Shown: in pieces, positions 1 to 64,000 of the stretch | Layout: every line of letters starts with the position of its first letter | Numbering within the stretch: the stretch's first letter is position 1 | Assembly: GCF_947494025.1 (NCBI RefSeq) | Contig: NZ_CANLTQ010000001.1 | Location: 124,001 to 188,000 of the forward strand | Source: an uncultured Jannaschia sp. | GTDB taxonomy: Bacteria; Pseudomonadota; Alphaproteobacteria; Rhodobacterales; Rhodobacteraceae | Length of the DNA: 64,000 nt | Direction of reading: 5' to 3' | Position numbers and translations under genes: made by a program | The notes under the pieces: model-generated | Database searches by the model: none | Told to the model about the DNA's origin: nothing | What the model saw: the letters and a program-made list of their open reading frames with translations, nothing else

Positions 1-642
1 GCGATCGTCTTCGATCTTGACGGTACGCTCATCGACAGCGCGCCCGGCCTTCGTGCGGCGGTGGGGGCGATGCTGGCGGAACGCGGCCTGCCGGAGCCGG
101 ATCTGGAAACGGTGATCGGTCATATCGGTCGCGGGGCCCCGACCCTCGTCGAGCGCAGCCTTCGATGGGCGGGGGCGGACCCGTCGAACCACCCCGGCGC
201 CGTCGAGCGCTTCCACGACCTCTACGGAGCCGATCCGCATTCGGGCACCACGGTCTATCCCGGCGCCCGGGAGGTGCTCGCCACCTTGCGCGCCGCGGGC
301 CTGAAGCTCGGCCTGTGCACCAACAAGGCCGAGGCGCCGACACGCGACCTTCTCGCGACGCTGCCGCTCGGGCCGTTCGACGCGGTGGCAGGCGGCGACA
401 GCCTGTCCGAGCGCAAGCCCGATCCGGCGCCCCTTCTCCATGTCGCGGAAATGCTGGGCGCGGTGCCGGAAGACGTCCTCTATGTCGGGGATTCCGAGAC
501 TGACTGGGAGACGGCCCGGGCCGCGGACATCGCCTATGCCCACGTGGAGGGTGGATATCAGCGCCGGTCGATCCCCGGCTTCCTCCCCTGGCTGACGCTT
601 CGCCGGATCGGCGAACTTCCTGCGGCGATAACCGTTTCATGA
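1..642 (+). CDS. gph: HAD-IA family phosphatase, phosphoglycolate phosphatase-like (5' end cut off by window)
   Basis: The frame is open from base 1 to TGA at 640-642 (213 codons seen), so the true start lies just upstream. The visible N-terminus carries HAD motif I, DLDGTLIDS, with nucleophile and acid/base Asp. A Lys-Pro pair (ERKPDPAP) is motif III and GDSETDWETA near the C-terminus is motif IV. The helical cap between motifs I and II fits subfamily IA. Such enzymes dephosphorylate 2-phosphoglycolate in the cytoplasm, which oxygenic side-reactions and DNA repair produce. Substrate cannot be fixed from sequence, and other small phosphoesters are possible. The next gene follows on the same strand after about 100 bases. 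Confidence 0.85.
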   Translation, partial: AIVFDLDGTLIDSAPGLRAAVGAMLAERGLPEPDLETVIGHIGRGAPTLVERSLRWAGADPSNHPGAVERFHDLYGADPHSGTTVYPGAREVLATLRAAGLKLGLCTNKAEAPTRDLLATLPLGPFDAVAGGDSLSERKPDPAPLLHVAEMLGAVPEDVLYVGDSETDWETARAADIAYAHVEGGYQRRSIPGFLPWLTLRRIGELPAAITVS

Positions 643-744
643 CCGGTATTTGTTATGCGGCCCGCGGCATGGCATGGTCCGTCTGAGCGAGGCGTGCCGG
701 AAGATGCCCGGAACGGGCAAGCCGCGGGCGAAGGTAACAGGTGA

Positions 745-1206
745 ATGGCGAACGAATGGCAGCAGGTCGCGGCGATGCCGCTGCGCTGGAACAAGAATTC
801 CATCGAGGTCCTGATGATCACTTCTCGGGATTCGGGGCGGTGGATCGTGCCCAAGGGCTGGATGATGAAGGGCATGAAACCCTGGGCCGCCGCCGCGATC
901 GAGGCGATGGAGGAGGCCGGGGCCGAGGGCCGTGTCGCGCGCGACGTGTTCGGCACCTACAGCTACGAGAAGATGCTCGACGACGGCACCGCGCTGCCCT
1001 GCAACGTGCGGGTCTACCCGATGATCGTGGAGCGGCTGAAATCCGACTGGAAGGAACGCAAGGAACGGACCCGCAGGTGGTTTCCGCTCAAGAAGGCGGC
1101 CAAGCTGGTGGACGAGCCCGAGCTTGCCGACATGATGACCCGCCTGACCGTGAAGCCGAAGAAGGTGCCGGTGGTCGGACCGCTGCTCAGAAGGGCCGCG
1201 TCCTAG
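745..1206 (+). CDS. Nudix hydrolase
   Basis: This 153-residue protein is a single Nudix domain of the compact DIPP-like type. It shows WIVPKGWMMKGMKPW followed by IEAMEEAGAEG. The two metal-binding glutamates (EE) of the Nudix box are kept, but the first Glu of the consensus is Met and the Arg is Ile. Family members hydrolyse nucleoside diphosphates linked to another moiety, including diadenosine or inositol polyphosphates. The substrate is not predictable here. ATG 745 is used because the upstream GTG at 741 is in another frame. The gene lies between a HAD phosphatase and a nucleotidyltransferase on the same strand. Confidence 0.88.
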   Translation: MANEWQQVAAMPLRWNKNSIEVLMITSRDSGRWIVPKGWMMKGMKPWAAAAIEAMEEAGAEGRVARDVFGTYSYEKMLDDGTALPCNVRVYPMIVERLKSDWKERKERTRRWFPLKKAAKLVDEPELADMMTRLTVKPKKVPVVGPLLRRAAS

Positions 1207-1276
1207 CCCGCCGGCCCGGGCGCGGATCGGACTGCACTTCGGGATCGCGGCAAGGGCTGACGGAGGGCAATACCGA

Positions 1277-1858
1277 ATGCGGGCGATCCCGGCCATTCTC
1301 GTTCTCGCCGCGGGGGCGTCTTCCCGGATGCGCGGGGCGGACAAGCTTCTCGAGGAGATCGACGGCCTGCCCCTGCTCCTGCGCGCGGTCCGGGCCGCCT
1401 GCTCGGTCACGCCCGAGACGATCGTTGCCCTGCCCCCGTCGAGCGCTCGGCGCGCGCTTCTGCGAGACAGCCCGGCCCGGATCGTCGAGGTGCCCGAGCG
1501 GGCGATGTCGGCGTCGATCCGGGCGGGTGTCGCGGCCTGCGAGAGCGCAGCTCTGATGATCCACCTCGCCGACATGCCGGAAATCGGTGCCGCGGACCTG
1601 CGAACTGTGGCGCGGGCCTGGCAAGAGACGACGGGCCCGACCCTGCGCGCGACGTCCGAAGACGGTCGCCCCGGCCAGCCGGTCGTCTTCGACCGGACCC
1701 TGTTCCCCGCGCTCGCCGTGCTTTCCGGCGACGATGGCGCGCGATCCGTCCTGCGCGCGCATCCCCCGGCGCTGGTCGCTCTCCCCGAAACCCGCGCACT
1801 GGTCGATCTCGACACGCCGGAGGCCTGGGTGGCCTGGCGCGCGGCGCGGTCGCGCTGA
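1277..1858 (+). CDS. MobA/MocA-like nucleotidyltransferase family protein
   Basis: The N-terminus has the nucleotidyltransferase signature LAAGASSRMRGADKLL, in which the glycine-rich loop and Lys bind the NTP. HLADMPEIGA matches the metal-binding Asp region of MobA/MocA proteins. At 193 residues it is the normal length for a stand-alone molybdenum cofactor cytidylyl- or guanylyl-transferase. Members attach CMP or GMP to molybdopterin for xanthine-dehydrogenase or DMSO-reductase type enzymes. No molybdoenzyme is adjacent, though moaC and moeA lie about 30 kb away. A GGAGG stands about ten bases before ATG 1277. Choice between CTP and GTP is not resolved. Confidence 0.8.
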   Translation: MRAIPAILVLAAGASSRMRGADKLLEEIDGLPLLLRAVRAACSVTPETIVALPPSSARRALLRDSPARIVEVPERAMSASIRAGVAACESAALMIHLADMPEIGAADLRTVARAWQETTGPTLRATSEDGRPGQPVVFDRTLFPALAVLSGDDGARSVLRAHPPALVALPETRALVDLDTPEAWVAWRAARSR

Positions 1859-1966
1859 ACTTCGCGACAAATCCGCCGGATTACGTCCGCCGACCGCCAC
1901 GATTCATTCGCGCCGCGTTAACGAATGGACCGCATCTATGCCGAAGCTCCGCACAGGAGGAATCGG

Positions 1967-3190
1967 ATGCTTCAGAACCACATCGACGTCAAATCGTCCG
2001 TGCCGGCGGCTCGCCCTGCGAGCGACCGGATCATCGACGAGGCGCTCCGCGCGGTGCGGGACCATCTCGACATGCCGATCGCCTACCTGTCGGAGTTCGT
2101 CGACGGGCGGAGCGTCTTTCGACATGTCAACGCGCCGGGCCTCGAGCACATGATCGCGCCCGGGGATTCACGTTCGCTCGACGAGGTCTATTGCCACCAT
2201 ATCGTCGATGGACGCCTGCCGAACCTGATCCCGGACACCTCCGCCTTCGAACTGGCGCGGTCGCTCCCGGTCACGAGAGAAACGCCGATCGGCAGTCATG
2301 TGAGCCTTCCGATCCACCGCGGGGATGGAAGCGTGTACGGCATGTTCTGCTGCCTTTCCCCGGTCCCGAACCCGAGCCTGAACGACCGCGACCTCAAGGT
2401 CATGAGCATGTTCGCGAACCTCGCCGCCGAGCAGGTGCGCGAGCAGCTCGAACGCGACGGGGACCGCTCGGCGGCGCTCCGGCGCACCACGGGGATGCTG
2501 GCCGAGGCCGCCTACGACATGCTCTTCCAGCCCATCTACCGGCTCGGCGACGGTCATCTGGCGAGCTTCGAGGCGCTCTGCCGTTTCCGCTCGGAAAGCT
2601 ATCGCAGCCCCGACATCTGGTTCGCGGATGCCCGGCGCGCGGGCCTGCAGGTCGAACTCGAGATGGCCGTGATCCGGGCGGCGGTCCGCGCGCTTCCCGA
2701 CCTGCCCGCCGGGGTGCGACTGGCCGTGAACGCGTCCCCCGACACGGTGGCCGAGGGCGACCTGCTTCCGATCTTCCGCGCCGCCGGGGCCGACCGGATG
2801 ACGCTCGAGATCACCGAGCACGAGCAGACGACGCGGATCGACCACCTGTCGCGGGCCGTGGCGGCATTGCGCGACGAGGGCGTGCGGATCGCCATCGACG
2901 ATGTCGGGGCCGGCTATGCGGGACTGCACCAGATCCTGCAGCTCAAGCCCAATGTATTGAAGCTCGACATGTCGCTCGTGCGCGACGTGCACAGCGACCC
3001 GGCCCGGCGCGCGCTGGCATCGGCGCTCGTGCGCTTCGCAGGCGAAACCGGCGCGCATGTTGTCGCCGAGGGGATCGAACACGCGCAGGAATGGCACGCC
3101 CTGCGCAGGCTCGGCGTCGATTACGGTCAGGGCTGGCTGATGGGCCGACCAGGCGCGATCGAGGACGCGGCGCCGTTCGTTCGCATCTGA
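1967..3190 (+). CDS. GAF-EAL domain protein, probable cyclic-di-GMP phosphodiesterase
   Basis: Residues about 20-160 form a GAF sensor domain and about 170-405 an EAL domain. EAL motifs appear intact: FEALCRF, VNASPDT, EITEHEQ, AIDDVGAGYAGL, LKLDMSLV, and VAEGIEH followed by QGWLMGRP. The acidic pair, Lys, Glu and Gln needed for metal binding and c-di-GMP hydrolysis are all present. No GGDEF domain exists, so this should degrade rather than make c-di-GMP under control of a ligand bound by GAF. ATG 1967 is chosen over ATG 1925 because AGGAGG lies six bases before it, giving 407 residues. There is no transmembrane segment, so it is cytoplasmic. It is a monocistronic gene facing lipA. Confidence 0.9.
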   Translation: MLQNHIDVKSSVPAARPASDRIIDEALRAVRDHLDMPIAYLSEFVDGRSVFRHVNAPGLEHMIAPGDSRSLDEVYCHHIVDGRLPNLIPDTSAFELARSLPVTRETPIGSHVSLPIHRGDGSVYGMFCCLSPVPNPSLNDRDLKVMSMFANLAAEQVREQLERDGDRSAALRRTTGMLAEAAYDMLFQPIYRLGDGHLASFEALCRFRSESYRSPDIWFADARRAGLQVELEMAVIRAAVRALPDLPAGVRLAVNASPDTVAEGDLLPIFRAAGADRMTLEITEHEQTTRIDHLSRAVAALRDEGVRIAIDDVGAGYAGLHQILQLKPNVLKLDMSLVRDVHSDPARRALASALVRFAGETGAHVVAEGIEHAQEWHALRRLGVDYGQGWLMGRPGAIEDAAPFVRI

Positions 3191-3225
3191 CACGCCGACC
3201 CGGCGGGGCGGGCCGGCGCCCCTCG

Positions 3226-4176
3226 TCAGGCCTGACCAAGTTTCCGCAGGCGCGCGTCGCGCAGGCGGGCGAAGTCGTCGCCGGCATGATAGCTCGACCG
3301 GGTGAGCGGCGTGGCGGAGACCATCAGGAACCCCTTGCCCCAGGCCGATTTCTCGTAGCCCGCGAATTCCTCGGGCGTCACGAAACGGTCCACGGCGTGG
3401 TGCTTGGTCGTGGGTTGCAGGTACTGGCCGACGGTCAGGAAGTCGATGTCGGCGGCGCGCATGTCGTCCATGACCTGAAGCACGGCCTGCCGATCCTCGC
3501 CCAGCCCGACCATGATCCCCGACTTGGTAAACATTGTCGGGTCGAGTTCCTTGACGCGCTGCAGAAGGCGCAGCGAATGGAAGTAGCGCGCTCCGGGACG
3601 GACCTCCGGATAAAGGCCGGGGACCGTCTCGAGGTTGTGGTTGAACACGTCGGGCTTGGCGGCGACCACGGTCTCGAGCGCGTCCGGCCCGCAGCGGATG
3701 AAGTCCGGCGTCAGGATCTCGATCGTCGTGCCCGGCGACCGTTTGCGGATCGCGCGGATCGTCTGGGCGAAATGCTCCGCCCCGCCATCGTCGACGTCGT
3801 CGCGATCGACGGAGGTGATGACGACATGGTTGAGGCCCAGCTTCTGGACCGCGTCGGCCACCCGGCCGGGCTCAAACACGTCGAGCGCGTCGGGACGTCC
3901 AGTGGCCACGTTGCAGAAGGTGCAGCCGCGGGTGCAGATCTCGCCCATGATCATCATCGTGGCGTGGCCCTGGCTCCAGCACTCGCCGACGTTGGGGCAG
4001 CCCGCCTCTTCGCACACGGTGACGAGCTTGTGCTCCCGCATGATCTTCGCGGTCGCCTTGTAGCCCTCGCCCACGGGGGCCTTGACCCGGATCCAGGACG
4101 GCTTCTTCGGCTGCGCCTGATCGGGGCGACGCGCCTTTTCGGGATGGCGTTCGGCGGGGATCTTCAGATCGCGCAT
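3226..4176 (-). CDS. lipA: lipoyl synthase
   Basis: This radical-SAM enzyme inserts two sulfurs into octanoyl groups on E2 and H proteins to make lipoate. It has the auxiliary cluster motif [12 protein letters not shown] and the radical SAM motif [10 protein letters not shown]. The C-terminal region has the LipA-type Arg-Ser-Ser-Tyr element (TRSSYHAG), whose Ser ligates the auxiliary cluster. I start at ATG 4176 (MRDLKIPAE), which has GGAG about nine bases upstream. The frame is open further up to 4233, but those residues do not resemble the family. The length of 316 residues is typical. lipB is not in this window. A small possible gene lies just upstream on the same strand. Confidence 0.96.
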
Positions 4177-4248
4177 GTCAGGGGCTCCGATATCCTCGGC
4201 AGACAGGTAGTGCATCCGCGACCGCGCCACCACCCCGGGCGCAGCAAA

Positions 4249-4386
4249 TCAGGTCTTCGCGGCCTTGTGGATCCAAACGCGCCAACGATCGACAATGCGC
4301 CCTCCCTGCGGCCGCAAGCGCAGCGCGACGTCGATCTCGTCCCTGTTGAGCCGCGCGAGTAACGCGTCGGTGTCGGCTTTCCGCAC
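4249..4386 (-). CDS. possible small protein of 45 residues
   Basis: A GTG-started frame upstream of lipA on the same strand encodes a charged 45-residue peptide beginning VRKADTDALLARLNRD and ending with RVWIHKAAKT before TGA. Codon third positions are mostly G or C and the amino-acid mix looks protein-like rather than antisense-like. I do not recognise a family. No strong ribosome site is visible and the start is uncertain. It could be co-transcribed with lipA, whose start is 72 bases downstream. It may also be a chance frame. Confidence 0.3.
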   Translation of the reverse strand: MRKADTDALLARLNRDEIDVALRLRPQGGRIVDRWRVWIHKAAKT

Positions 4387-4700
4387 GCGTCGCGCCGGAG
4401 GGGGGCCACGGCGCGGCCGCGGAGATGATGCCGAGGTTATGAACCGGGACGAACGAGTCCGCCTTTACTCGGACATCGCCGCCGCGTCCGCGCCCTTTGC
4501 GGAACCGTTACAAGGAGCGATGGCAGGCGGTGACGAGGCAAGGTTCGGCCGGACTACAGGGCCGGCGCCGGGCCTCCGCGCAAATCCCGAAGAGGCATGC
4601 CGCCATCCCAATGACACTGGAGACGCCCGTCGAAGCTGCCGGGTGATCTCTGACGTTGCGGAAGGTTAATCGAAGTTCACGAAAAACAAGAGGTCGGACG
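4387..4700. other. intergenic stretch without a convincing gene
   Basis: Between the small frame upstream of lipA and the sensor kinase promoter I see no recognisable gene. A plus-strand frame from ATG 4439 encodes about 77 residues starting MNRDERVRLYSDIAAAS. It lacks a properly spaced ribosome site and resembles nothing I know, so I do not call it. Confidence 0.4.
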
Positions 4701-4725
4701 GGAACGCTCGGCCTTCCGGTTTGTT
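4701..4725 (+). promoter_or_regulatory. possible EcfG-type promoter of the sensor kinase gene
   Basis: GGAAC at 4701-4705 is followed after 17 bases by GTT at 4723-4725. The arrangement GGAAC-N16/17-cGTT is the known consensus of the alphaproteobacterial general-stress sigma factor EcfG. It sits 57 bases before the kinase start. The match is short and could be chance. No EcfG, NepR or PhyR gene is in the window. Confidence 0.3.
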
Positions 4726-4781
4726 TACCCCGGCACGTGGCGAGGCTCGTCCTGCGGGGGATGATGCCCGGGAGGGTCGGC

Positions 4782-6248
4782 ATGTCGGGGACCCGAACGG
4801 ACGCAATGCTTGACGATTGGACGATGACCTTGAAGATCGGAGCCGCAGATCTGCTCTCTTCCCTGCCGCGAAGCTTCGCCATTATCGATCTCGACATGAT
4901 CTTTCTCGAGGCGAGCGACGGGTATCTCGAACTCACCGGACGCACGCGGGAACAACTGATCGGCAGCCATGTCTTCGAGAGGTTCCCCGATGTCACGTCG
5001 GATGCCGCCTCATCCGGAGACATCGTGCGCAACTCCTTCCGGCGCGTTTTCGAGACCGGACGACCCGACAAGCTCGATACCTACTATTACCCGATCGCCC
5101 CCTCTCCCGACGACGGTGCGCCGCAACGCCGATGGTGGCGGGCCGAGAACCGCCCGGTTTTTCGGAACGGGCGGGTCGTCGCGCTGATCCACGACGTCGA
5201 GGACGTGACCGCCGACGTGATCGCGCAGCGCGAACGCGACGTTCGGGACCGGCTGATCGAGAGCCTCTCCGACGTCGCGACCTGGCAGTTCCATCCGCAG
5301 TCACAGACCGTCATCGCCTCCGCCGCCTTGGCGGAAATGTGCGAGCTCGACGGCGAAACGGGCGACGTCCTGGTGGCGCCCTATCTCGACCGGGTCCATC
5401 CCGATGATCTGGAACGCGTCGTGTCGATCTTCGCGGCGAACGCGAACGCTCCCGCCGGAACTTCCGTCGACTTCGATTTCCGTGTCGTCACCCCGCAGGC
5501 AGGCGAACGCTGGTTCGCCTGCCGTTCCGAGCTCGTGCGGAGCGAACCGAACGCCCCGGCCGCATTCATTGGATTGTCCATCGACATTACGGAAGCCAAG
5601 ATGCGCGAAGTCGAGCTGACGCGCACGATCACCGAGCGCGACCGTCTGATCGAGCAGAAGGAAGTCTTGCTGGGCGAGGTCAACCACCGCATCAAGAACA
5701 GCCTCCAGATCGTCTCCTCGATCCTGAAGCTCGATGCGAGCCATGCGCACGACGAAAACATGCAAGGCCGCCTGCAGGCCGCCGCATCGCGGGTCCAGGC
5801 CGTCGCTTCGGTGCACGAGCTCATCTACCGCGCCGGTCAGGTCGATACGGTCGAGTTCGGCGAGTATCTCGGCGATCTCTGTCGCGCGATGGAGGACTCG
5901 CTGCCCCTGGAGATCGCGCTGATCCACGAATCTGTGCCGCTACGCGTTTCCACCGACCGTGCCATCTCGCTCGCGCTGCTGGTCAACGAACTGGTCGCCA
6001 ACTCGGCGACCCACGCCTTCCGGGACCGGAAGGACGGCACGATCGCGGTCCGGGCCGCCGTCAACGAGACGCGGCTGGAGCTCAGCGTCAGCGACAACGG
6101 CGACGGCCGGCCGGAGGCACCGGGCCATCGCGGCCTCGGCACGCGCATCATCGCGGCGATGGTTTCGCAGCTGGAGGCCGAACTTCGGCAATTCAGAGGG
6201 ACACAAGGCGGACATGTGGTCCACCTTTCGGTGCCGATCGACCGATGA
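4782..6248 (+). CDS. PAS-domain sensor histidine kinase, HisKA_2 family
   Basis: This 488-residue soluble kinase has two PAS domains (about residues 15-140 and 160-275) and then a HisKA_2 dimerisation helix. The phospho-acceptor His302 is in EVNHRIKNSLQIV. A HATPase domain follows with an N box NELVANSATHAF and a G box SDNGDGRP/GLGTRI. It has no transmembrane segment, so it senses a cytoplasmic cue through PAS, perhaps a cofactor. Start ATG 4782 is chosen because GGAGG lies six bases upstream; upstream ATGs give a low-complexity extension. Its stop overlaps the response regulator start (ATGA), so the two form a two-component operon. The first PAS lacks the LOV-type flavin cysteine motif. Confidence 0.9.
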   Translation: MSGTRTDAMLDDWTMTLKIGAADLLSSLPRSFAIIDLDMIFLEASDGYLELTGRTREQLIGSHVFERFPDVTSDAASSGDIVRNSFRRVFETGRPDKLDTYYYPIAPSPDDGAPQRRWWRAENRPVFRNGRVVALIHDVEDVTADVIAQRERDVRDRLIESLSDVATWQFHPQSQTVIASAALAEMCELDGETGDVLVAPYLDRVHPDDLERVVSIFAANANAPAGTSVDFDFRVVTPQAGERWFACRSELVRSEPNAPAAFIGLSIDITEAKMREVELTRTITERDRLIEQKEVLLGEVNHRIKNSLQIVSSILKLDASHAHDENMQGRLQAAASRVQAVASVHELIYRAGQVDTVEFGEYLGDLCRAMEDSLPLEIALIHESVPLRVSTDRAISLALLVNELVANSATHAFRDRKDGTIAVRAAVNETRLELSVSDNGDGRPEAPGHRGLGTRIIAAMVSQLEAELRQFRGTQGGHVVHLSVPIDR

Positions 6249-6646
6249 CCGGAGGCGACCCGCAGCGACCGCTCCGCGTTCTTATCGTCGAGGACGAGGC
6301 CCTGATCGCGTTCGATCTCGAAGCGCAGATCGAGGAATGCGGCTACGAGGTCACCGACATTGCACACAGCGTTCAGACCTGCCAGGCGGCCGCCCGGCAT
6401 GTCCGGCCCGACGTGGCGCTGATGGATTACCGCCTGAAGAACGGCGATAACGGGCGCGACGCCGCGACCTGGTTGCGCGAGACGCTCGGCGTGCCCTGCA
6501 TCTTCCTCAGCGGCAATCTCGATGAGGCGACCCGCGAGTTGCTGGCGCCGCTCGACCCGATCGCCTTTGTCGGCAAACCGCTCCTGCCCCCGGCTCTGCG
6601 CGCCGCCCTGAAGAAGGCGGACGAGGCGCGGCTGGCGAACGGCTAG
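6245..6646 (+). CDS. single-domain response regulator
   Basis: The 133-residue protein is a bare receiver domain. IVEDEALIA supplies the acidic pocket, Asp61 in ALMDYRLKNG is the phospho-acceptor, Ser89 in FLSGN replaces the usual Thr/Ser, and Lys111 is in FVGKPL. It lacks an output domain, so it probably acts by protein contact or in a phosphorelay. Its ATG overlaps the TGA of the HisKA_2 kinase, which makes that kinase its likely partner. Its TAG overlaps the agmatinase stop codon on the other strand in one CTAG. Confidence 0.92.
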   Translation: MTGGDPQRPLRVLIVEDEALIAFDLEAQIEECGYEVTDIAHSVQTCQAAARHVRPDVALMDYRLKNGDNGRDAATWLRETLGVPCIFLSGNLDEATRELLAPLDPIAFVGKPLLPPALRAALKKADEARLANG

Positions 6647-7605
6647 CCCCGGCGCGTCCATCCCCACAGGCAAAGAAGTTCCATCACGACATGCGCCCCG
6701 GCGATGGCCGTCGCGCCCGTCGTGTCGTAGGGCGGCGAGACCTCGACCACGTCGCCGCCCACGAGGTTGATGCCCGCGAGGTCGCGCAGGATCGCCGCCG
6801 CCTGCCCGCTCGAAAGCCCGCCCCAGACCGGCGTTCCGGTGCCGGGGGCGAACGCCGGGTCGAGCGCGTCGATGTCGAAGGTGAGGTAGGCCGGTCGGTC
6901 GCCCACGATCCCTCGGACGCGGCGCGCGACCTCGCCCGGCGCGGCCTCGTGCACGCTGCGCGCGTCGATCGTGGTGACGCCCAACGTGTCGGGATTGACC
7001 GTGCGGATGCCGACCTGAACGCTCGTCGCCGGATCGACCACCCCGGTCTTCACCGCCTTGTAGAACATCGTGCCGTGATCGATCCGGCTCATGTCATCGT
7101 CAGCCCAGGTGTCGGAATGGGCGTCGAACTGGATGAGCGAGAGGGGGCCGTGCTTCGCAGCATGGGCCTGCAAGATCGGGAAGCTCACGTAGTGGTCGCC
7201 GCCCATCGCGATGCAGGCCGCGCCCTGATCGAGGATACCCGCGACATGCGCCCTGAGCGCGTCCGGAAAGGCCGCGACCTGCGCGTAGTCGAAGCCGAGA
7301 TCGCCGTAATCGGCGATGGCGAGCGCCTCGAGCGGGGAATAGTCCCACCCGTAAGGCGGATCGAAGGGCTGCAGCGCGCTCGCCTCGCGGATCGCGCGCG
7401 GCCCGAACCGCGCGCCGGGCCGGTGCGTCACCGCCTGATCGAAGGGGATGCCGGTGATCGCCACGTCGAAGCCCGCGAGGTCCTTGGTGTAGCGCCGCCG
7501 GAAGATCGAGGTCGCGCCGCCGAAGGCGTTCTCGAAGTCGAGCCCTTTCGCGGGCCCGCCCGTGAAGGCGCGGTCCACCTGACCGCGCGCGTCCTGCAAT
7601 GCCAT
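6643..7605 (-). CDS. speB: agmatinase / ureohydrolase family enzyme
   Basis: This 320-residue enzyme belongs to the arginase-agmatinase family, which hydrolyses guanidino compounds to urea and an amine, here probably agmatine to putrescine. The binuclear manganese motifs are all present: GGDHYVSFP, FDAHSDTWAD and FDIDALDPAFAPGTGTP. ATG 7605 (MALQDARGQV) is preferred over the open frame up to 7671 because AGGAGA stands five bases upstream. Guanidinobutyrase or proclavaminate-type activity is an alternative. It is convergent with the response regulator, the stops sharing a CTAG. Confidence 0.9.
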   Translation of the reverse strand: MALQDARGQVDRAFTGGPAKGLDFENAFGGATSIFRRRYTKDLAGFDVAITGIPFDQAVTHRPGARFGPRAIREASALQPFDPPYGWDYSPLEALAIADYGDLGFDYAQVAAFPDALRAHVAGILDQGAACIAMGGDHYVSFPILQAHAAKHGPLSLIQFDAHSDTWADDDMSRIDHGTMFYKAVKTGVVDPATSVQVGIRTVNPDTLGVTTIDARSVHEAAPGEVARRVRGIVGDRPAYLTFDIDALDPAFAPGTGTPVWGGLSSGQAAAILRDLAGINLVGGDVVEVSPPYDTTGATAIAGAHVVMELLCLWGWTRRG

Positions 7606-7698
7606 GTCCGTCTCCTGTGGTCCGGCCGCGAACAGATCACGCGGCGCGGGGGAGGGAAAGCCACTCGACACGATCCGCCCATGCGTTAGGTGACAGGC

Positions 7699-8199
7699 AT
7701 GTCAGACGAACGCCTCCGCGCCGATTTCATCCATGCCATGTCCCGCGCCGCGGCGACCGTCAGCGTGGTCACGACCGACGGGCCGGGTGGGCGCGCGGGC
7801 GTCACGGTCTCGGCGATGACGAGTGTCTCGGCCGGCGGCGACGCGCCGACCATGCTGGTCTGCATCAACAAGGGTGCCTCCGCGGCCGCACCGATCCTGC
7901 GGAACGGCTGCTTCGCGGTGAACGTGCTCGAGGCCGGGCAGCAACGGGTGGCCGACATATTTGCCGGACGCAGCGAGGCGCCCGGCGGGGACAGGTTCGC
8001 CTGCGTCGACTGGGCCGTGGCGCGGACGGGCGCGCCGGTTCTGAACGGTCTGGCCGGCTTTGATTGCGACCTGCAGAGCGCCGACCTTGTCGGCACGCAT
8101 CACGTCATCATAGGCGCGGTGCGCGCGGTCCGCGTGGCCGAGGAGGGTTCGCCGCTGATCTACGGAATGCGCTCCTACCTGAAGACCTCCGAGGTCTGA
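7699..8199 (+). CDS. flavin reductase family protein
   Basis: The 166-residue protein matches the flavin reductase (FMN-binding split-barrel) family. Conserved features are VSVVTTDGPGGRAGVTVSAM near the N-terminus, FAVNVLE in the middle and LVGTHHVIIGAV late in the chain. Such proteins reduce free FMN or FAD with NAD(P)H, often for a two-component monooxygenase. No oxygenase gene is nearby, so the partner is unknown. I start at ATG 7699 with AGGTGA just upstream; an in-frame GTG at 7690 is possible. Confidence 0.88.
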   Translation: MSDERLRADFIHAMSRAAATVSVVTTDGPGGRAGVTVSAMTSVSAGGDAPTMLVCINKGASAAAPILRNGCFAVNVLEAGQQRVADIFAGRSEAPGGDRFACVDWAVARTGAPVLNGLAGFDCDLQSADLVGTHHVIIGAVRAVRVAEEGSPLIYGMRSYLKTSEV

Positions 8200-8202
8200 G
8201 CC

Positions 8203-8961
8203 TTACCACCCCCGCAGGCTGCGCAGGCCGAGACGCAGGCGATCGCGCAGCGGCGTTTCCCGCGGCGGGTTGGCGGGATCGCGCCGGATCGCGCGCAGCC
8301 GCGCACCCGTATCGGCAAGGACGAGGAAAACGGGCCGCGCGGGCGTCGCCACCCGCGCCGAACGGGCGCGCGCGAGGGCGTCGAGACCCGTCTGCGCAAG
8401 CTCCCGCATCCGGGCATCGGGGTCGCCCGGTGGCAGGGGTTCGCGGTTCCGTGCGACGAGATCGGGCACCGCGAGGAGCCAGTTCGCCAGACCCTGCGCC
8501 AGGCCGCCGTCGCGCGCCATGTCCTCGTCCGTCGCGCCCGCCAGCCGCGCCGCGGTCCAGAGCAGCGTCCCGGCGGTGCGGTCGAGATAGCGCGTCACGT
8601 CGTCCGGCTCCGCGGGGCGCAGCCCCTCGATATCCGCGCGCCGCGCCTCGATCAGGTCGTCGAGATCACGGGCGCCTTCCGCGTCGAGCGCGAGGGCCAG
8701 CGGCGTGACGACCTCGTGACGGCGCACCTGCCCGCCCGCGGCGATCTCGCCCAACGCGTCGCGCCACCATTGCAGGCGCATCTCCGCGATCATCGGCTCC
8801 TTCGTCACCAGCGGCGCGCGCGCGACCTCGAGGTTGAAGGCGTAGAGCGGGAACAGCATCCGCCGGAGCGGGACGGGCGCGGCCATCGCGGCACGGAAGC
8901 GCGGGGGATCGCCACGTTGCACGAGCCCGGCACAGGCCGCGATCCCCTCCTCCGGCGTCAC
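8203..8961 (-). CDS. squalene/phytoene synthase family protein, NDUFAF6-like
   Basis: The 252-residue protein has the all-alpha squalene/phytoene synthase fold signature, with FPLYAFNLEVARAP and LQWWRDALGEI. The first Asp-rich metal motif of true synthases is not visible: the expected region reads NLEVARAPLVTKEPMIAEMR. This resembles the NDUFAF6 (complex I assembly) branch more than carotenoid synthases. Function is therefore inferred as non-classical, perhaps respiratory complex assembly. Its GTG start overlaps the cimA stop (GTGA), so it is translationally coupled to cimA. No carotenoid genes are in the window. Confidence 0.78.
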   Translation of the reverse strand: MTPEEGIAACAGLVQRGDPPRFRAAMAAPVPLRRMLFPLYAFNLEVARAPLVTKEPMIAEMRLQWWRDALGEIAAGGQVRRHEVVTPLALALDAEGARDLDDLIEARRADIEGLRPAEPDDVTRYLDRTAGTLLWTAARLAGATDEDMARDGGLAQGLANWLLAVPDLVARNREPLPPGDPDARMRELAQTGLDALARARSARVATPARPVFLVLADTGARLRAIRRDPANPPRETPLRDRLRLGLRSLRGW

Positions 8962-10553
8962 TGGACGAGCTTCCAGCGGACCGCGTCGAGCAACGCCTCG
9001 AAACTCGCATCCACGATGTTAGGCGAGACGCCGACCGTGGACCAGTGCCGGCCCTGCCCGTCCTCGTGGTCGATGATGACGCGCGTCACAGCCTCGACCC
9101 CGCCCTGCATGATGCGGACGCGGAAATCCTTCAGACGGATGTCGTCGACCTGCTCCTGCCAGCGACCCAAATCCTTGGCCAGCGCACGGTGCAGTGCGTT
9201 GACCGGCCCGCGATCCGTACCCTCCGGGTCGAGGCTTTCGGACACCGACAGAAGCTTCTCCCCGTCCACCTGCACGACGACCACGGCCTCCGACAAACGC
9301 ATCGGCGCTCCGCGCGGGTCGCGGCGCCGCTCGACCGTGACGCGGTAGCGCTCGACGGCGAAGAGGTCGGGCATCAGTCCGAGCTCTTCCCGCGCGATCA
9401 GTTCGAAGCTCGCCGGCGCGACGTCGTAGGCATAACCCCGATCCTCGCGCTCCTTCACCCGCCCGAGGATGCGGCGCAGCGCCCCCTCGTCGCATTCGAG
9501 GCCCAGATCGGCCAGCCGTTTGCGCAGGTTCGACAGCCCCGCCTGGTTCGACATCGGCACGATCCGGGTGTTGCCGACGCTTTCCGGCGGGATGTGCTCG
9601 TAGGTCGTCGGATCCTTCAGGATCGCGCTCGCATGGAGCCCCGCCTTGTGCGCGAAGGCCGACGCGCCGACATAGGCCGCATCGCGCCGGGGCACGCGGT
9701 TCAGGATGTCGTCGAGCCGGCGAGAGACGGTCACGAGTTTCGGCAGAACGTCGGGTGACACGTTGGTGGCGAAGCGGCTCGCATAGGGTTCCTTCAGCAG
9801 GAGCGTCGGGATCAGCGTCGTCAGATTCGCGTTGCCACAGCGTTCGCCAAGCCCGTTCAACGTCCCCTGCACCTGCCGCACGCCGGCCTCCACCGCGGCG
9901 AGGCTGCCGGCCACCGCCTGCTCGGTGTCGTTGTGGGTATGGATACCGAGCCGGTCGCCGGGAATGCCGTGCGCGATGACCGCGCCCACGACCTCCGCGA
10001 TCCGCGCCGGCATCGTGCCGCCATTGGTGTCGCAAAGCACCAGCCAGCGCGCGCCGGCGTCGAAGGCGGCGTCGAGGCACGCGACGGCATAGGGCGCATC
10101 CACCTCGTAGCCGTCGAAGAAATGCTCCGCGTCGAAGATCGCTTCGCGCCCCTCGGCCACGAGATGGGCGATCGAGTCGCGGATGTTGGCGAGATTCTCC
10201 TCCGGCGCGATGCCGAGCGCGGTTTCCACGTGGAAGATGTCGGTCTTGCCGACAAGGCAGACCGAAGGCGTCCCCACGTTCAGCACGGCGGCCAGCACGT
10301 CGTCATTGGCCGCCGACCGCCCCGCCCGCTTGGTCATGCCGAAGGCCGTCAGCGTGGCCGAGAGCTTCGGCGGCGCCTCGAAGAACTCGCTGTCGGTCGG
10401 GTTCGCGCCGGGCCAGCCGCCCTCGACGTGATCGACGCCGAGCATGTCGAGCATCGCCGCGATCTCGCGCTTCTCGCCCGCGGAGAAGGAAACTCCCTGC
10501 GTCTGCTGCCCGTCGCGGAGGGTGGTGTCGTAGAGGTAGAGGCGTTCGGTCAT
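8958..10553 (-). CDS. cimA: (R)-citramalate synthase
   Basis: A 531-residue HMGL-like/LeuA-family enzyme that condenses pyruvate and acetyl-CoA to citramalate, giving 2-oxobutyrate and isoleucine independently of threonine. YDTTLRDGQQTQGVSFS is the N-terminal TIM-barrel signature, GIHTHNDTEQAVA holds metal-binding histidines, and QVQGTLNGLGERCGNAN is the family signature 2. A LeuA-type C-terminal regulatory domain covers about residues 400-531, suggesting feedback control. It could be mistaken for 2-isopropylmalate synthase, but length and N-terminus favour CimA. It sits between cysS and the squalene-synthase-like gene, all on the minus strand. Confidence 0.93.
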   Translation of the reverse strand: MTERLYLYDTTLRDGQQTQGVSFSAGEKREIAAMLDMLGVDHVEGGWPGANPTDSEFFEAPPKLSATLTAFGMTKRAGRSAANDDVLAAVLNVGTPSVCLVGKTDIFHVETALGIAPEENLANIRDSIAHLVAEGREAIFDAEHFFDGYEVDAPYAVACLDAAFDAGARWLVLCDTNGGTMPARIAEVVGAVIAHGIPGDRLGIHTHNDTEQAVAGSLAAVEAGVRQVQGTLNGLGERCGNANLTTLIPTLLLKEPYASRFATNVSPDVLPKLVTVSRRLDDILNRVPRRDAAYVGASAFAHKAGLHASAILKDPTTYEHIPPESVGNTRIVPMSNQAGLSNLRKRLADLGLECDEGALRRILGRVKEREDRGYAYDVAPASFELIAREELGLMPDLFAVERYRVTVERRRDPRGAPMRLSEAVVVVQVDGEKLLSVSESLDPEGTDRGPVNALHRALAKDLGRWQEQVDDIRLKDFRVRIMQGGVEAVTRVIIDHEDGQGRHWSTVGVSPNIVDASFEALLDAVRWKLVQ

Positions 10554-10602
10554 GCCGCGCCTCCGGCGGACGCATTCGAGCCAGGAAAACGCCGCGGCGC
10601 GG

Positions 10603-11958
10603 TCATGCGACGCCCTCCAGCTTGGAAGGGTCGTAGCCCGGTCCGGCCTCCCAGCCCCGGCCCTTGCCGTCGGTCACGACGACGCCCGCGGCAAGGAGCG
10701 CGTCGCGCAGGGCGTCGGCACGGGCCCAATCCTGTTCCGCACGGGCTGTGACGCGGGCCGCAAGCACCGCCTCGACCAGATCGTCGTCGCCCGCGCCGAT
10801 CCAATCACCCAGCTCCGGCGTCAGCAGGCCGAGAAGCGCCGCCGACGCCGCGAGCGTGGCGCCGTCGCCGGCCTTGGCGATGCGGTGCAGCTCCGCGATG
10901 GCCCCGGGCGTGTTCAGGTCGTCGCGCAGCGCGTCCAGCACCCCCGCATCGACGGTTCCGCCCGGCGCCGCCATCGCGCGCCAGCGGCGCAACGTGCCCT
11001 CCGCCTCCCGCGCCTTCGCCTCGGTCCAGTCCATCGGTTTGGTATAATGCGTCGACAGGAAGACGAGGCGGACGACCTCGCCCGGCACGCCGCGATCGAG
11101 CAGGTCGCGGACGGTGAAGAAGTTGCCGAGCGACTTCGACATCTTCCGCCCCTCGACGAGAAGCATCTCGTTGTGCAGCCAGACCCGCGCGAACTCCGCC
11201 TCCGGATCGACGCAGCAGCTCTGCGCCCGCTCGTTCTCGTGGTGCGGGAACAGCAGGTCGTTGCCGCCGCCGTGGATGTCGAAGCTCGGCCCCAGCAAGT
11301 CCTTCGCCATGGCCGAGCATTCGATGTGCCAGCCCGGCCGCCCCCGGCCCCAGGGGGAGTCCCAGCCCGGCTCGCCCTCGCCCGACGGCTTCCACAGCAC
11401 GAAATCCATCGGATCGCGCTTGTAGGGCGCCACCTCCACCCGCGCGCCGGCGATCATGTCGTCCACGGCCCGCCCCGAAAGGCGGCCGTAGCCCGGGAAG
11501 GTACCGACGGCGAAAAGGACATGCCCCCCGGCGGCGTAGGCGTGCCCCCGCGCGATCAGATCCTCGATCATCGCGACCATCTGGGGGATGTATCCGGTCG
11601 CACGCGGCATATGGTCGGGCTCCGCGTTGCCGAGCGCCGCCATGTCCTCCAGATACCAGCGCGCCGTCTCCTCCGTGATGTCCGCGATGGGCCGCCCCGT
11701 CTCGGCGGCCCGCGCGTTGATCTTGTCGTCCACGTCGGTGAAATTGCGCACGTATGTCACGTGCTCCGCGCCGTGATCGTGCCGCAGGAGCCGGGTCAGC
11801 ACGTCGAAGACGATGACGTTGCGCGCGTTGCCGAGATGCGCCCGGTCGTAGACCGTGGGGCCGCAGAGATAGAGGCGCACGTTCGCGGGGTCGATCGGCG
11901 CGAACGGCTCGACGCGGCGGGTCGCGGTGTTGCGCAGGCGGATCACGGGCCGGTCCAT
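10603..11958 (-). CDS. cysS: cysteine--tRNA ligase
   Basis: This 451-residue class I synthetase charges tRNA-Cys. [18 protein letters not shown] has the zinc-binding Cys and the HIGH-like [16 protein letters not shown] is the KMSKS loop. A Cys and a His pair (CSAMA and HHENERAQ) complete the zinc site. ATG 11958 has GGAGAGG about six bases upstream. The frame is open up to 12102, but those residues are unlike CysS and overlap a short Cys-codon frame at 12036-12080 discussed as a leader peptide. The length is typical. Confidence 0.96.
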
Positions 11959-12035
11959 CGGGGCCTCTCCTTCACTCGTGGCGCGGGACGGAGGGGCCGG
12001 GATCGGGACGCGGGCACCCTTGGCCCGCCGAAACC

Positions 12036-12080
12036 TCAGCGGGCGGTCGGAATGCAGATGATGCAGGTCGCCGTGCCCAT
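12036..12080 (-). CDS. candidate leader peptide of cysS (14 residues, two Cys codons)
   Basis: A short frame ATG...TGA ends 77 bases before the cysS start on the same strand and encodes [14 protein letters not shown] with two TGC cysteine codons. After its stop, a CGGGC/GCCCG hairpin with a seven-base loop can form around 12008-12024. The pattern of cysteine codons in a tiny frame ahead of a cysteine-use gene suggests ribosome-mediated attenuation. No U-run terminator follows, and the ribosome site is weak. This is inference from layout only. Confidence 0.35.
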
Positions 12081-12119
12081 GGCGGCGGCCTAGCATGGGC
12101 ACGGTCCGCTGCCAAGCGT

Positions 12120-12341
12120 TTGACAGCGCCCCGCCCCCGGTGTCCGGTATGCGCGATGGCAGAGGCGTTCAACGAACCGGGCGGCGTGACCGTGGACGAA
12201 AATGACGGCAGCGGCCATTGTTCCCGCGTGCAGGCGACGAAGGGGGCAGGCATCTCCGCCCCGCTTTCGCGCAGGCCGACGATGCGCCTCTTCGCCGGAC
12301 GCGACACGCTTCGACGCTTCCTCAGGGAGATGACCGAATGA
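12120..12341 (+). CDS. possible small protein of 73 residues coupled to the downstream PEP-mutase-like gene
   Basis: The frame begins at TTG 12120 (or ATG 12156) and ends in an ATGA overlap with the next gene, a common sign of translational coupling. Codon third positions are mostly G or C. The peptide starts with a CPVC pair, contains [13 protein letters not shown], and ends in a basic amphipathic stretch [13 protein letters not shown]. Three cysteines and a histidine could bind metal. I do not recognise a family, and the start is unsure. A chance frame remains possible. Confidence 0.4.
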
Positions 12342-13141
12342 CCGGTTTCCGCGACCTCCACGTTCCGGGAGACCCGCTGATCCTCGCGAATGCGTGGGAC
12401 GCGGGATCGGCCCGGATGCTCGTCGCGCTCGGCGCCCGGGCGATCGGCACGACCTCCGCCGGCTATGCCTTTACCCGCGGCCTGCCGGACGGCGGCAGGG
12501 TGGGCCGGGCCGAGGCCATCGCCCATGCCAAGGACATCGCCAGCCACGTGGGCGTCCCCGTTTCCGCCGATCTCGAGGACGGCTATGGGCCGGAGCCGGG
12601 CGATTGCGGGGACAGTGTGAACGAGGCCGCGCTGGCCGGGCTCGCCGGGTGCTGCATCGAGGACGTTTCTCCCGAGGGACGGGCCTACGACTTCGCCGCC
12701 GCGATCGCCCGGGTCGAGGCCGCCGCCGCCGCCGCGCGCCGGGCTCCGCACGACTTCGTCTTCTGCGCCCGGGCCGACGGGGTGATGCACGGCGCCTACG
12801 ACATGGACGAGGCGATCCGCCGCCTGCGTGCCTTCGAGGAGGCGGGGGCGGACGTGCTTTATTGCCCGATGCCCGGCGGCATGGCCGATCTCGAGCGCAT
12901 CGTCGCTGCTGTCTCCGCTCCGGTAAACGCGCTCGTCGCCGGGCCCTGGACGCGCACCACGCGCGACGCCTTCGCCCATGCCGGGGTCGCACGTATCTCG
13001 CTCGGCGCGTTGCTGGCGCGGGCCGCCCACCGCGCCATCCGCGACGCCGCCGCCCCGGTTTTCGACAGGGGCGACTTTACCGGCCTCGGCGGGATCCCTT
13101 CGGAGGAGGTCGACGCCCTGCTGGCGAAGGGCGCCGGATGA
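12338..13141 (+). CDS. isocitrate lyase/PEP mutase family protein
   Basis: This 267-residue TIM-barrel protein belongs to the PEP mutase/isocitrate lyase superfamily. LANAWDAGSARMLVALGA and IGTTSAGYAF form the N-terminal substrate loop. SADLEDGYGPEPGD holds metal-binding acids and CCIEDVSPEGR the catalytic region. Members cleave or form C-C or C-P bonds next to a 2-oxo acid, for example oxaloacetate or methylisocitrate. The substrate here is not known. ATG 12338 follows GGAGATGACC, and its ATGA overlaps the stop of a possible small upstream gene. It converges on eda. Confidence 0.85.
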   Translation: MTGFRDLHVPGDPLILANAWDAGSARMLVALGARAIGTTSAGYAFTRGLPDGGRVGRAEAIAHAKDIASHVGVPVSADLEDGYGPEPGDCGDSVNEAALAGLAGCCIEDVSPEGRAYDFAAAIARVEAAAAAARRAPHDFVFCARADGVMHGAYDMDEAIRRLRAFEEAGADVLYCPMPGGMADLERIVAAVSAPVNALVAGPWTRTTRDAFAHAGVARISLGALLARAAHRAIRDAAAPVFDRGDFTGLGGIPSEEVDALLAKGAG

Positions 13142-13190
13142 CACGGCTCCTGTCTTCGCTTCCCGAATATCCCCGCCGGAGGCTCCGTCC

Positions 13191-13823
13191 CTAGCCGCGC
13201 GCCTCGCGGGCGAGGGTCTCGATCCCGGCCCAGTCGCCTGCCGCCATCTTGTCCTTCGGCGCGACCCAGCTGCCGCCTACAACGGAGACGTTGGGCAGGC
13301 TCAGGTAATCGGCCTTGTTGGCGAGGCTCACACCGCCGGTCGGGCAGAAGGAGATCTGAGGGATCGGCGCGCCGATGGCTTTCAGTGCAGGGGCGCCCCC
13401 GGCGGCTTCGGCGGGGAAGAACTTCATCATGTCATAGCCCATCTCGAGCAGCGCCATCGCCTCGGTCGCGGTCGCCGCCCCGGGCAGGAGCGGCAGATCC
13501 TCGTCGATGCAGGCCCGCACCAGCGTCTCCGTTGCGCCGGGCGAGACGCCGAACCGCGCGCCCGCGGCCTTCGCCGTGCGCACGTCGGCAGGGGTCAGGA
13601 GCGTGCCGGCGCCGACGATCCCGCCCTCGACCTCGGCCATCGCGCGGATGCAGTCGAGCGCGGCAGGCGTGCGCAGCGTCACCTCCAGCGCCGGCAGGCC
13701 GCCGGCGACCAGCGCCTCCGCAAGCGGCCGGGCATGGGCCTCGTCGTCGAGGACGAGGACGGGAATGACGGGCGCACGGGCGGCGATGTCGCGGGCGGCC
13801 CTGGATTGGTCTTGCGGGGTCAT
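13191..13823 (-). CDS. eda: 2-dehydro-3-deoxy-phosphogluconate aldolase (KDPG aldolase)
   Basis: This 210-residue class I aldolase splits KDPG into pyruvate and glyceraldehyde 3-phosphate in the Entner-Doudoroff pathway. LEVTLRTPAAL gives the catalytic Glu, MKFFPAEAAGG contains the Schiff-base Lys, and FCPTGGVS is the phosphate-binding loop. It lies 49 bases downstream of edd on the same strand, forming the edd-eda operon. Its length is normal and no disruption is seen. Confidence 0.95.
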   Translation of the reverse strand: MTPQDQSRAARDIAARAPVIPVLVLDDEAHARPLAEALVAGGLPALEVTLRTPAALDCIRAMAEVEGGIVGAGTLLTPADVRTAKAAGARFGVSPGATETLVRACIDEDLPLLPGAATATEAMALLEMGYDMMKFFPAEAAGGAPALKAIGAPIPQISFCPTGGVSLANKADYLSLPNVSVVGGSWVAPKDKMAAGDWAGIETLAREARG

Positions 13824-13872
13824 GGCTGGCGCCTCCGGCTAGTGTTCGATGCGGTTCTGGCGGGACGGGCGG

Positions 13873-15678
13873 TCAGATGACCACCCCCGCCCCGGCATCC
13901 GCGCGCCCGGCGCTCTGCCGGAAGATCGAGAAGAGCTCGCGGCCGAGACCGTGCTCGTTCGCGGCGAGGTCGGGATGGACGAGTTCGCGCGCCTCCACAC
14001 CTTCGGTCAGAACCTCGAGCCGGCCGCCCGCCGCATCGACCCGGATGATGTCGCCGTCCTCGATTTTGGCGATCAGACCGCCGTCGAGTGCCTCGGGCGC
14101 GACGTGGATCGCCGCGGGCACCTTGCCCGACGCCCCCGACATGCGCCCGTCGGTGACGAGGGCGACCTTGTGGCCGCGCCCCTGCAGGACCGACAGGACG
14201 GGGGTCAGACCGTGCAACTCCGGCATGCCGTTCGCGCGGGGGCCCTGGTAGCGAACGACGACCACGCAATCGCGATCGAGCTCGCCCGCCTGGAAGGCCG
14301 CCTTCACCGCGCCCTGATCCCGGAACACGCGGGCCGGCGCCTCGATCGTGTGGTACTCCTCCTTCACGGCACTGATCTTCATCACGCCGAGGCCGAGATT
14401 GCCGCGCACCTGCTTCAGCCCGCCGTGATGGTCGAAGGCGTCGTGCGGCGGGCGCAGGATCTTGTGGTTCTGGCTTTCGGCCGGGCCGGCCTCCCAGCGG
14501 ATCGCGTCGCCGTCGAGCTTCGGCTCGTTGGCATAAATGGCGAGTCCCTGCCCCGCGACGGTCCGCACGTCCTCGTGCAGCATCCCCGCCTCGAGCAGGC
14601 GCCCGATCATGTAGGGCAACCCGCCCGCCGCGTGGAAATGGTTCACGTCGGCAAGACCGTTCGGATAGACCCGTGCCATCAGCGGGGTGATGTCCGACAC
14701 CGCGTCGAAATCCCCGCAGGTCAACTGCACGCCCGAGGCGCGTGCCATGGCGATCAGGTGAAGGACGAGGTTCGTCGACCCGCCCGTCGCCATCAATCCT
14801 ACCAGCCCGTTCACGTAGGCCCGCTCGTCGAGCACGTCGCAGACCGGCGTGAACTCGTTGCCGAGCCCGGTGATCTCCGTCGCGCGGAGGGCCGCGGCGT
14901 CGGTCAGCGCGTCGCGCAAGGGCGTGCCCGGATTGACGAAGGACGCGCCCGGCAGGTGCAGGCCCATGAATTCCATCAGCATCTGGTTCGAGTTCGCCGT
15001 GCCGTAAAAGGTGCAGGTGCCCGGCCCGTGATAGGAGGCCATCTCGGAGCGCATCAGCGCCTTCCGGTCGATCTTGCCCTCCGCGAACTCGCGGCGCACG
15101 CGGGCCTTCTCCTCGTTGCCGATCCCGGTGGTCATCGGGCCGGCGGGAACGAAGATGCCCGGAAGGTAGCCGAAGGTCGCGGCGGCGATGACGAGGCCCG
15201 GCACGATCTTGTCGCAGATGCCGAGATAGAGCGCGGAATCGAAGGTGTTGTGGCTGAGCGCGACCCCGGTGGCCAGCGCGATCACGTCGCGGGAGAAAAG
15301 CGACAGCTCCATCCCCTGCTGGCCTTGCGTGACCCCGTCGCACATGGCGGGCACCCCACCCGCGACCTGCGCCGTCGCGCCGGCCGCACGCGCGGCGGCC
15401 TTGATACGGTCGGGATAATCCTTGAACGGCTGATGCGCGCTCAGCATGTCGTTGTAGGCGGTCACGATCCCGATATTGGGGCCGCGCTCCTCTGCGAGGT
15501 CGTCTTTCTGCTCGCCCATCGCGGCATAGGCATGGGCCTGGTTGCCGCAATCGAGGTGCGCGCGGCGCGGCCCCTGCTGCGCCTGATCCCGCATCCGCGC
15601 GAGATACGCCTCGCGGGTCGGGCGCGAGCGTTCGCGGATACGGTCGGTGATCTCTTCGATGCGGGTGTCGAGCGGCAT
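13873..15678 (-). CDS. edd: phosphogluconate dehydratase
   Basis: The 601-residue IlvD/Edd-family dehydratase turns 6-phosphogluconate into KDPG. It has an Fe-S cluster with cysteines in [28 protein letters not shown] and [11 protein letters not shown]. The C-terminal swivel domain includes [35 protein letters not shown] is typical of Edd over IlvD. It starts at ATG 15678 with GGGG a few bases upstream, is normal in length, and precedes eda as an Entner-Doudoroff operon. The 224 bases upstream hold the promoter region; I identified no operator there. Confidence 0.96.
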
Positions 15679-15902
15679 GGTCCATTCCCCCTGCTGTCAC
15701 GCACCAAATGCAACGTTAGCGATAACAGTTCAAGTCGGGGGATCGCTGGCTCGGGGTGACCATTTTCCGCCCCGTCCCGCTTCCGCCGGTGTGTCCCTCG
15801 CTTGGGCCGGCGGGGCATCGCTCGACGACCTAACGCGGGTAAAAGGAGAGGCGGAAGGCTGGAATCGCAGCCGCACCATCGGCGCCGTGCCGGGAAGCGG
15901 CT

Positions 15903-16268
15903 CTAGAATTCCGGCGTCATAGCGACGATTTCATGTCCGTCCTGCACGCTCGTATAGAAGCAGCTGCGCCGGTTCGTATGACAGGCCGGTCCGGTCTGGT
16001 CGATCCGCAGGAGCAGGCTATCGCGGTCGCAATCGACGCGCATCTCCACGAGCTTCTGCGTATGGCCGGACGTCTCGCCCTTCACCCAGAAGGCCGCACG
16101 GGATCGCGACCAATAGGTGACGCGACCGCTCTCGAGCGTCCGGGCCACGGCCTCGACGTTCATCCAGGCCATCATCAGCACCTCACCCGTCCGTGCGTCC
16201 TGCGCGACGGCGGGGATGAGTCCGCGTGCATCGTAACGCAGCGTCGAGGGATCGAATGTCGTGGCCAT
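15903..16268 (-). CDS. hisI: phosphoribosyl-AMP cyclohydrolase
   Basis: The 121-residue HisI performs the third step of histidine biosynthesis, opening the adenine ring of phosphoribosyl-AMP. [43 protein letters not shown] and [11 protein letters not shown] are the family motifs. They carry the metal-binding Asp triad and the zinc-binding cysteines. It is the stand-alone form, without a HisE domain. It lies divergently from the NifU-like gene, 66 bases apart. Confidence 0.96.
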
Positions 16269-16334
16269 CGCGCACCTTTGAAACTCCGGTCGGGACCGCT
16301 ACCTAGGGTGCGAACCTCCCGGAAGGAACCCGCC

Positions 16335-16790
16335 ATGTCCGACGCCGACCTCGTCAAGCTCTATTCCGGCCGGATTCTGGAACTTGCCGCGGACATGCCG
16401 ATGACGGCGGGGCTCGACGCTCCGCAGGCGGTCGCCAAGAAGCGCTCGCCGCTTTGCGGCTCGACGGTGACGGTCGCGCTCGACACCGAGGATGGACGGA
16501 TCGTGCGCTACGCGCAGGACGTGAAGGCCTGCGCGCTCGGCCAGGCCTCGGCCTCGATCTCGGGTCGGCAGATGATCGGACGCGACCTCGGCGAAGTGGC
16601 GGCGGCGCGCGACGCACTGCGCGCCATGCTGAAGGACGGCGGGCCGGTGCCGGACACCCCCTGGGACGGTTACGAAGTGCTGACCCCCGCGCGCGACTTC
16701 AAGAACCGCCACGCGTCGATCCTGTTGGCCCTCGACGCGACCGTGGCCGCGCTGGAGGAGACCGAACGGGCACGGCTCTCCGTTTCGTGA
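16335..16790 (+). CDS. iron-sulfur cluster assembly scaffold protein, NifU/IscU-like
   Basis: The 151-residue protein aligns with the NifU N-terminal/IscU domain. Two of the usual three cluster cysteines are visible, in SPLCGSTVTV and VKACALGQASASI. The region where the third should sit reads FKNRHASILLAL, with no cysteine. Family members assemble and hand over Fe-S clusters in the cytoplasm. The missing ligand suggests altered or lost scaffold function, a variant I believe occurs in related genomes. ATG 16335 has GGAAGGAA upstream. It is not in an isc or suf cluster. Confidence 0.8.
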   Translation: MSDADLVKLYSGRILELAADMPMTAGLDAPQAVAKKRSPLCGSTVTVALDTEDGRIVRYAQDVKACALGQASASISGRQMIGRDLGEVAAARDALRAMLKDGGPVPDTPWDGYEVLTPARDFKNRHASILLALDATVAALEETERARLSVS

Positions 16791-17379
16791 CGAGGCGTTT
16801 CCCTCCTATCGGGGAGTGACGGATCGCCCTGAACCGCAATGCCCAGGGATTTTTCCGGTCGGCTCCCATTACCGGGAAAACAGTTCGGGATCGCGATCGC
16901 CTCCGAATTTTGGACGCCTCCGCTTGCTGCCGATACGCTTGCGAAAGGCGGTCGGATCCGGTCGCTCGTAGCGTTACCAATCGCCGGCCCTCGGCGACCT
17001 TGCGTTCCGGGAACCCGAACCGTCCTCGAAGAGCCGTTCGCGCTTTGCGTTCAAAGCTGCCGCCTCGTGGGACACGCGCGGATCTCCGCGAGCCGACCGC
17101 GTTCCGATCCGCTCGGTCGGGGCAGACGTCGAGGATCGCGCCGCGTGCGATACGGACGGCAACCGGAGGAGCCGACCCGACCTGCGCCGCCGCGAACGGG
17201 CAACGTCACGCTCCAAGGGCGCTCCGTGGGGACCAGGTGTGAAGGACGGTTTGATTGCGATACACGACCGCCCGGGATCGGAGACGGCCCTGCTTTGGCC
17301 CGGGCGGAACAGCGGGATTCGGTCAGGCTTCGGCGCGATCACGTGACGAGCCACGTCTCGGCCTTCGATAAGCCCCTCG
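16791..17379. other. 589-base stretch with no recognisable gene
   Basis: Frames on both strands are rich in Arg and Ser and show no family motif, ribosome site or plausible codon pattern. Base composition is slightly more mixed than in the flanking genes. It may be a decayed gene or long spacer. I found no RNA gene in it. Confidence 0.5.
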
Positions 17380-17411
17380 AAAAAACCGCCGCGCTCCGAA
17401 GGAGGCGGCGG
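17380..17411 (-). terminator. rho-independent terminator of the small membrane-protein transcript
   Basis: On the minus strand CCGCCGC-CTCC, a short loop, then GGAG and GCGGCGG form a strong hairpin, with a run of six T directly after it. It lies about 147 bases after the stop of the 41-residue gene and would end that transcript. Confidence 0.85.
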
Positions 17412-17557
17412 TCAGGTTGCATCCCGACGCACGGGCAGTGAGCTGGCTCGGATGAGGCGGAGCCGACCGCGATGCCTCGGGGACGGAGGCGGCGGCAACT
17501 TACCGGCGTCGGGACGACCGGAAAGCGTTCGGCGCGGGATGCGGGCAGATCAGGTCG

Positions 17558-17683
17558 TCAGGCGATCAGGGCCGGCAGATGCAGAAAGCTCAGCATCAAC
17601 GTCACGAGCCACACGCCGCCAAGGATATCCGTCAGGGGTTCCCGGTCGATCCGGGCAAGGGCGATCTTGACCTTGTGTATCAT
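17558..17683 (-). CDS. small single-pass membrane protein, candidate SOS-induced
   Basis: This frame encodes 41 residues: a basic N-terminal part beginning MIHKVKIALARIDREPLTD, then a hydrophobic helix GGVWLVTLMLSFLHLPALIA that reaches the C-terminus. One transmembrane segment is predicted, with the N-terminus inside by the positive-inside rule. AGGTG lies six bases before ATG 17683. A perfect GAAC-N7-GAAC LexA box sits 59-73 bases upstream and a strong terminator 147 bases downstream, so it looks like a single SOS-controlled gene. Caulobacter SidA is a 29-residue SOS-induced membrane inhibitor of division. Analogy to SidA is inferred from size, topology and LexA control, not homology. Confidence 0.65.
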   Translation of the reverse strand: MIHKVKIALARIDREPLTDILGGVWLVTLMLSFLHLPALIA

Positions 17684-17741
17684 GGCGGCACCTGTTGCTA
17701 AGAGTTGCTACTTTGTTCTCATTTTCCCGGCCTCGTGTAAA

Positions 17742-17756
17742 GAACTTTTTAGGAAC
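17742..17756 (-). promoter_or_regulatory. LexA (SOS) box upstream of the 41-residue membrane-protein gene
   Basis: GAAC-TTTTTAG-GAAC reads on the plus strand, GTTC-CTAAAAA-GTTC on the minus strand. It matches exactly the GTTC-N7-GTTC box known for LexA of Rhodobacter and other alphaproteobacteria, and the box before lexA in this window. It lies after the recG stop, so it cannot serve recG, and points to the small gene. Three further GAAC copies follow at 17763, 17768 and 17773. Confidence 0.8.
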
Positions 17757-17783
17757 ATCCGCGAACAGAACGGAACGTGCAGC

Positions 17784-22955
<5,172 letters not shown>

Positions 22956-22993
22956 GTCTTTCTCCGAGGGTTCACCGGGGTCTGACGCCAACA

Positions 22994-23046
22994 TTAACGG
23001 AAATGGTTAACTTAACGTTACTAGCGTTAACGTAGCGTCCCCTTAA
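22994..23046 (-). promoter_or_regulatory. cluster of CtrA half-sites upstream of ctrA
   Basis: Five TTAA tetramers occur within 53 bases at 22994, 23007, 23012, 23027 and 23043. TTAA-N7-TTAC at 23007-23021 is one mismatch from the CtrA consensus TTAA-N7-TTAA. The density is striking in DNA this GC-rich. It lies 39-91 bases before the ctrA start, so autoregulation is a reasonable inference. Confidence 0.55.
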
Positions 23047-23078
23047 CCCGGAACAAGCGTCGTGCCCGATCCCCCCGA

Positions 23079-23351
23079 TCAGCGATATTGCTGAAGAAGC
23101 GTGGTCTTCAACCCGTCCGTTCCGTAGGAGGTCATGGCGCGTTCCCAGCCGTCGAACTCCTCGTCCGTCAGCTCGTAGCGCGCGAGCGCCTCCTCGCGCG
23201 GGATCAGCCCGGACTGCACGCCGCGGACCACGGCCTCCTTGCGACGCGCGACCCAGCGGGTGGTCCCCACCGGCGGCAGATCCGCCCGTGTCATCTGGGT
23301 GCCGTCGGGCAGCGTGACGATGCGCGGCCCCGGTCCCTTTCTAATGTACAT
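23079..23351 (-). CDS. sciP: CtrA inhibitor SciP (DUF1153 family)
   Basis: This 90-residue helix-turn-helix protein matches DUF1153/SciP. It has the N-terminal MYIRKGPGPRIVTLPDGTQM, RWVARRKEAVVRGVQSGLI, and the YELTDEEFDGWERAM recognition region ending in QQYR. In Caulobacter SciP binds CtrA and stops it recruiting RNA polymerase. It lies 123 bases upstream of ctrA on the same strand, a close pairing that supports the call. AAGGAGG precedes ATG 23351. Confidence 0.93.
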   Translation of the reverse strand: MYIRKGPGPRIVTLPDGTQMTRADLPPVGTTRWVARRKEAVVRGVQSGLIPREEALARYELTDEEFDGWERAMTSYGTDGLKTTLLQQYR

Positions 23352-23418
23352 TTCGTCCTCCTTGGCCGTCTGGAGGCGTTCTTGCGCGGGGCGTCGTTAA
23401 GCGCGGGTGAAGCCAAGC

Positions 23419-23447
23419 CTTGCGAATATCTCGGATTTTCCTATATC
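23419..23447 (+). promoter_or_regulatory. sigma-70 promoter of mnmA
   Basis: CTTGCG at 23419-23424 and TATATC at 23442-23447 are separated by 17 bases. They fit the alphaproteobacterial housekeeping -35/-10 pattern, with the -10 end 33 bases before the mnmA start. Confidence 0.55.
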
Positions 23448-23479
23448 TCGCGGCTCTAGCCGGCCACGGAGAGTCCCCC

Positions 23480-24631
23480 ATGCCCCGCGACCTTGTCCAA
23501 GGTTCCGACGTCAACAGCCTCGGCTTCGCCAAGCCGCCCGCCGAGACCCGGGTGGTCGTCGCCATGTCGGGCGGCGTCGATTCCTCGGTCGTCGCCGCGA
23601 TGCTGGCCGAAGAGGGCTACGACGTGGTGGGTGTTACGCTGCAGCTCTACGATCACGGCGCGGCACTCGCGAAGAAGGGCGCTTGCTGCGCGGGACGCGA
23701 CATCCACGACGCCCGCCGCGTGGCCGAGGCTATGGGTTTCCCCCATTACGTGCTCGACTACGAGAACACGTTCCGCGAGGCGGTGATCGACGAGTTCGCC
23801 GACGCCTATCTCGGCGGCGCGACGCCGGTGCCCTGCATCCGCTGCAACGAGCGCGTGAAGTTCCGCGACCTGCTGGAGACGGCAAAGGATCTCGATGCGG
23901 ACTGCATGGCGACCGGTCACTACATTCAGCGTGCGGACGGCCCCCACGGTCCGGAGCTGCACCGCGCGGCCGATCCGGTGCGGGACCAGTCCTACTTCCT
24001 GTTCTCCACGACCGGCGAGCAGCTGTCCTACCTGCGATTCCCGCTGGGCCACCTGCCCGACAAGGCCGCGACCCGCGCCCTTGCCGCCCGCTACGGCCTG
24101 CCCGTGGCCGACAAGCCCGACAGCCAGGACATCTGCTTCGTGCCGAACGGGAACTACGCCGCCGTGATCGAGAAGCTGCGCCCCGGCGCGGGCGAGCCGG
24201 GCACGATCGTCGACATGGAAGGGCGCGAACTCGGACGACACGAGGGGGTGATCCACTACACGGTCGGGCAGCGGCGCGGGCTCGGCATTGGCGGGCTGGC
24301 GGAGCCGCTCTACGTCGTGAAGCTCGACACGGAGACCCGGCGGGTCGTGGTCGGCCCGAAATCGGCGCTGTCGACGCGGCTGGTTCCCCTGCGCGAGATC
24401 AACTGGCTGGGCAACGCGCCTCTCCATTCGCGGCCGGAATGGCATGTCGGCGTCAAGGTCCGCTCGACACGTCCGCCCCGCGAGGCCATCCTGCGCCCCC
24501 TGTCCGACGGAGGGGCCGAGGTCGAGCTGTTAACGCCGGAGGAAGGCGTGAGCCCGGGACAGGCCTGCGTGTTCTACGACCTGGACTCGACGCGCATCTT
24601 CGGCGGCGGCTGGATCTGGCGCGGCTACTGA
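23480..24631 (+). CDS. mnmA: tRNA-specific 2-thiouridylase MnmA
   Basis: The 383-residue enzyme thiolates U34 of tRNA Lys, Glu and Gln. [18 protein letters not shown] is the PP-loop that binds ATP. Catalytic cysteines are in [12 protein letters not shown] and [24 protein letters not shown] and [13 protein letters not shown] are other family blocks. ATG 23480 (MPRDL) follows GGAGA. The frame extends up to 23420 without family support. Its end overlaps the end of the convergent YrbL-like gene by seven bases. Confidence 0.95.
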
Positions 24632-25305
24632 GCCTCGAAGCGCCGCGCAGTTCCGTTCCACCGCAGCGGCGACCCCGCGGCGATCCGTGCGAACCCGCGG
24701 CCGAGCGCGCGCGCGTTGATCGCGGGAAACCAGGTGCGAAGCGGAACGAACGCCTTTTCGCCGTAGCCGTCGACCAGCAGGAACCGGCCGCCTGAAACGG
24801 AGGCGTCGAGGACGACGTTCCCCGCCGTGAGATCCGGCACAACGACGTTCAGGTCGTACAGATCACGCACGAACGCGTTCAGCGGGCCGAGCGGCACGGC
24901 GTCGTCCCGGCCAGCCCGCATCAGGTCGCGGAGCGTCGGCGCCAGCGCGCCCTGCGCGTCAGGGACGCGCACGGCCACCTGCGCCAGACCACGATCCGTC
25001 CGCACGACGGAGCCGAACTCGGCGATCGGAATGGGACGGTCGAGGCGCTCCGCCCGATGCGCGACGCGCAGGTAGCAGCGGTATTCCTTCAGGAGATACC
25101 TGTAGGGACCAAGCCCCGCCCGGCGCTTGATCCAGGCCCGCACGCCCCGCCGGCGGGCATAGGCAATCCGTTTCGTGCCGCGAAGGGTCTTCAGCAGCTG
25201 ATCGGGCCGCCCGGGCCGCGCAAAGACGTCCCGGACCTTTCCACGCGCCAGTCGATGCGCATCGGACAGGTCCAGCATTCGGTCGGAGGATCGGATATCA
25301 GCCAT
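24625..25305 (-). CDS. YrbL-like protein (PhoP network family, kinase-like fold)
   Basis: This 226-residue protein resembles the YrbL family. It contains [17 protein letters not shown], then [12 protein letters not shown], and [15 protein letters not shown], which mimics the catalytic loop of protein kinase-like folds. A DGYGEKAF element follows where a DFG motif would be. In enterobacteria YrbL belongs to the PhoP regulon, but its activity is unknown. Here there is no sign of PhoP control. A kinase-like substrate (small molecule or lipid sugar) is possible. It is a soluble protein and converges on mnmA. Confidence 0.72.
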
Positions 25306-25421
25306 GATCCCGAATATGACACTTCGAGGAAGGAAGTCACCTGCCGGGAGTACATGTATACGGTCTTAACTTTTCTCGCGCGGCCACCTTGCGAAGGCGA
25401 ACGGCCGCGACCACATCGATA

Positions 25422-25440
25422 ATGTGAAAGCAATTCACAT
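25422..25440 (+). promoter_or_regulatory. perfect inverted repeat in the DUF2852 leader (possible operator)
   Basis: ATGTGAA, a five-base spacer and TTCACAT form a perfect palindrome that starts just after a GATAAT -10-like element at 25418-25423. It ends 19 bases before the DUF2852 start. Its position suits repressor binding; the cognate factor is unknown. Confidence 0.45.
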
Positions 25441-25459
25441 AGCGACAGGAGAGACGCAG

Positions 25460-25882
25460 ATGACCCCAGCCACCGCCAATGTCGGTCGTATTTCCGGAAA
25501 CTGGCTCGCCAAGGCCGAAGCCTGGCTCGACGCCCGCGGCAAGGGGGCGTGGATCGCGCTCACGATCGTCGCCCTCGTCGTCGCCTGGCCGGTCGGCCTC
25601 GCGATCCTCGCCTACGCCCTCTGGTCCCGCCGTATCGTCGGCTCCTTCCGCGGCAAACAGGCGCGGCGGATGACGCCGACGCGCTTCCGCAGCTCGGGCA
25701 ACACCGCGTTCGACGCCTACAAGGCGGACATGCTGCGGCGCCTGGAGGACGAGCAGGAGGCCTTCGAAAGCTTCCTCGAGCGGCTGCGCGAAGCCAAGGA
25801 CAAGGCCGAGTTCGACCAGTTCATGCAAGACCGCGAGAAGCGCGCCGCATCCGGCGACGCGGCCCGGCCCTCGGACGCCTGA
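25460..25882 (+). CDS. DUF2852 family membrane protein
   Basis: The 140-residue protein has an N-terminal helical hairpin in the membrane (about residues 25-55, GAWIALTIVALVVAWPVGLAI then LAYALWSRR). A charged cytoplasmic coiled coil follows, with YKADMLRRLEDEQEAF and FLERLREAKDKAEFDQFM. This is the DUF2852 architecture, of unknown function, common in Rhodobacteraceae. AGGAGA precedes ATG 25460 by about eight bases; an upstream ATG at 25424 would overlap the palindrome. A separate membrane gene (RDD) follows on the same strand. Confidence 0.85.
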   Translation: MTPATANVGRISGNWLAKAEAWLDARGKGAWIALTIVALVVAWPVGLAILAYALWSRRIVGSFRGKQARRMTPTRFRSSGNTAFDAYKADMLRRLEDEQEAFESFLERLREAKDKAEFDQFMQDREKRAASGDAARPSDA

Positions 25883-25883
25883 T

Positions 25884-25911
25884 CCCGCCTCCCGCCTCCC
25901 GCCTCCCGCCC
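25884..25911. repeat. short tandem repeat, four units of seven bases
   Basis: Three perfect CCCGCCT units and one CCCGCCC lie immediately after the DUF2852 stop codon. Such arrays can vary in copy number by slippage. Confidence 0.8.
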
Positions 25912-25972
25912 CGCGACTTGATCCGTCGCGGAGCGGGGCCCACCTTTGCAATCGAGCCGCAAGGAGACGCAG

Positions 25973-26437
25973 ATGACCCAATGGAGCGACGTTTCGACCC
26001 GCGCGACGAGCCGCCTTCCCAATCCGGTTGCCGCGCCTGAATTCTACGACGGCGTCGCGGTGAAGCGCGGCGTGGCGTGGATCGTGGACACAATCGTCAT
26101 CACGCTTCTCACGATCCTCGCGGGCGTGCTCACCCTCACGATCGGGTTCTTTCTCTGGCCGCTCTTCTTTCTCGGAATCGGGTTTCTCTACCGCATCGCG
26201 ACGATCGCCGGGGGGTCCGCCACCTGGGGGATGCGTCTGATGGGGGTCGAGTTGCGTGGCCATGACGGCGAACGGTTCGACCTCGCACAAAGCATCGCCC
26301 ATGTCGGCGGCTATTATGCCTCGGTCGTGACGGTGGTGCCCTGGTTCCTCTCCATCGCAACCATTGCGGCGACCCCCCGCCGGCAGAGCCTGACGGATTT
26401 CGTGCTCGGATCGGCCGCGATCAATCGCCCCGGCTGA
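25973..26437 (+). CDS. RDD family membrane protein
   Basis: This 154-residue protein has the RDD signature: an Arg ([17 protein letters not shown]) and Asp in the first helix. Hydrophobic segments follow near residues 38-55, 60-80 and 115-132, with [20 protein letters not shown] between the second and third. The function of RDD proteins is mostly unknown; some aid salt tolerance. AAGGAG precedes ATG 25973. The site shares sixteen bases (GAGACGCAGATGACCC) with the DUF2852 start region, which suggests shared ancestry of the leader or convergence. bpt follows on the same strand. Confidence 0.85.
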
Positions 26438-26520
26438 GGCTTGCGGTTTGCCGGACCGGCCATTTTTCGTTGACGGCCGGTCCGGGTGGGATAGGGTCCG
26501 GCCAAACAGACACGGGTGAA

Positions 26521-27360
26521 ATGTCTTCCATGCGCCACAGCCTGCCGCTGACGCCGCAGTTCTACGTGACTGCGCCACAAGCCTGTCCCTATATCGACGG
26601 ACACCGTGAACGAAAGCTGTTCACGGCCTTGCAAGGCTCGGGCGCGACGGCGCTCAACGACAAGCTCTCCAAACAGGGGTTCCGTCGCAGCCAGAACGTT
26701 CTCTACCGGCCGAGCTGCGCCGATTGCACGGCCTGCCTGTCCGCCCGCATCCGCTGCACGGATTTCGTCCCGTCGCGATCCCAACGCAAGACGCTGAACC
26801 GCAACGCGCATCTGCGCCGCGAGGTGACGTCGCCATGGGCCACGGAAGCGCAGTACGGGCTGTTCCGCCGGTATCTCGCCACGCGTCATGCCAATGGCGG
26901 CATGGCCGACATGGACATCTTCGAGTTCGCCGCGATGATCGAGGAGACGCCAATCCGCACGCGCGTGATCGAGTACTGGGACGACCGCCCGAAGACCGAC
27001 GGGGACGCGCCGGTCCTGCGGGCCGTCTGTCTGACCGACGTACTCGACGACGGGCTGTCGCTCGTCTACTCCTTCTACGACCCCGACCTGCCGCAGCAGA
27101 GCCTCGGCACCCAGATCATCCTCGACCATGTGGAGATCGCGCGCGAGGCTGGCCTGCCCTTCGTCTATCTGGGCTACTGGGTGCCCGGCTCCCCCAAGAT
27201 GGGCTACAAGGCGCAGTTCTCCGCGCTGGAGGTTTTCAAGACCAACGTCTGGCAGCGGGTGGACGATCCGCAGGCCCATGTGCAGGAGACGCATCCGCTC
27301 TCCGTCGAGCCGATCTCCGAACAGGTCGCGCGGATCGAGTTGCCGGACGAGATCGGCTAA
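26521..27360 (+). CDS. bpt: aminoacyl-tRNA--protein transferase Bpt (arginyltransferase family)
   Basis: This 279-residue enzyme of the N-end rule moves Leu or Arg from tRNA onto acidic or oxidised N-termini so ClpS-ClpAP can degrade them. The N-terminal Cys region [18 protein letters not shown] and [26 protein letters not shown], and YYLG-like [18 protein letters not shown] are ATE/Bpt motifs. Start ATG 26521 is preferred; ATG 26530 is possible. The typical length of Bpt is 240-280 residues. Confidence 0.93.
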
Positions 27361-27653
27361 GGCGCGCCGATCGGCCGCGCTATTGCATCGTGAGCACCGC
27401 GGAAGGCGGTGCCCGCGCGATTGCGTCGAACCGTTCCGCGCGCGCCGCCTTCGCAGCGCCCGGTCCATTCGCGGGGAGACCAGCCCGCCACCACGGCCGC
27501 CCCGGACCGCCGCGCCCCGAAAGCAGCGCGGGCGGTCACGCAGGAGCCGGCCGCTGCCTCGCACTCGCGGTCAGGCATGACGGGTCGCGGAACCTTCGCC
27601 GCGTCGAACTGCCCGACGGGCACGACATCCACCGGACGCGACGCGGGGGCGGC

Positions 27654-28376
27654 CTACTCGCGCGGGACGAGCGTGACGGGTGCCCCGTTGTCCCGCGCCG
27701 GCGGCCGCTTGTCCATGGAAGCGGCGGGCTCCGCTTCGGGCACCGATACGCGCGCCTCCGCCATGGGGCGCGGCGCGGTCTCCGTCGCGTCTGTGGGTAC
27801 GGTCGGCGCCGGTTCCAAGGCCGGATCGCCCGCGAAGCCGGTCACTTCGCCGGCCCGGGGCGCGGCGCCGCTGCGCGTCTGCGCGCGCGGTGCCTCCGGC
27901 GACGCGCCGGGAACGGCAGGGGCCTGCGCGGCGGGGGTCGCGTTCGGTGCGGACGCGGCGGTGGGCGGAGCGACCGCCCGGTCCTCCGGCGGTCGGTTGA
28001 ACTCGCTTGCGCCAGGCAAGGCGACGGCGTCCCGCGCATCCGTTGGAGCTTCTTTCAGGTCCGCCGCGGCGGGTCCGTTTGCCGCCAACGGCCCCGCGGA
28101 TCCGTCCCCTTGGTCCCGATCCTCGACCCGGCCCACCGGGGCAGCGCCGAACGACGCGCCGACATCCGGTTCCTCGGGCACCGACAGGCGCCGGTCCGCC
28201 CTGTCCAATGCCTGCGGATTCCGCGTTTCGCCCTGCTCAGGCTGCTCCAAAGGCGCGGCATCGGACGCGGCGGGGATCGACGGCTCGGAACGCGGCTCCA
28301 TCAGGGATACGCTGCCGATCAGGATACCTGACGCCAGTAATCCGCAGATCACGCCCAGCACCGTGCCGTTCCGCAT
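27654..28376 (-). CDS. truncated membrane-anchored Pro/Ala-rich protein, probable remnant of a divergent polysaccharide deacetylase
   Basis: The 240-residue protein starts with an uncleaved signal-anchor (MRNGTVLGVICGLLASGILI) and continues as a long Pro/Ala/Glu-rich linker. LPGASEFNRPPEDRA recalls the linker of Rhodobacteraceae divergent polysaccharide deacetylases. Those proteins continue into a C-terminal catalytic domain, absent here. An in-frame TAG at 27654-27656 stops it, and the same frame runs on for 98 more codons to 27357 with a plausible start (PVDVVPVGQFDAAKVPRP) before turning Arg-rich. I read this as a decayed gene whose catalytic domain is lost. A real short periplasmic protein cannot be ruled out. 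Confidence 0.55.
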   Translation of the reverse strand: MRNGTVLGVICGLLASGILIGSVSLMEPRSEPSIPAASDAAPLEQPEQGETRNPQALDRADRRLSVPEEPDVGASFGAAPVGRVEDRDQGDGSAGPLAANGPAAADLKEAPTDARDAVALPGASEFNRPPEDRAVAPPTAASAPNATPAAQAPAVPGASPEAPRAQTRSGAAPRAGEVTGFAGDPALEPAPTVPTDATETAPRPMAEARVSVPEAEPAASMDKRPPARDNGAPVTLVPRE

Positions 28377-28490
28377 GCCCTCACCCCCGCTCGATCCGAG
28401 ACCGGCCCTTTCCCCGGGCCTTTGCGCTCCCTATAACCCGCGTGAGTGGGGGGCGCACCCCTTGCGGCCCACGCGATCGGAGGGACTGGC

Positions 28491-29078
28491 TTGCTTCTGC
28501 TGATTGACAATTACGACAGCTTCACCTGGAACCTCGTCCATTACGTGGCCGAGCAGGGCGCCGAGGTGAAGGTCGTGCGCAACGACGCGATCGACGTGCA
28601 GGCGGCGATGGCGATGAACCCCGCCGGCGTGCTTCTGTCCCCCGGACCCTGCGATCCCGATCAGGCGGGCATCTGCCTCGCCATGGTCGAGGCCTGCGCC
28701 GAGACGCGCACACCGCTGTTCGGCGTCTGCCTCGGGCATCAGGCGATCGGGCAGGCCTTCGGGGGCCGCGTCGTCCGCGCGAACGAGATCGTGCATGGCA
28801 AGCTCGGCCGGATGGGGAACGACGGCACCGGCGTCTTCGCCGGCCTGCCGGGCGCCTTCGACGCGACCCGCTACCATTCGCTGATCGTCGAGCGGGCTTC
28901 CCTGCCCGAGACGCTCGTGGTCAACGCCGAACTCGAGGACGGCACGATCATGGGTCTGCGCCACCGCGACCTGCCGATCCACGGCGTGCAGTTCCATCCC
29001 GAGAGCATCGCATCCGAACACGGCCACGCGCTTTTGCGTAACTTCCTCGATCTGATGCCCCAGACAGAAGCGGCCTGA
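28491..29078 (+). CDS. trpG: anthranilate synthase component II (glutamine amidotransferase)
   Basis: This 195-residue class I amidotransferase supplies ammonia to TrpE for anthranilate formation. LLLLIDNYDSFTWNLVHY is the N-terminal signature, FGVCLGHQAIGQAF holds the nucleophile Cys, and HGVQFHPESI the catalytic His and Glu. TTG 28491 is the start, with GGAGG seven bases upstream; the upstream frame from 28446 is not TrpG-like. It heads the run trpG-trpD-trpC-moaC-moeA. trpE is not in this window. Confidence 0.93.
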   Translation: MLLLIDNYDSFTWNLVHYVAEQGAEVKVVRNDAIDVQAAMAMNPAGVLLSPGPCDPDQAGICLAMVEACAETRTPLFGVCLGHQAIGQAFGGRVVRANEIVHGKLGRMGNDGTGVFAGLPGAFDATRYHSLIVERASLPETLVVNAELEDGTIMGLRHRDLPIHGVQFHPESIASEHGHALLRNFLDLMPQTEAA

Positions 29079-29081
29079 CCC

Positions 29082-30101
29082 GTGAGCGACACGATGAAGC
29101 CCCTCATTTTCGCCGCGTCCGAGGGTCCCCTGTCCCGCAGTCAGGCCGAGGCCGCCTTCGAGGAGCTTTTCGAGGGAACCGCCACGCCCGCGCAGATGGG
29201 CGGGCTGCTGATGGCGTTGCGCGCACGGGGCGAGTCCGTATCCGAATACGCCGCCGCGGCCGCTGCGATGCGCGCGCGCTGCAGGGCGGTCCGCGCCCCC
29301 GAGGACGCCATCGACATCGTCGGCACCGGCGGCGACGGCAAAGGCACGCTCAACATCTCGACCGCCGCCGCCTTCGTGGTGGCCGGAGCGGGCGTGCCCG
29401 TCGCCAAGCACGGCAACCGCAACCTCAGCTCCAAGTCCGGCTCCGCCGACGCGCTGATGCAGATGGGCATCGACGTGATGGTCGATGTGGCCCTGGTGGA
29501 GCGCGCGCTGGTGGAGGTCGGGATCGCCTTCATGATGGCGCCCGTCCACCACCCCGCCGTGGCCGCCGTCATGCCCGTGCGGCAGGAGCTCGGCTGCAAG
29601 ACCATCTTCAACATCCTCGGTCCGCTGACGAACCCGGCCGGCGTGAAGCGGCAGCTCACCGGGGCCTTCGCGCCCGACCTGATCTTTCCGATGGCCGAGA
29701 CGCTGCAGCAGCTGGGCTCCGAACGGGCCTGGCTCGTCCATGGCGGCGACGGGACCGATGAGCTGTCGATCTCCGACGTGTCGCAGGTGGCCGTGCTCGC
29801 GGACGGGCGCATCACCGGCCGCGAGGTCCATCCGGAGGACGCGGGTCTGCCTGTTCATCCGTTCCGCGACATCCTCGGTGGCACTCCGGAGGAGAACGGA
29901 CGCGCCTTCGCGGCGCTGCTCGCCGGCGAGCCCGGCGCCTACCGCGACGCCGTGCTTCTGAACGCCGCCGCCGCCCTGCTCATCGCCGACCGCGTGTCGG
30001 ATCTGCGAAGCGGTGCGGAGATGGCGGCCGAGGCGATCGACAGCGGCGCCGCGCGCGCCAAAGTCGACGGGCTCGCCCGCATCACCTCGGAGGCCGCATG
30101 A
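29082..30101 (+). CDS. trpD: anthranilate phosphoribosyltransferase
   Basis: The 339-residue enzyme adds phosphoribose to anthranilate. [18 protein letters not shown] is the PRPP loop, [18 protein letters not shown] the second substrate loop, and [11 protein letters not shown] a conserved helix-loop. It starts at GTG 29082, three bases after the trpG stop, and overlaps trpC by four bases. Co-translation in the tryptophan operon is expected. Confidence 0.96.
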
Positions 30102-30910
30102 GCACCCCCACGATCCTCGACCGTATCCGGGACTACAAGCTCGAGGAAATAGCCCAACGGAAGGCCGCCCGCGGCCAGTCCGCCATCGAGGCTGCCGCCT
30201 CCGCCGCGCCGCCCGTGCGGCCCTTCGCGGACGCCCTTCAGCGGGCCGCGATCTCCGGCTACGGCCTCGTTGCGGAAATCAAGAAGGCCAGCCCGTCGAA
30301 GGGCCTGATCCGCCCCGATTTCGACCCGCCCGCCCTCGCGCGGGCCTACGGGAGCGGGGGCGCGACCTGTCTGTCGATCCTCACCGACGCGCCGTCCTTT
30401 CAGGGCGACGATGCGTATCTCACCGACGCGCGCGCGGCGGTCGAGCTGCCGGTGCTTCGCAAGGACTTCCTCTACGATCCCTGGCAGGTGGCCGAGAGCC
30501 GGGCGCTCGGCGCCGATTGCATCCTGATCATCATGGCCGGCGTGTCCGACGCGCAGGCCGCCGAGCTCGAGGCGGCGGCAGGGGAATGGGGAATGGATAC
30601 GCTGGTCGAGGTCCACAACCGCGCGGAGCTAGACCGTGCGGGGCGGCTCGGGTCGCGACTGCTGGGGATCAACAATCGCGATCTCAATACCTTCGTCACC
30701 GATCTCCAGGTGACGCGCGACCTCGCGCGGCATGCCCCGGAGGATCGTGTGCTCGTCGCCGAATCCGGTCTTTCCACCCCCGCCGATCTCGAGGATCTGG
30801 CCCGGCACGGCGCGCGGTGCTTCCTCGTCGGCGAAAGCCTGATGCGGAAGGACGACGTCGCGCAGGCGACCCGCGACCTGCTCTCCGCGCCTCTCGCGGC
30901 CAATCGATGA
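30098..30910 (+). CDS. trpC: indole-3-glycerol phosphate synthase
   Basis: This 270-residue TIM barrel closes the indole ring of Cd[20 protein letters not shown] carries the catalytic Lys, [15 protein letters not shown] the second Lys, and [12 protein letters not shown] plus [12 protein letters not shown] the phosphate-binding end. It overlaps trpD (ATGA) and moaC (ATGA). It is not fused to TrpF. Confidence 0.96.
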
Positions 30911-31383
30911 GCAGGCTCACGCATTTCGACGAGGCCGGCGCCGCGCATATGGTCGACGTCTCCGGCAAGGCCACGACCGACCGCGTCGCCGTGGCCGAGG
31001 GCTGGGTGAGGATGTCCGCCAAAACCCTCGACATCGTCCGGTCGGGCAGCGCGAAGAAGGGCGACGTCATCGGTGTGGCGCGGCTGGCCGGGATCATGGG
31101 GGCGAAGCGCACGGCCGACCTTGTTCCGCTCTGTCACCCGTTGCCGCTCTCGAAGGTCGCGCTCGACCTCGTCCCGGACGACACGCTGCCCGGGCTGCGC
31201 ATCACCGCCACCGTGGCGACCGCCGGCCGCACCGGAGTGGAGATGGAAGCGCTGACGGCCGTGTCGGTCGCCTGTCTGACGGTCTACGACATGGCGAAGG
31301 CGGTGCAGAAGGACATGGAGATCGGCGGCCTGCGTCTGCTCTCGAAGTCCGGCGGAAAATCGGGCGACTGGTCCGCGCCGTGA
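30907..31383 (+). CDS. moaC: cyclic pyranopterin monophosphate synthase MoaC
   Basis: The 158-residue MoaC turns the MoaA product into cyclic pyranopterin monophosphate, the second half of the first molybdenum cofactor step. [33 protein letters not shown] and [21 protein letters not shown] are family blocks; the last includes the catalytic Lys downstream in [12 protein letters not shown] 30907 overlaps the trpC stop. It is coupled to moeA by a GTGA overlap. Confidence 0.96.
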
Positions 31384-32555
31384 TCTCGGTCGAGACGGCG
31401 ACCGCCCGACTACTCGAACTCGTCGTGCCGCTCGCACCGGAGACCGTTCCGCTCCGAGCGGCCGCGGGGCGGGTGCTGGCGGCGCCCGTCACCGCGCGGC
31501 AGAGCCAGCCGCCCTTCCCCGCTTCCGCGATGGACGGCTACGCCGTCGCCGTCGCGAACCCCGCCCCCGGCGACACGTTCCGGGTCGTGGGCGAGGCCGC
31601 GGCCGGCCATCCCTACGGCGGTGCCCTGAAGGGGCGGGACGCCGTTCGCATCTTCACGGGCGCCCCGCTTCCGCCCGGTAGCCGTCGCGTCGTCATCCAG
31701 GAGGATGTCACGCGGGACGGCGACACGATCCGCCTCGGCGACGACCTCGACCTGTCCGACTACATCCGCCCGGCCGGTGGCGATTTCGAGCAAGGCATGA
31801 AGCTGGCCGCGCCACGACGTCTCGGCAGTCGGGACATCGCCCTGCTCGCTGCGATGGGTCACGGCGACGTCCCGGTGGTCCGGTGCCCGAGCGTGGCGAT
31901 CGTGATGACGGGCGACGAGCTTCGCGCGCCCGGGGAGCCGTTGGCCCCGGGCCAGATCACCGCCTCGAACGGCTACGGCCTCGCCGCGATGCTGGAAGCC
32001 GCCGGGGCGGAAGTCCGGATCCTGCCCATCGCCCGCGACCGCACCGGAAGCCTGCGGACGGTGCTCGATCTGGCCCGGGGCGCCGACCTCGTCGTGACGG
32101 TCGGCGGGGCCTCCGTCGGCGATCACGACCTGGTCGCAGGCGCAGCCGGTGCGGCCGGGCTCGACCTTGCCTTCCATAAGGTCGCGATGCGCCCGGGCAA
32201 GCCGTTGCTTGCGGGACGCCTGCAGGGCGCTGTCATGGTCGGCCTTCCGGGAAACCCGGTTTCGGCCATGGTCTGCGGCGTGGTCTTCCTTCTGCCCATG
32301 CTCCGCAGGATGCTGGGGCTCCCGCCGGAGGTCGCGACCGTGCGATGCCCGCTGTCCGCGCCGCTTCCGGCGAATGGCGGGCGGCAGCACTATATGCGTG
32401 GCCGCCGCGTAGAGGGGGGCTGCGTTGCGGAGGCAAGGCAGGACAGCAGCCTCCTTTCCGTGCTGGCCCGCGCCGATCTCCTCATCCTGCGCCCGCCGAA
32501 CGATCCCGCACGCGAGACGGGCGACATCGTCGATGTCGTCGATTTGCCGCTTTGA
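31380..32555 (+). CDS. moeA: molybdopterin molybdenumtransferase MoeA
   Basis: This 391-residue MoeA inserts molybdate into adenylylated molybdopterin. [47 protein letters not shown] and [26 protein letters not shown] are the conserved blocks of domains I-III. Domain IV is C-terminal. It starts at GTG 31380, overlapping the moaC stop. It ends ten bases before the lexA promoter. A MobA-like transferase exists near 1277. Confidence 0.94.
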
Positions 32556-32564
32556 TGGGTCGTG

Positions 32565-32593
32565 TTGACACAAAACGGGAACCTTAATAGAAC
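32565..32593 (+). promoter_or_regulatory. lexA promoter with overlapping LexA box
   Basis: TTGACA at 32565-32570 and TAGAAC at 32588-32593 are 17 bases apart. GAAC-CTTAATA-GAAC at 32579-32593 matches the alphaproteobacterial LexA box and covers the -10, fitting LexA autorepression. Confidence 0.85.
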
Positions 32594-32645
32594 ATTGCGT
32601 GACGGCGCTACTCACTGCGCGAGCTTATCGAGGAAAACGGGACCG

Positions 32646-33332
32646 ATGCTGACCCGCAAGCAACGCGATCTTCTAGCCTTCATCCACAAGCGCGTGCAGC
32701 GCGACGGCGTGCCGCCGTCCTTCGACGAGATGAAGGATGCGCTCGACCTGCGGTCGAAATCGGGCATTCACCGCCTGATTACCGCGCTTGAGGAGCGGGG
32801 CTTCATCCGCAGGCTCGCGCATCGGGCGCGGGCGATCGAGATCACGCGCCTGCCCGAAGACATGGGGGGCACGGGGTTCGTGCCGGAAGTGATCGAGGGA
32901 GATCGGCCGGACGCGACGCCGACCCGGGCCAGGCCGGTCGCCGTCGACGCGATGGAACTTCCCGTGATGGGACGCATCGCCGCCGGTGTGCCGATCGAGG
33001 CGATCAGCGAGGTTTCGAGCCAGGTGGCGGTGCCGAGCCAGATGCTGGGCCACGGGGGAACGCATTACGCACTGGAGGTTCGCGGCGACTCGATGATCGA
33101 CGCCGGCATCAACGACGGCGACATCGTCGTGATCCGCGAACAGCGGACGGCCGATGACGGCATGGTCGTGGTCGCCTTGGTGGAGGGACAGGAGGCGACC
33201 CTGAAGCGCTATCGTCGCTCGAACGGCATGATCGCGCTGGAAGCGGCGAATCCCGCCTACGAGACGCGCCTTCTGCGGGAGGATCAAGTCCGCGTGCAGG
33301 GCCGGCTGGTCGGACTGATCCGGACCTACTGA
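32646..33332 (+). CDS. lexA: SOS repressor LexA
   Basis: This 228-residue repressor has an N-terminal winged-helix DNA-binding domain ([35 protein letters not shown]). The C-terminal S24 peptidase domain contains the Ala113-Gly114 cleavage site ([11 protein letters not shown]), the nucleophile Ser149 ([10 protein letters not shown]) and Lys187 ([10 protein letters not shown]). RecA filaments trigger its self-cleavage after DNA damage. ATG 32646 has only a weak ribosome site. A LexA box overlaps its promoter 53 bases upstream. Confidence 0.96.
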
Positions 33333-33418
33333 AGCCGATCGTCCAGACGCAGGTCCCGGCCGTGACTGCTTCGCTGCGGGCCGGGCGGATCGCGACAAGC
33401 GTTCGGGTATGGATCCTG

Positions 33419-35482
33419 TCAGTTGGGCGCGCGCGGAACCCATGGTCGCGCGCCCTGAATCTCTTTCGCCGTCGTGATCTTCAGGGACCCGACGGCGTTC
33501 GGCGAGGCGGCGACGGCGCCGAGGGCCTTCATCGTTTCCGGATCGAAGACGGTGCACCCCTTCCGCGCCCCAACCGCCGGGTTTGCCGAGATGAGCCAGT
33601 CGCCCGGCCCGCAGGCCGCGACCGCCGCAGGCAGATCGCGCTTGCCGCGGGCGACGTGAAACCGCGGCAACGCCGGATCGGAGGGCGCCGGTCGCGCGGC
33701 GGCCTCGGCCTGCGATGCCGGATCGCCGTCATTTTCCAGCCAAGCCTCGGCGACGAAGCCGACCCCTGTATCGCGGCTCAACCACCGACCCGCTTGCGTC
33801 GTGACGCCCAGCAACCGCGCATCGTCGGAGATTAGGATCGCCGGTCGCGGCGAACGGACCCAGAGTCCCAGCGAGATCGCGACGAGCGCGACCGCGACGC
33901 CGCGTGTTCCCCACCCGCGTGCTGCGCCGAGCACCGCCATTCCCAGGCCCATGACTGGCAGAACCCGCCAGTCAGGGGCCGGTATCGGGCGAACCGATCC
34001 GGGAAGATCGGCCACCTGGCGCGCGACCCCGAGGATCCACTCGATCCCCCAACCCGCGATCGTCAACGGGAGGGCTTCCAGACCGAGCGGCATGAGGATC
34101 AGTCCGATAAGAAGGAGCGGCATCACCGCTGTCCCCATCATCGGCACGGCCAGCATGTTGGCGAGGACGCCGAACTGCCCGACCCGGTTGAAGTGCAGCG
34201 CCGCGAACGGCCCCGTCGCGGCGCCCGCGACGATCGAGGACAGCAGCAACGACAGGACCGCCCCCTTCCAGCCGCGCAACCACGGCCCCGATCCGCGCCG
34301 CGAAACCGCGTTGAAGACGATGACAAGCGCTCCGGTGGCAGCGAAGGACATCTGAAATCCGGGCCCCGTGAGGCTTTCGGGCTGCCAGAGCAAGACGGCA
34401 ATCGCCGCGATGGCCACGCTACGGATCGACAGGGCGCGGGCGCCGAGCAGAACCGCTCCGAGCATGACCGCCGCCATGACGAAGGCCCGCTGCGTGGCGA
34501 CCGTGCCCCCGGACAGGAACAGGTAGAAGAGCGCGAAGGGCAAGGCGACGGCGGCGGCCCATTCGCGCGTTGGATAGTTCAGTGCCAACGGCGGCACGAG
34601 TGCCAGGCCCCCGCGGACGGCCCAGAAGACGAAACCGACGAGAAGCCCCATATGCAGGCCGGAGATCGCCAGAAGATGTGCGAGGTTGGACGCCCGCAGC
34701 GCCTCCGTCACCTCTGTGGAAAGGCCCGAGCGGTCGCCCGTGGTAATCGCCGCGGCCACCTGTCCTGTCTGCCCCGGCAGACGTTCGCGGAGGCTTTCGC
34801 CCACGAAGGCCCGCATCCGTGCGATCCAGAGGGCCGTTCCGCCCCGCGGGGCCTCTGCGAGCAGCAGGGGCACGCGCCCGTAGCCGATCGCGCCGAGCTT
34901 CAGGAACCAGGCGTGGCGCTGGAAGTCGAACCCGCCCGGCTCCGTCGGACCGGCGGGGGGCGACAGATGCGCGGTGGTCATCACGCGGAGGCCCGGCCTC
35001 GGCGTCATGCCGGTCTCGTCCTGTAGCGAGATGCGAACACGGCGCGGCGTCTCCGCCGGCCCCATCCGGTCGAGGCGCACGCGGTCGAGCGTGAGCCGCA
35101 TCGCGCCCGAAGCGGACCGGTCGATCTCGACGATCCGGCCCTCGACCGCGCCGTAGTAGCGCCAGCTGAGCACGGGGCCGGCGACAAGGTTCGTGCGCAT
35201 TTGCGCGGCGAGAACGCCGGCGACCAAGGTCGCGGCGATCAGCGCGAGGAACCCGGCACCGGCCCGACCAAGCCACGCGAGAGCGAGGCAGGCCAGAGCG
35301 GCCACCCCCATCGCCGAGGCTGCCGCGCGATCCGGCTCCACGGGCAGGCCAAAGTAAAGGCCGACTCCTGTGCCGAAGGCCAGCGCGAGCCATGGCAGAC
35401 GACGGCCGCGGAGGTTCTGGATCGACGCGCAAATGCGTTGCCAGAGACTGTAGGGAAGGGTCGCAGCGTCGACGGGGTGCAT
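33419..35482 (-). CDS. comEC: ComEC/Rec2 family competence membrane protein
   Basis: This 687-residue multi-pass protein would form the DNA channel of natural transformation. An N-terminal periplasmic OB-like domain (DUF4131) is followed by the competence domain with AHLLAISGLHMGLLVGFVFW, a classic signature, and about ten hydrophobic helices. The C-terminus lacks a full metallo-beta-lactamase domain: the chain stops about 150 residues after the last helices. Whether the strain is competent is unknown. It converges on lexA and diverges from gltX, as in related genomes. Confidence 0.9.
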   Translation of the reverse strand: MHPVDAATLPYSLWQRICASIQNLRGRRLPWLALAFGTGVGLYFGLPVEPDRAAASAMGVAALACLALAWLGRAGAGFLALIAATLVAGVLAAQMRTNLVAGPVLSWRYYGAVEGRIVEIDRSASGAMRLTLDRVRLDRMGPAETPRRVRISLQDETGMTPRPGLRVMTTAHLSPPAGPTEPGGFDFQRHAWFLKLGAIGYGRVPLLLAEAPRGGTALWIARMRAFVGESLRERLPGQTGQVAAAITTGDRSGLSTEVTEALRASNLAHLLAISGLHMGLLVGFVFWAVRGGLALVPPLALNYPTREWAAAVALPFALFYLFLSGGTVATQRAFVMAAVMLGAVLLGARALSIRSVAIAAIAVLLWQPESLTGPGFQMSFAATGALVIVFNAVSRRGSGPWLRGWKGAVLSLLLSSIVAGAATGPFAALHFNRVGQFGVLANMLAVPMMGTAVMPLLLIGLILMPLGLEALPLTIAGWGIEWILGVARQVADLPGSVRPIPAPDWRVLPVMGLGMAVLGAARGWGTRGVAVALVAISLGLWVRSPRPAILISDDARLLGVTTQAGRWLSRDTGVGFVAEAWLENDGDPASQAEAAARPAPSDPALPRFHVARGKRDLPAAVAACGPGDWLISANPAVGARKGCTVFDPETMKALGAVAASPNAVGSLKITTAKEIQGARPWVPRAPN

Positions 35483-35590
35483 CCTTGCCCTCCCTGTTCG
35501 GGCTGCCTATCAACCGCGCGACACTAGGCCTCGCGGGGTATACAAAGCGTTAACCATCACGCGCCCCCGGCCCATCGACGAGGACACGCC

Positions 35591-37000
35591 ATGCCAACCG
35601 CCCCGATCGTCACACGTTTCGCCCCCTCGCCGACCGGATATCTCCATATCGGCGGGGCACGCACGGCACTCTTCAACTGGCTGTTCGCGCGTCGACACGG
35701 GGGGCGGTTCCTTCTGCGGATCGAGGATACCGACCGCGCCCGTTCGACCGAGGCCGCGACCCAGGCGATCTTCGATGGGCTGACCTGGCTCGGTCTCGAT
35801 TGGGACGGCGAGCCCGTGAGCCAGGCGGCGAATGCCCCGCGCCATGCCGAAGTGGCGCGGGAGATGCTGTCGCGAGGCCATGCCTACAAGTGCTTCGCCA
35901 CGCAGACGGAGATCGAGGCGTTCCGCGAGACCGCGCGGGCCGAAGGGCGTTCGACCCTTTACCGCAGTCCCTGGCGCGATGCGGGTCCCGGGGACCGCCC
36001 GGATCGACCGCACGTCATCCGGCTTCGCGCCCCGCGCGAGGGCGCGACGACCGTCCGCGACATCGTCCAGGGCGAGGTGGTGGTGCAGAACGACCAACTC
36101 GACGACATGGTGCTGCTACGATCGGACGGCACGCCGACCTACATGCTCGCCGTCGTGGTCGACGACCGCGACATGGGCGTCACCCACGTGATCCGCGGCG
36201 ACGACCACCTCAACAACGCCGCCCGGCAGGCGCAGATCTACGCGGCGATGGATTGGTCCGAGCCGGTCTGGGCGCATATCCCGCTGATCCACGGCGCGGA
36301 CGGCAAGAAGCTGTCGAAGCGGCACGGTGCCCTCGGCGTCGAGGAATATGCCGAAATGGGCTTCCCTGCGGCGGCGATGCGCAACTACCTCGCGCGGCTC
36401 GGCTGGAGCCACGGCGACGACGAGTTCTTCGACGATGCGCAGGCGCGGGCTTGGTTCGATCTCGACGGGATCGGCCGGGCACCCGCGCGTCTGGACCTCA
36501 AGAAACTCGAGAACCTGTCGGGCCAGCACCTGAGCGCGATGGACGACGACGCGGTCGTTTCCGCAGCGCTCGACTGGAACGCGCGTGCGGGGAACGCGCC
36601 GATAGAGGCTCCGGCGCTCGCCCGTGCCGTGCCCCTCGTGAAGACGGCGAGCCGCACCCTGCCCCAAGTGATCGAACGCGCCCGGTTCGCCCTCGTTTCG
36701 CGACCGGTGACGACCGACGACAAGGCGGCGCAGGCGCTCGATGCGGAGTCGCGCGCCCTGCTCGGCGATTTGACGCCGCAGCTGCAAAGCGCTACTTGGG
36801 AGCGCGACAGGTTGGAGCAAATCGCGAAGGAGTTTGCGCAGTCGAGAGGCTTGGGTCTCGGCCGGATCGCGGGACCGCTGCGCGCGGCGCTCGCAGGCCG
36901 GACGGCAACGCCGAGCGTCTTCGATATGATGGCTGTTCTCGGACGGGACGAAACGCTCGCCCGGATTGCCGATGCTGCGGAATCCCTGTCCGTTGGCTGA
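35591..37000 (+). CDS. gltX: glutamate--tRNA ligase
   Basis: This 469-residue class I synthetase charges tRNA-Glu. [20 protein letters not shown] is the HIGH region and [12 protein letters not shown] the KMSKS loop. Anticodon-binding helices follow from about residue 320. Many alphaproteobacteria carry two GltX copies, one charging tRNA-Gln; which this is cannot be told here. ATG 35591 has GAGGA about eight bases upstream. gltA follows 100 bases later. Confidence 0.95.
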
Positions 37001-37100
37001 CCCTTCCCTTACGGGATTCGCGTTCGACGAATGACAGCATGATGCGATCATACAACCGGTTACCGGGTGACTTATGCCCGGCCCAAGCGAAAGGACGTAT

Positions 37101-38396
37101 ATGGCAGAGAGCAACAGGACGGCCAGTTTCACCCTCGACGGCAAAAGCCACGAACTGCCCGTTCTTTCCCCGACCGAGGGCCCCGACGTCGTCGACATCC
37201 GCAAGCTTTACAGCAACGCGGACGTCTTCACCTACGATCCGGGCTTCACCTCGACCGCCGCCTGCGAGAGCGCGATCACATTCATCGACGGCGACGAGGG
37301 GGTTTTGCTGCATCGCGGCTATCCGATCGGACAGCTCGCCGAGAAATCGCACTATCTCGAGGTCTGCTATCTGCTCCTCTACGGGGAGCTTCCTTCGGCC
37401 GATAAGCTCGAAACCTTCGAGACGACGGTGACGCGTCACACGATGATCCACGAGCAGATGCACAACTTCTTCCGGGGCTTCCGGCGGGACGCGCATCCGA
37501 TGGCGACGATGGTGGGCGTGGTCGGCGCGATGTCGGCCTTTTATCACGACAGCACCGACATCAACGATTCCTGGCAACGCGAGGTCGCGTCCTTCCGGCT
37601 GATTGCCAAGATGCCGACCATCGCGGCGATGGCCTACAAGTATTCCATCGGGCAACCCTTCATCTATCCGCGCAACGACCTCGATTACGCGGCGAACTTC
37701 CTCAATATGTGCTTCTCGGTCCCGTCCGAACGGTACGACGTAGACCCGATCCTCGCCCGGGCGATGGACCGTATTTTCACGCTGCACGCCGATCACGAGC
37801 AGAACGCCTCTACCTCGACCGTCCGGCTTGCCTCCTCGTCCGGCGCGAATCCGTTCGCCTGCATCGCGGCGGGGATCGCTTGCCTCTGGGGTCCGGCGCA
37901 TGGCGGTGCGAACCAGGCTTGCCTGGAGATGCTTCGTCAGATCGGGACTGTGGACCGGATCCCCGAGTTCATCGCCCGGGCGAAGGACAAGGACGACCCG
38001 TTCCGCCTGATGGGCTTCGGCCACCGCGTCTACAAGAACTTCGACCCCCGCGCGACGGTGATGAAGCAATCGGCCGACGAAGTGCTGGAACTACTTGGCA
38101 TAGAGGACAATCCGACGCTTCAGGTCGCCAAGGAACTGGAGAAGCAGGCCCTCGCCGATCCGTATTTCGCCGAAAAGAAGCTGTTCCCCAACGTGGATTT
38201 CTATTCGGGGATCATTCTCGAGGCGATGGGTTTCCCGACATCGATGTTTACGCCGATCTTCGCGCTGTCCCGGACCGTCGGATGGATCTCGCAATGGAAG
38301 GAGCAGCTTTCGGATCCGGCCCTCAAGATCGGCCGGCCGCGGCAACTTTATACCGGCGCGGCGCAGCGCGACTACGTCGACGTCGAGAACCGCTAG
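37101..38396 (+). CDS. gltA: type II citrate synthase
   Basis: The 431-residue enzyme condenses oxaloacetate and acetyl-CoA at the entry of the TCA cycle. Catalytic residues appear in [30 protein letters not shown] and [16 protein letters not shown]; the last has the conserved His-Arg. The N-terminal beta-domain identifies the hexameric, NADH-sensitive bacterial type. ATG 37101 follows AAGGA. A terminator lies 18 bases after its stop. Confidence 0.96.
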
Positions 38397-38413
38397 GGTT
38401 CACCTGGAACCGA

Positions 38414-38449
38414 AAGACGCCGCCGGTAAAGCGGCGGCGTCTTGCTTTT
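38414..38449 (+). terminator. rho-independent terminator between gltA and the DUF6456 gene
   Basis: AAGACGCCGCCG, a six-base loop and CGGCGGCGTCTT form a perfect 12-pair stem followed by GCTTTT on the plus strand. The near-symmetric stem, between convergent genes, could work in both directions. Confidence 0.85.
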
Positions 38450-38467
38450 GCATATGCCGAAAGACGT

Positions 38468-39571
38468 TTACTGGTGAAGGTCATCGTAATGCGCGGCGAG
38501 CCGCTGCAACGCGATGCGGAGCACGATCTTGCCCGATCGCGCCGCCCAACCCATCCGTTTCTCCGCTGTTTCTAGCCCCTCGAGGAAGCAGCAAACGCGC
38601 AGAACGACGTCGGCCAGGCCAGGCCCGAGCGCGCGGAGCGCGTCCGATACGCGTTGCCGCGCATCCTCGGGTCCGCTGCAATTGTTTCCCGGGGCCACGT
38701 CGCCGCGATTGCCGGCGGTAAGGAACCGTTCCCAGTTCTGGCCGATCCGGGGGCCCATCTGCGCGCGTTCGAAGTCCTCGCGCAGCCGTTCGCCGGCGAC
38801 GACGAGGTCCATCGACAGGAACGGCTTTCCGTCCCGGTCCTTCTTGCGGGCCAGACCACCCAAGGGCGATTCACTGAGGTTCACCCGCAGCGTCTCGTCG
38901 CCCCGTGGGCTGGACACGACCCTCTGGCCGACATCCATATGCTGCGTCAGGAAAGGGCTCGGCGATTCCGCCATGCCACGAGCCTCGACCCGGGCGTTCA
39001 GCGTGTCGCTCAGCAGACGTTTCAGCGCAGCCCGCCCGGCTTCGGTGATGCGATACCGCGTGATCCGCCCCGCCTTGTAGCACGCCACCCAGTCCTTCAA
39101 CACGAAGGCTTGTGCCACGAGTTTGGGCACGGTGGCCGTCCGCGTCGGCGTCCCCCCCGTCTCGCGCAGGACAGCCGCCTGCGGCATGCCCTGTCCCACA
39201 GCGAGAAACGCATCCGCCTCGCACAGACGGCGCAGCACACGCTTCGCTTCGCGATTGAGGGTCTCGTCGTCGATGAGGGCCGCGCGTGGGGGGAGTGCTG
39301 ACATCGGGTGGGTCTCTTTCTGGTTCGTGTAAACCGCTGGGTCGCCGGCCGCTTCTGCGAGCCGCTCCATGATATCGTCCACGAGGGGATCGTCCCGGCG
39401 CTGCTCGATCCGGCGCACCTGCCGGAGGATCGTCGAGGCGGCGCAGCCGATCTCCGCGGCAACGTCCCGGAGCGGGCGACCGGAATGGGCATGGGCGAGG
39501 TAGGCCCGCGCGGCTTCCGGGACCCATTCGGGAAGCGTCGCGGCGGCGACAGATGCGGGTGACGACGACAT
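38468..39571 (-). CDS. DUF6456 domain protein, putative DNA-binding regulator
   Basis: The 367-residue protein has an N-terminal helix-turn-helix-like segment (GRPLRDVAAEIGCAASTILRQVRR), a winged-helix-like middle (GRITRYRITEAGRAAL), and a C-terminal DUF6456 domain from about residue 220 (GLARKKDRDGKPFLS to the end). The family is known only by sequence in Rhodobacterales and relatives. Its pairing with the divergent DUF6477 gene is conserved by my knowledge of related genomes. Repeats in the shared spacer suggest self-regulation. A transcription factor role is inferred. Confidence 0.75.
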   Translation of the reverse strand: MSSSPASVAAATLPEWVPEAARAYLAHAHSGRPLRDVAAEIGCAASTILRQVRRIEQRRDDPLVDDIMERLAEAAGDPAVYTNQKETHPMSALPPRAALIDDETLNREAKRVLRRLCEADAFLAVGQGMPQAAVLRETGGTPTRTATVPKLVAQAFVLKDWVACYKAGRITRYRITEAGRAALKRLLSDTLNARVEARGMAESPSPFLTQHMDVGQRVVSSPRGDETLRVNLSESPLGGLARKKDRDGKPFLSMDLVVAGERLREDFERAQMGPRIGQNWERFLTAGNRGDVAPGNNCSGPEDARQRVSDALRALGPGLADVVLRVCCFLEGLETAEKRMGWAARSGKIVLRIALQRLAAHYDDLHQ

Positions 39572-39640
39572 CGAACAACTCCAAGGGAATCCTATGGAAA
39601 ACGGAGTCAGGAGTCGCCCCGATTGGTTACCAGACCGTTA

Positions 39641-39670
39641 ATTGTTGCCAATGCAGCGCCAATTGTTTCC
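39641..39670. repeat. two direct ATTGTTkCC repeats in the DUF6456/DUF6477 spacer
   Basis: ATTGTTGCC at 39641-39649 and ATTGTTTCC at 39662-39670 start 21 bases apart, two helical turns. A third copy, CAATTGTTTCC, occurs inside the DUF6456 gene at 38680-38690. The AT-rich spacer may bind the DUF6456 protein; this is inference. Confidence 0.45.
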
Positions 39671-39779
39671 AAAATGTAAACGATAAGAATAGGGCGAACG
39701 GTCCACCCGGTTTTGGCGCAACAGTGGCGACAATCGGGCCAGATTGTGGCGCATACCGACCCCAACTTGGACACCGACC

Positions 39780-40067
39780 ATGTGCGATATCGCCAGTGAA
39801 CTTGCCGCTCTTCGTCGCCCCGGGCTCCTCGTGGAGGCAGCCGCGCACGGGACCGTCCGCTACGAACGCCGTCGAGACCTTCGCCGCATGCTGCGCATAG
39901 CGATCCCTGCCTCGCCGAAGGCCGCTCTGGAGAAACTTCTTCCGATCGAGGCAGCCCTGGAGAACCGGCGCAAGACGTCGGACAAGAACTACAGTCTTGC
40001 GCGCCACGTCGATATTCTCGTGGCGCTCCTTGCCGAGGCTCAGGCGTTCCGGCGCGGCACCGCCTGA
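39780..40067 (+). CDS. DUF6477 family protein
   Basis: This 95-residue protein begins MCDIASELAALRRPGLLVEA and has the basic segment RYERRRDLRRML, then a helical C-terminus with KNYSLARHVDILVALLAEAQ. This is the DUF6477 family of Rhodobacteraceae, of unknown function. Start ATG 39780 lacks a strong ribosome site. It is divergent from the DUF6456 gene, with which it may act. Confidence 0.75.
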   Translation: MCDIASELAALRRPGLLVEAAAHGTVRYERRRDLRRMLRIAIPASPKAALEKLLPIEAALENRRKTSDKNYSLARHVDILVALLAEAQAFRRGTA

Positions 40068-40088
40068 CGGCGCCGCGACATTAGAGCT

Positions 40089-41624
40089 TCAGGAGAAGGC
40101 GTCGGTCATCGACGCCTTTTTCCGTTCCACGTACTCCTGCAGAGCCTCCCGGACCGCCGGATCGATCGGTGGCTGTTCGTAGGCGCCCAGAAGCTTCTCG
40201 ACACGCGCGGTCGCCAGGGCCCGCGTGTCCCGCGCTCCCTCGTCGACCCAAGTCTCGAACGGCTTGTAGTCGAGCAGGTCGGATTTCCAGAACGCCGATT
40301 TGAAGTTCGCCTGCGTGTGCGCACAGCCGAGATAATGCCCGCCCGGACCGACCTCCCGGATCGCGTCGAGCGCGAGCGAATCCTCGTCGAGATGCACACC
40401 CTGCGCCAGCTTGTGCAGCACGCCCAGCTGATCGGCATCCATTACGAACTTCTCGAAATCCGCGACCAGCCCACCCTCGAGCCAGCCGCAGGAATGCAGC
40501 ATGAAATTGACCCCCGACAGCAGACCGGCATTGAGCGAGTTCGCAGATTCGTAGGCCGCCTGCGCATCCGGCAGCTTCGACCCGTTGAACGAGCCTGCGC
40601 TGCGATAGGGCAGGTTCAGCCGCCGGGCAAGCTGCCCTGCGGCATACGTGATCTGCGACGCCTCGGGCGTTCCGAATGTCGGTGCGCCGGAATTCATGTC
40701 GATCGAGGTCACGAAAGCCCCGAAAATCGCCGGCGCGCCGGGCCGCACGAGCTGGCTGTAGGCCACGCCCGTCATGACCTCCGCCAATACCTGCACCAGC
40801 GTCCCCGCGACGGAGACCGGCGCCATCGCGCCGCCGACGATGAAGGGCGAGATGATCGTCGCCTGATTGGCCGCTGCATATTCCTCGAGCGCGCCCATCA
40901 TCACCGAGTCAAAGGTCAGGGGCGAATTGATGTTGATGAGCGAGACAAGCGCCGTCCGGTCCGCGAGGCCGCCGAAGAGGATATCCGCCATCTCCACGGA
41001 GTCGCGCGCCCGGCTAGGTTCCGTAACCGAACCCATGAACGGTTTGTCGGTCAGCGTCATGTGCGCCATGAGCATGTCGTAATGGCGCTTGTTGGCCGGA
41101 AGGTCGGTCGGTTCGCAGACCGTGCCGCCGGAATGGTGCAGCCATCGCGACATGTGCCCGAGCCGGACGAACTTCTCGAAATCCGCCATCGTCGCATAGC
41201 GTCGGCCGCCGCCGTCGCGCACGAAGGGCGGGCCATAGACCGGCGCAAGAACGAGGTTACGCCCCCCGATCTCGACGCTTCGGTCAGGATTGCGGGCGAT
41301 CTGCGTGAAGCTCGACGGCGCCGTCGCGCACAGCGTCCGGGCCAGGCCGCGCGGGATGCGGACCCGATCGCCCCGGATATCCGCCCCCGCCTCGCGCCAA
41401 CGATCCAGCGCGGCGGGATTTTCCGGGAACGAAACCCCGATCTCCTGGAGAACGGTTTCGGCCTGATCCTCGATGACCGACATGGCCTCCTCGTTCAGGA
41501 TGTCGAAGTCCGGAATGTTGCGGGTGATGTAGCGGGCCTGTTCGACGCGGCCCGACATGCGTTCCGCGCGCTTCGCGGCGCCGCCGCCGCTCCGCCGCCC
41601 CTGCCTGCGCTCGTCATCCGCCAT
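40089..41624 (-). CDS. trimethylamine methyltransferase (MttB) family protein, non-pyrrolysine type
   Basis: This 511-residue TIM-barrel protein is in the MttB superfamily. Conserved regions include [45 protein letters not shown] and [15 protein letters not shown]. No in-frame TAG occurs, so the Pyl residue of archaeal MttB is absent. Non-Pyl members such as MtgB demethylate quaternary amines like glycine betaine, passing methyl to a corrinoid protein. No corrinoid protein or methyltransferase partner is adjacent. The substrate is thus inferred only broadly. It is divergent from guaA. Confidence 0.85.
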
Positions 41625-41773
41625 GGCGGTCCCCTCCCGTTTGCATCTTCAAGGCTCTGCGTAGTGGCAAGGCGCATTGCCCGGCGGTGCGTTTGCGCCC
41701 CGGATGGGCGAAAGACGACATGCAGCCGGACCCGATCTTGCCGTCCGCTCGCCCCGCGGGTAAGGCGCGGATC

Positions 41774-43345
41774 ATGGATCTGCCCAAGCATCAATGCCTC
41801 TTCATCGTCGATTTCGGTAGCCAGGTGACGCAGCTCATCGCGCGACGCCTGCGCGAGCTGAACGTCTATTGCGAGATACACCCCTTTCAGAACGTCACCC
41901 TCGATCTGCTTCGCGAGCGTGCGCCCAGGGCGGTGATCCTGTCGGGCGGCCCGGCCTCGGTCCCCGACACCGACAGTCCGCGCCCGCCGGCGGAGATCTT
42001 CGAACTCGGCGTGCCCGTTCTCGGCATCTGCTACGGGCAACAGGTGATGATGCAGATGCTCGGCGGCCGGGTCGTGCGCGGCGAGGGCAGCGCGGAGTTC
42101 GGCCGCGCCTTCGTGACCCGCGAAACGAAACTCGACCTCCTCGAGGGCTGGTTCGACGGTCTCGAATCGACCGGCCGCGAGCAGGTCTGGATGTCGCATG
42201 GCGACCATGTGGACCGTATTGCGTCGGGATTCGAAGTCTATGCCACTTCGCCCGGCGCGCCCTTCGCCGTCGTCGCCGACGCGTCGCGGCACTTCTACGG
42301 GATGCAGTTCCACCCCGAAGTGCACCATACCCCCAAGGGCCGGCTTCTCTTCGAGAATTTCGTGCGTATTGCCGGGTTCGAGGGCGACTGGACCATGGCG
42401 GGCTACCGCGATCAGGCGATCGCGGCGATTCGGGAACAGGTCGGCGACGGCAAGGTCATCTGCGGCCTGTCGGGCGGCGTCGATTCCTCCGTGGCGGCCG
42501 TGCTGATCCACGAGGCGATCGGCGACCAGCTCACCTGCGTCTTTGTCGATCACGGCCTTCTCCGGCAGGGCGAGGCCGACGAGGTCGTGCGGATGTTCGG
42601 CGACCACTACAACATCCCGCTCGTTCACGCGGACGAGCGGGACCTGTTCCTCGACGCGCTCGACGGTGTTTCCGATCCGGAAACGAAGCGGAAGACGATC
42701 GGCCGCCTCTTCATCGACGTCTTCCAGAAGCATGCGGCCGAGGTCGGCGGCGCCGAGTTCCTCGCGCAGGGCACGCTTTACCCAGACGTCATCGAATCCG
42801 TCAGCTTTTCGGGCGGCCCGTCGGTGACGATCAAGTCGCACCACAATGTCGGTGGCCTGCCTGAGAAGATGGGCTTGAAGCTGATCGAGCCGCTACGCGA
42901 ACTTTTCAAGGACGAGGTGCGCGAGCTCGGACGGGAGCTGGGCTTGCCGCCGAGCTTCATCGGGCGCCATCCTTTCCCTGGCCCCGGCCTTGCCATCCGT
43001 TGCCCGGGGGAGATCACCCGGCACAAGCTCGATATCCTACGCAAGGCGGACGCGGTGTATATCGATCAGATCCGGCGGCATGGTCTCTACGACGAGATCT
43101 GGCAGGCCTTCGTCGCCATCCTGCCCGTCCGCACGGTCGGTGTGATGGGCGACGGGCGGACCTACGATTTCGCCTGCGCGCTGCGCGCCGTGACCTCCGT
43201 CGACGGGATGACGGCCGATTACTACCCGTTCAGCCACGACTTCCTCGGCGAGACCGCGACGCGGATCATCAACGAGGTGCCGGGCATCAACCGAGTGACC
43301 TACGACATCACCTCGAAGCCGCCGGGCACGATCGAATGGGAATGA
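41774..43345 (+). CDS. guaA: GMP synthase (glutamine-hydrolysing)
   Basis: The 523-residue enzyme aminates XMP to GMP. Its N-terminal amidotransferase half has [32 protein letters not shown] with the Cys nucleophile, and [13 protein letters not shown]. The synthetase half has the PP-loop [15 protein letters not shown], and the C-terminus has [11 protein letters not shown] and [11 protein letters not shown] 41774 (MDLPKHQ) is chosen; the frame up to 41687 is unlike the family. Confidence 0.96.
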
Positions 43346-43369
43346 CGAATACCAGCTAGGTGCCATTGT

Positions 43370-44592
43370 CACCAACCGCGAAACAGTCTCCGTGAACCCC
43401 GCGCATGATAGTCCTGTCGGCCTGCGTGCCGAGGGACCTGGCGAAGGACTTGGCGAACGTCTCCCCGACGGTGTCCCCCGCGAGGACCCGCTGCGCAACG
43501 ACCCCGTATAGCGCCGAACGAACTTTTGGGTCCACTCGTCGCCCGGAGCCTCGACGCGGGACGACTCCGCTGCGCGCTTCGCGAGGATCTCGTGGCGCTC
43601 TCGCTGTCCACCGCCGTGTCGTAGCGTCCCGCCACCGGGGACGCTGCGACGATCGCAGCCCGTTCCGCTAGCATGATCGGGCCGAGGCGCGACGCCAGCG
43701 GGCGGATCAGCGTCCGCTCCGCCATACCGGGGATGCTCTTGCGTTCGAGGGAGGACGTGACCGTCTCGCCCTTGCCGACCTCGCGGATCGTCTCCGCGAT
43801 GCCGAAGTCCGGGTTCGCGCGATAGTTCTGCACCACCTGCGCCGAGACGCGCCGATCCTTAGCCGTGATTGCGCGCAGCCTGTGCTGCACGCGACTGCCA
43901 AGCTGCCCCGGAATATCCTCCGGATTCTGCGTCACGCATAGACGCCGACGCCCCCGGACCGGATCAGCCGCGCCACCTGCTCGACCTTTTCGATCAGCGC
44001 GCACGACGCGTCGTCGAGGAACAGGTGGCCTCGTCGAAGAAGAAGACAAGCTTCGACTTTCCGGCATCGCCTACCTCGGGCAGTCGCTCGAAGAGTTCCG
44101 ATAGGAGCTACAGGTCCTTGCGGCGCTCTCCCACTCAGACCAGCAGCGACTACAAGTCCTTCGGATCAAGCTGTCCCAGCCCCTCCGCGTCGGCCGCCCG
44201 GAACGCGATGTCGAGCACGCCTTCCTGTACGTCCGTCAGCTCCATCAGCCGGGCGAACAAGAGCGGACCCATCTCCGGGATCGTCTTGCGCACCGGATGT
44301 CCGGCCTCGTCCCAGAGATCCCGGAACGTGACCGGCGCCGCGGCATAGGGCAGGTCGAGCCCGATCCGCGTTGCCCGTTCGACAAACGCCGGATGCAGGT
44401 CGTGCACCCCGGAGCTAGGCATGGCAAGACCGGCACGCCGGCCTCCGAGGAACCCCGCGACAGGATTTGCAGGGTCGCCGTCTTGCTCGTGCCCGCCGCC
44501 CCGGCGATGACCCCGTGACGATTCGCGTGGTCGAGGCGAAGACCTTGCGGCTCAACCCGGTCCGCGCCGCCGACAAATATCGCCTCCACGAC
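43370..44592 (-). pseudogene. yjgR: decayed HerA-like ATPase YjgR (DUF853) gene
   Basis: Fragments of one YjgR-type protein occur in order on the minus strand but in shifting frames. They read AIFVGGADRVEPQGLRLDHA, then GVIAGAAGTSKTATLQIL (Walker A with T-to-S change). Then APVTFRDLWDEAGHPVRKT and ELTDVQEGVLDIAFRAAD, then KLVFFFDE with nearby [49 protein letters not shown] and ETFAKSFARSLGTQ end it. At least four frameshifts and internal loss shorten it to about 1.2 kb against the normal 1.5 kb. Intact YjgR is a hexameric ATPase of unknown role. Confidence 0.85.
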
Positions 44593-44762
44593 GTCAATCG
44601 GTTTTACACCCCGCCGTTAACCGCATTTTAGAACCACTCCGCCATAACAGCGGGAGACCGGGGCGCACAGTGTCGTCCGCTCCGGTCTGTCTCCCTGTCG
44701 AACTGGCCGCGCGGCCCCCACCGCGTGGCTTTTTTCGTCCCGGTTTCCCCTGATTTCGCCTG

Positions 44763-44791
44763 TTGACGGTTCAAATCGTGCTGCCTATGGT
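44763..44791 (+). promoter_or_regulatory. sigma-70 promoter before the candidate small RNA
   Basis: TTGACG at 44763-44768 and TATGGT at 44786-44791 are exactly 17 bases apart. A start near 44798 would give a transcript ending at the terminator 70 bases later. Confidence 0.6.
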
Positions 44792-44797
44792 CCTGCG

Positions 44798-44868
44798 CAT
44801 CAAGTCGGCCAGTCCGACGGGGAGAGAACAAACAATCGGAAGGGGCCTTCGTTCGAGGCCCCTTTTTT
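44798..44868 (+). ncRNA. candidate small RNA or 5' leader of about 70 bases
   Basis: Between a good promoter and a strong terminator lies a sequence with a 5' hairpin (GTCGG/CCGAC at 44804-44818), a purine-rich single-stranded stretch (GGGGAGAGAACAAACAATC), and the terminator. There is no plausible coding frame. Layout matches Hfq-type small RNAs. It could instead be an attenuator ahead of the IalB gene, 120 bases downstream. I cannot match it to a named family. Confidence 0.5.
44842..44868 (+). terminator. rho-independent terminator of the candidate small RNA
   Basis: GGGGCCT, a seven-base loop and AGGCCCC form a perfect stem followed by six T. Confidence 0.9.
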
Positions 44869-44989
44869 ATGTCGCACCATCCGTTCGCAAAGGCGTGTTC
44901 CGCGACAGCGACGCAGCCCGATCCAACCCCCTGCACATCCTCCGGTTCGCGTGGTAATCGGCGCGCGAAACCTCGACAGGAGACTCGCC

Positions 44990-45700
44990 TTGCCTGCTTT
45001 TCCGTTCCGCTTGTCCGCATCGCTCGCGCTGACGCTGGCGCTCGCCACCCCCGCTCTCGCGCAGGACGCCGACACACCCGAAACCGACGCGCCCGCCGTC
45101 GAGGAAACCGTTCCGGCGCCCGACGCATCCGGGGCCGGCGCGCCTGCGGCGGATGGCGACGCGACCGCCGCCGGGGCCGGACCCGTCGTCCCGGGCGGCG
45201 ATCTCGCGGTCGGACAGGATGTCGGCGAAGCCCTCGGCGGCGGTCCCGAGATCTACGTTCGCGAGGAGCACGGCTCCTGGCAGGTCCGCTGCCTCCGCGC
45301 GCCCGAGGGGCAGGAAGATCCGTGCCAGCTTTATCAGCGGCTGGCGGATCAGAACGGCAATCCGACGGCCGACGTCAACGTCTTCGACGTACCCGACGAC
45401 AGTGACATCGCGGTCGGTGCGACGATCCTGACGCCGTTGCAGACGCTGCTGACCGCGCAGGTGACGATGACCATCGACGGCAGCGCGCCGCGGCGCTACC
45501 CGTTCAGCTTCTGCGACCAGTCCGGCTGCTATTCCCGGATGGGCTTCACCGCCGAGGACGTCGCCGCGCTGAAGCGCGGATCGAGCGCCACGCTCGTCGT
45601 GGTTCCGGCGCTCGCCCCCGATCAGGCGGCGGAGCTCACGATGTCCCTGTCGGGCTTCACGGCCGGTCTTGCGGCGATCGAGCTTCCGAACGCGGAATAG
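44990..45700 (+). CDS. invasion-associated locus B (IalB) family protein, periplasmic
   Basis: The 236-residue protein has a cleavable signal peptide (PAFPFRLSASLALTLALATPALAQ) and an acidic Pro/Ala-rich linker. An IalB domain follows from about residue 80, with SWQVRCLRAPEGQEDPCQLYQ, PFSFCDQSGCYSRMGF and a final hydrophobic AELTMSLSGFTAGL. Paired cysteines suggest disulfides. IalB proteins are linked to host interaction in Bartonella but are widespread in free-living species with unknown function. TTG 44990 has AGGAGA six bases upstream and gives a clean signal peptide, so it is preferred over GTG 44951. Confidence 0.85.
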   Translation: MPAFPFRLSASLALTLALATPALAQDADTPETDAPAVEETVPAPDASGAGAPAADGDATAAGAGPVVPGGDLAVGQDVGEALGGGPEIYVREEHGSWQVRCLRAPEGQEDPCQLYQRLADQNGNPTADVNVFDVPDDSDIAVGATILTPLQTLLTAQVTMTIDGSAPRRYPFSFCDQSGCYSRMGFTAEDVAALKRGSSATLVVVPALAPDQAAELTMSLSGFTAGLAAIELPNAE

Positions 45701-45758
45701 GGCGACAACTGATCCGTGTCGCGCGCGGGCCCCGGGGGCACCCGGAGCCCTTCCGCTG

Positions 45759-46967
45759 TCACGGCCTTGCCAGAACGACCACCGCGTTCATGCCGCCGAA
45801 GGCGAAGGCGTTCGAAAGGCAGGCCGCCACCGGGATCTTGCGCGCGACGTTCGGGACCACATCGAGGTCGCACTCCGGGTCGGCGGCGCGCCAGTTCGCC
45901 GTCGGCGCCACCACGCCCTCGTCGAGCGCCATGAGGCAGGCCAGCAACTCGATCGCCCCGGTCGCGCCGATGCAATGCCCGTGCATGGATTTCGTCGAGG
46001 ACACGATCACATCCTGCGCCGCGTGGCCGAAAACATCGCGGATGGCCGCGCATTCCGTCCTGTCGTTCGCCGCGGTCCCCGTGCCGTGGGCATTGACGTA
46101 GCCGATCTCGCCCGCAGGCAGGCCTGCATCCCGCAGCGCGGCCATCATCGCGCGGGCGGCGCCGTCGCGGGACGGCGCAACGATGTCGGCGGCGTCCGCG
46201 TTCATGGCCACGCCGACGATCTCTCCGAACACGGTCGCGCCGCGGGCCAACGCGCGGTCGCGATCCTCCAGAACGAACACGCCGGCTCCTTCGCCTTGCA
46301 CCATGCCCGACCGCGTCGCGCAGAACGGCCGGCAGGTATCGGAGGACAGCACCCGCAATCCCTCCCAGGCTTTCACGCCACCGAAGCAGAGCATCGCCTC
46401 CGCCCCGCCGGTCAGCATCACGTCGGCCATTCCGGCGCGGATGATCTGCGCGGCCTGCGCGATGGCATGGTTCGAACTCGCGCAGGCCGTGGAGACGGTG
46501 AGGGCCGGCCCCCTGAGATCGTGAAGCATGCTCAGATGGGAGGCCGCCGCGTTCGCCATCAGCCGGGGCACGACGAAGGGGTGCACCCGGTTCTTGCCGG
46601 CCTCGTAGACCGCGCGGAAGTTCTCGTCCTGCGTGGTCAGCCCCCCCCCCGACGTGCCGAGGACGACGCCGGCCCGATCAGCGAGGTCGGGGTCGTTCTC
46701 CAGCCCGGCTTCGGCCACCGCCTGCCGGGCCGACAGGATGGCGAACTGCGTCGCGCGATCGTAAAACGTCAGCTCCGCCCGACCGAAATGCTTCGTCTCG
46801 TCGTAGCCCCGCACCTGCGCGCCGATCCGGATCGAGAGGCGGTCGAGGTCGCGCAGCTCCAGCGTGCCGATGGCCGAATGCCCGGCGCGCATCGCGGCGA
46901 GCGTTTCCGGCACGTCGCGGCCGAGCGCGTTGACCGTGCCCCTGCCGGTGATGACGACACGGCGCAC
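45759..46967 (-). CDS. beta-ketoacyl-ACP synthase (FabF-like)
   Basis: This 402-residue ketosynthase has the intact Cys162-His294-His331 set: VSTACASSNHAIAQ, VNAHGTGTAANDRTE and SMHGHCIGATGAIE. It lies 11 bases after an acyl carrier protein gene, itself overlapping lpxD. This suggests a dedicated ACP-ketosynthase pair for an unusual acyl chain used by LpxD. Rhodobacter lipid A is known to carry 3-oxo-tetradecanoate, and rhizobia use AcpXL with FabF for long chains. Which applies is inferred. It is distinct from housekeeping FabF, which normally sits with fabD, fabG and acpP. Confidence 0.88.
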   Translation of the reverse strand: MRRVVITGRGTVNALGRDVPETLAAMRAGHSAIGTLELRDLDRLSIRIGAQVRGYDETKHFGRAELTFYDRATQFAILSARQAVAEAGLENDPDLADRAGVVLGTSGGGLTTQDENFRAVYEAGKNRVHPFVVPRLMANAAASHLSMLHDLRGPALTVSTACASSNHAIAQAAQIIRAGMADVMLTGGAEAMLCFGGVKAWEGLRVLSSDTCRPFCATRSGMVQGEGAGVFVLEDRDRALARGATVFGEIVGVAMNADAADIVAPSRDGAARAMMAALRDAGLPAGEIGYVNAHGTGTAANDRTECAAIRDVFGHAAQDVIVSSTKSMHGHCIGATGAIELLACLMALDEGVVAPTANWRAADPECDLDVVPNVARKIPVAACLSNAFAFGGMNAVVVLARP

Positions 46968-46977
46968 CGGTCCCGGA

Positions 46978-47244
46978 TCAGCCGTGCTGCTCGGCGACGA
47001 GACGTTCGACCGCCGCGGCGATGGCGCCGACGGAGGCGATGTCGAACCCGCTCGCCCCCGGCTCGTTCGCGTTGAACGGCACCTGGATGTCGAACGCCTC
47101 CTCGATAGCGAAGATCACCTCCACCACGCCCATGCTGTCGATGCCCAGATCGGCGGGCGACTGATCGTCGGTCACGTCGGCCGCGTCGACCATGGCCTGC
47201 TCGGCCAGGATGGCCTGGACGCGCGCGCGCAGGTCAGCCGCCAT
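46978..47244 (-). CDS. acyl carrier protein, lpxD-linked
   Basis: The 88-residue ACP has the phosphopantetheine site Ser37 in [20 protein letters not shown]. It differs from AcpP, with a long acidic-poor C-terminus ([18 protein letters not shown]). ATG 47244 with GGAGG upstream overlaps the end of lpxD by 11 bases, and a ketosynthase gene follows. It likely carries a special acyl chain for lipid A. It is not obviously AcpXL by sequence. Confidence 0.88.
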
Positions 47245-48319
47245 TGCCGCCTCCAACGCGCTTGCGCAGATCCGCCAGTTGCTCGAGCGCGCGCGGCAGC
47301 CGGCGGAGCGCGCGGTACATCGCCATGTTGGTCTCCATCTTTACCGCGGGCGAACCCATCACGACTTCGCCCGAAGCCACGCGGGTATAGATGTTGGTCC
47401 CGCCGCCCGCGACGACGTCGTCGCCGATGGTGATGTTGTCGTTGACGCCGACCTTGCCGGCCAGGACGACCCGGTTGCCGATCGTCGTGCCGCCCGAGAC
47501 ACCGACATGTGCGCAGAACAGGCAATCCTCGCCGATGCGGTCGTTGTGGCCGATCATCACGAGGTTGTCGATCTTGGTGCCCCGCCCGACCACGGTGTTC
47601 GCGATCGTGCCGCGATCGATCGTCGAATTGGCGCCGATCTCGACATCGTCGCCGATCTCGACCGAGCCCAGCGAATGGATGCGCGTCCAGCCTTGTTCGC
47701 GGACCTCGCCCTGATCGCCCAGAGATTTCCGGGCCCGTTCCACACCGGATTCCTCGGGCGTCACAAAGCTGAAGCCGTCGCCGCCGATCACGGCATTGGG
47801 CTGGGCGATGACCCGATGCCCGATGCGCACGCGCGCCCCGATACGAACCCCCTGCATCAGCAGGACATCGTCGCCCAGCACCGCGTCCTCCGCCACCGTC
47901 GCATGGGCGGCGATCCGAGCGCGCGCCCCGATGCGGACCCCGGCGCCGATGACCACGTAGGGCCCGATTGCGGCGTCCGGTCCGATCTCCGCCCCGTCTT
48001 CCACAAGCGCGGTCGGATGCACGCCCGGGGCGATGCGCGGCCCGGCGTCGAGGGCCGAGGTGATTCCCGCCATCGCCAGGCGGGCGCGCGGGACGAGAAC
48101 CGCGCCTTCGAGACCCATACCGCGCCAATCCGCCCCGTCCCAAAGGATGGCCCCCCGCGCCCGCCCCTCGCGAAGCGCGTCGCCATAGGCGGGCGACATC
48201 GCCAGTGCCAGATCGTCGGGCCCTGCCGCCCCCGGTTCCGACGCGCGCAGGAAACGCAGCGTGCCGTCACCCTCCACGGGGCGGCCCAGCGTCTCGGCGA
48301 TTTCGGACAGGGTGAACAT
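47234..48319 (-). CDS. lpxD: UDP-3-O-acylglucosamine N-acyltransferase LpxD
   Basis: The 361-residue LpxD adds the N-linked 3-hydroxyacyl (or related) chain to lipid A precursor. The N-terminal uridine-binding domain ([18 protein letters not shown]) precedes many hexapeptide repeats such as [26 protein letters not shown] and [14 protein letters not shown] hold the catalytic His and acyl pocket. GGAGG precedes ATG 48319. The next genes on the strand are the ACP and ketosynthase; no lpxA or fabZ follows, unlike the common order. Confidence 0.94.
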
Positions 48320-48680
48320 GCTATGCCTCCGGCGGGAGCCCCGACGCCCCGCTTTGGGACTTAACTGCGCTCTGCCGTCAGTTCCACCCCGGCGGCTCGC
48401 TCATCTAGCGCAGCCGTTGAAGCCCGACGAGGATCCGACCGAGCGGGTCCTTCACCGGGGCGTTCGATACGGTACGGGTCGCCGGGCCGGCCTGCCCATC
48501 GACGCGCTAGCCTTTATCATTTCGAAACGCCTACAGCGCCGCTATCAATCGCGCGTCGAAGTCGGCGGACGCGATGCGTGCCGGATACCCCAGCCACATC
48601 GGTCAGTCCCGGGGGGCGACGCCCCCGCTCCCGTGGCGCGCGGCCGCAACCTGCCCTGCGACACATCAGCAGGGAGAACG
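48320..48680. other. upstream region of lpxD without a recognised gene
   Basis: This stretch has no convincing frame. A GGGGGCG-A-CGCCCCC hairpin lies near 48609-48627 without a T-run. It likely holds the lpxD promoter and spacer. Confidence 0.4.
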
Positions 48681-48887
48681 ATGGCACGACGAGGCGTTTC
48701 CGGATGTCACGACAAAGAGCTGCGCGACGAAATCAACCGGACGTGTCCACGAAGGCGTCAATCGAACCCGAAAACTCGTCGGGCGGGCAAACCGGCAACA
48801 TTCCCGGCGGATCGCGGAACGCGGCACACTTGGCGGATTTCTGCCTATGTCTCGTCGTGGCAGGAACAATGTTCGAGAATCGGATGA
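48681..48887 (+). CDS. possible small basic protein of 68 residues
   Basis: ATG 48681 follows AGGGAGA at a good distance. The frame encodes an Arg-rich peptide starting MARRGVSGCHDKELRDEINR. Codon use is less GC-rich in third positions than real neighbours, and no family is recognised. I rate it below even odds. Confidence 0.25.
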   Translation: MARRGVSGCHDKELRDEINRTCPRRRQSNPKTRRAGKPATFPADRGTRHTWRISAYVSSWQEQCSRIG

Positions 48888-48970
48888 ATTGTGCGAAACG
48901 AAGCCTGTCACATGGGGATGAGACACCTGAGGCCGCGACAGACGGTCCAAGCAGTGGACGGGGCAGTATT

Positions 48971-49546
48971 GTGACCAATGAAACGTGTGCAGGCACGTCG
49001 ATCTCTCGGCGTGGGCTTCTCGGTGCGTTCGCGGCAACCGCCGTGGCGGCCGCACCCACCTATACGAACGCCGCCGGGTTCCTCCGGGGCGGCGGCGACA
49101 TTCGCCGCATCAAGATGCACAATCCACGGACCGGCGAGGCCATGGACACGATCTACTGGGTCGATGGCCGCTACATCCGCGAGGCGATGAACGAGATCAA
49201 CGTCTTCTTCCGGGACTGGCGTCGCAACGAGGTCCACGCGATCGACAACCGGACGCTCGACATCATCGCGGCGACGCATCGGCTTGTGGACGTGCGCGAG
49301 CCGTTCATGCTGCTTTCGGGCTATCGTTCGCCGGCGACGAACGCGATGCTGCGCGCCCGCTCGAGAGGCGTGGCGAAGCATTCGCTGCATCTCCAGGGAC
49401 AGGCCGCGGATCTGCGGCTGAACTCGCGGTCCGTCAGTCAGGTGGCGCGTGCGGCGGCGGCCTGCTCGGCGGGCGGCGTCGGCAAGTACAGCCGCTCGAA
49501 CTTCACCCATATCGATTGCGGCAACGTCCGAAGCTGGGGCGCCTGA
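48971..49546 (+). CDS. DUF882 (YcbK-like) Tat-exported peptidase M15 family protein
   Basis: The 191-residue protein has a twin-arginine signal (SISRRGLLGAFAATAVAAA), so it is exported folded. The M15-like domain has LLSGYRSPATNAML, HSLHLQGQAADLRL and NFTHIDCG, the His-Asp-His zinc ligands of D,D/L,D-carboxypeptidases. E. coli MepK (YcbK) cleaves 3-3 peptidoglycan crosslinks, a plausible role here. GTG 48971 is chosen by family comparison; ATG 48870 would add 34 residues. A terminator follows. Confidence 0.85.
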   Translation: MTNETCAGTSISRRGLLGAFAATAVAAAPTYTNAAGFLRGGGDIRRIKMHNPRTGEAMDTIYWVDGRYIREAMNEINVFFRDWRRNEVHAIDNRTLDIIAATHRLVDVREPFMLLSGYRSPATNAMLRARSRGVAKHSLHLQGQAADLRLNSRSVSQVARAAAACSAGGVGKYSRSNFTHIDCGNVRSWGA

Positions 49547-49569
49547 CGTCCTAACAGATCGCGTTTCGA

Positions 49570-49605
49570 ACGCCGTCGCGACCCTCGCGGCGGCGTCGTT
49601 CGTTT
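49570..49605 (+). terminator. probable terminator between the DUF882 gene and the ABC ATPase gene
   Basis: ACGCCGTCGCG, a five-base loop and CGCGGCGGCGT form an 11-pair stem with one GU, followed by a T-rich CGTTCGTTTC. It lies between convergent genes. Confidence 0.6.
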
Positions 49606-49615
49606 CAGGAATGCG

Positions 49616-50680
49616 TCAGCGGCGGAACACGAAGCAACGCTCCCGACGGATCGACAGCCACAGCACCGTGCCCGGCTTCGGCAAAAACACCGCAGGTACC
49701 GTGGCCGTCACCGTCTGTCCGTCGTCCATCGCGAAGTCGACGAGGCTTTCCTTCCCCATGAACCGCGCACGCTTCACCGTGCCGCGTGCAGGTGTGCCCT
49801 CGGCCGCGGTCGGGTGCGGTCCACGGCCGCCCCGGTCGAAGTCGATGCGGACGTGCTGGGGCCGGAACACGATGTCGACCTCGGTGCCGTCGGGCCGTCC
49901 GGGGGCGAGGAACTGTCCGAAGGGCGTGTCGGTCAGCGCGCCGCGGACGGTGCCGGTCAGCGTATTGATGTCGCTGAAGAAGGCCGCCGCCGCACGGTCC
50001 ACGGGGGCGTTGTACATGTTGTAGGGCGCGGCATGCTGCACGATCCGTCCGTTTCGCATCAGCGCGATCTCGTCGGCCATCCGCATCGCCTCGTCTGGTT
50101 CGTGCGTGACGAGGAGTACGGCGGTCCCCTCCTCCTTCAACACGCTCAAGGTCGCGTCGCGGATCTCGTCGCGCAGACGGTTGTCGAGACCGGAAAACGG
50201 CTCGTCCATCAGCATGATGCCCGGACGCGGCGCCAAGGCGCGAGCGAGCGCCACGCGCTGCTGCTCGCCGCCCGAAAGCTCGTGCGGATGCTTTCCGTCG
50301 TAACCCGCGAGATCAACGCGTTCGAGGAGTTCCGCCACCCGCGCCGCGGAATGCCCGCCGCGCGGCAGGCCGAAGGCCACGTTCTGCATCACGTTCAGGT
50401 GCGGGAAGAGCGCGAAATCCTGAAACATCAGGCCGACGCCGCGCGCCTCGGGGGGGACGTGGACCGCGCCGTCGGACACGACCCGGCCGTTGAGCGCGAT
50501 GGAGCCGGCATCCTGCCGGTCGACCCCGGCGATGAGGCGCAGCGTCGTCGACTTGCCGCAGCCGGATGGCCCAAGGAGGCAGGTCACCTGACCGGCTGGA
50601 ACCGAAAGCGAGATGTCGTCGACCACGGCCCGCCCGCCCAGGCGGCGAACGAGACCCTGGATCTCCAGCCGAGATGTCAT
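49616..50680 (-). CDS. ABC transporter ATPase, FbpC-like (ferric iron or similar)
   Basis: The 354-residue ATPase has Walker A LLGPSGCGKSTTLRLIAG, a signature ELSGGEQQRVALARAL, Walker B IMLMDEPFSGLD and H-loop LLVTHEPDEAMRM. A TOBE domain follows from about residue 240. Length and VGLMFQDFALFPHLNV resemble FbpC of ferric iron importers, with putrescine/thiamine ATPases as alternatives. No permease or binding protein gene is adjacent, so it is an orphan in this window. A small membrane-protein gene lies upstream in the same direction. Confidence 0.85.
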   Translation of the reverse strand: MTSRLEIQGLVRRLGGRAVVDDISLSVPAGQVTCLLGPSGCGKSTTLRLIAGVDRQDAGSIALNGRVVSDGAVHVPPEARGVGLMFQDFALFPHLNVMQNVAFGLPRGGHSAARVAELLERVDLAGYDGKHPHELSGGEQQRVALARALAPRPGIMLMDEPFSGLDNRLRDEIRDATLSVLKEEGTAVLLVTHEPDEAMRMADEIALMRNGRIVQHAAPYNMYNAPVDRAAAAFFSDINTLTGTVRGALTDTPFGQFLAPGRPDGTEVDIVFRPQHVRIDFDRGGRGPHPTAAEGTPARGTVKRARFMGKESLVDFAMDDGQTVTATVPAVFLPKPGTVLWLSIRRERCFVFRR

Positions 50681-50741
50681 CGAAAGTCCGAGCCTTATGG
50701 TCGGAGCGACCTAGCAACCCGCCCCGGGCGGGTAAACCACT

Positions 50742-51173
50742 TCAGAACACTTCGCCGGCGACTTTCTCCTGACGCACGTAGAGGTAGAGAAGGAAGCTCA
50801 GGAGCAGAACGAGCCCCGTCGTGACCCAGACGAGCACGCCTCCTCCCGTCAGCGCGACCATCGTCGGCTCCGCGAAGAACAGCGCCCAGATCGCCAGGAC
50901 GAGAAGCGTCAGGAATGCGAAGGCCAGCATCCAGACCGCCGCCCGGACACGGGCGAGAAGGCAGAGCGCGCCGACGAGCGCCAGCAGCGAATGTCCCGCC
51001 CAGACCCCGTGCACCCAGTTCGGCAGCGTTTCCAGCCACACGATCTGGACCTGTGGGTAGAGGTGGAGCCAGGCGATCTTTAGCTCGTAGGAGACGAGGA
51101 CGTACTCCGCTGCCGCAAGAAGTCCGTAGATCAGCGCGATCCAACCCATGACGTAGAAATGCCAGCGCCGCAT
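50742..51173 (-). CDS. four-helix integral membrane protein of unknown function
   Basis: The 143-residue protein has about four hydrophobic helices: GWIALIYGLLAAAEYVLVSY, then WAGHSLLALVGALCLLA, MLAFAFLTLLVLAIWALFFA and VWVTTGLVLLLSFLLYLYV. It resembles uncharacterised Rhodobacteraceae membrane proteins. GGAGGG lies just before ATG 51173; the longer start at 51200 lacks this. It lies upstream of the ABC ATPase gene in the same direction, but an operon is not certain. No domain suggests a function. Confidence 0.75.
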   Translation of the reverse strand: MRRWHFYVMGWIALIYGLLAAAEYVLVSYELKIAWLHLYPQVQIVWLETLPNWVHGVWAGHSLLALVGALCLLARVRAAVWMLAFAFLTLLVLAIWALFFAEPTMVALTGGGVLVWVTTGLVLLLSFLLYLYVRQEKVAGEVF

Positions 51174-51199
51174 AAACCCTCCGCGCGTCCTCGTCCGCA

Positions 51200-51219
51200 C
51201 CGGTTATCATGAAAACCGG
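51200..51219. repeat. inverted repeat between the four-helix and RTX genes
   Basis: CCGGTT and AACCGG flank an eight-base loop between the RTX gene stop and the four-helix gene start. No T-run follows, so it may be a weak terminator or operator. Confidence 0.4.
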
Positions 51220-51239
51220 AGGGCACAAACGGGAATGGG

Positions 51240-53228
51240 TCAGAAGCGCAGCAAGGCCGCCTCGCGCCGTTTCAGGGCCGGCCGCGCCGCTGGATAGACA
51301 TCGGCCTTCCGTGCCAGTTCGGGAAACAGCCGCAGGATCTCGACCCGGCTTCCGGATGCCAGCCCGGCAAGCGAATGCGGCCCCGGCTGGAAGCTCTCGG
51401 TCCAGGCCCCGTCGGACAGGACGAGCTGGTGCCGATCGAAGAGGAGGTGGATGTAGCTCACAGCTCCCGCGGCATCGTGCGCGATGCCGGGCCGGCCGAC
51501 CAGATGTCGCGCTGCGACGAGCACTTCGTCGATGCCGAAATAAAGGCTCGTCATTCCATCGGCCACGAGAACGCGATGCTGCGGCGAGACGCGCATCTCC
51601 CGCTCCGGCAGGCCGCCCCCGAGCGCCCCCCTCGCGATCCGCACCGGGCAGAGGGTTTCGTCCATCGCGAGGTCCGCCGCCGACAGATCGCGGTGCCCGA
51701 TCCAGCGGATCGGCTGCAACCCATCGTCGCGTGTCCGCACCCGGTCCCCGGGGCGAAGGCGCTCGACCGCGACCTCCCCCCGTTCGGTGGCGATACGCGT
51801 TCCGGGCGTGAAGCAGGGCACGACGCGCTCGATCTCTTCGAAGCGGGCGGAGCCGCCGCCCTCGAACCGGACGATCCCGGATTCCGGATCGCCGCGGTCA
51901 TAGGAAATGGAACTGACATCCGAGCCGCGCAGGTCGAGGATGTCGTAATCGTCGCCGCCGCTCCCGCCATCGATGCGGTCCCCGGGCGTCGCGCCGAAGA
52001 TGATGTCGCGATCGTCGCCGCCGAAGATGTCGTCGCGTCCTGCCCCGCCGGTCAGCCGGTCATTCCCCGCGGCGCCGCGCAATACGTCGTCGCCGCTCTC
52101 TCCCGAAAGCACATCGTCGCCGTCGCCGCCTGCGAGGCCGTCGTTCCCGGTGCCGCCGAAGAGCGTGTCCGCGTCCGCTCCGCCGGACAGCAGATCGTCG
52201 CCGCCGCCCCCGCGAAGGATGTCGCGGCCCTCCCCGCCATCCAGGACGTCGTTGTCGTCGCCGCCGTCCAGCAGGTCGTTTCCGATTCCGCCGAACAGGG
52301 TGTCGTTGCCGCCACCGCCGAAGAGGCGGTCCGAGCCCTCGCCGCCGTCGATGGCGTCGTTGCCCTCGCCGCCTTCGACCGTGTCGAAGCCGACGCCACC
52401 CGTCACGGTGTCGTCGCCGGACCCGCCGAGGAGGGAATCGTCGCCTTCGCCCCCGCCGATGCTGTCCGCGCCGGCCTCCCCGTCGATCACGTCGTTGCCG
52501 GCGCCGCCCTCGACCACGTCCCGACCCGCGCCCGCCGCGATCTCGTCGTCGCCGGCGAGGCCCCGGATCGTGTCGTCGCCGGCCCCCGCGCGCACGATAT
52601 CGTCGTCGCCGCGCTCACCGGGCAGGAACGCGTCATTGCCGTCGATGCTATCGCCGTCCGCATCGACATAGCCTGCGGCGATGAGGTCGCCGCCATCCGT
52701 CCCGTCGACGATGCCGTCCGGCCTCGACACGAGTCCGGCGGTGAAGACGAGGTTGTCGACCGCGCCCGATCCGTTCAGCGTGACCGTCATCGACTTCACG
52801 TTCGCGGTGTCGAGGGAAAGTTCCACCCGGCCGCCATTCCCGGTCTGCGCGTCCCGCGTCAGCAGGCTGCGGCCGTCCGGGTCGAAAAGCTCGACCGTCG
52901 CGCCGGCGTCGATGTCGAGCAACAGGAGCGAGTGAAGGAAGGCCAGGCGGTCGAACACGAAGGCGATGACGCCGCCATCCGCGTTGTCGTCGGGGTCGGA
53001 GCGGTCCCGGTCCTCCGACAGGATCAGGACCTTGCGGAGGTCCGGGGTCGCGAGGTCCCGGTCGCCGCCGGTCGGCCGGGCGGTATCGAAAGCCATGACC
53101 GGGTGACGCCCGTCGGGCGCGCCGTCGGCGCCCAGGGAATCGATCCGCACCCCGCGGGAGGCGTACTGGTCCGACACGATCGTCCCGGCGCCAAGGTCGT
53201 TGAAGTCGATCCGCGTGCGGTCGGTCAT
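51240..53228 (-). CDS. RTX repeat protein with C-terminal Hint domain
   Basis: The 662-residue protein has an N-terminal beta-rich domain (about 1-170). About 22 calcium-binding RTX nonapeptides of the GGxGxDxxx type follow at residues 204-412, for example GGAGNDVIDG. A Hint_2 domain starts with Cys472 (CFTPGTRIATERGE) and includes VSPQHRVLVADG. There is no signal peptide, as expected for type I secretion, but no TolC/HlyBD genes are adjacent. Hint domains can self-cleave; the biological role of these abundant Rhodobacteraceae proteins is poorly known. A cell-surface or matrix protein is likely. Confidence 0.9.
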   Translation of the reverse strand: MTDRTRIDFNDLGAGTIVSDQYASRGVRIDSLGADGAPDGRHPVMAFDTARPTGGDRDLATPDLRKVLILSEDRDRSDPDDNADGGVIAFVFDRLAFLHSLLLLDIDAGATVELFDPDGRSLLTRDAQTGNGGRVELSLDTANVKSMTVTLNGSGAVDNLVFTAGLVSRPDGIVDGTDGGDLIAAGYVDADGDSIDGNDAFLPGERGDDDIVRAGAGDDTIRGLAGDDEIAAGAGRDVVEGGAGNDVIDGEAGADSIGGGEGDDSLLGGSGDDTVTGGVGFDTVEGGEGNDAIDGGEGSDRLFGGGGNDTLFGGIGNDLLDGGDDNDVLDGGEGRDILRGGGGDDLLSGGADADTLFGGTGNDGLAGGDGDDVLSGESGDDVLRGAAGNDRLTGGAGRDDIFGGDDRDIIFGATPGDRIDGGSGGDDYDILDLRGSDVSSISYDRGDPESGIVRFEGGGSARFEEIERVVPCFTPGTRIATERGEVAVERLRPGDRVRTRDDGLQPIRWIGHRDLSAADLAMDETLCPVRIARGALGGGLPEREMRVSPQHRVLVADGMTSLYFGIDEVLVAARHLVGRPGIAHDAAGAVSYIHLLFDRHQLVLSDGAWTESFQPGPHSLAGLASGSRVEILRLFPELARKADVYPAARPALKRREAALLRF
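51993..52619 (-). repeat. RTX calcium-binding nonapeptide repeat array
   Basis: Codons for residues 204-412 of the RTX protein repeat a GGxGxDxxx unit about 22 times at nearly constant 27-base spacing. The DNA identity between units is partial, so copy number may evolve slowly. Confidence 0.9.
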
Positions 53229-53596
53229 CGCGCCACCGCGCGCGTCCGCGACACCGCGTGCCGCCCCGACGTCGTTCCGAATTCCGTCATTGCCTGTCTC
53301 CGCTCAACCGATGCCCTTCCGGTCGGATCAGGCGGCGCGGACATCTGGTGCGGCGGACGCGGGACGACGGGGGTTCGGCACCGGCAAGGCCCGCGGCGGC
53401 AATCCCGAAGGACGCACGACGGGACCGTGACCGGCATCCGACCGGATGCGTTCACCCGCGGCCGCCCCCCGGAAGCCTCTGCCGCCCCCCACCGGGCGTG
53501 CCGGCTTTGTATCGAATTTTCGGAAAATCGCAACGCGTTACTGCAGGGCCGGTCATTCGGCCCTGGAATGTCGCTCCCCGGCCACCCGGAGAGGTC
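53229..53596. other. spacer upstream of the RTX gene
   Basis: No gene is seen. A perfect stem CAGGGCCG/CGGCCCTG lies at 53544-53565, just after tRNA-Leu on the minus strand, and could aid tRNA 3' processing or termination though it lacks a T-run. An AT-rich segment at 53510-53540 may hold the RTX promoter. Confidence 0.45.
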
Positions 53597-53681
53597 TGGT
53601 ACCCGTGGCCGGACTCGAACCGGCAAGCCTTGCGGCGGCGGATTTTGAATCCGCTGCGTCTACCAATTCCGCCACACGGGC
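53597..53681 (-). tRNA. tRNA-Leu (anticodon CAA)
   Basis: On the minus strand an 85-base cloverleaf runs from GCCCGTG to CACGGGTACCA, with encoded CCA. The D loop has TTGGTAGACG, the anticodon stem GCGGA/TCCGC encloses TTCAAAA giving CAA, and the T arm has GGTTCGAGTCC. A long variable arm supports a class II tRNA-Leu. Confidence 0.96.
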
Positions 53682-53699
53682 CGCGCGATGGACAGCGCC

Positions 53700-53728
53700 G
53701 ACCTAGACCCGTGCCATCGGCGCGTCAA
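53700..53728 (-). promoter_or_regulatory. promoter of tRNA-Leu
   Basis: On the minus strand TTGACG (53723-53728) and TAGGTC (53700-53705) are 17 bases apart, ending 18 bases before the tRNA. It starts immediately after the ypfJ-like stop codon. Confidence 0.55.
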
Positions 53729-54553
53729 TCACAGACCCCGCGCCGAGAACGTGTCGCAGGCGGGAATCTCGCCCGATTCATAGCCGGTTCGGAACCAGCG
53801 TGCGCGCTGCTCCGACGTGCCGTGCGTGAAGGTGTGCGGCATCGGCACCTGCCCCGCCCGTTCCTGCAGCACGTCATCGCCGATCCGGCGCGCCGCGTTC
53901 ACCGCCTCCTCGAGATCGCCCGGGTCGAGCGAGCCGAACCGTACCTGCGCCTGCCGCGCCCAGATGCCGGAGAAACAATCGGCCTGAAGCTCGATGCGTA
54001 CCGAGATCGCGTTCGACTGTTCCTGCGTGCTCTGTGCGCGGATGCGGTTGGCTTGACCGAGGACGCCGAGTTCGTCCTGAACGTGATGAGCGACCTCGTG
54101 GGCCACGACATAGGCGGCCGCGAAGTCGCCGCCCGCGCCCAGACGCTCTTCCAGCGTCGTGAAGAACGCGGTGTCGAGATAGATGCGGTTGTCGGAGGGG
54201 CAGTAGAAGGGCCCCGTCGCGCCGCTTGCGCCGCCGCAGGGACTTTGCGTAACCCCCGAGTAAAGGACGAGGACCGGCGGTCGATAGGCCTCGCTCACCT
54301 GCGCGTCGAACACGTCGGCCCAGACCTCCTCCGTATCCGCGAGGACGACGGAAACGAACTCGCCCTCCGCCCGTTCCGCTTCGCTCAGGGAGCGGGTCTC
54401 TCCCGCCGTGTCGGTATAGCCGCCGCCGCCGCCCTGCAGAAGCGGCGTCAGGTCGATGCCGAGGAACCAGCCGATGACGACCACCGCGATCAATCCGACG
54501 CCGCCGACGCCGCCGGCGAGTCCCGCCCCGCCGCGCCGTCCCCGCCGATCCAC
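53729..54553 (-). CDS. ypfJ: neutral zinc metallopeptidase, YpfJ family, with disrupted N-terminus
   Basis: The 274-residue protein has an N-terminal membrane anchor (VGGVGLIAVVVIGWFLGI) and a periplasmic zincin domain with HEVAHHVQDELG and a downstream Glu in RIELQADCFSGIW. CPSDNRIYLDTAFF is a family block. It likely lies in the periplasm with unknown target. The family starts MxWRGRRxSxNVEDRRG. Here upstream codons read Met-Gln-TGA-Arg-Gly-Arg-Arg-Gly-Ser-Gly-Asn-Ile-Val-Asp-Arg-Arg, with TGA where Trp is expected. I use the downstream GTG 54553. Expression may be reduced. Confidence 0.85.
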   Translation of the reverse strand: MDRRGRRGGAGLAGGVGGVGLIAVVVIGWFLGIDLTPLLQGGGGGYTDTAGETRSLSEAERAEGEFVSVVLADTEEVWADVFDAQVSEAYRPPVLVLYSGVTQSPCGGASGATGPFYCPSDNRIYLDTAFFTTLEERLGAGGDFAAAYVVAHEVAHHVQDELGVLGQANRIRAQSTQEQSNAISVRIELQADCFSGIWARQAQVRFGSLDPGDLEEAVNAARRIGDDVLQERAGQVPMPHTFTHGTSEQRARWFRTGYESGEIPACDTFSARGL

Positions 54554-54652
54554 GATGTTCCCGCTACCCCTGCGTCCGCGTCACTGCATGTGGTTGTTCC
54601 CCCGAAGGCTTCACGCTTGACCTTGCCCGTTTTCCATGTGACCGGCAACGCC

Positions 54653-55231
54653 ATGATCCGAAAGCTCTACGACTGGACCCTGTCCTGGGCGGCACATCCG
54701 CAAGCGATCTGGGTCCTTGCCGTCGTGAGCTTCATCGAGAGTTCCGTCTTTCCGATCCCGCCGGACGTTCTGCTGATCCCGATGGTGCTCGCCGCGCCGC
54801 ATCGCGCCTGGATCATCGCGGGGGTCTGCACCGTCGCCAGCGTCGCGGGCGCGCTTCTCGGCTACGCGATCGGCTACTTCGCCTGGGAGTCGCTGGGCGA
54901 GCCCATCCTGAGCGCGCTTGGAAAGGGCGACAATTTCGAGCCGTTCCGCCTGCGCTACAACGAATGGGGCGCATGGGCCGTGCTGATCGCGGGGATCACG
55001 CCCTTTCCCTTCAAGGTCATCACCATCCTGTCGGGCGCGACGGGCCTGTCGATCCCGGTCTTCGTGGTTTCCTCCATCGTCGCACGCGGCTTGCGCTTCT
55101 TTCTCGTGGCCGCGCTGCTGTGGCGCTTCGGGCCGCCGGTGCGGGATTTCATCGAGCGACGGCTGGGCCTCGTCTTCACGCTGTTCTGCGTGCTCCTCGT
55201 CGGCGCGGTGTTTCTGTTGAGGTACGTATGA
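54653..55231 (+). CDS. DedA/SNARE-associated family membrane protein (YqaA-like)
   Basis: The 192-residue protein has about five hydrophobic segments, beginning WVLAVVSFIESSVFPIPPDV, the conserved re-entrant Glu/Pro region of this family. GITPFPFKVITILSGATG and a later Arg-containing ARGLRFFLVAAL are DedA/VTT blocks. DedA proteins support membrane homeostasis and may scramble undecaprenyl phosphate or lipids. ATG 54653 is chosen although its ribosome site is weak. It overlaps dsbB by four bases (ATGA). Confidence 0.87.
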   Translation: MIRKLYDWTLSWAAHPQAIWVLAVVSFIESSVFPIPPDVLLIPMVLAAPHRAWIIAGVCTVASVAGALLGYAIGYFAWESLGEPILSALGKGDNFEPFRLRYNEWGAWAVLIAGITPFPFKVITILSGATGLSIPVFVVSSIVARGLRFFLVAALLWRFGPPVRDFIERRLGLVFTLFCVLLVGAVFLLRYV

Positions 55232-55716
55232 GGCGCCTCGTCGCCCTCGCCACGACCGGTCATGTCGGACTGCTGGGCGGCGCGTTCCTGTTCCAGCTCG
55301 CGGGCTACGCGCCCTGCGCGATGTGCCTGTGGCAGCGCTGGCCGCATGCCGCCGCCATCGCGCTCGGCATCGCGGCGCTGGCCGGGCTCCCGCCGCGCGC
55401 GATGGCCGCCCTCGCGGCGCTCGCCGCGCTTGCGACCGCGGGTATCGGCGCCTTCCACGCAGGCGTGGAGCAGGGCTGGTGGCCGGGCCCCGCCTCCTGC
55501 ACCGGCTCCGGCGCGGGGCTGTCCGGCATGTCCGGCGGCGACCTCCTTTCGACCGACATCCCCGAGACGCTCGTGCTGTGCGACGACATCGTCTGGCGAT
55601 TCGGCCTCACGATGGCCGGCTGGAACGCGGTCCTGTCGCTTGCGCTGGCCGCCCTCTGGATCCTGGCGGCGACGCGGCCGCAGCGGCCGCAAACCCAGGG
55701 ATACCCCCGAGGTTGA
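55228..55716 (+). CDS. dsbB: disulfide bond formation protein B
   Basis: This 162-residue quinone reductase reoxidises DsbA. Four hydrophobic helices, the first cysteine pair in APCAMCLWQRWPH and the second pair spread over PASCTGSG and LVLCDD match DsbB. The WQRWP motif is typical. ATG 55228 overlaps the stop of the DedA gene, so both are likely co-translated. dsbA is not in this window. Confidence 0.9.
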   Translation: MRRLVALATTGHVGLLGGAFLFQLAGYAPCAMCLWQRWPHAAAIALGIAALAGLPPRAMAALAALAALATAGIGAFHAGVEQGWWPGPASCTGSGAGLSGMSGGDLLSTDIPETLVLCDDIVWRFGLTMAGWNAVLSLALAALWILAATRPQRPQTQGYPRG

Positions 55717-55784
55717 GCCCATATGCAGCGGATGCTATGGGAAGACACGACTAAATCTGGACCCTGCCCGGGGTGGAGCTGTGC

Positions 55785-58541
55785 ATGACCGACGAGCCGC
55801 AAGACCCTGAGATCACGGACGGCGAGCCGGAGGGCAACGGGCGTACGGTGATGGCCCATGCGGGGCCGCAGATCTCCATCGTCGACGAGATGCGGACCTC
55901 GTTCCTCGACTACGCGATGTCGGTGATCATTTCCCGCGCGATCCCCGACCTGCGGGATGGGCTGAAGCCCGTGCATCGCCGAATCCTGTATTCGATGCAC
56001 GAGACCGGCAACACCCACGACAAGCCCTACCGCAAGTCTGCCCGCCCGGTCGGCGACGTCATGGGCAACTACCACCCGCACGGCGACAGCGCGATCTACG
56101 AGGCGCTGGTGCGGATGACGCAGCCCTTCTCGATGTCCCTGCCGCTTCTCGACGGACAGGGGAACTTCGGCTCCATGGACGGCGACAACGCCGCCGCCTT
56201 CCGCTACACCGAGGTGCGGATGGCAAAGTCCGCCGGCGCGCTTCTGGCCGACATCGACAAGGAGACCGTCGACTTCGTCCCGAACTACGACGGCAAGGAC
56301 ACCGAGCCGACGGTCCTTCCCGCGCGCTTTCCGAACATGCTCGTCAACGGCGCGGGCGGCATCGCCGTCGGCATGGCGACCAACATTCCGCCTCACAACC
56401 TGGGCGAGGTGATCGACGCCTGCCTCGCGCTGATCGAGAACCCCGACCTGTCGTCCGAGGCGCTGATGGAGATCGTGCCCGGCCCGGATTTTCCGACCGG
56501 CGCCACCATCCTCGGGCGCTCCGGCATCCGGAAGGCCTATCTCGAGGGGCGCGGCTCCGTGATCATGCGCTCCAAGACCCGGGTGGAGGAGACGCGGAAG
56601 GACCGCTTCGCCATCGTCATCGACGAGATCCCCTATCAGGTGAACAAGGCCGTGATGGTCGAGCGCATCGCCGAGGCCGCCAAGGAGCGGCGGATCGAGG
56701 GGATCGCGCATGTGCAGGACGAATCCGACCGCGTCGGCGTGCGGGTGGTGGTCGAGCTCAAGCGCGACGCCACGCCGGAGGTGGTGCTGAACCAGCTGTT
56801 CCGCTTCACGCCGATGCAGACCTCCTTCGCCTGCAACATGCTGGCGCTGAACGGCGGCCGTCCGGAGCAGCTGACGCTGCGCGGTTTCCTTACCGCCTTC
56901 GTCGATTTCCGCGAGGAGGTCGTCGCCCGCCGCACCGCCTACGAGCTGCGCCGCGCCCGGGAGCGCAGTCACGTCCTCTGCGGTCTCGCCGTGGCGGTGT
57001 CGAACGTGGACGAGGTCGTCCGCACGATCCGCGCCTCCGCCGACGCCGCCGCCGCGCGCCAGGCGTTGATGACGCGCCGCTGGCCGGCCGAGGAGATCGC
57101 GCCGTTCATCCGCCTGATCGACGACCCGACCCACAAGATGAACGACGACGGCACCTACAACCTGTCGGAAACGCAGGCCCGCGCGATCCTGGCGTTGCAG
57201 CTCCAGCGCCTCACGCAGCTCGGTGTCAAAGAGGTGACCGACGAGCTCGAGGAGCTGGCGGGAAAGATCAAGGACTACCTCGACATCCTCGGCTCCCGCG
57301 CCCGCATCCTCTCCATCATCGAGGACGAGCTGCGCGAGGTCCGCCAGCAATTCGCCGTGCCGCGCCGCACCGAGATCTCGGACTGGTCCGGCGACATGGA
57401 CGACGAGGATCTGATCGAGCGCGAGGACATGGTCGTCACGATCACCGCCTCGGGCTACGCCAAGCGCACGCCGCTCGCGGAGTTCCGCGCCCAGAAGCGC
57501 GGCGGCAAGGGCACGGCGGGCATGTCGACGAAGCAGGAGGACGTGGTCACCACGCTCTTCGTCGCCAACACGCATACGCCGCTGCTGTTCTTCACGACCG
57601 ACGGGATGGTCTACAAGCTCAAGACCTGGCGCCTGCCGCAAGGCGGGCGCACGGCGCGGGGCAAGGCGCTCGTCAACCTCCTGCCGATCACCTCGGGCAC
57701 CGGGATCGCCGCCATCATGCCGGTGGACCGCGACGAGAAGGATTGGGGCGACCTTCAGGTGGTCTTCGCCACCGATCACGGAACGGTCCGGCGCAATGCG
57801 CTGTCGGACTTCGCCAACGTCATGCGCAACGGCAAGATCGCCATGAAGTTCGAGGGCGAAAGCGAGGGGTGGCACCTCATCAACGCCCGCATCGCCTCGA
57901 ACGACGACGACGTGATGCTCGTCACCCGGTCGGGCCGGGCGATCCGCTTCCCCGCGACCGACGTCCGCGTCTTCAACTCCCGCGCCTCGACCGGCGTGCG
58001 CGGCATCCGCCTGGGCGAGGACGACGCGGTCGTTTCGATGGCCGTGATCCGGCATTTCGACGCCACCTCGGAGGAGCGGACGGCCTACCTCAAGATGCGT
58101 CGGGCCATGGCCGGCCTCGCCGACGAGGCGGAGGGCGACGAGGAGGAGGCGCCGGCCGATCCGAACTTCTCGACGGAGCGCTATTCGGAGATGTCGGCGG
58201 CCGAGGACCTGATCCTGACGATCACCGAATCCGGCGCCGGCAAGCTCTCTTCCTCGCACGACTACCCGGTGCGCGGACGCGGCGGCATGGGTGTCGGCGC
58301 GCAGGACCGCGCCGCGCGCGGCGGCCCGATCGTGGCGGCCTTTCCGGTGGAGATGGATGACCAGATCATGCTCGCGACGTCGACCGGACAGTCGATCCGC
58401 TGCCCGGTGGACGGCATCAGCTTCCGGTCGCGCTCCGCCGGCGGCGTGCGGGTGTTCGACACGCGGGGCGGCGAGAAGGTCGTGTCGGTCGCACGGGTGG
58501 CCGACAGCAGTGCCGCGGACACGGATGAGCCGGAAGCCTGA
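55785..58541 (+). CDS. gyrA: DNA gyrase subunit A
   Basis: The 918-residue gyrase A cuts and rejoins DNA during supercoiling. The catalytic Tyr141 is in [12 protein letters not shown]. The quinolone region [15 protein letters not shown] has Ser102 and Glu106, the positions of E. coli Ser83 and Asp87. The C-terminal six-bladed pinwheel has a GyrA box-like KRGGKGTAG. An insert near residues 760-800 is acidic ([12 protein letters not shown]). ATG 55785 is preferred over GTG 55773 because GTGGAG lies six bases upstream. Confidence 0.97.
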
Positions 58542-58569
58542 CGAATCCTGCAAGTCCGGGATGGCGTTC

Positions 58570-58601
58570 GCGTCGCCCCGGCGCTAGCGTTGGGGCGACG
58601 C
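58570..58601. repeat. perfect 10-base inverted repeat between gyrA and the LysR gene
   Basis: GCGTCGCCCC and GGGGCGACGC flank a 12-base centre that itself contains the near-palindrome GCGCTAGCGT. It ends 35 bases before the LysR start and lacks a T-run. It could be a LysR operator or a gyrA terminator hairpin. Confidence 0.55.
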
Positions 58602-58635
58602 CGGAGAGAGGGTTGCGAACCGGCGGGGGAATGCG

Positions 58636-59478
58636 ATGGATCTCGACAACTGGGACGACCTCAAGTTCGTCCTCGCGATGAACAGGCACGGCACGATGTC
58701 CGCCGCGGCCCGCTACCTGAATACCAACGTCGCCACCGTTTCGCGCCGGATCGACCGTCTGAGCCACGACCTTGGCGTGCCGCTCTTCGAGAAGCGCGGA
58801 GCGACCTTCAAGGCGACGCGTGCCGCCGAACGGCTCGCCGAGGTCGCGGAGGAGCTCGACCAGCGCCTGCGGGGGGAGCTCGGCAACCTGCGCGGCGGCG
58901 GGGCGGGCGACCGCGTCGGGATCGAGATATCCGCCCCGCCCGCGGTACACGCGCATTTCATCCTGCCGCGCACCGCGGAGCTGTCGCACGCGCTGCCGCA
59001 GATCATGCTGACCCTGACCGACAAAGTCTACGCACAAGGTCTGGGCGAGGCCGACATCCAGGTGCGCATCGGCCGTCCGCAAGGTGGCCGGCTCAAGGCG
59101 CGCAAGTTCCGGGACTATTCCCTGCGGGTCTATCACGGCCGGGACCACGTCCTGAACGGCGAATGGATCGGCCTGTCGCACCGCTACCCGGACGCCGATG
59201 CCGCGCTCGCGATCTATGGCGGCGCCCACGCGGAACCCCGCTACCGGGTGGAAGAGATGCCGATGGCCAAGGAGATGATCCTCGCCACGGGCCTGCCGGG
59301 ATTGCTGCCCGACTTCCTGGTCGGGCCGGAGGACGGGCTCGTCCTCGCCGACCTGCCAAACAACGACCGGCCCGGCGAACTCTGGATCACCTACCACGAG
59401 ACGCGGCATGGCGACGCCAATCTCCGCGCCGTGGTGGACTGGTTCTGCGGCGCGCCGGCGAACGGCACGGGACCCTGA
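58636..59478 (+). CDS. LysR-family transcriptional regulator
   Basis: This 280-residue LysR protein has a winged helix in residues 1-60 (LDNWDDLKFVLAMNRHGTMSA, TVSRRIDRLSHDLG). A co-inducer domain follows from about residue 90. VPLFEKRGATFKATRAA matches the family wing. The target is unknown; LysR proteins usually regulate a divergent neighbour, but the adjacent gene gyrA is co-directional. A strong dyad lies upstream and may be its own operator. GGGGGAA precedes the ATG. Confidence 0.9.
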   Translation: MDLDNWDDLKFVLAMNRHGTMSAAARYLNTNVATVSRRIDRLSHDLGVPLFEKRGATFKATRAAERLAEVAEELDQRLRGELGNLRGGGAGDRVGIEISAPPAVHAHFILPRTAELSHALPQIMLTLTDKVYAQGLGEADIQVRIGRPQGGRLKARKFRDYSLRVYHGRDHVLNGEWIGLSHRYPDADAALAIYGGAHAEPRYRVEEMPMAKEMILATGLPGLLPDFLVGPEDGLVLADLPNNDRPGELWITYHETRHGDANLRAVVDWFCGAPANGTGP

Positions 59479-59565
59479 GCGGCCGGGCGCGAACCGCGTT
59501 CGGTCCGGCGATCGTGAAACCGCCCGCCCTTCCCCTCGACCGCCTGCGCGCGTAGGTCAGGGGCC

Positions 59566-60915
59566 ATGACCGAGACCCTTCATATTGTCGGCGGCGGCAT
59601 GGCCGGCTGCGAAGCCGCCTGGCAGGCCGCCGAGGCCGGCGTGCCCGTCGTGATCCACGAGATGCGGCCACGCGTCGGCACCTTCGCGCACCGGACCGGC
59701 GCGCTGGCTGAGATGGTCTGCTCCAACTCCTTCCGCTCCGACGACGACGAGCAGAACGCCGTGGGCCTCCTTCATTGGGAGATGCGCGCGGCGGGCGGTC
59801 TCCTGATGGCGATGGCCGAGACGCATCGGCTGCCCGCGGGCGGCGCGCTGGCCGTGGACCGGGACGCCTTCGCGGAGGCGGTGACGGCGCGCATCCGCGC
59901 CCATCCGCGCATCGAAGTAGTCGAGGAGGAGGTCGCCGAGCTGCCCCGCGAGGGGCGGTGGATCGTCGCGACGGGGCCGCTCACCGGCTCGAAGCTCGCC
60001 GCCGCCATCGCCGCCGAGGCCGGGCAGGACGCGCTCGCCTTCTTCGACGCCATCGCCCCCATCGTGCATGCCGATTCGATCGACATGACGCGCGCGTGGC
60101 GGCAATCGCGCTACGACAAGGGCGCGACGGAGGCGGAGCGCACGGCCTACATCAACTGCCCGATGGACCGCGACACCTACGACGCGTTCATCGACGCCCT
60201 GCTCGCCGCGGAGACGACCGAGTTCCACGACGGCGAGACGGCGGGCTATTTCGACGGCTGCCTGCCCATCGAGGTCATGGCCGAACGCGGCCGCGAGACG
60301 CTCCGCCACGGGCCGATGAAACCCGTGGGCCTGACAAACCCGCACCAGCCCGACGTGAAGGCGCATGCGGTCGTCCAGCTACGCCGCGACAACGCGCTCG
60401 GCACACTTTACAACATCGTCGGCTTCCAGACGAAGATGAAATACGGTTCGCAGAAGGCCGTGTTCGCGATGATTCCGGGGCTGGAGGAGGCCCGCTTCGC
60501 CCGTCTCGGCGGCATCCATCGCAACACCTTCATCAACTCGCCCACCCTGCTCGACGACGAGATGCGCCTGCGTTCGCGGCCGAACGTCCGCTTCGCGGGC
60601 CAGATCACCGGGGTCGAGGGCTATGTGGAGAGCGCGGCGATGGGCCTCCTCGCGGGGCGCCTCGCGGCGGCCGAGATGCGCGGCGAGAAGCTGCCGCCCG
60701 TGCCGCAGACCACGGCGACGGGCGCGCTCGTCACCCACATCACCGGCGGCGCGGAGGCCAGGACCTTTCAGCCGATGAACGTCAATTTCGGCCTGTTCCC
60801 CCCGGTCGAGGCGCGCGGCGGGCGCCGCGGGCGTCCGGCCCGCTACAAGATGTACACCGACCGGGCCAAGGCCGACTGGACGGGCTGGCTGGGGCTGCGC
60901 CAGGCGGCCGAATAG
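59566..60915 (+). CDS. trmFO: methylenetetrahydrofolate--tRNA-(uracil-5-)-methyltransferase TrmFO
   Basis: The 449-residue flavoprotein methylates U54 in the T loop of tRNA using methylene-THF and FADH2. [20 protein letters not shown] is the FAD-binding Rossmann motif. [27 protein letters not shown] and [11 protein letters not shown]-like blocks and the Cys-containing [13 protein letters not shown] match TrmFO. It is followed four bases later by gluQRS, another tRNA modifier. Confidence 0.96.
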
Positions 60916-60919
60916 GGCC

Positions 60920-61741
60920 GTGCCCGTCACCCGCTTCGCACCGTCGCCCACGGGCCCGCTGCATCTGGGCCATGCCTGGGCCGCGATGGTGGCGCACGAT
61001 CTGGGCGAGATGCGCCTCAGGATCGAGGATATCGACCGGCAGCGCTCGAAGCCCGAATGGGAGGCGGCGATCCGGGACGACCTCCGCTGGCTCGGCCTCG
61101 GCTGGACGGGCGCGGTGCTGCGGCAGTCGGACCGGATGGCGGCCTATCTCGATGCGCTCGACCGGCTTTGGGCGGCGGGCCTGCTGTTTCCCTGCATCTG
61201 CAATCGCCGGGACATCCTCGCCGCTGCCGCCGCGCCGCAGGAGGGAGCACCGCTCCATGGCCCCGACGGCGTGGTCTACCCCGGCACCTGCCGCGGCGCC
61301 TCGCGCGCGGGCCCGCGACCCGAGGGGGTCGCGCTTCGGCTCGACGCCCGCGCGGTGCCCGATCTTGCCTGGACGGAGACGGACCTGCCCCGGTCGATGG
61401 ATGCGCGCACCTTCGCGAATACGATCGGTGACGTGGTCGTTGCCCGGCGCGATCTCGGCACGTCCTACCATCTCGCCGTCGCGGTGGACGACGCGGCCCA
61501 GGGAATCGACCTCGTTACCCGGGGCGCCGACCTGACCGAGGCGACCCCGATCCACGTCGCGCTGCAACGCCTGCTCGCGCTGCCGAACCCGGCCTACCAC
61601 CACCACGACCTCGTCCGCGACGCGGCGGGCAAGCGACTGGCCAAACGCGATGATGCGCGCAGCCTAGCGAGCTACCGGGCCGCGGGGTGGTCGGCGGCGG
61701 CGCTCCGCGCGCACCTGCGGGAAAGCCGGATCGCCCCCTGA
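60920..61741 (+). CDS. gluQRS: glutamyl-Q tRNA(Asp) synthetase
   Basis: This 273-residue GltX paralogue lacks the anticodon-binding domain. It puts glutamate on queuosine in tRNA-Asp. [19 protein letters not shown] is the HIGH motif and KRLAKRDDARSL-like text holds the KMSKS region. A zinc site has Cys in LFPCICNRRDI and a later Cys near YPGTCRG. GTG 60920 is the start. A queuosine pathway elsewhere in the genome is implied. Confidence 0.94.
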   Translation: MPVTRFAPSPTGPLHLGHAWAAMVAHDLGEMRLRIEDIDRQRSKPEWEAAIRDDLRWLGLGWTGAVLRQSDRMAAYLDALDRLWAAGLLFPCICNRRDILAAAAAPQEGAPLHGPDGVVYPGTCRGASRAGPRPEGVALRLDARAVPDLAWTETDLPRSMDARTFANTIGDVVVARRDLGTSYHLAVAVDDAAQGIDLVTRGADLTEATPIHVALQRLLALPNPAYHHHDLVRDAAGKRLAKRDDARSLASYRAAGWSAAALRAHLRESRIAP

Positions 61742-61749
61742 ACGCCGAA

Positions 61750-61768
61750 CGGGGGCCCGAAGGCCCCC
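61750..61768. terminator. possible hairpin terminator between gluQRS and the BCCT gene
   Basis: GGGGGCC-CGAA-GGCCCCC forms a compact stem in the 49-base space between convergent genes. No T-run follows, so the call is weak. Confidence 0.45.
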
Positions 61769-61790
61769 GCGATCCGCTCTGTCGCGGTGT

Positions 61791-63653
<1,863 letters not shown>

Positions 63654-63834
63654 CGTCGTCCCCGTCGTCATTGCCGTTACGCCGTCATCGCCGTTACAAG
63701 CGGGCAACATCGGTCGCCAAGCGCGCGTTCTGCTGCCGGTCTCGCCCCTAGGTTAACGTCAAAGCCCGCGTTGGCCAGCCCGGACACGGTATTTCGGCAA
63801 CCTTGTCGCCCGACCGGCACAGCGCCGGAGCCCG

Positions 63835-64000
63835 TCAGCCGCCGACATCGACCACGACGCGCCCCCGCACGCGCCCCTTGAGAATGTCCGCGCCGAGCTT
63901 CGGCAAATCCTCCAGCGTCGCGGGCACGACCATCGACTCGAGCTTCTCCATCGGCAGCAGCCGTGCGAGGCGGTCCCACGCGCGAACGCGGTTCTCGTAG
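63835..64000 (-). CDS. YhdH/AcuI-type MDR oxidoreductase, C-terminal end only
   Basis: 54 codons are visible before the window edge: RVRAWDRLARLLPMEKLESM and the terminal ILKGRVRGRVVVDVGG. This C-terminus is typical of YhdH/AcuI zinc-independent MDR enzymes. AcuI reduces acryloyl-CoA to propionyl-CoA in DMSP degradation. With only a tail seen, a general quinone oxidoreductase is also possible. Confidence 0.6.
   Translation of the reverse strand, partial: YENRVRAWDRLARLLPMEKLESMVVPATLEDLPKLGADILKGRVRGRVVVDVGG

Follow-up and report, generated by a model that had tools for sequence, protein, structure and literature searches.

SidA of Caulobacter crescentus is described as a 29-residue inner-membrane protein that is induced in the SOS response and inhibits division by acting on the FtsW/FtsI/FtsN complex (PMC4211646). 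SOS-induced membrane division inhibitors have also been described in Bacillus (YneA) and Staphylococcus (SosA). Both are longer proteins, and YneA carries a LysM domain. Escherichia coli possesses SOS-regulated single-transmembrane peptides, TisB and DinQ, the latter being described as toxic and controlled by small RNAs. In Rhodobacter sphaeroides, small-protein transcripts that also yield RNAs are known: the ccaF1 mRNA, linked to oxidative stress, encodes the RNA-binding protein CcaF1 and gives rise to the sRNAs CcsR1-4 from its 3' UTR (PMC8625941), while the sRNA UdsC derives from the 3' UTR behind the hypothetical protein RSP_7527 (PMC9779115). In the literature searched, we found for Rhodobacteraceae neither a named SOS division inhibitor nor a small-protein mRNA with a 3' UTR-derived sRNA under SOS control.

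A conserved small gene behind recG

The window, the whole 64,000-nucleotide stretch of DNA from an uncultured Jannaschia sp. that was analysed here, carries recG on its minus strand (~17784-19868; 694 aa, with the Pfam domains DEAD, Helicase_C and RecG_dom3_C), followed on the same strand by a frame of 41 codons plus stop with an ATG start (17558-17683), predicted to encode a single-helix membrane peptide. A first-pass annotation had proposed this frame as a SidA-like, damage-induced factor, placed between a perfect LexA-type box, lying past the recG stop, and a strong terminator. The frame is exact, the box (17742-17756) is perfect and does lie beyond the end of recG, and the terminator (17380-17411, minus strand; a hairpin plus U-run) folds at -23.6 kcal/mol with a z of -4.4; a simple consensus terminator scan listed none at the locus. 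The ribosome site, which had been called well placed, reads CAGGTG and is modest. Right as it was on these elements, the annotation lacked two others, an opposed operator-like site (17704-17718, plus strand) and a predicted structured RNA (17413-17552, minus strand), both of which are considered below.

The 41-aa protein was searched against 60 genomes and gave matches in 20/20 genomes of the genus and 0/40 of the others. An alignment of the genus matches (A1), searched against the family with one genome per genus, matched 67/295 genomes, and the same alignment widened with family matches to 36 rows (A2) placed the peptide gene in 251 of the 295 sampled Rhodobacteraceae genera. Twenty of the 44 genomes without an A2 match were re-examined. 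The RecG tail was present in 17 of these, with a usable flank in 16; twelve flanks held, directly after recG, a hydrophobic frame of 36-47 aa together with one or more perfect boxes, and at the other four (L262-L265, from G099, G027, G060 and G097) recG was present with neither frame nor box behind it. A search of 240 genomes of the class gave five matches, three of them in Rhodobacteraceae, while the two weak matches outside the family (E 0.005 and 0.009) lay in frames of 193 and 619 codons and were taken as chance. Plasmid and phage collections, queried with one relative's protein, gave no match to the frame.

Named relatives carrying the gene, of which the best 80 of 223 were taken, include Ruegeria pomeroyi (strain SZCCDBG043), Phaeobacter, Leisingera, Sulfitobacter, Rhodovulum and Frigidibacter. 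A dN/dS of ~0.10, calculated over 203 pairs, each at least 80% identical and drawn from the 72 of the 80 named copies that were of equal length, indicated purifying selection. Together with 20 loci of the genus and 44 from other genera, the named relatives, many of which are Ruegeria, made up 144 scorable loci, with some loci alike between the named set and the others; in 143 of them recG was the immediate upstream neighbour, in the same orientation. Protein-level conservation of the frame, to which the earlier reading of this DNA had looked, was found across most of the sampled genera, and its place behind recG and its box recur in nearly all of the scorable loci. The comparison marks the 41 codons as a genuine gene.

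Members of the peptide family range from 36 to 47 residues. A variable N-terminus is followed by a C-terminal hydrophobic helix with a near-strict pattern of D, G, L and LP, and the final 20 residues are free of charge in 36/36 members. In the window peptide the best 17-residue hydropathy (2.06) falls at residues 24-40. The topology of the peptide is uncertain, since the N-terminus is net positive in only 19/36 members. No Pfam or NCBIfam family fitted the window protein or the 36 members, the sole NCBIfam match being to one member at E 0.09, which is chance level. A YneA-type protein was ruled out by domain, there being no Pfam match to LysM in the window protein or the 36 members.

Promoter sites and the LexA question

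The box at 17742-17756 (minus strand; GTTCCTAAAAAGTTC) is an exact GTTC-N7-GTTC, reading GAAC-N7-GAAC on the plus strand. The pattern occurs three times in the window against 1.85 expected, a number reached in 29/100 shuffles, and 138 times in the whole genome, where the reversed pattern has 36 copies. Another perfect copy lies at 5513-5527 (plus strand). As a single box is not rare, its significance must come from comparison. A perfect box was present within 200 nt of the frame in 141/144 loci (20/20 in the genus, 43/44 in other genera and 78/80 in named relatives), and the 141 box-bearing promoters comprise 130 distinct sequences; the counts leave out two duplicates (L121, L123) and three loci that were too short to allow the fixed offset. 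The three loci that lack the box are L201 and L204, which carry GTTC at N6 spacings, and L076 (refetched as L256), which has a perfect GAAC-N7-GAAC in its place.

The promoters share the consensus TTTGTTC-N6-GTTCTcAaAAAGTTC-TTTACa ... TGAGAACAAA-N4-CAAC. Abutting the box in the window is a putative -35 hexamer, TTTACA (17736-17741, minus strand), and among the 141 promoters this hexamer is TTTACA in 89, TTTACC in 24 and TTTACT in 16. A third GTTC half-site (17763-17766, minus strand) stands N6, or one turn, upstream of the box, and recurs in 130/141 promoters. This is one of the extra GAAC copies that the first-pass annotation had thought might strengthen binding; for the other two, looked at without a count, no such conservation was seen. 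Downstream of the box, the opposed site at 17704-17718 (GTTG-N7-GTTC on the plus strand, GAAC-N7-CAAC on the minus) covers the presumed -10 and start. An opposed GAAC-N7-NAAC was found in 141/141 promoters, at one fixed distance in 129, with an outer half of CAAC in 135, AAAC in 3, TAAC in 3 and a perfect GAAC in none. The sites persist in the 12 diverged loci recovered on re-examination, where the opposed site is a perfect GAAC-N7-GAAC in 7/12. The AT-rich locus L268 (G133) retains a 36-aa frame but, of the boxes, just the opposed GAAC one. The composite GTTC-N7-GTTC-TTKAC was present as a single copy, at the peptide locus, in 10/12 genus genomes and absent from the other two, and its reversed-pattern control gave no match in 12/12. 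A sigma-70 consensus scan of 16800-18400 gave no antisense promoter.

These half-sites and their spacing are those of lexA and recA in the same bacteria. GAAC-N7-GAAC was found within ~500 nt at 42/42 lexA loci of the family, within 150 nt at 40 of these, and in 12/12 genus lexA promoters; genus recA promoters carry the same half-sites at N7 spacing in 12/12, with an opposed perfect pair in 7/12. The recA promoter of the window's own genome (G000:C2:130547-130593; loci L042, L043, L111) has GTTC-N7-GTTC followed by an opposed GAAC-N7-GAAC. The window itself contains a lexA region (32565-33326, plus strand; gene from ~32646, lexA model match from 32649), some 15 kb from the peptide locus, whose promoter reads TTGACA-N17-TAGAAC with the operator (GAACCTTAATAGAAC, 32579-32593, plus strand) over the -10. 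Among the own-genome boxes, of which 30/138 were inspected by eye, lexA and recA were the only SOS genes recognised nearby. A matrix built from 40 lexA operators ranked the window box 71st among the 100 own-genome boxes listed, and gave scores of 16.2 for the family boxes, 11.9 for other boxes and 15.6 for the family boxes with their own interiors shuffled; the N7 interior was thus uninformative as to LexA identity. The LexA box of Caulobacter is described as GTTC-N7-GTTC too (PMC12700426). Our assignment to LexA is made on the half-sites, their spacing, their conservation and the perfect opposed site in 7/12 diverged loci. Comparison of the loci strongly supports the first-pass annotation in placing a tiny, conserved membrane protein under putative control of the LexA type, and its SidA-like label fits the anatomy, a very small product with one predicted hydrophobic helix and an SOS-type promoter.

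A structured RNA in the 3' UTR

In counts of 9-mers 3' of the frame, the words CTGCCTG and CCTGTCCC recurred, and the loci proved to share a terminator. A predicted transcript end was found in 132/144 loci, at a median of ~184 nt past the stop codon, and the word GCGGTTTTT occurs downstream in 109/144. Within this ~180-nt 3' UTR, many single-sequence folds agree on a plan in which an outer stem encloses three hairpins whose loops are rich in C and U. Plain MAFFT alignment followed by RNAalifold, on 39 or 32 3' UTRs, recovered the terminator only. A covariance model (R1) was therefore built from 11 sequences that could be aligned, with a manually assigned structure. Run on 79 loci, R1 matched 32 times at E < 0.002, seed members accounting for 7 of these; on a partly overlapping set of 66 loci there were 47 matches (10 seed members). 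In both cases they fell in the 3' UTR only.

In the resulting alignment of 47 rows, 45 of them distinct, 90.3% of pairing cells were paired and 29/31 pairs showed double changes, with 206 double-change cells against 49 when shuffled. The covariation score was 0.395, as against 0.132 for shuffled and at most 0.10 for slid alignments, and 0/500 shuffles reached any of the five measures taken, a test that favours the structure in that the alignment was fitted to it. Pairing is poorer in hairpin 2, at just 75% of cells. Unpaired motifs of the CUGCC/GUCCC type (CUGCC, CUGUCCC and UCCCC in the loops) occur in the 5' tail in 44/47 rows, in loop 1 in 38/47, in loop 2 in 46/47 and in loop 3 in 19/47, which suggests several like contacts, whether with mRNAs or with a protein. 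When arms of the outer stem were swapped between loci, a locus's own arm beat every swap in 3/16 cases within the genus and 6/40 within the family, with means for own and swapped arms of -14.8 and -11.0 kcal/mol (genus) and -13.8 and -10.7 kcal/mol (family); the swaps lend the outer stem moderate support. The mean fold z was -3.3 over 16 genus loci and -2.7 over 56 loci in all, 54 of which were negative.

A second model (R2), built from the 47 rows matched by R1, was run on whole genomes and matched 17/61 at E <= 0.01, once in each; five of the 17 were themselves sources of rows in the model. The match lay right beside the frame in 15/15 genomes checked, that is, in all of the 17 other than G075 and G032. 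With the stricter filters used, 44/61 genomes, the window's included, gave no match at E <= 0.01, and in these the copy is either too diverged or absent. The covariance models of Rfam 15, run on six loci, gave seven matches at E <= 5, all below the gathering score; one of these, BcKCsr2, overlaps the RNA in L059 at 18.1 bits against a gathering score of 40 (E 3.7). CcaF1 is a DUF1127 protein, and the CcsR loops carry CCUCCUCCC. The ccaF1 locus was ruled out as an equivalent, as there was no Pfam match to DUF1127 and CCUCCUCCC occurred in 1/144 3' UTRs. UdsC was dropped as the same locus, being a 67-nt RNA described with an RpoHII-dependent promoter (PMC9779115). Comparison across the loci shows the RNA structure in the family.

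The window's own copy is a diverged one. The best R2 match in the window coincides exactly with the 3' UTR (17413-17552, minus strand), with a predicted outer stem pairing 17535-17542 with 17419-17426 around three hairpins. It scored 16.1 bits, for an E of 0.36 over 211 kb and 0.0003 for that stretch alone. R2 scored at most 17.5 bits, and never reached E 0.01, in 59 control loci drawn from lexA, recA and frameless recG, and since this exceeds 16.1 the window's score alone proves nothing. The case for it rests on position and on comparison within the genus: R2 matched 11/20 genus loci at E <= 10, some of the matches short, all at the predicted place and none outside it. Single folds of 16 genus 3' UTRs mostly share the plan, L002, L009, L015 and L019 not clearly so. 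The fold z in the window is -2.5 for the whole element, whose end was chosen to include the 3' arm of the outer stem, and 0.2 with that arm cut off. The 3' UTRs of L003, L015 and L016 share a TCTGACACCTTCGGCC hairpin ahead of the outer stem's 3' arm, which may mark a subgroup of the RNA in the genus.

Proposed mechanism and alternative explanations

Coding, promoter sites, recG linkage and the family RNA structure all emerge from comparison, and they lead us to propose, with confidence that comes close to even but falls short of it, a LexA-repressed, damage-induced unit that would make a SidA-like division-brake peptide and a 3' regulatory RNA. We infer that LexA would bind the perfect box at the -35 and the weaker opposed site over the presumed -10 and start, with the third half-site contributing, and so keep the gene silent. 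The SOS response is released by RecA-driven LexA cleavage. DNA damage would in this way remove LexA and allow a transcript of ~330 nt, reaching up to the terminator. Its 5' part would be translated into a single-pass inner-membrane peptide of ~40 residues, putatively a damage-induced brake on septation in the manner of SidA, perhaps at the FtsW/FtsI/FtsN step. Its 3' part would fold into a junction RNA, with the outer stem, three hairpins and C/U-rich loops, which, either intact or cut from the mRNA, could use its repeated loops to pair with mRNAs or to hold a protein. An alphaproteobacterial membrane protein this small, behind a promoter of the SOS type, brings SidA to mind; a division brake seems the most likely role for the peptide, if at slightly less than an even chance. 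The fuller reading, a two-product SOS effector whose peptide stops septation while its RNA, with its C/U loops, rewires translation, we hold only as a tentative possibility, because none of the 141 promoters has a perfect opposed site, 17/36 N-termini are not net positive and 44/61 genomes gave no RNA match.

The size and hydrophobicity of the peptide and its SOS-type promoter would equally suit a peptide of the TisB/DinQ kind, DinQ being an SOS-regulated toxic single-transmembrane peptide under small RNAs, which would lower the membrane potential and slow growth while the RNA limited its translation. Type I toxins are, however, expected to be patchily distributed, whereas this gene occurs in 251/295 genera, fixed behind recG (143/144) and under strong purifying selection, and we regard such a toxin as unlikely. 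Many small membrane proteins modulate larger ones, and the plan of the RNA is no less well conserved than the peptide, so that the peptide might address some other inner-membrane target, such as a protease, a transporter or an envelope enzyme, with the RNA as the main regulator; but none of our results suggests such a partner and the SOS link favours a role in damage, making this, too, improbable.

The 3' structure might instead do no more than stabilise the mRNA or serve termination, with no separate regulator, since it is always read here within the mRNA, with the terminator at its end. Against this, its loop motifs recur unpaired, beyond what stability needs, and covariation in the outer stem and the hairpins is separate from the terminator; we doubt that it is an mRNA element only. 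As to the sites themselves, the triple N6/N7 spacing departs from the plain LexA form, nothing in the N7 interior speaks specifically for LexA, and where lexA operators typically have TGTTC the right half here has AAAGTTC, all of which could point to a different regulator. Yet the half-sites and N7 spacing match those of 42/42 lexA loci and 12/12 genus recA promoters, and diverged loci switch to a perfect GAAC-N7-GAAC, so that a regulator other than LexA seems very unlikely.

Comparison with known systems

No prior report of the frame, the promoter or the RNA was found in the top-ranked papers of the literature searched. The kinds are known, namely an SOS membrane brake and a dual-function transcript; that literature describes neither the protein family nor the RNA, nor the two together. 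Rhodobacteraceae matter both in the sea and among phototrophs, and the locus offers for them a candidate SOS division inhibitor, one that is carried by most sampled genera and can be tested in cultured strains such as Ruegeria pomeroyi. The structured RNA, without a match in Rfam, is a possible riboregulator induced by damage; should both parts act, the locus would produce a dual-function SOS transcript, and if the two-product reading is true, damage would be met at the membrane and the ribosome at once.

Like SidA as it has been described, the peptide is a tiny and putatively inner-membrane protein of an alphaproteobacterium, behind a GTTC-N7-GTTC promoter box (PMC4211646, PMC12700426). Unlike SidA, with its 29 residues, it has 41 here and 36-47 across the family, and the two are likened by anatomy and not by sequence. 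The descriptions of SidA consulted make no mention of a structured RNA at the 3' end, whereas one is predicted at the peptide locus (PMC4211646, PMC12700426). YneA and SosA differ in belonging to another phylum and in being longer proteins. In contrast to the RNA-antitoxin loci of DinQ and TisB, the present locus is fixed and core-like, with a 3' UTR that covaries. It resembles ccaF1-CcsR and RSP_7527-UdsC in having an RNA in the 3' UTR behind a protein frame. With a conserved frame and a conserved RNA between one presumed promoter and one terminator, it is a candidate dual-function mRNA/sRNA transcript.
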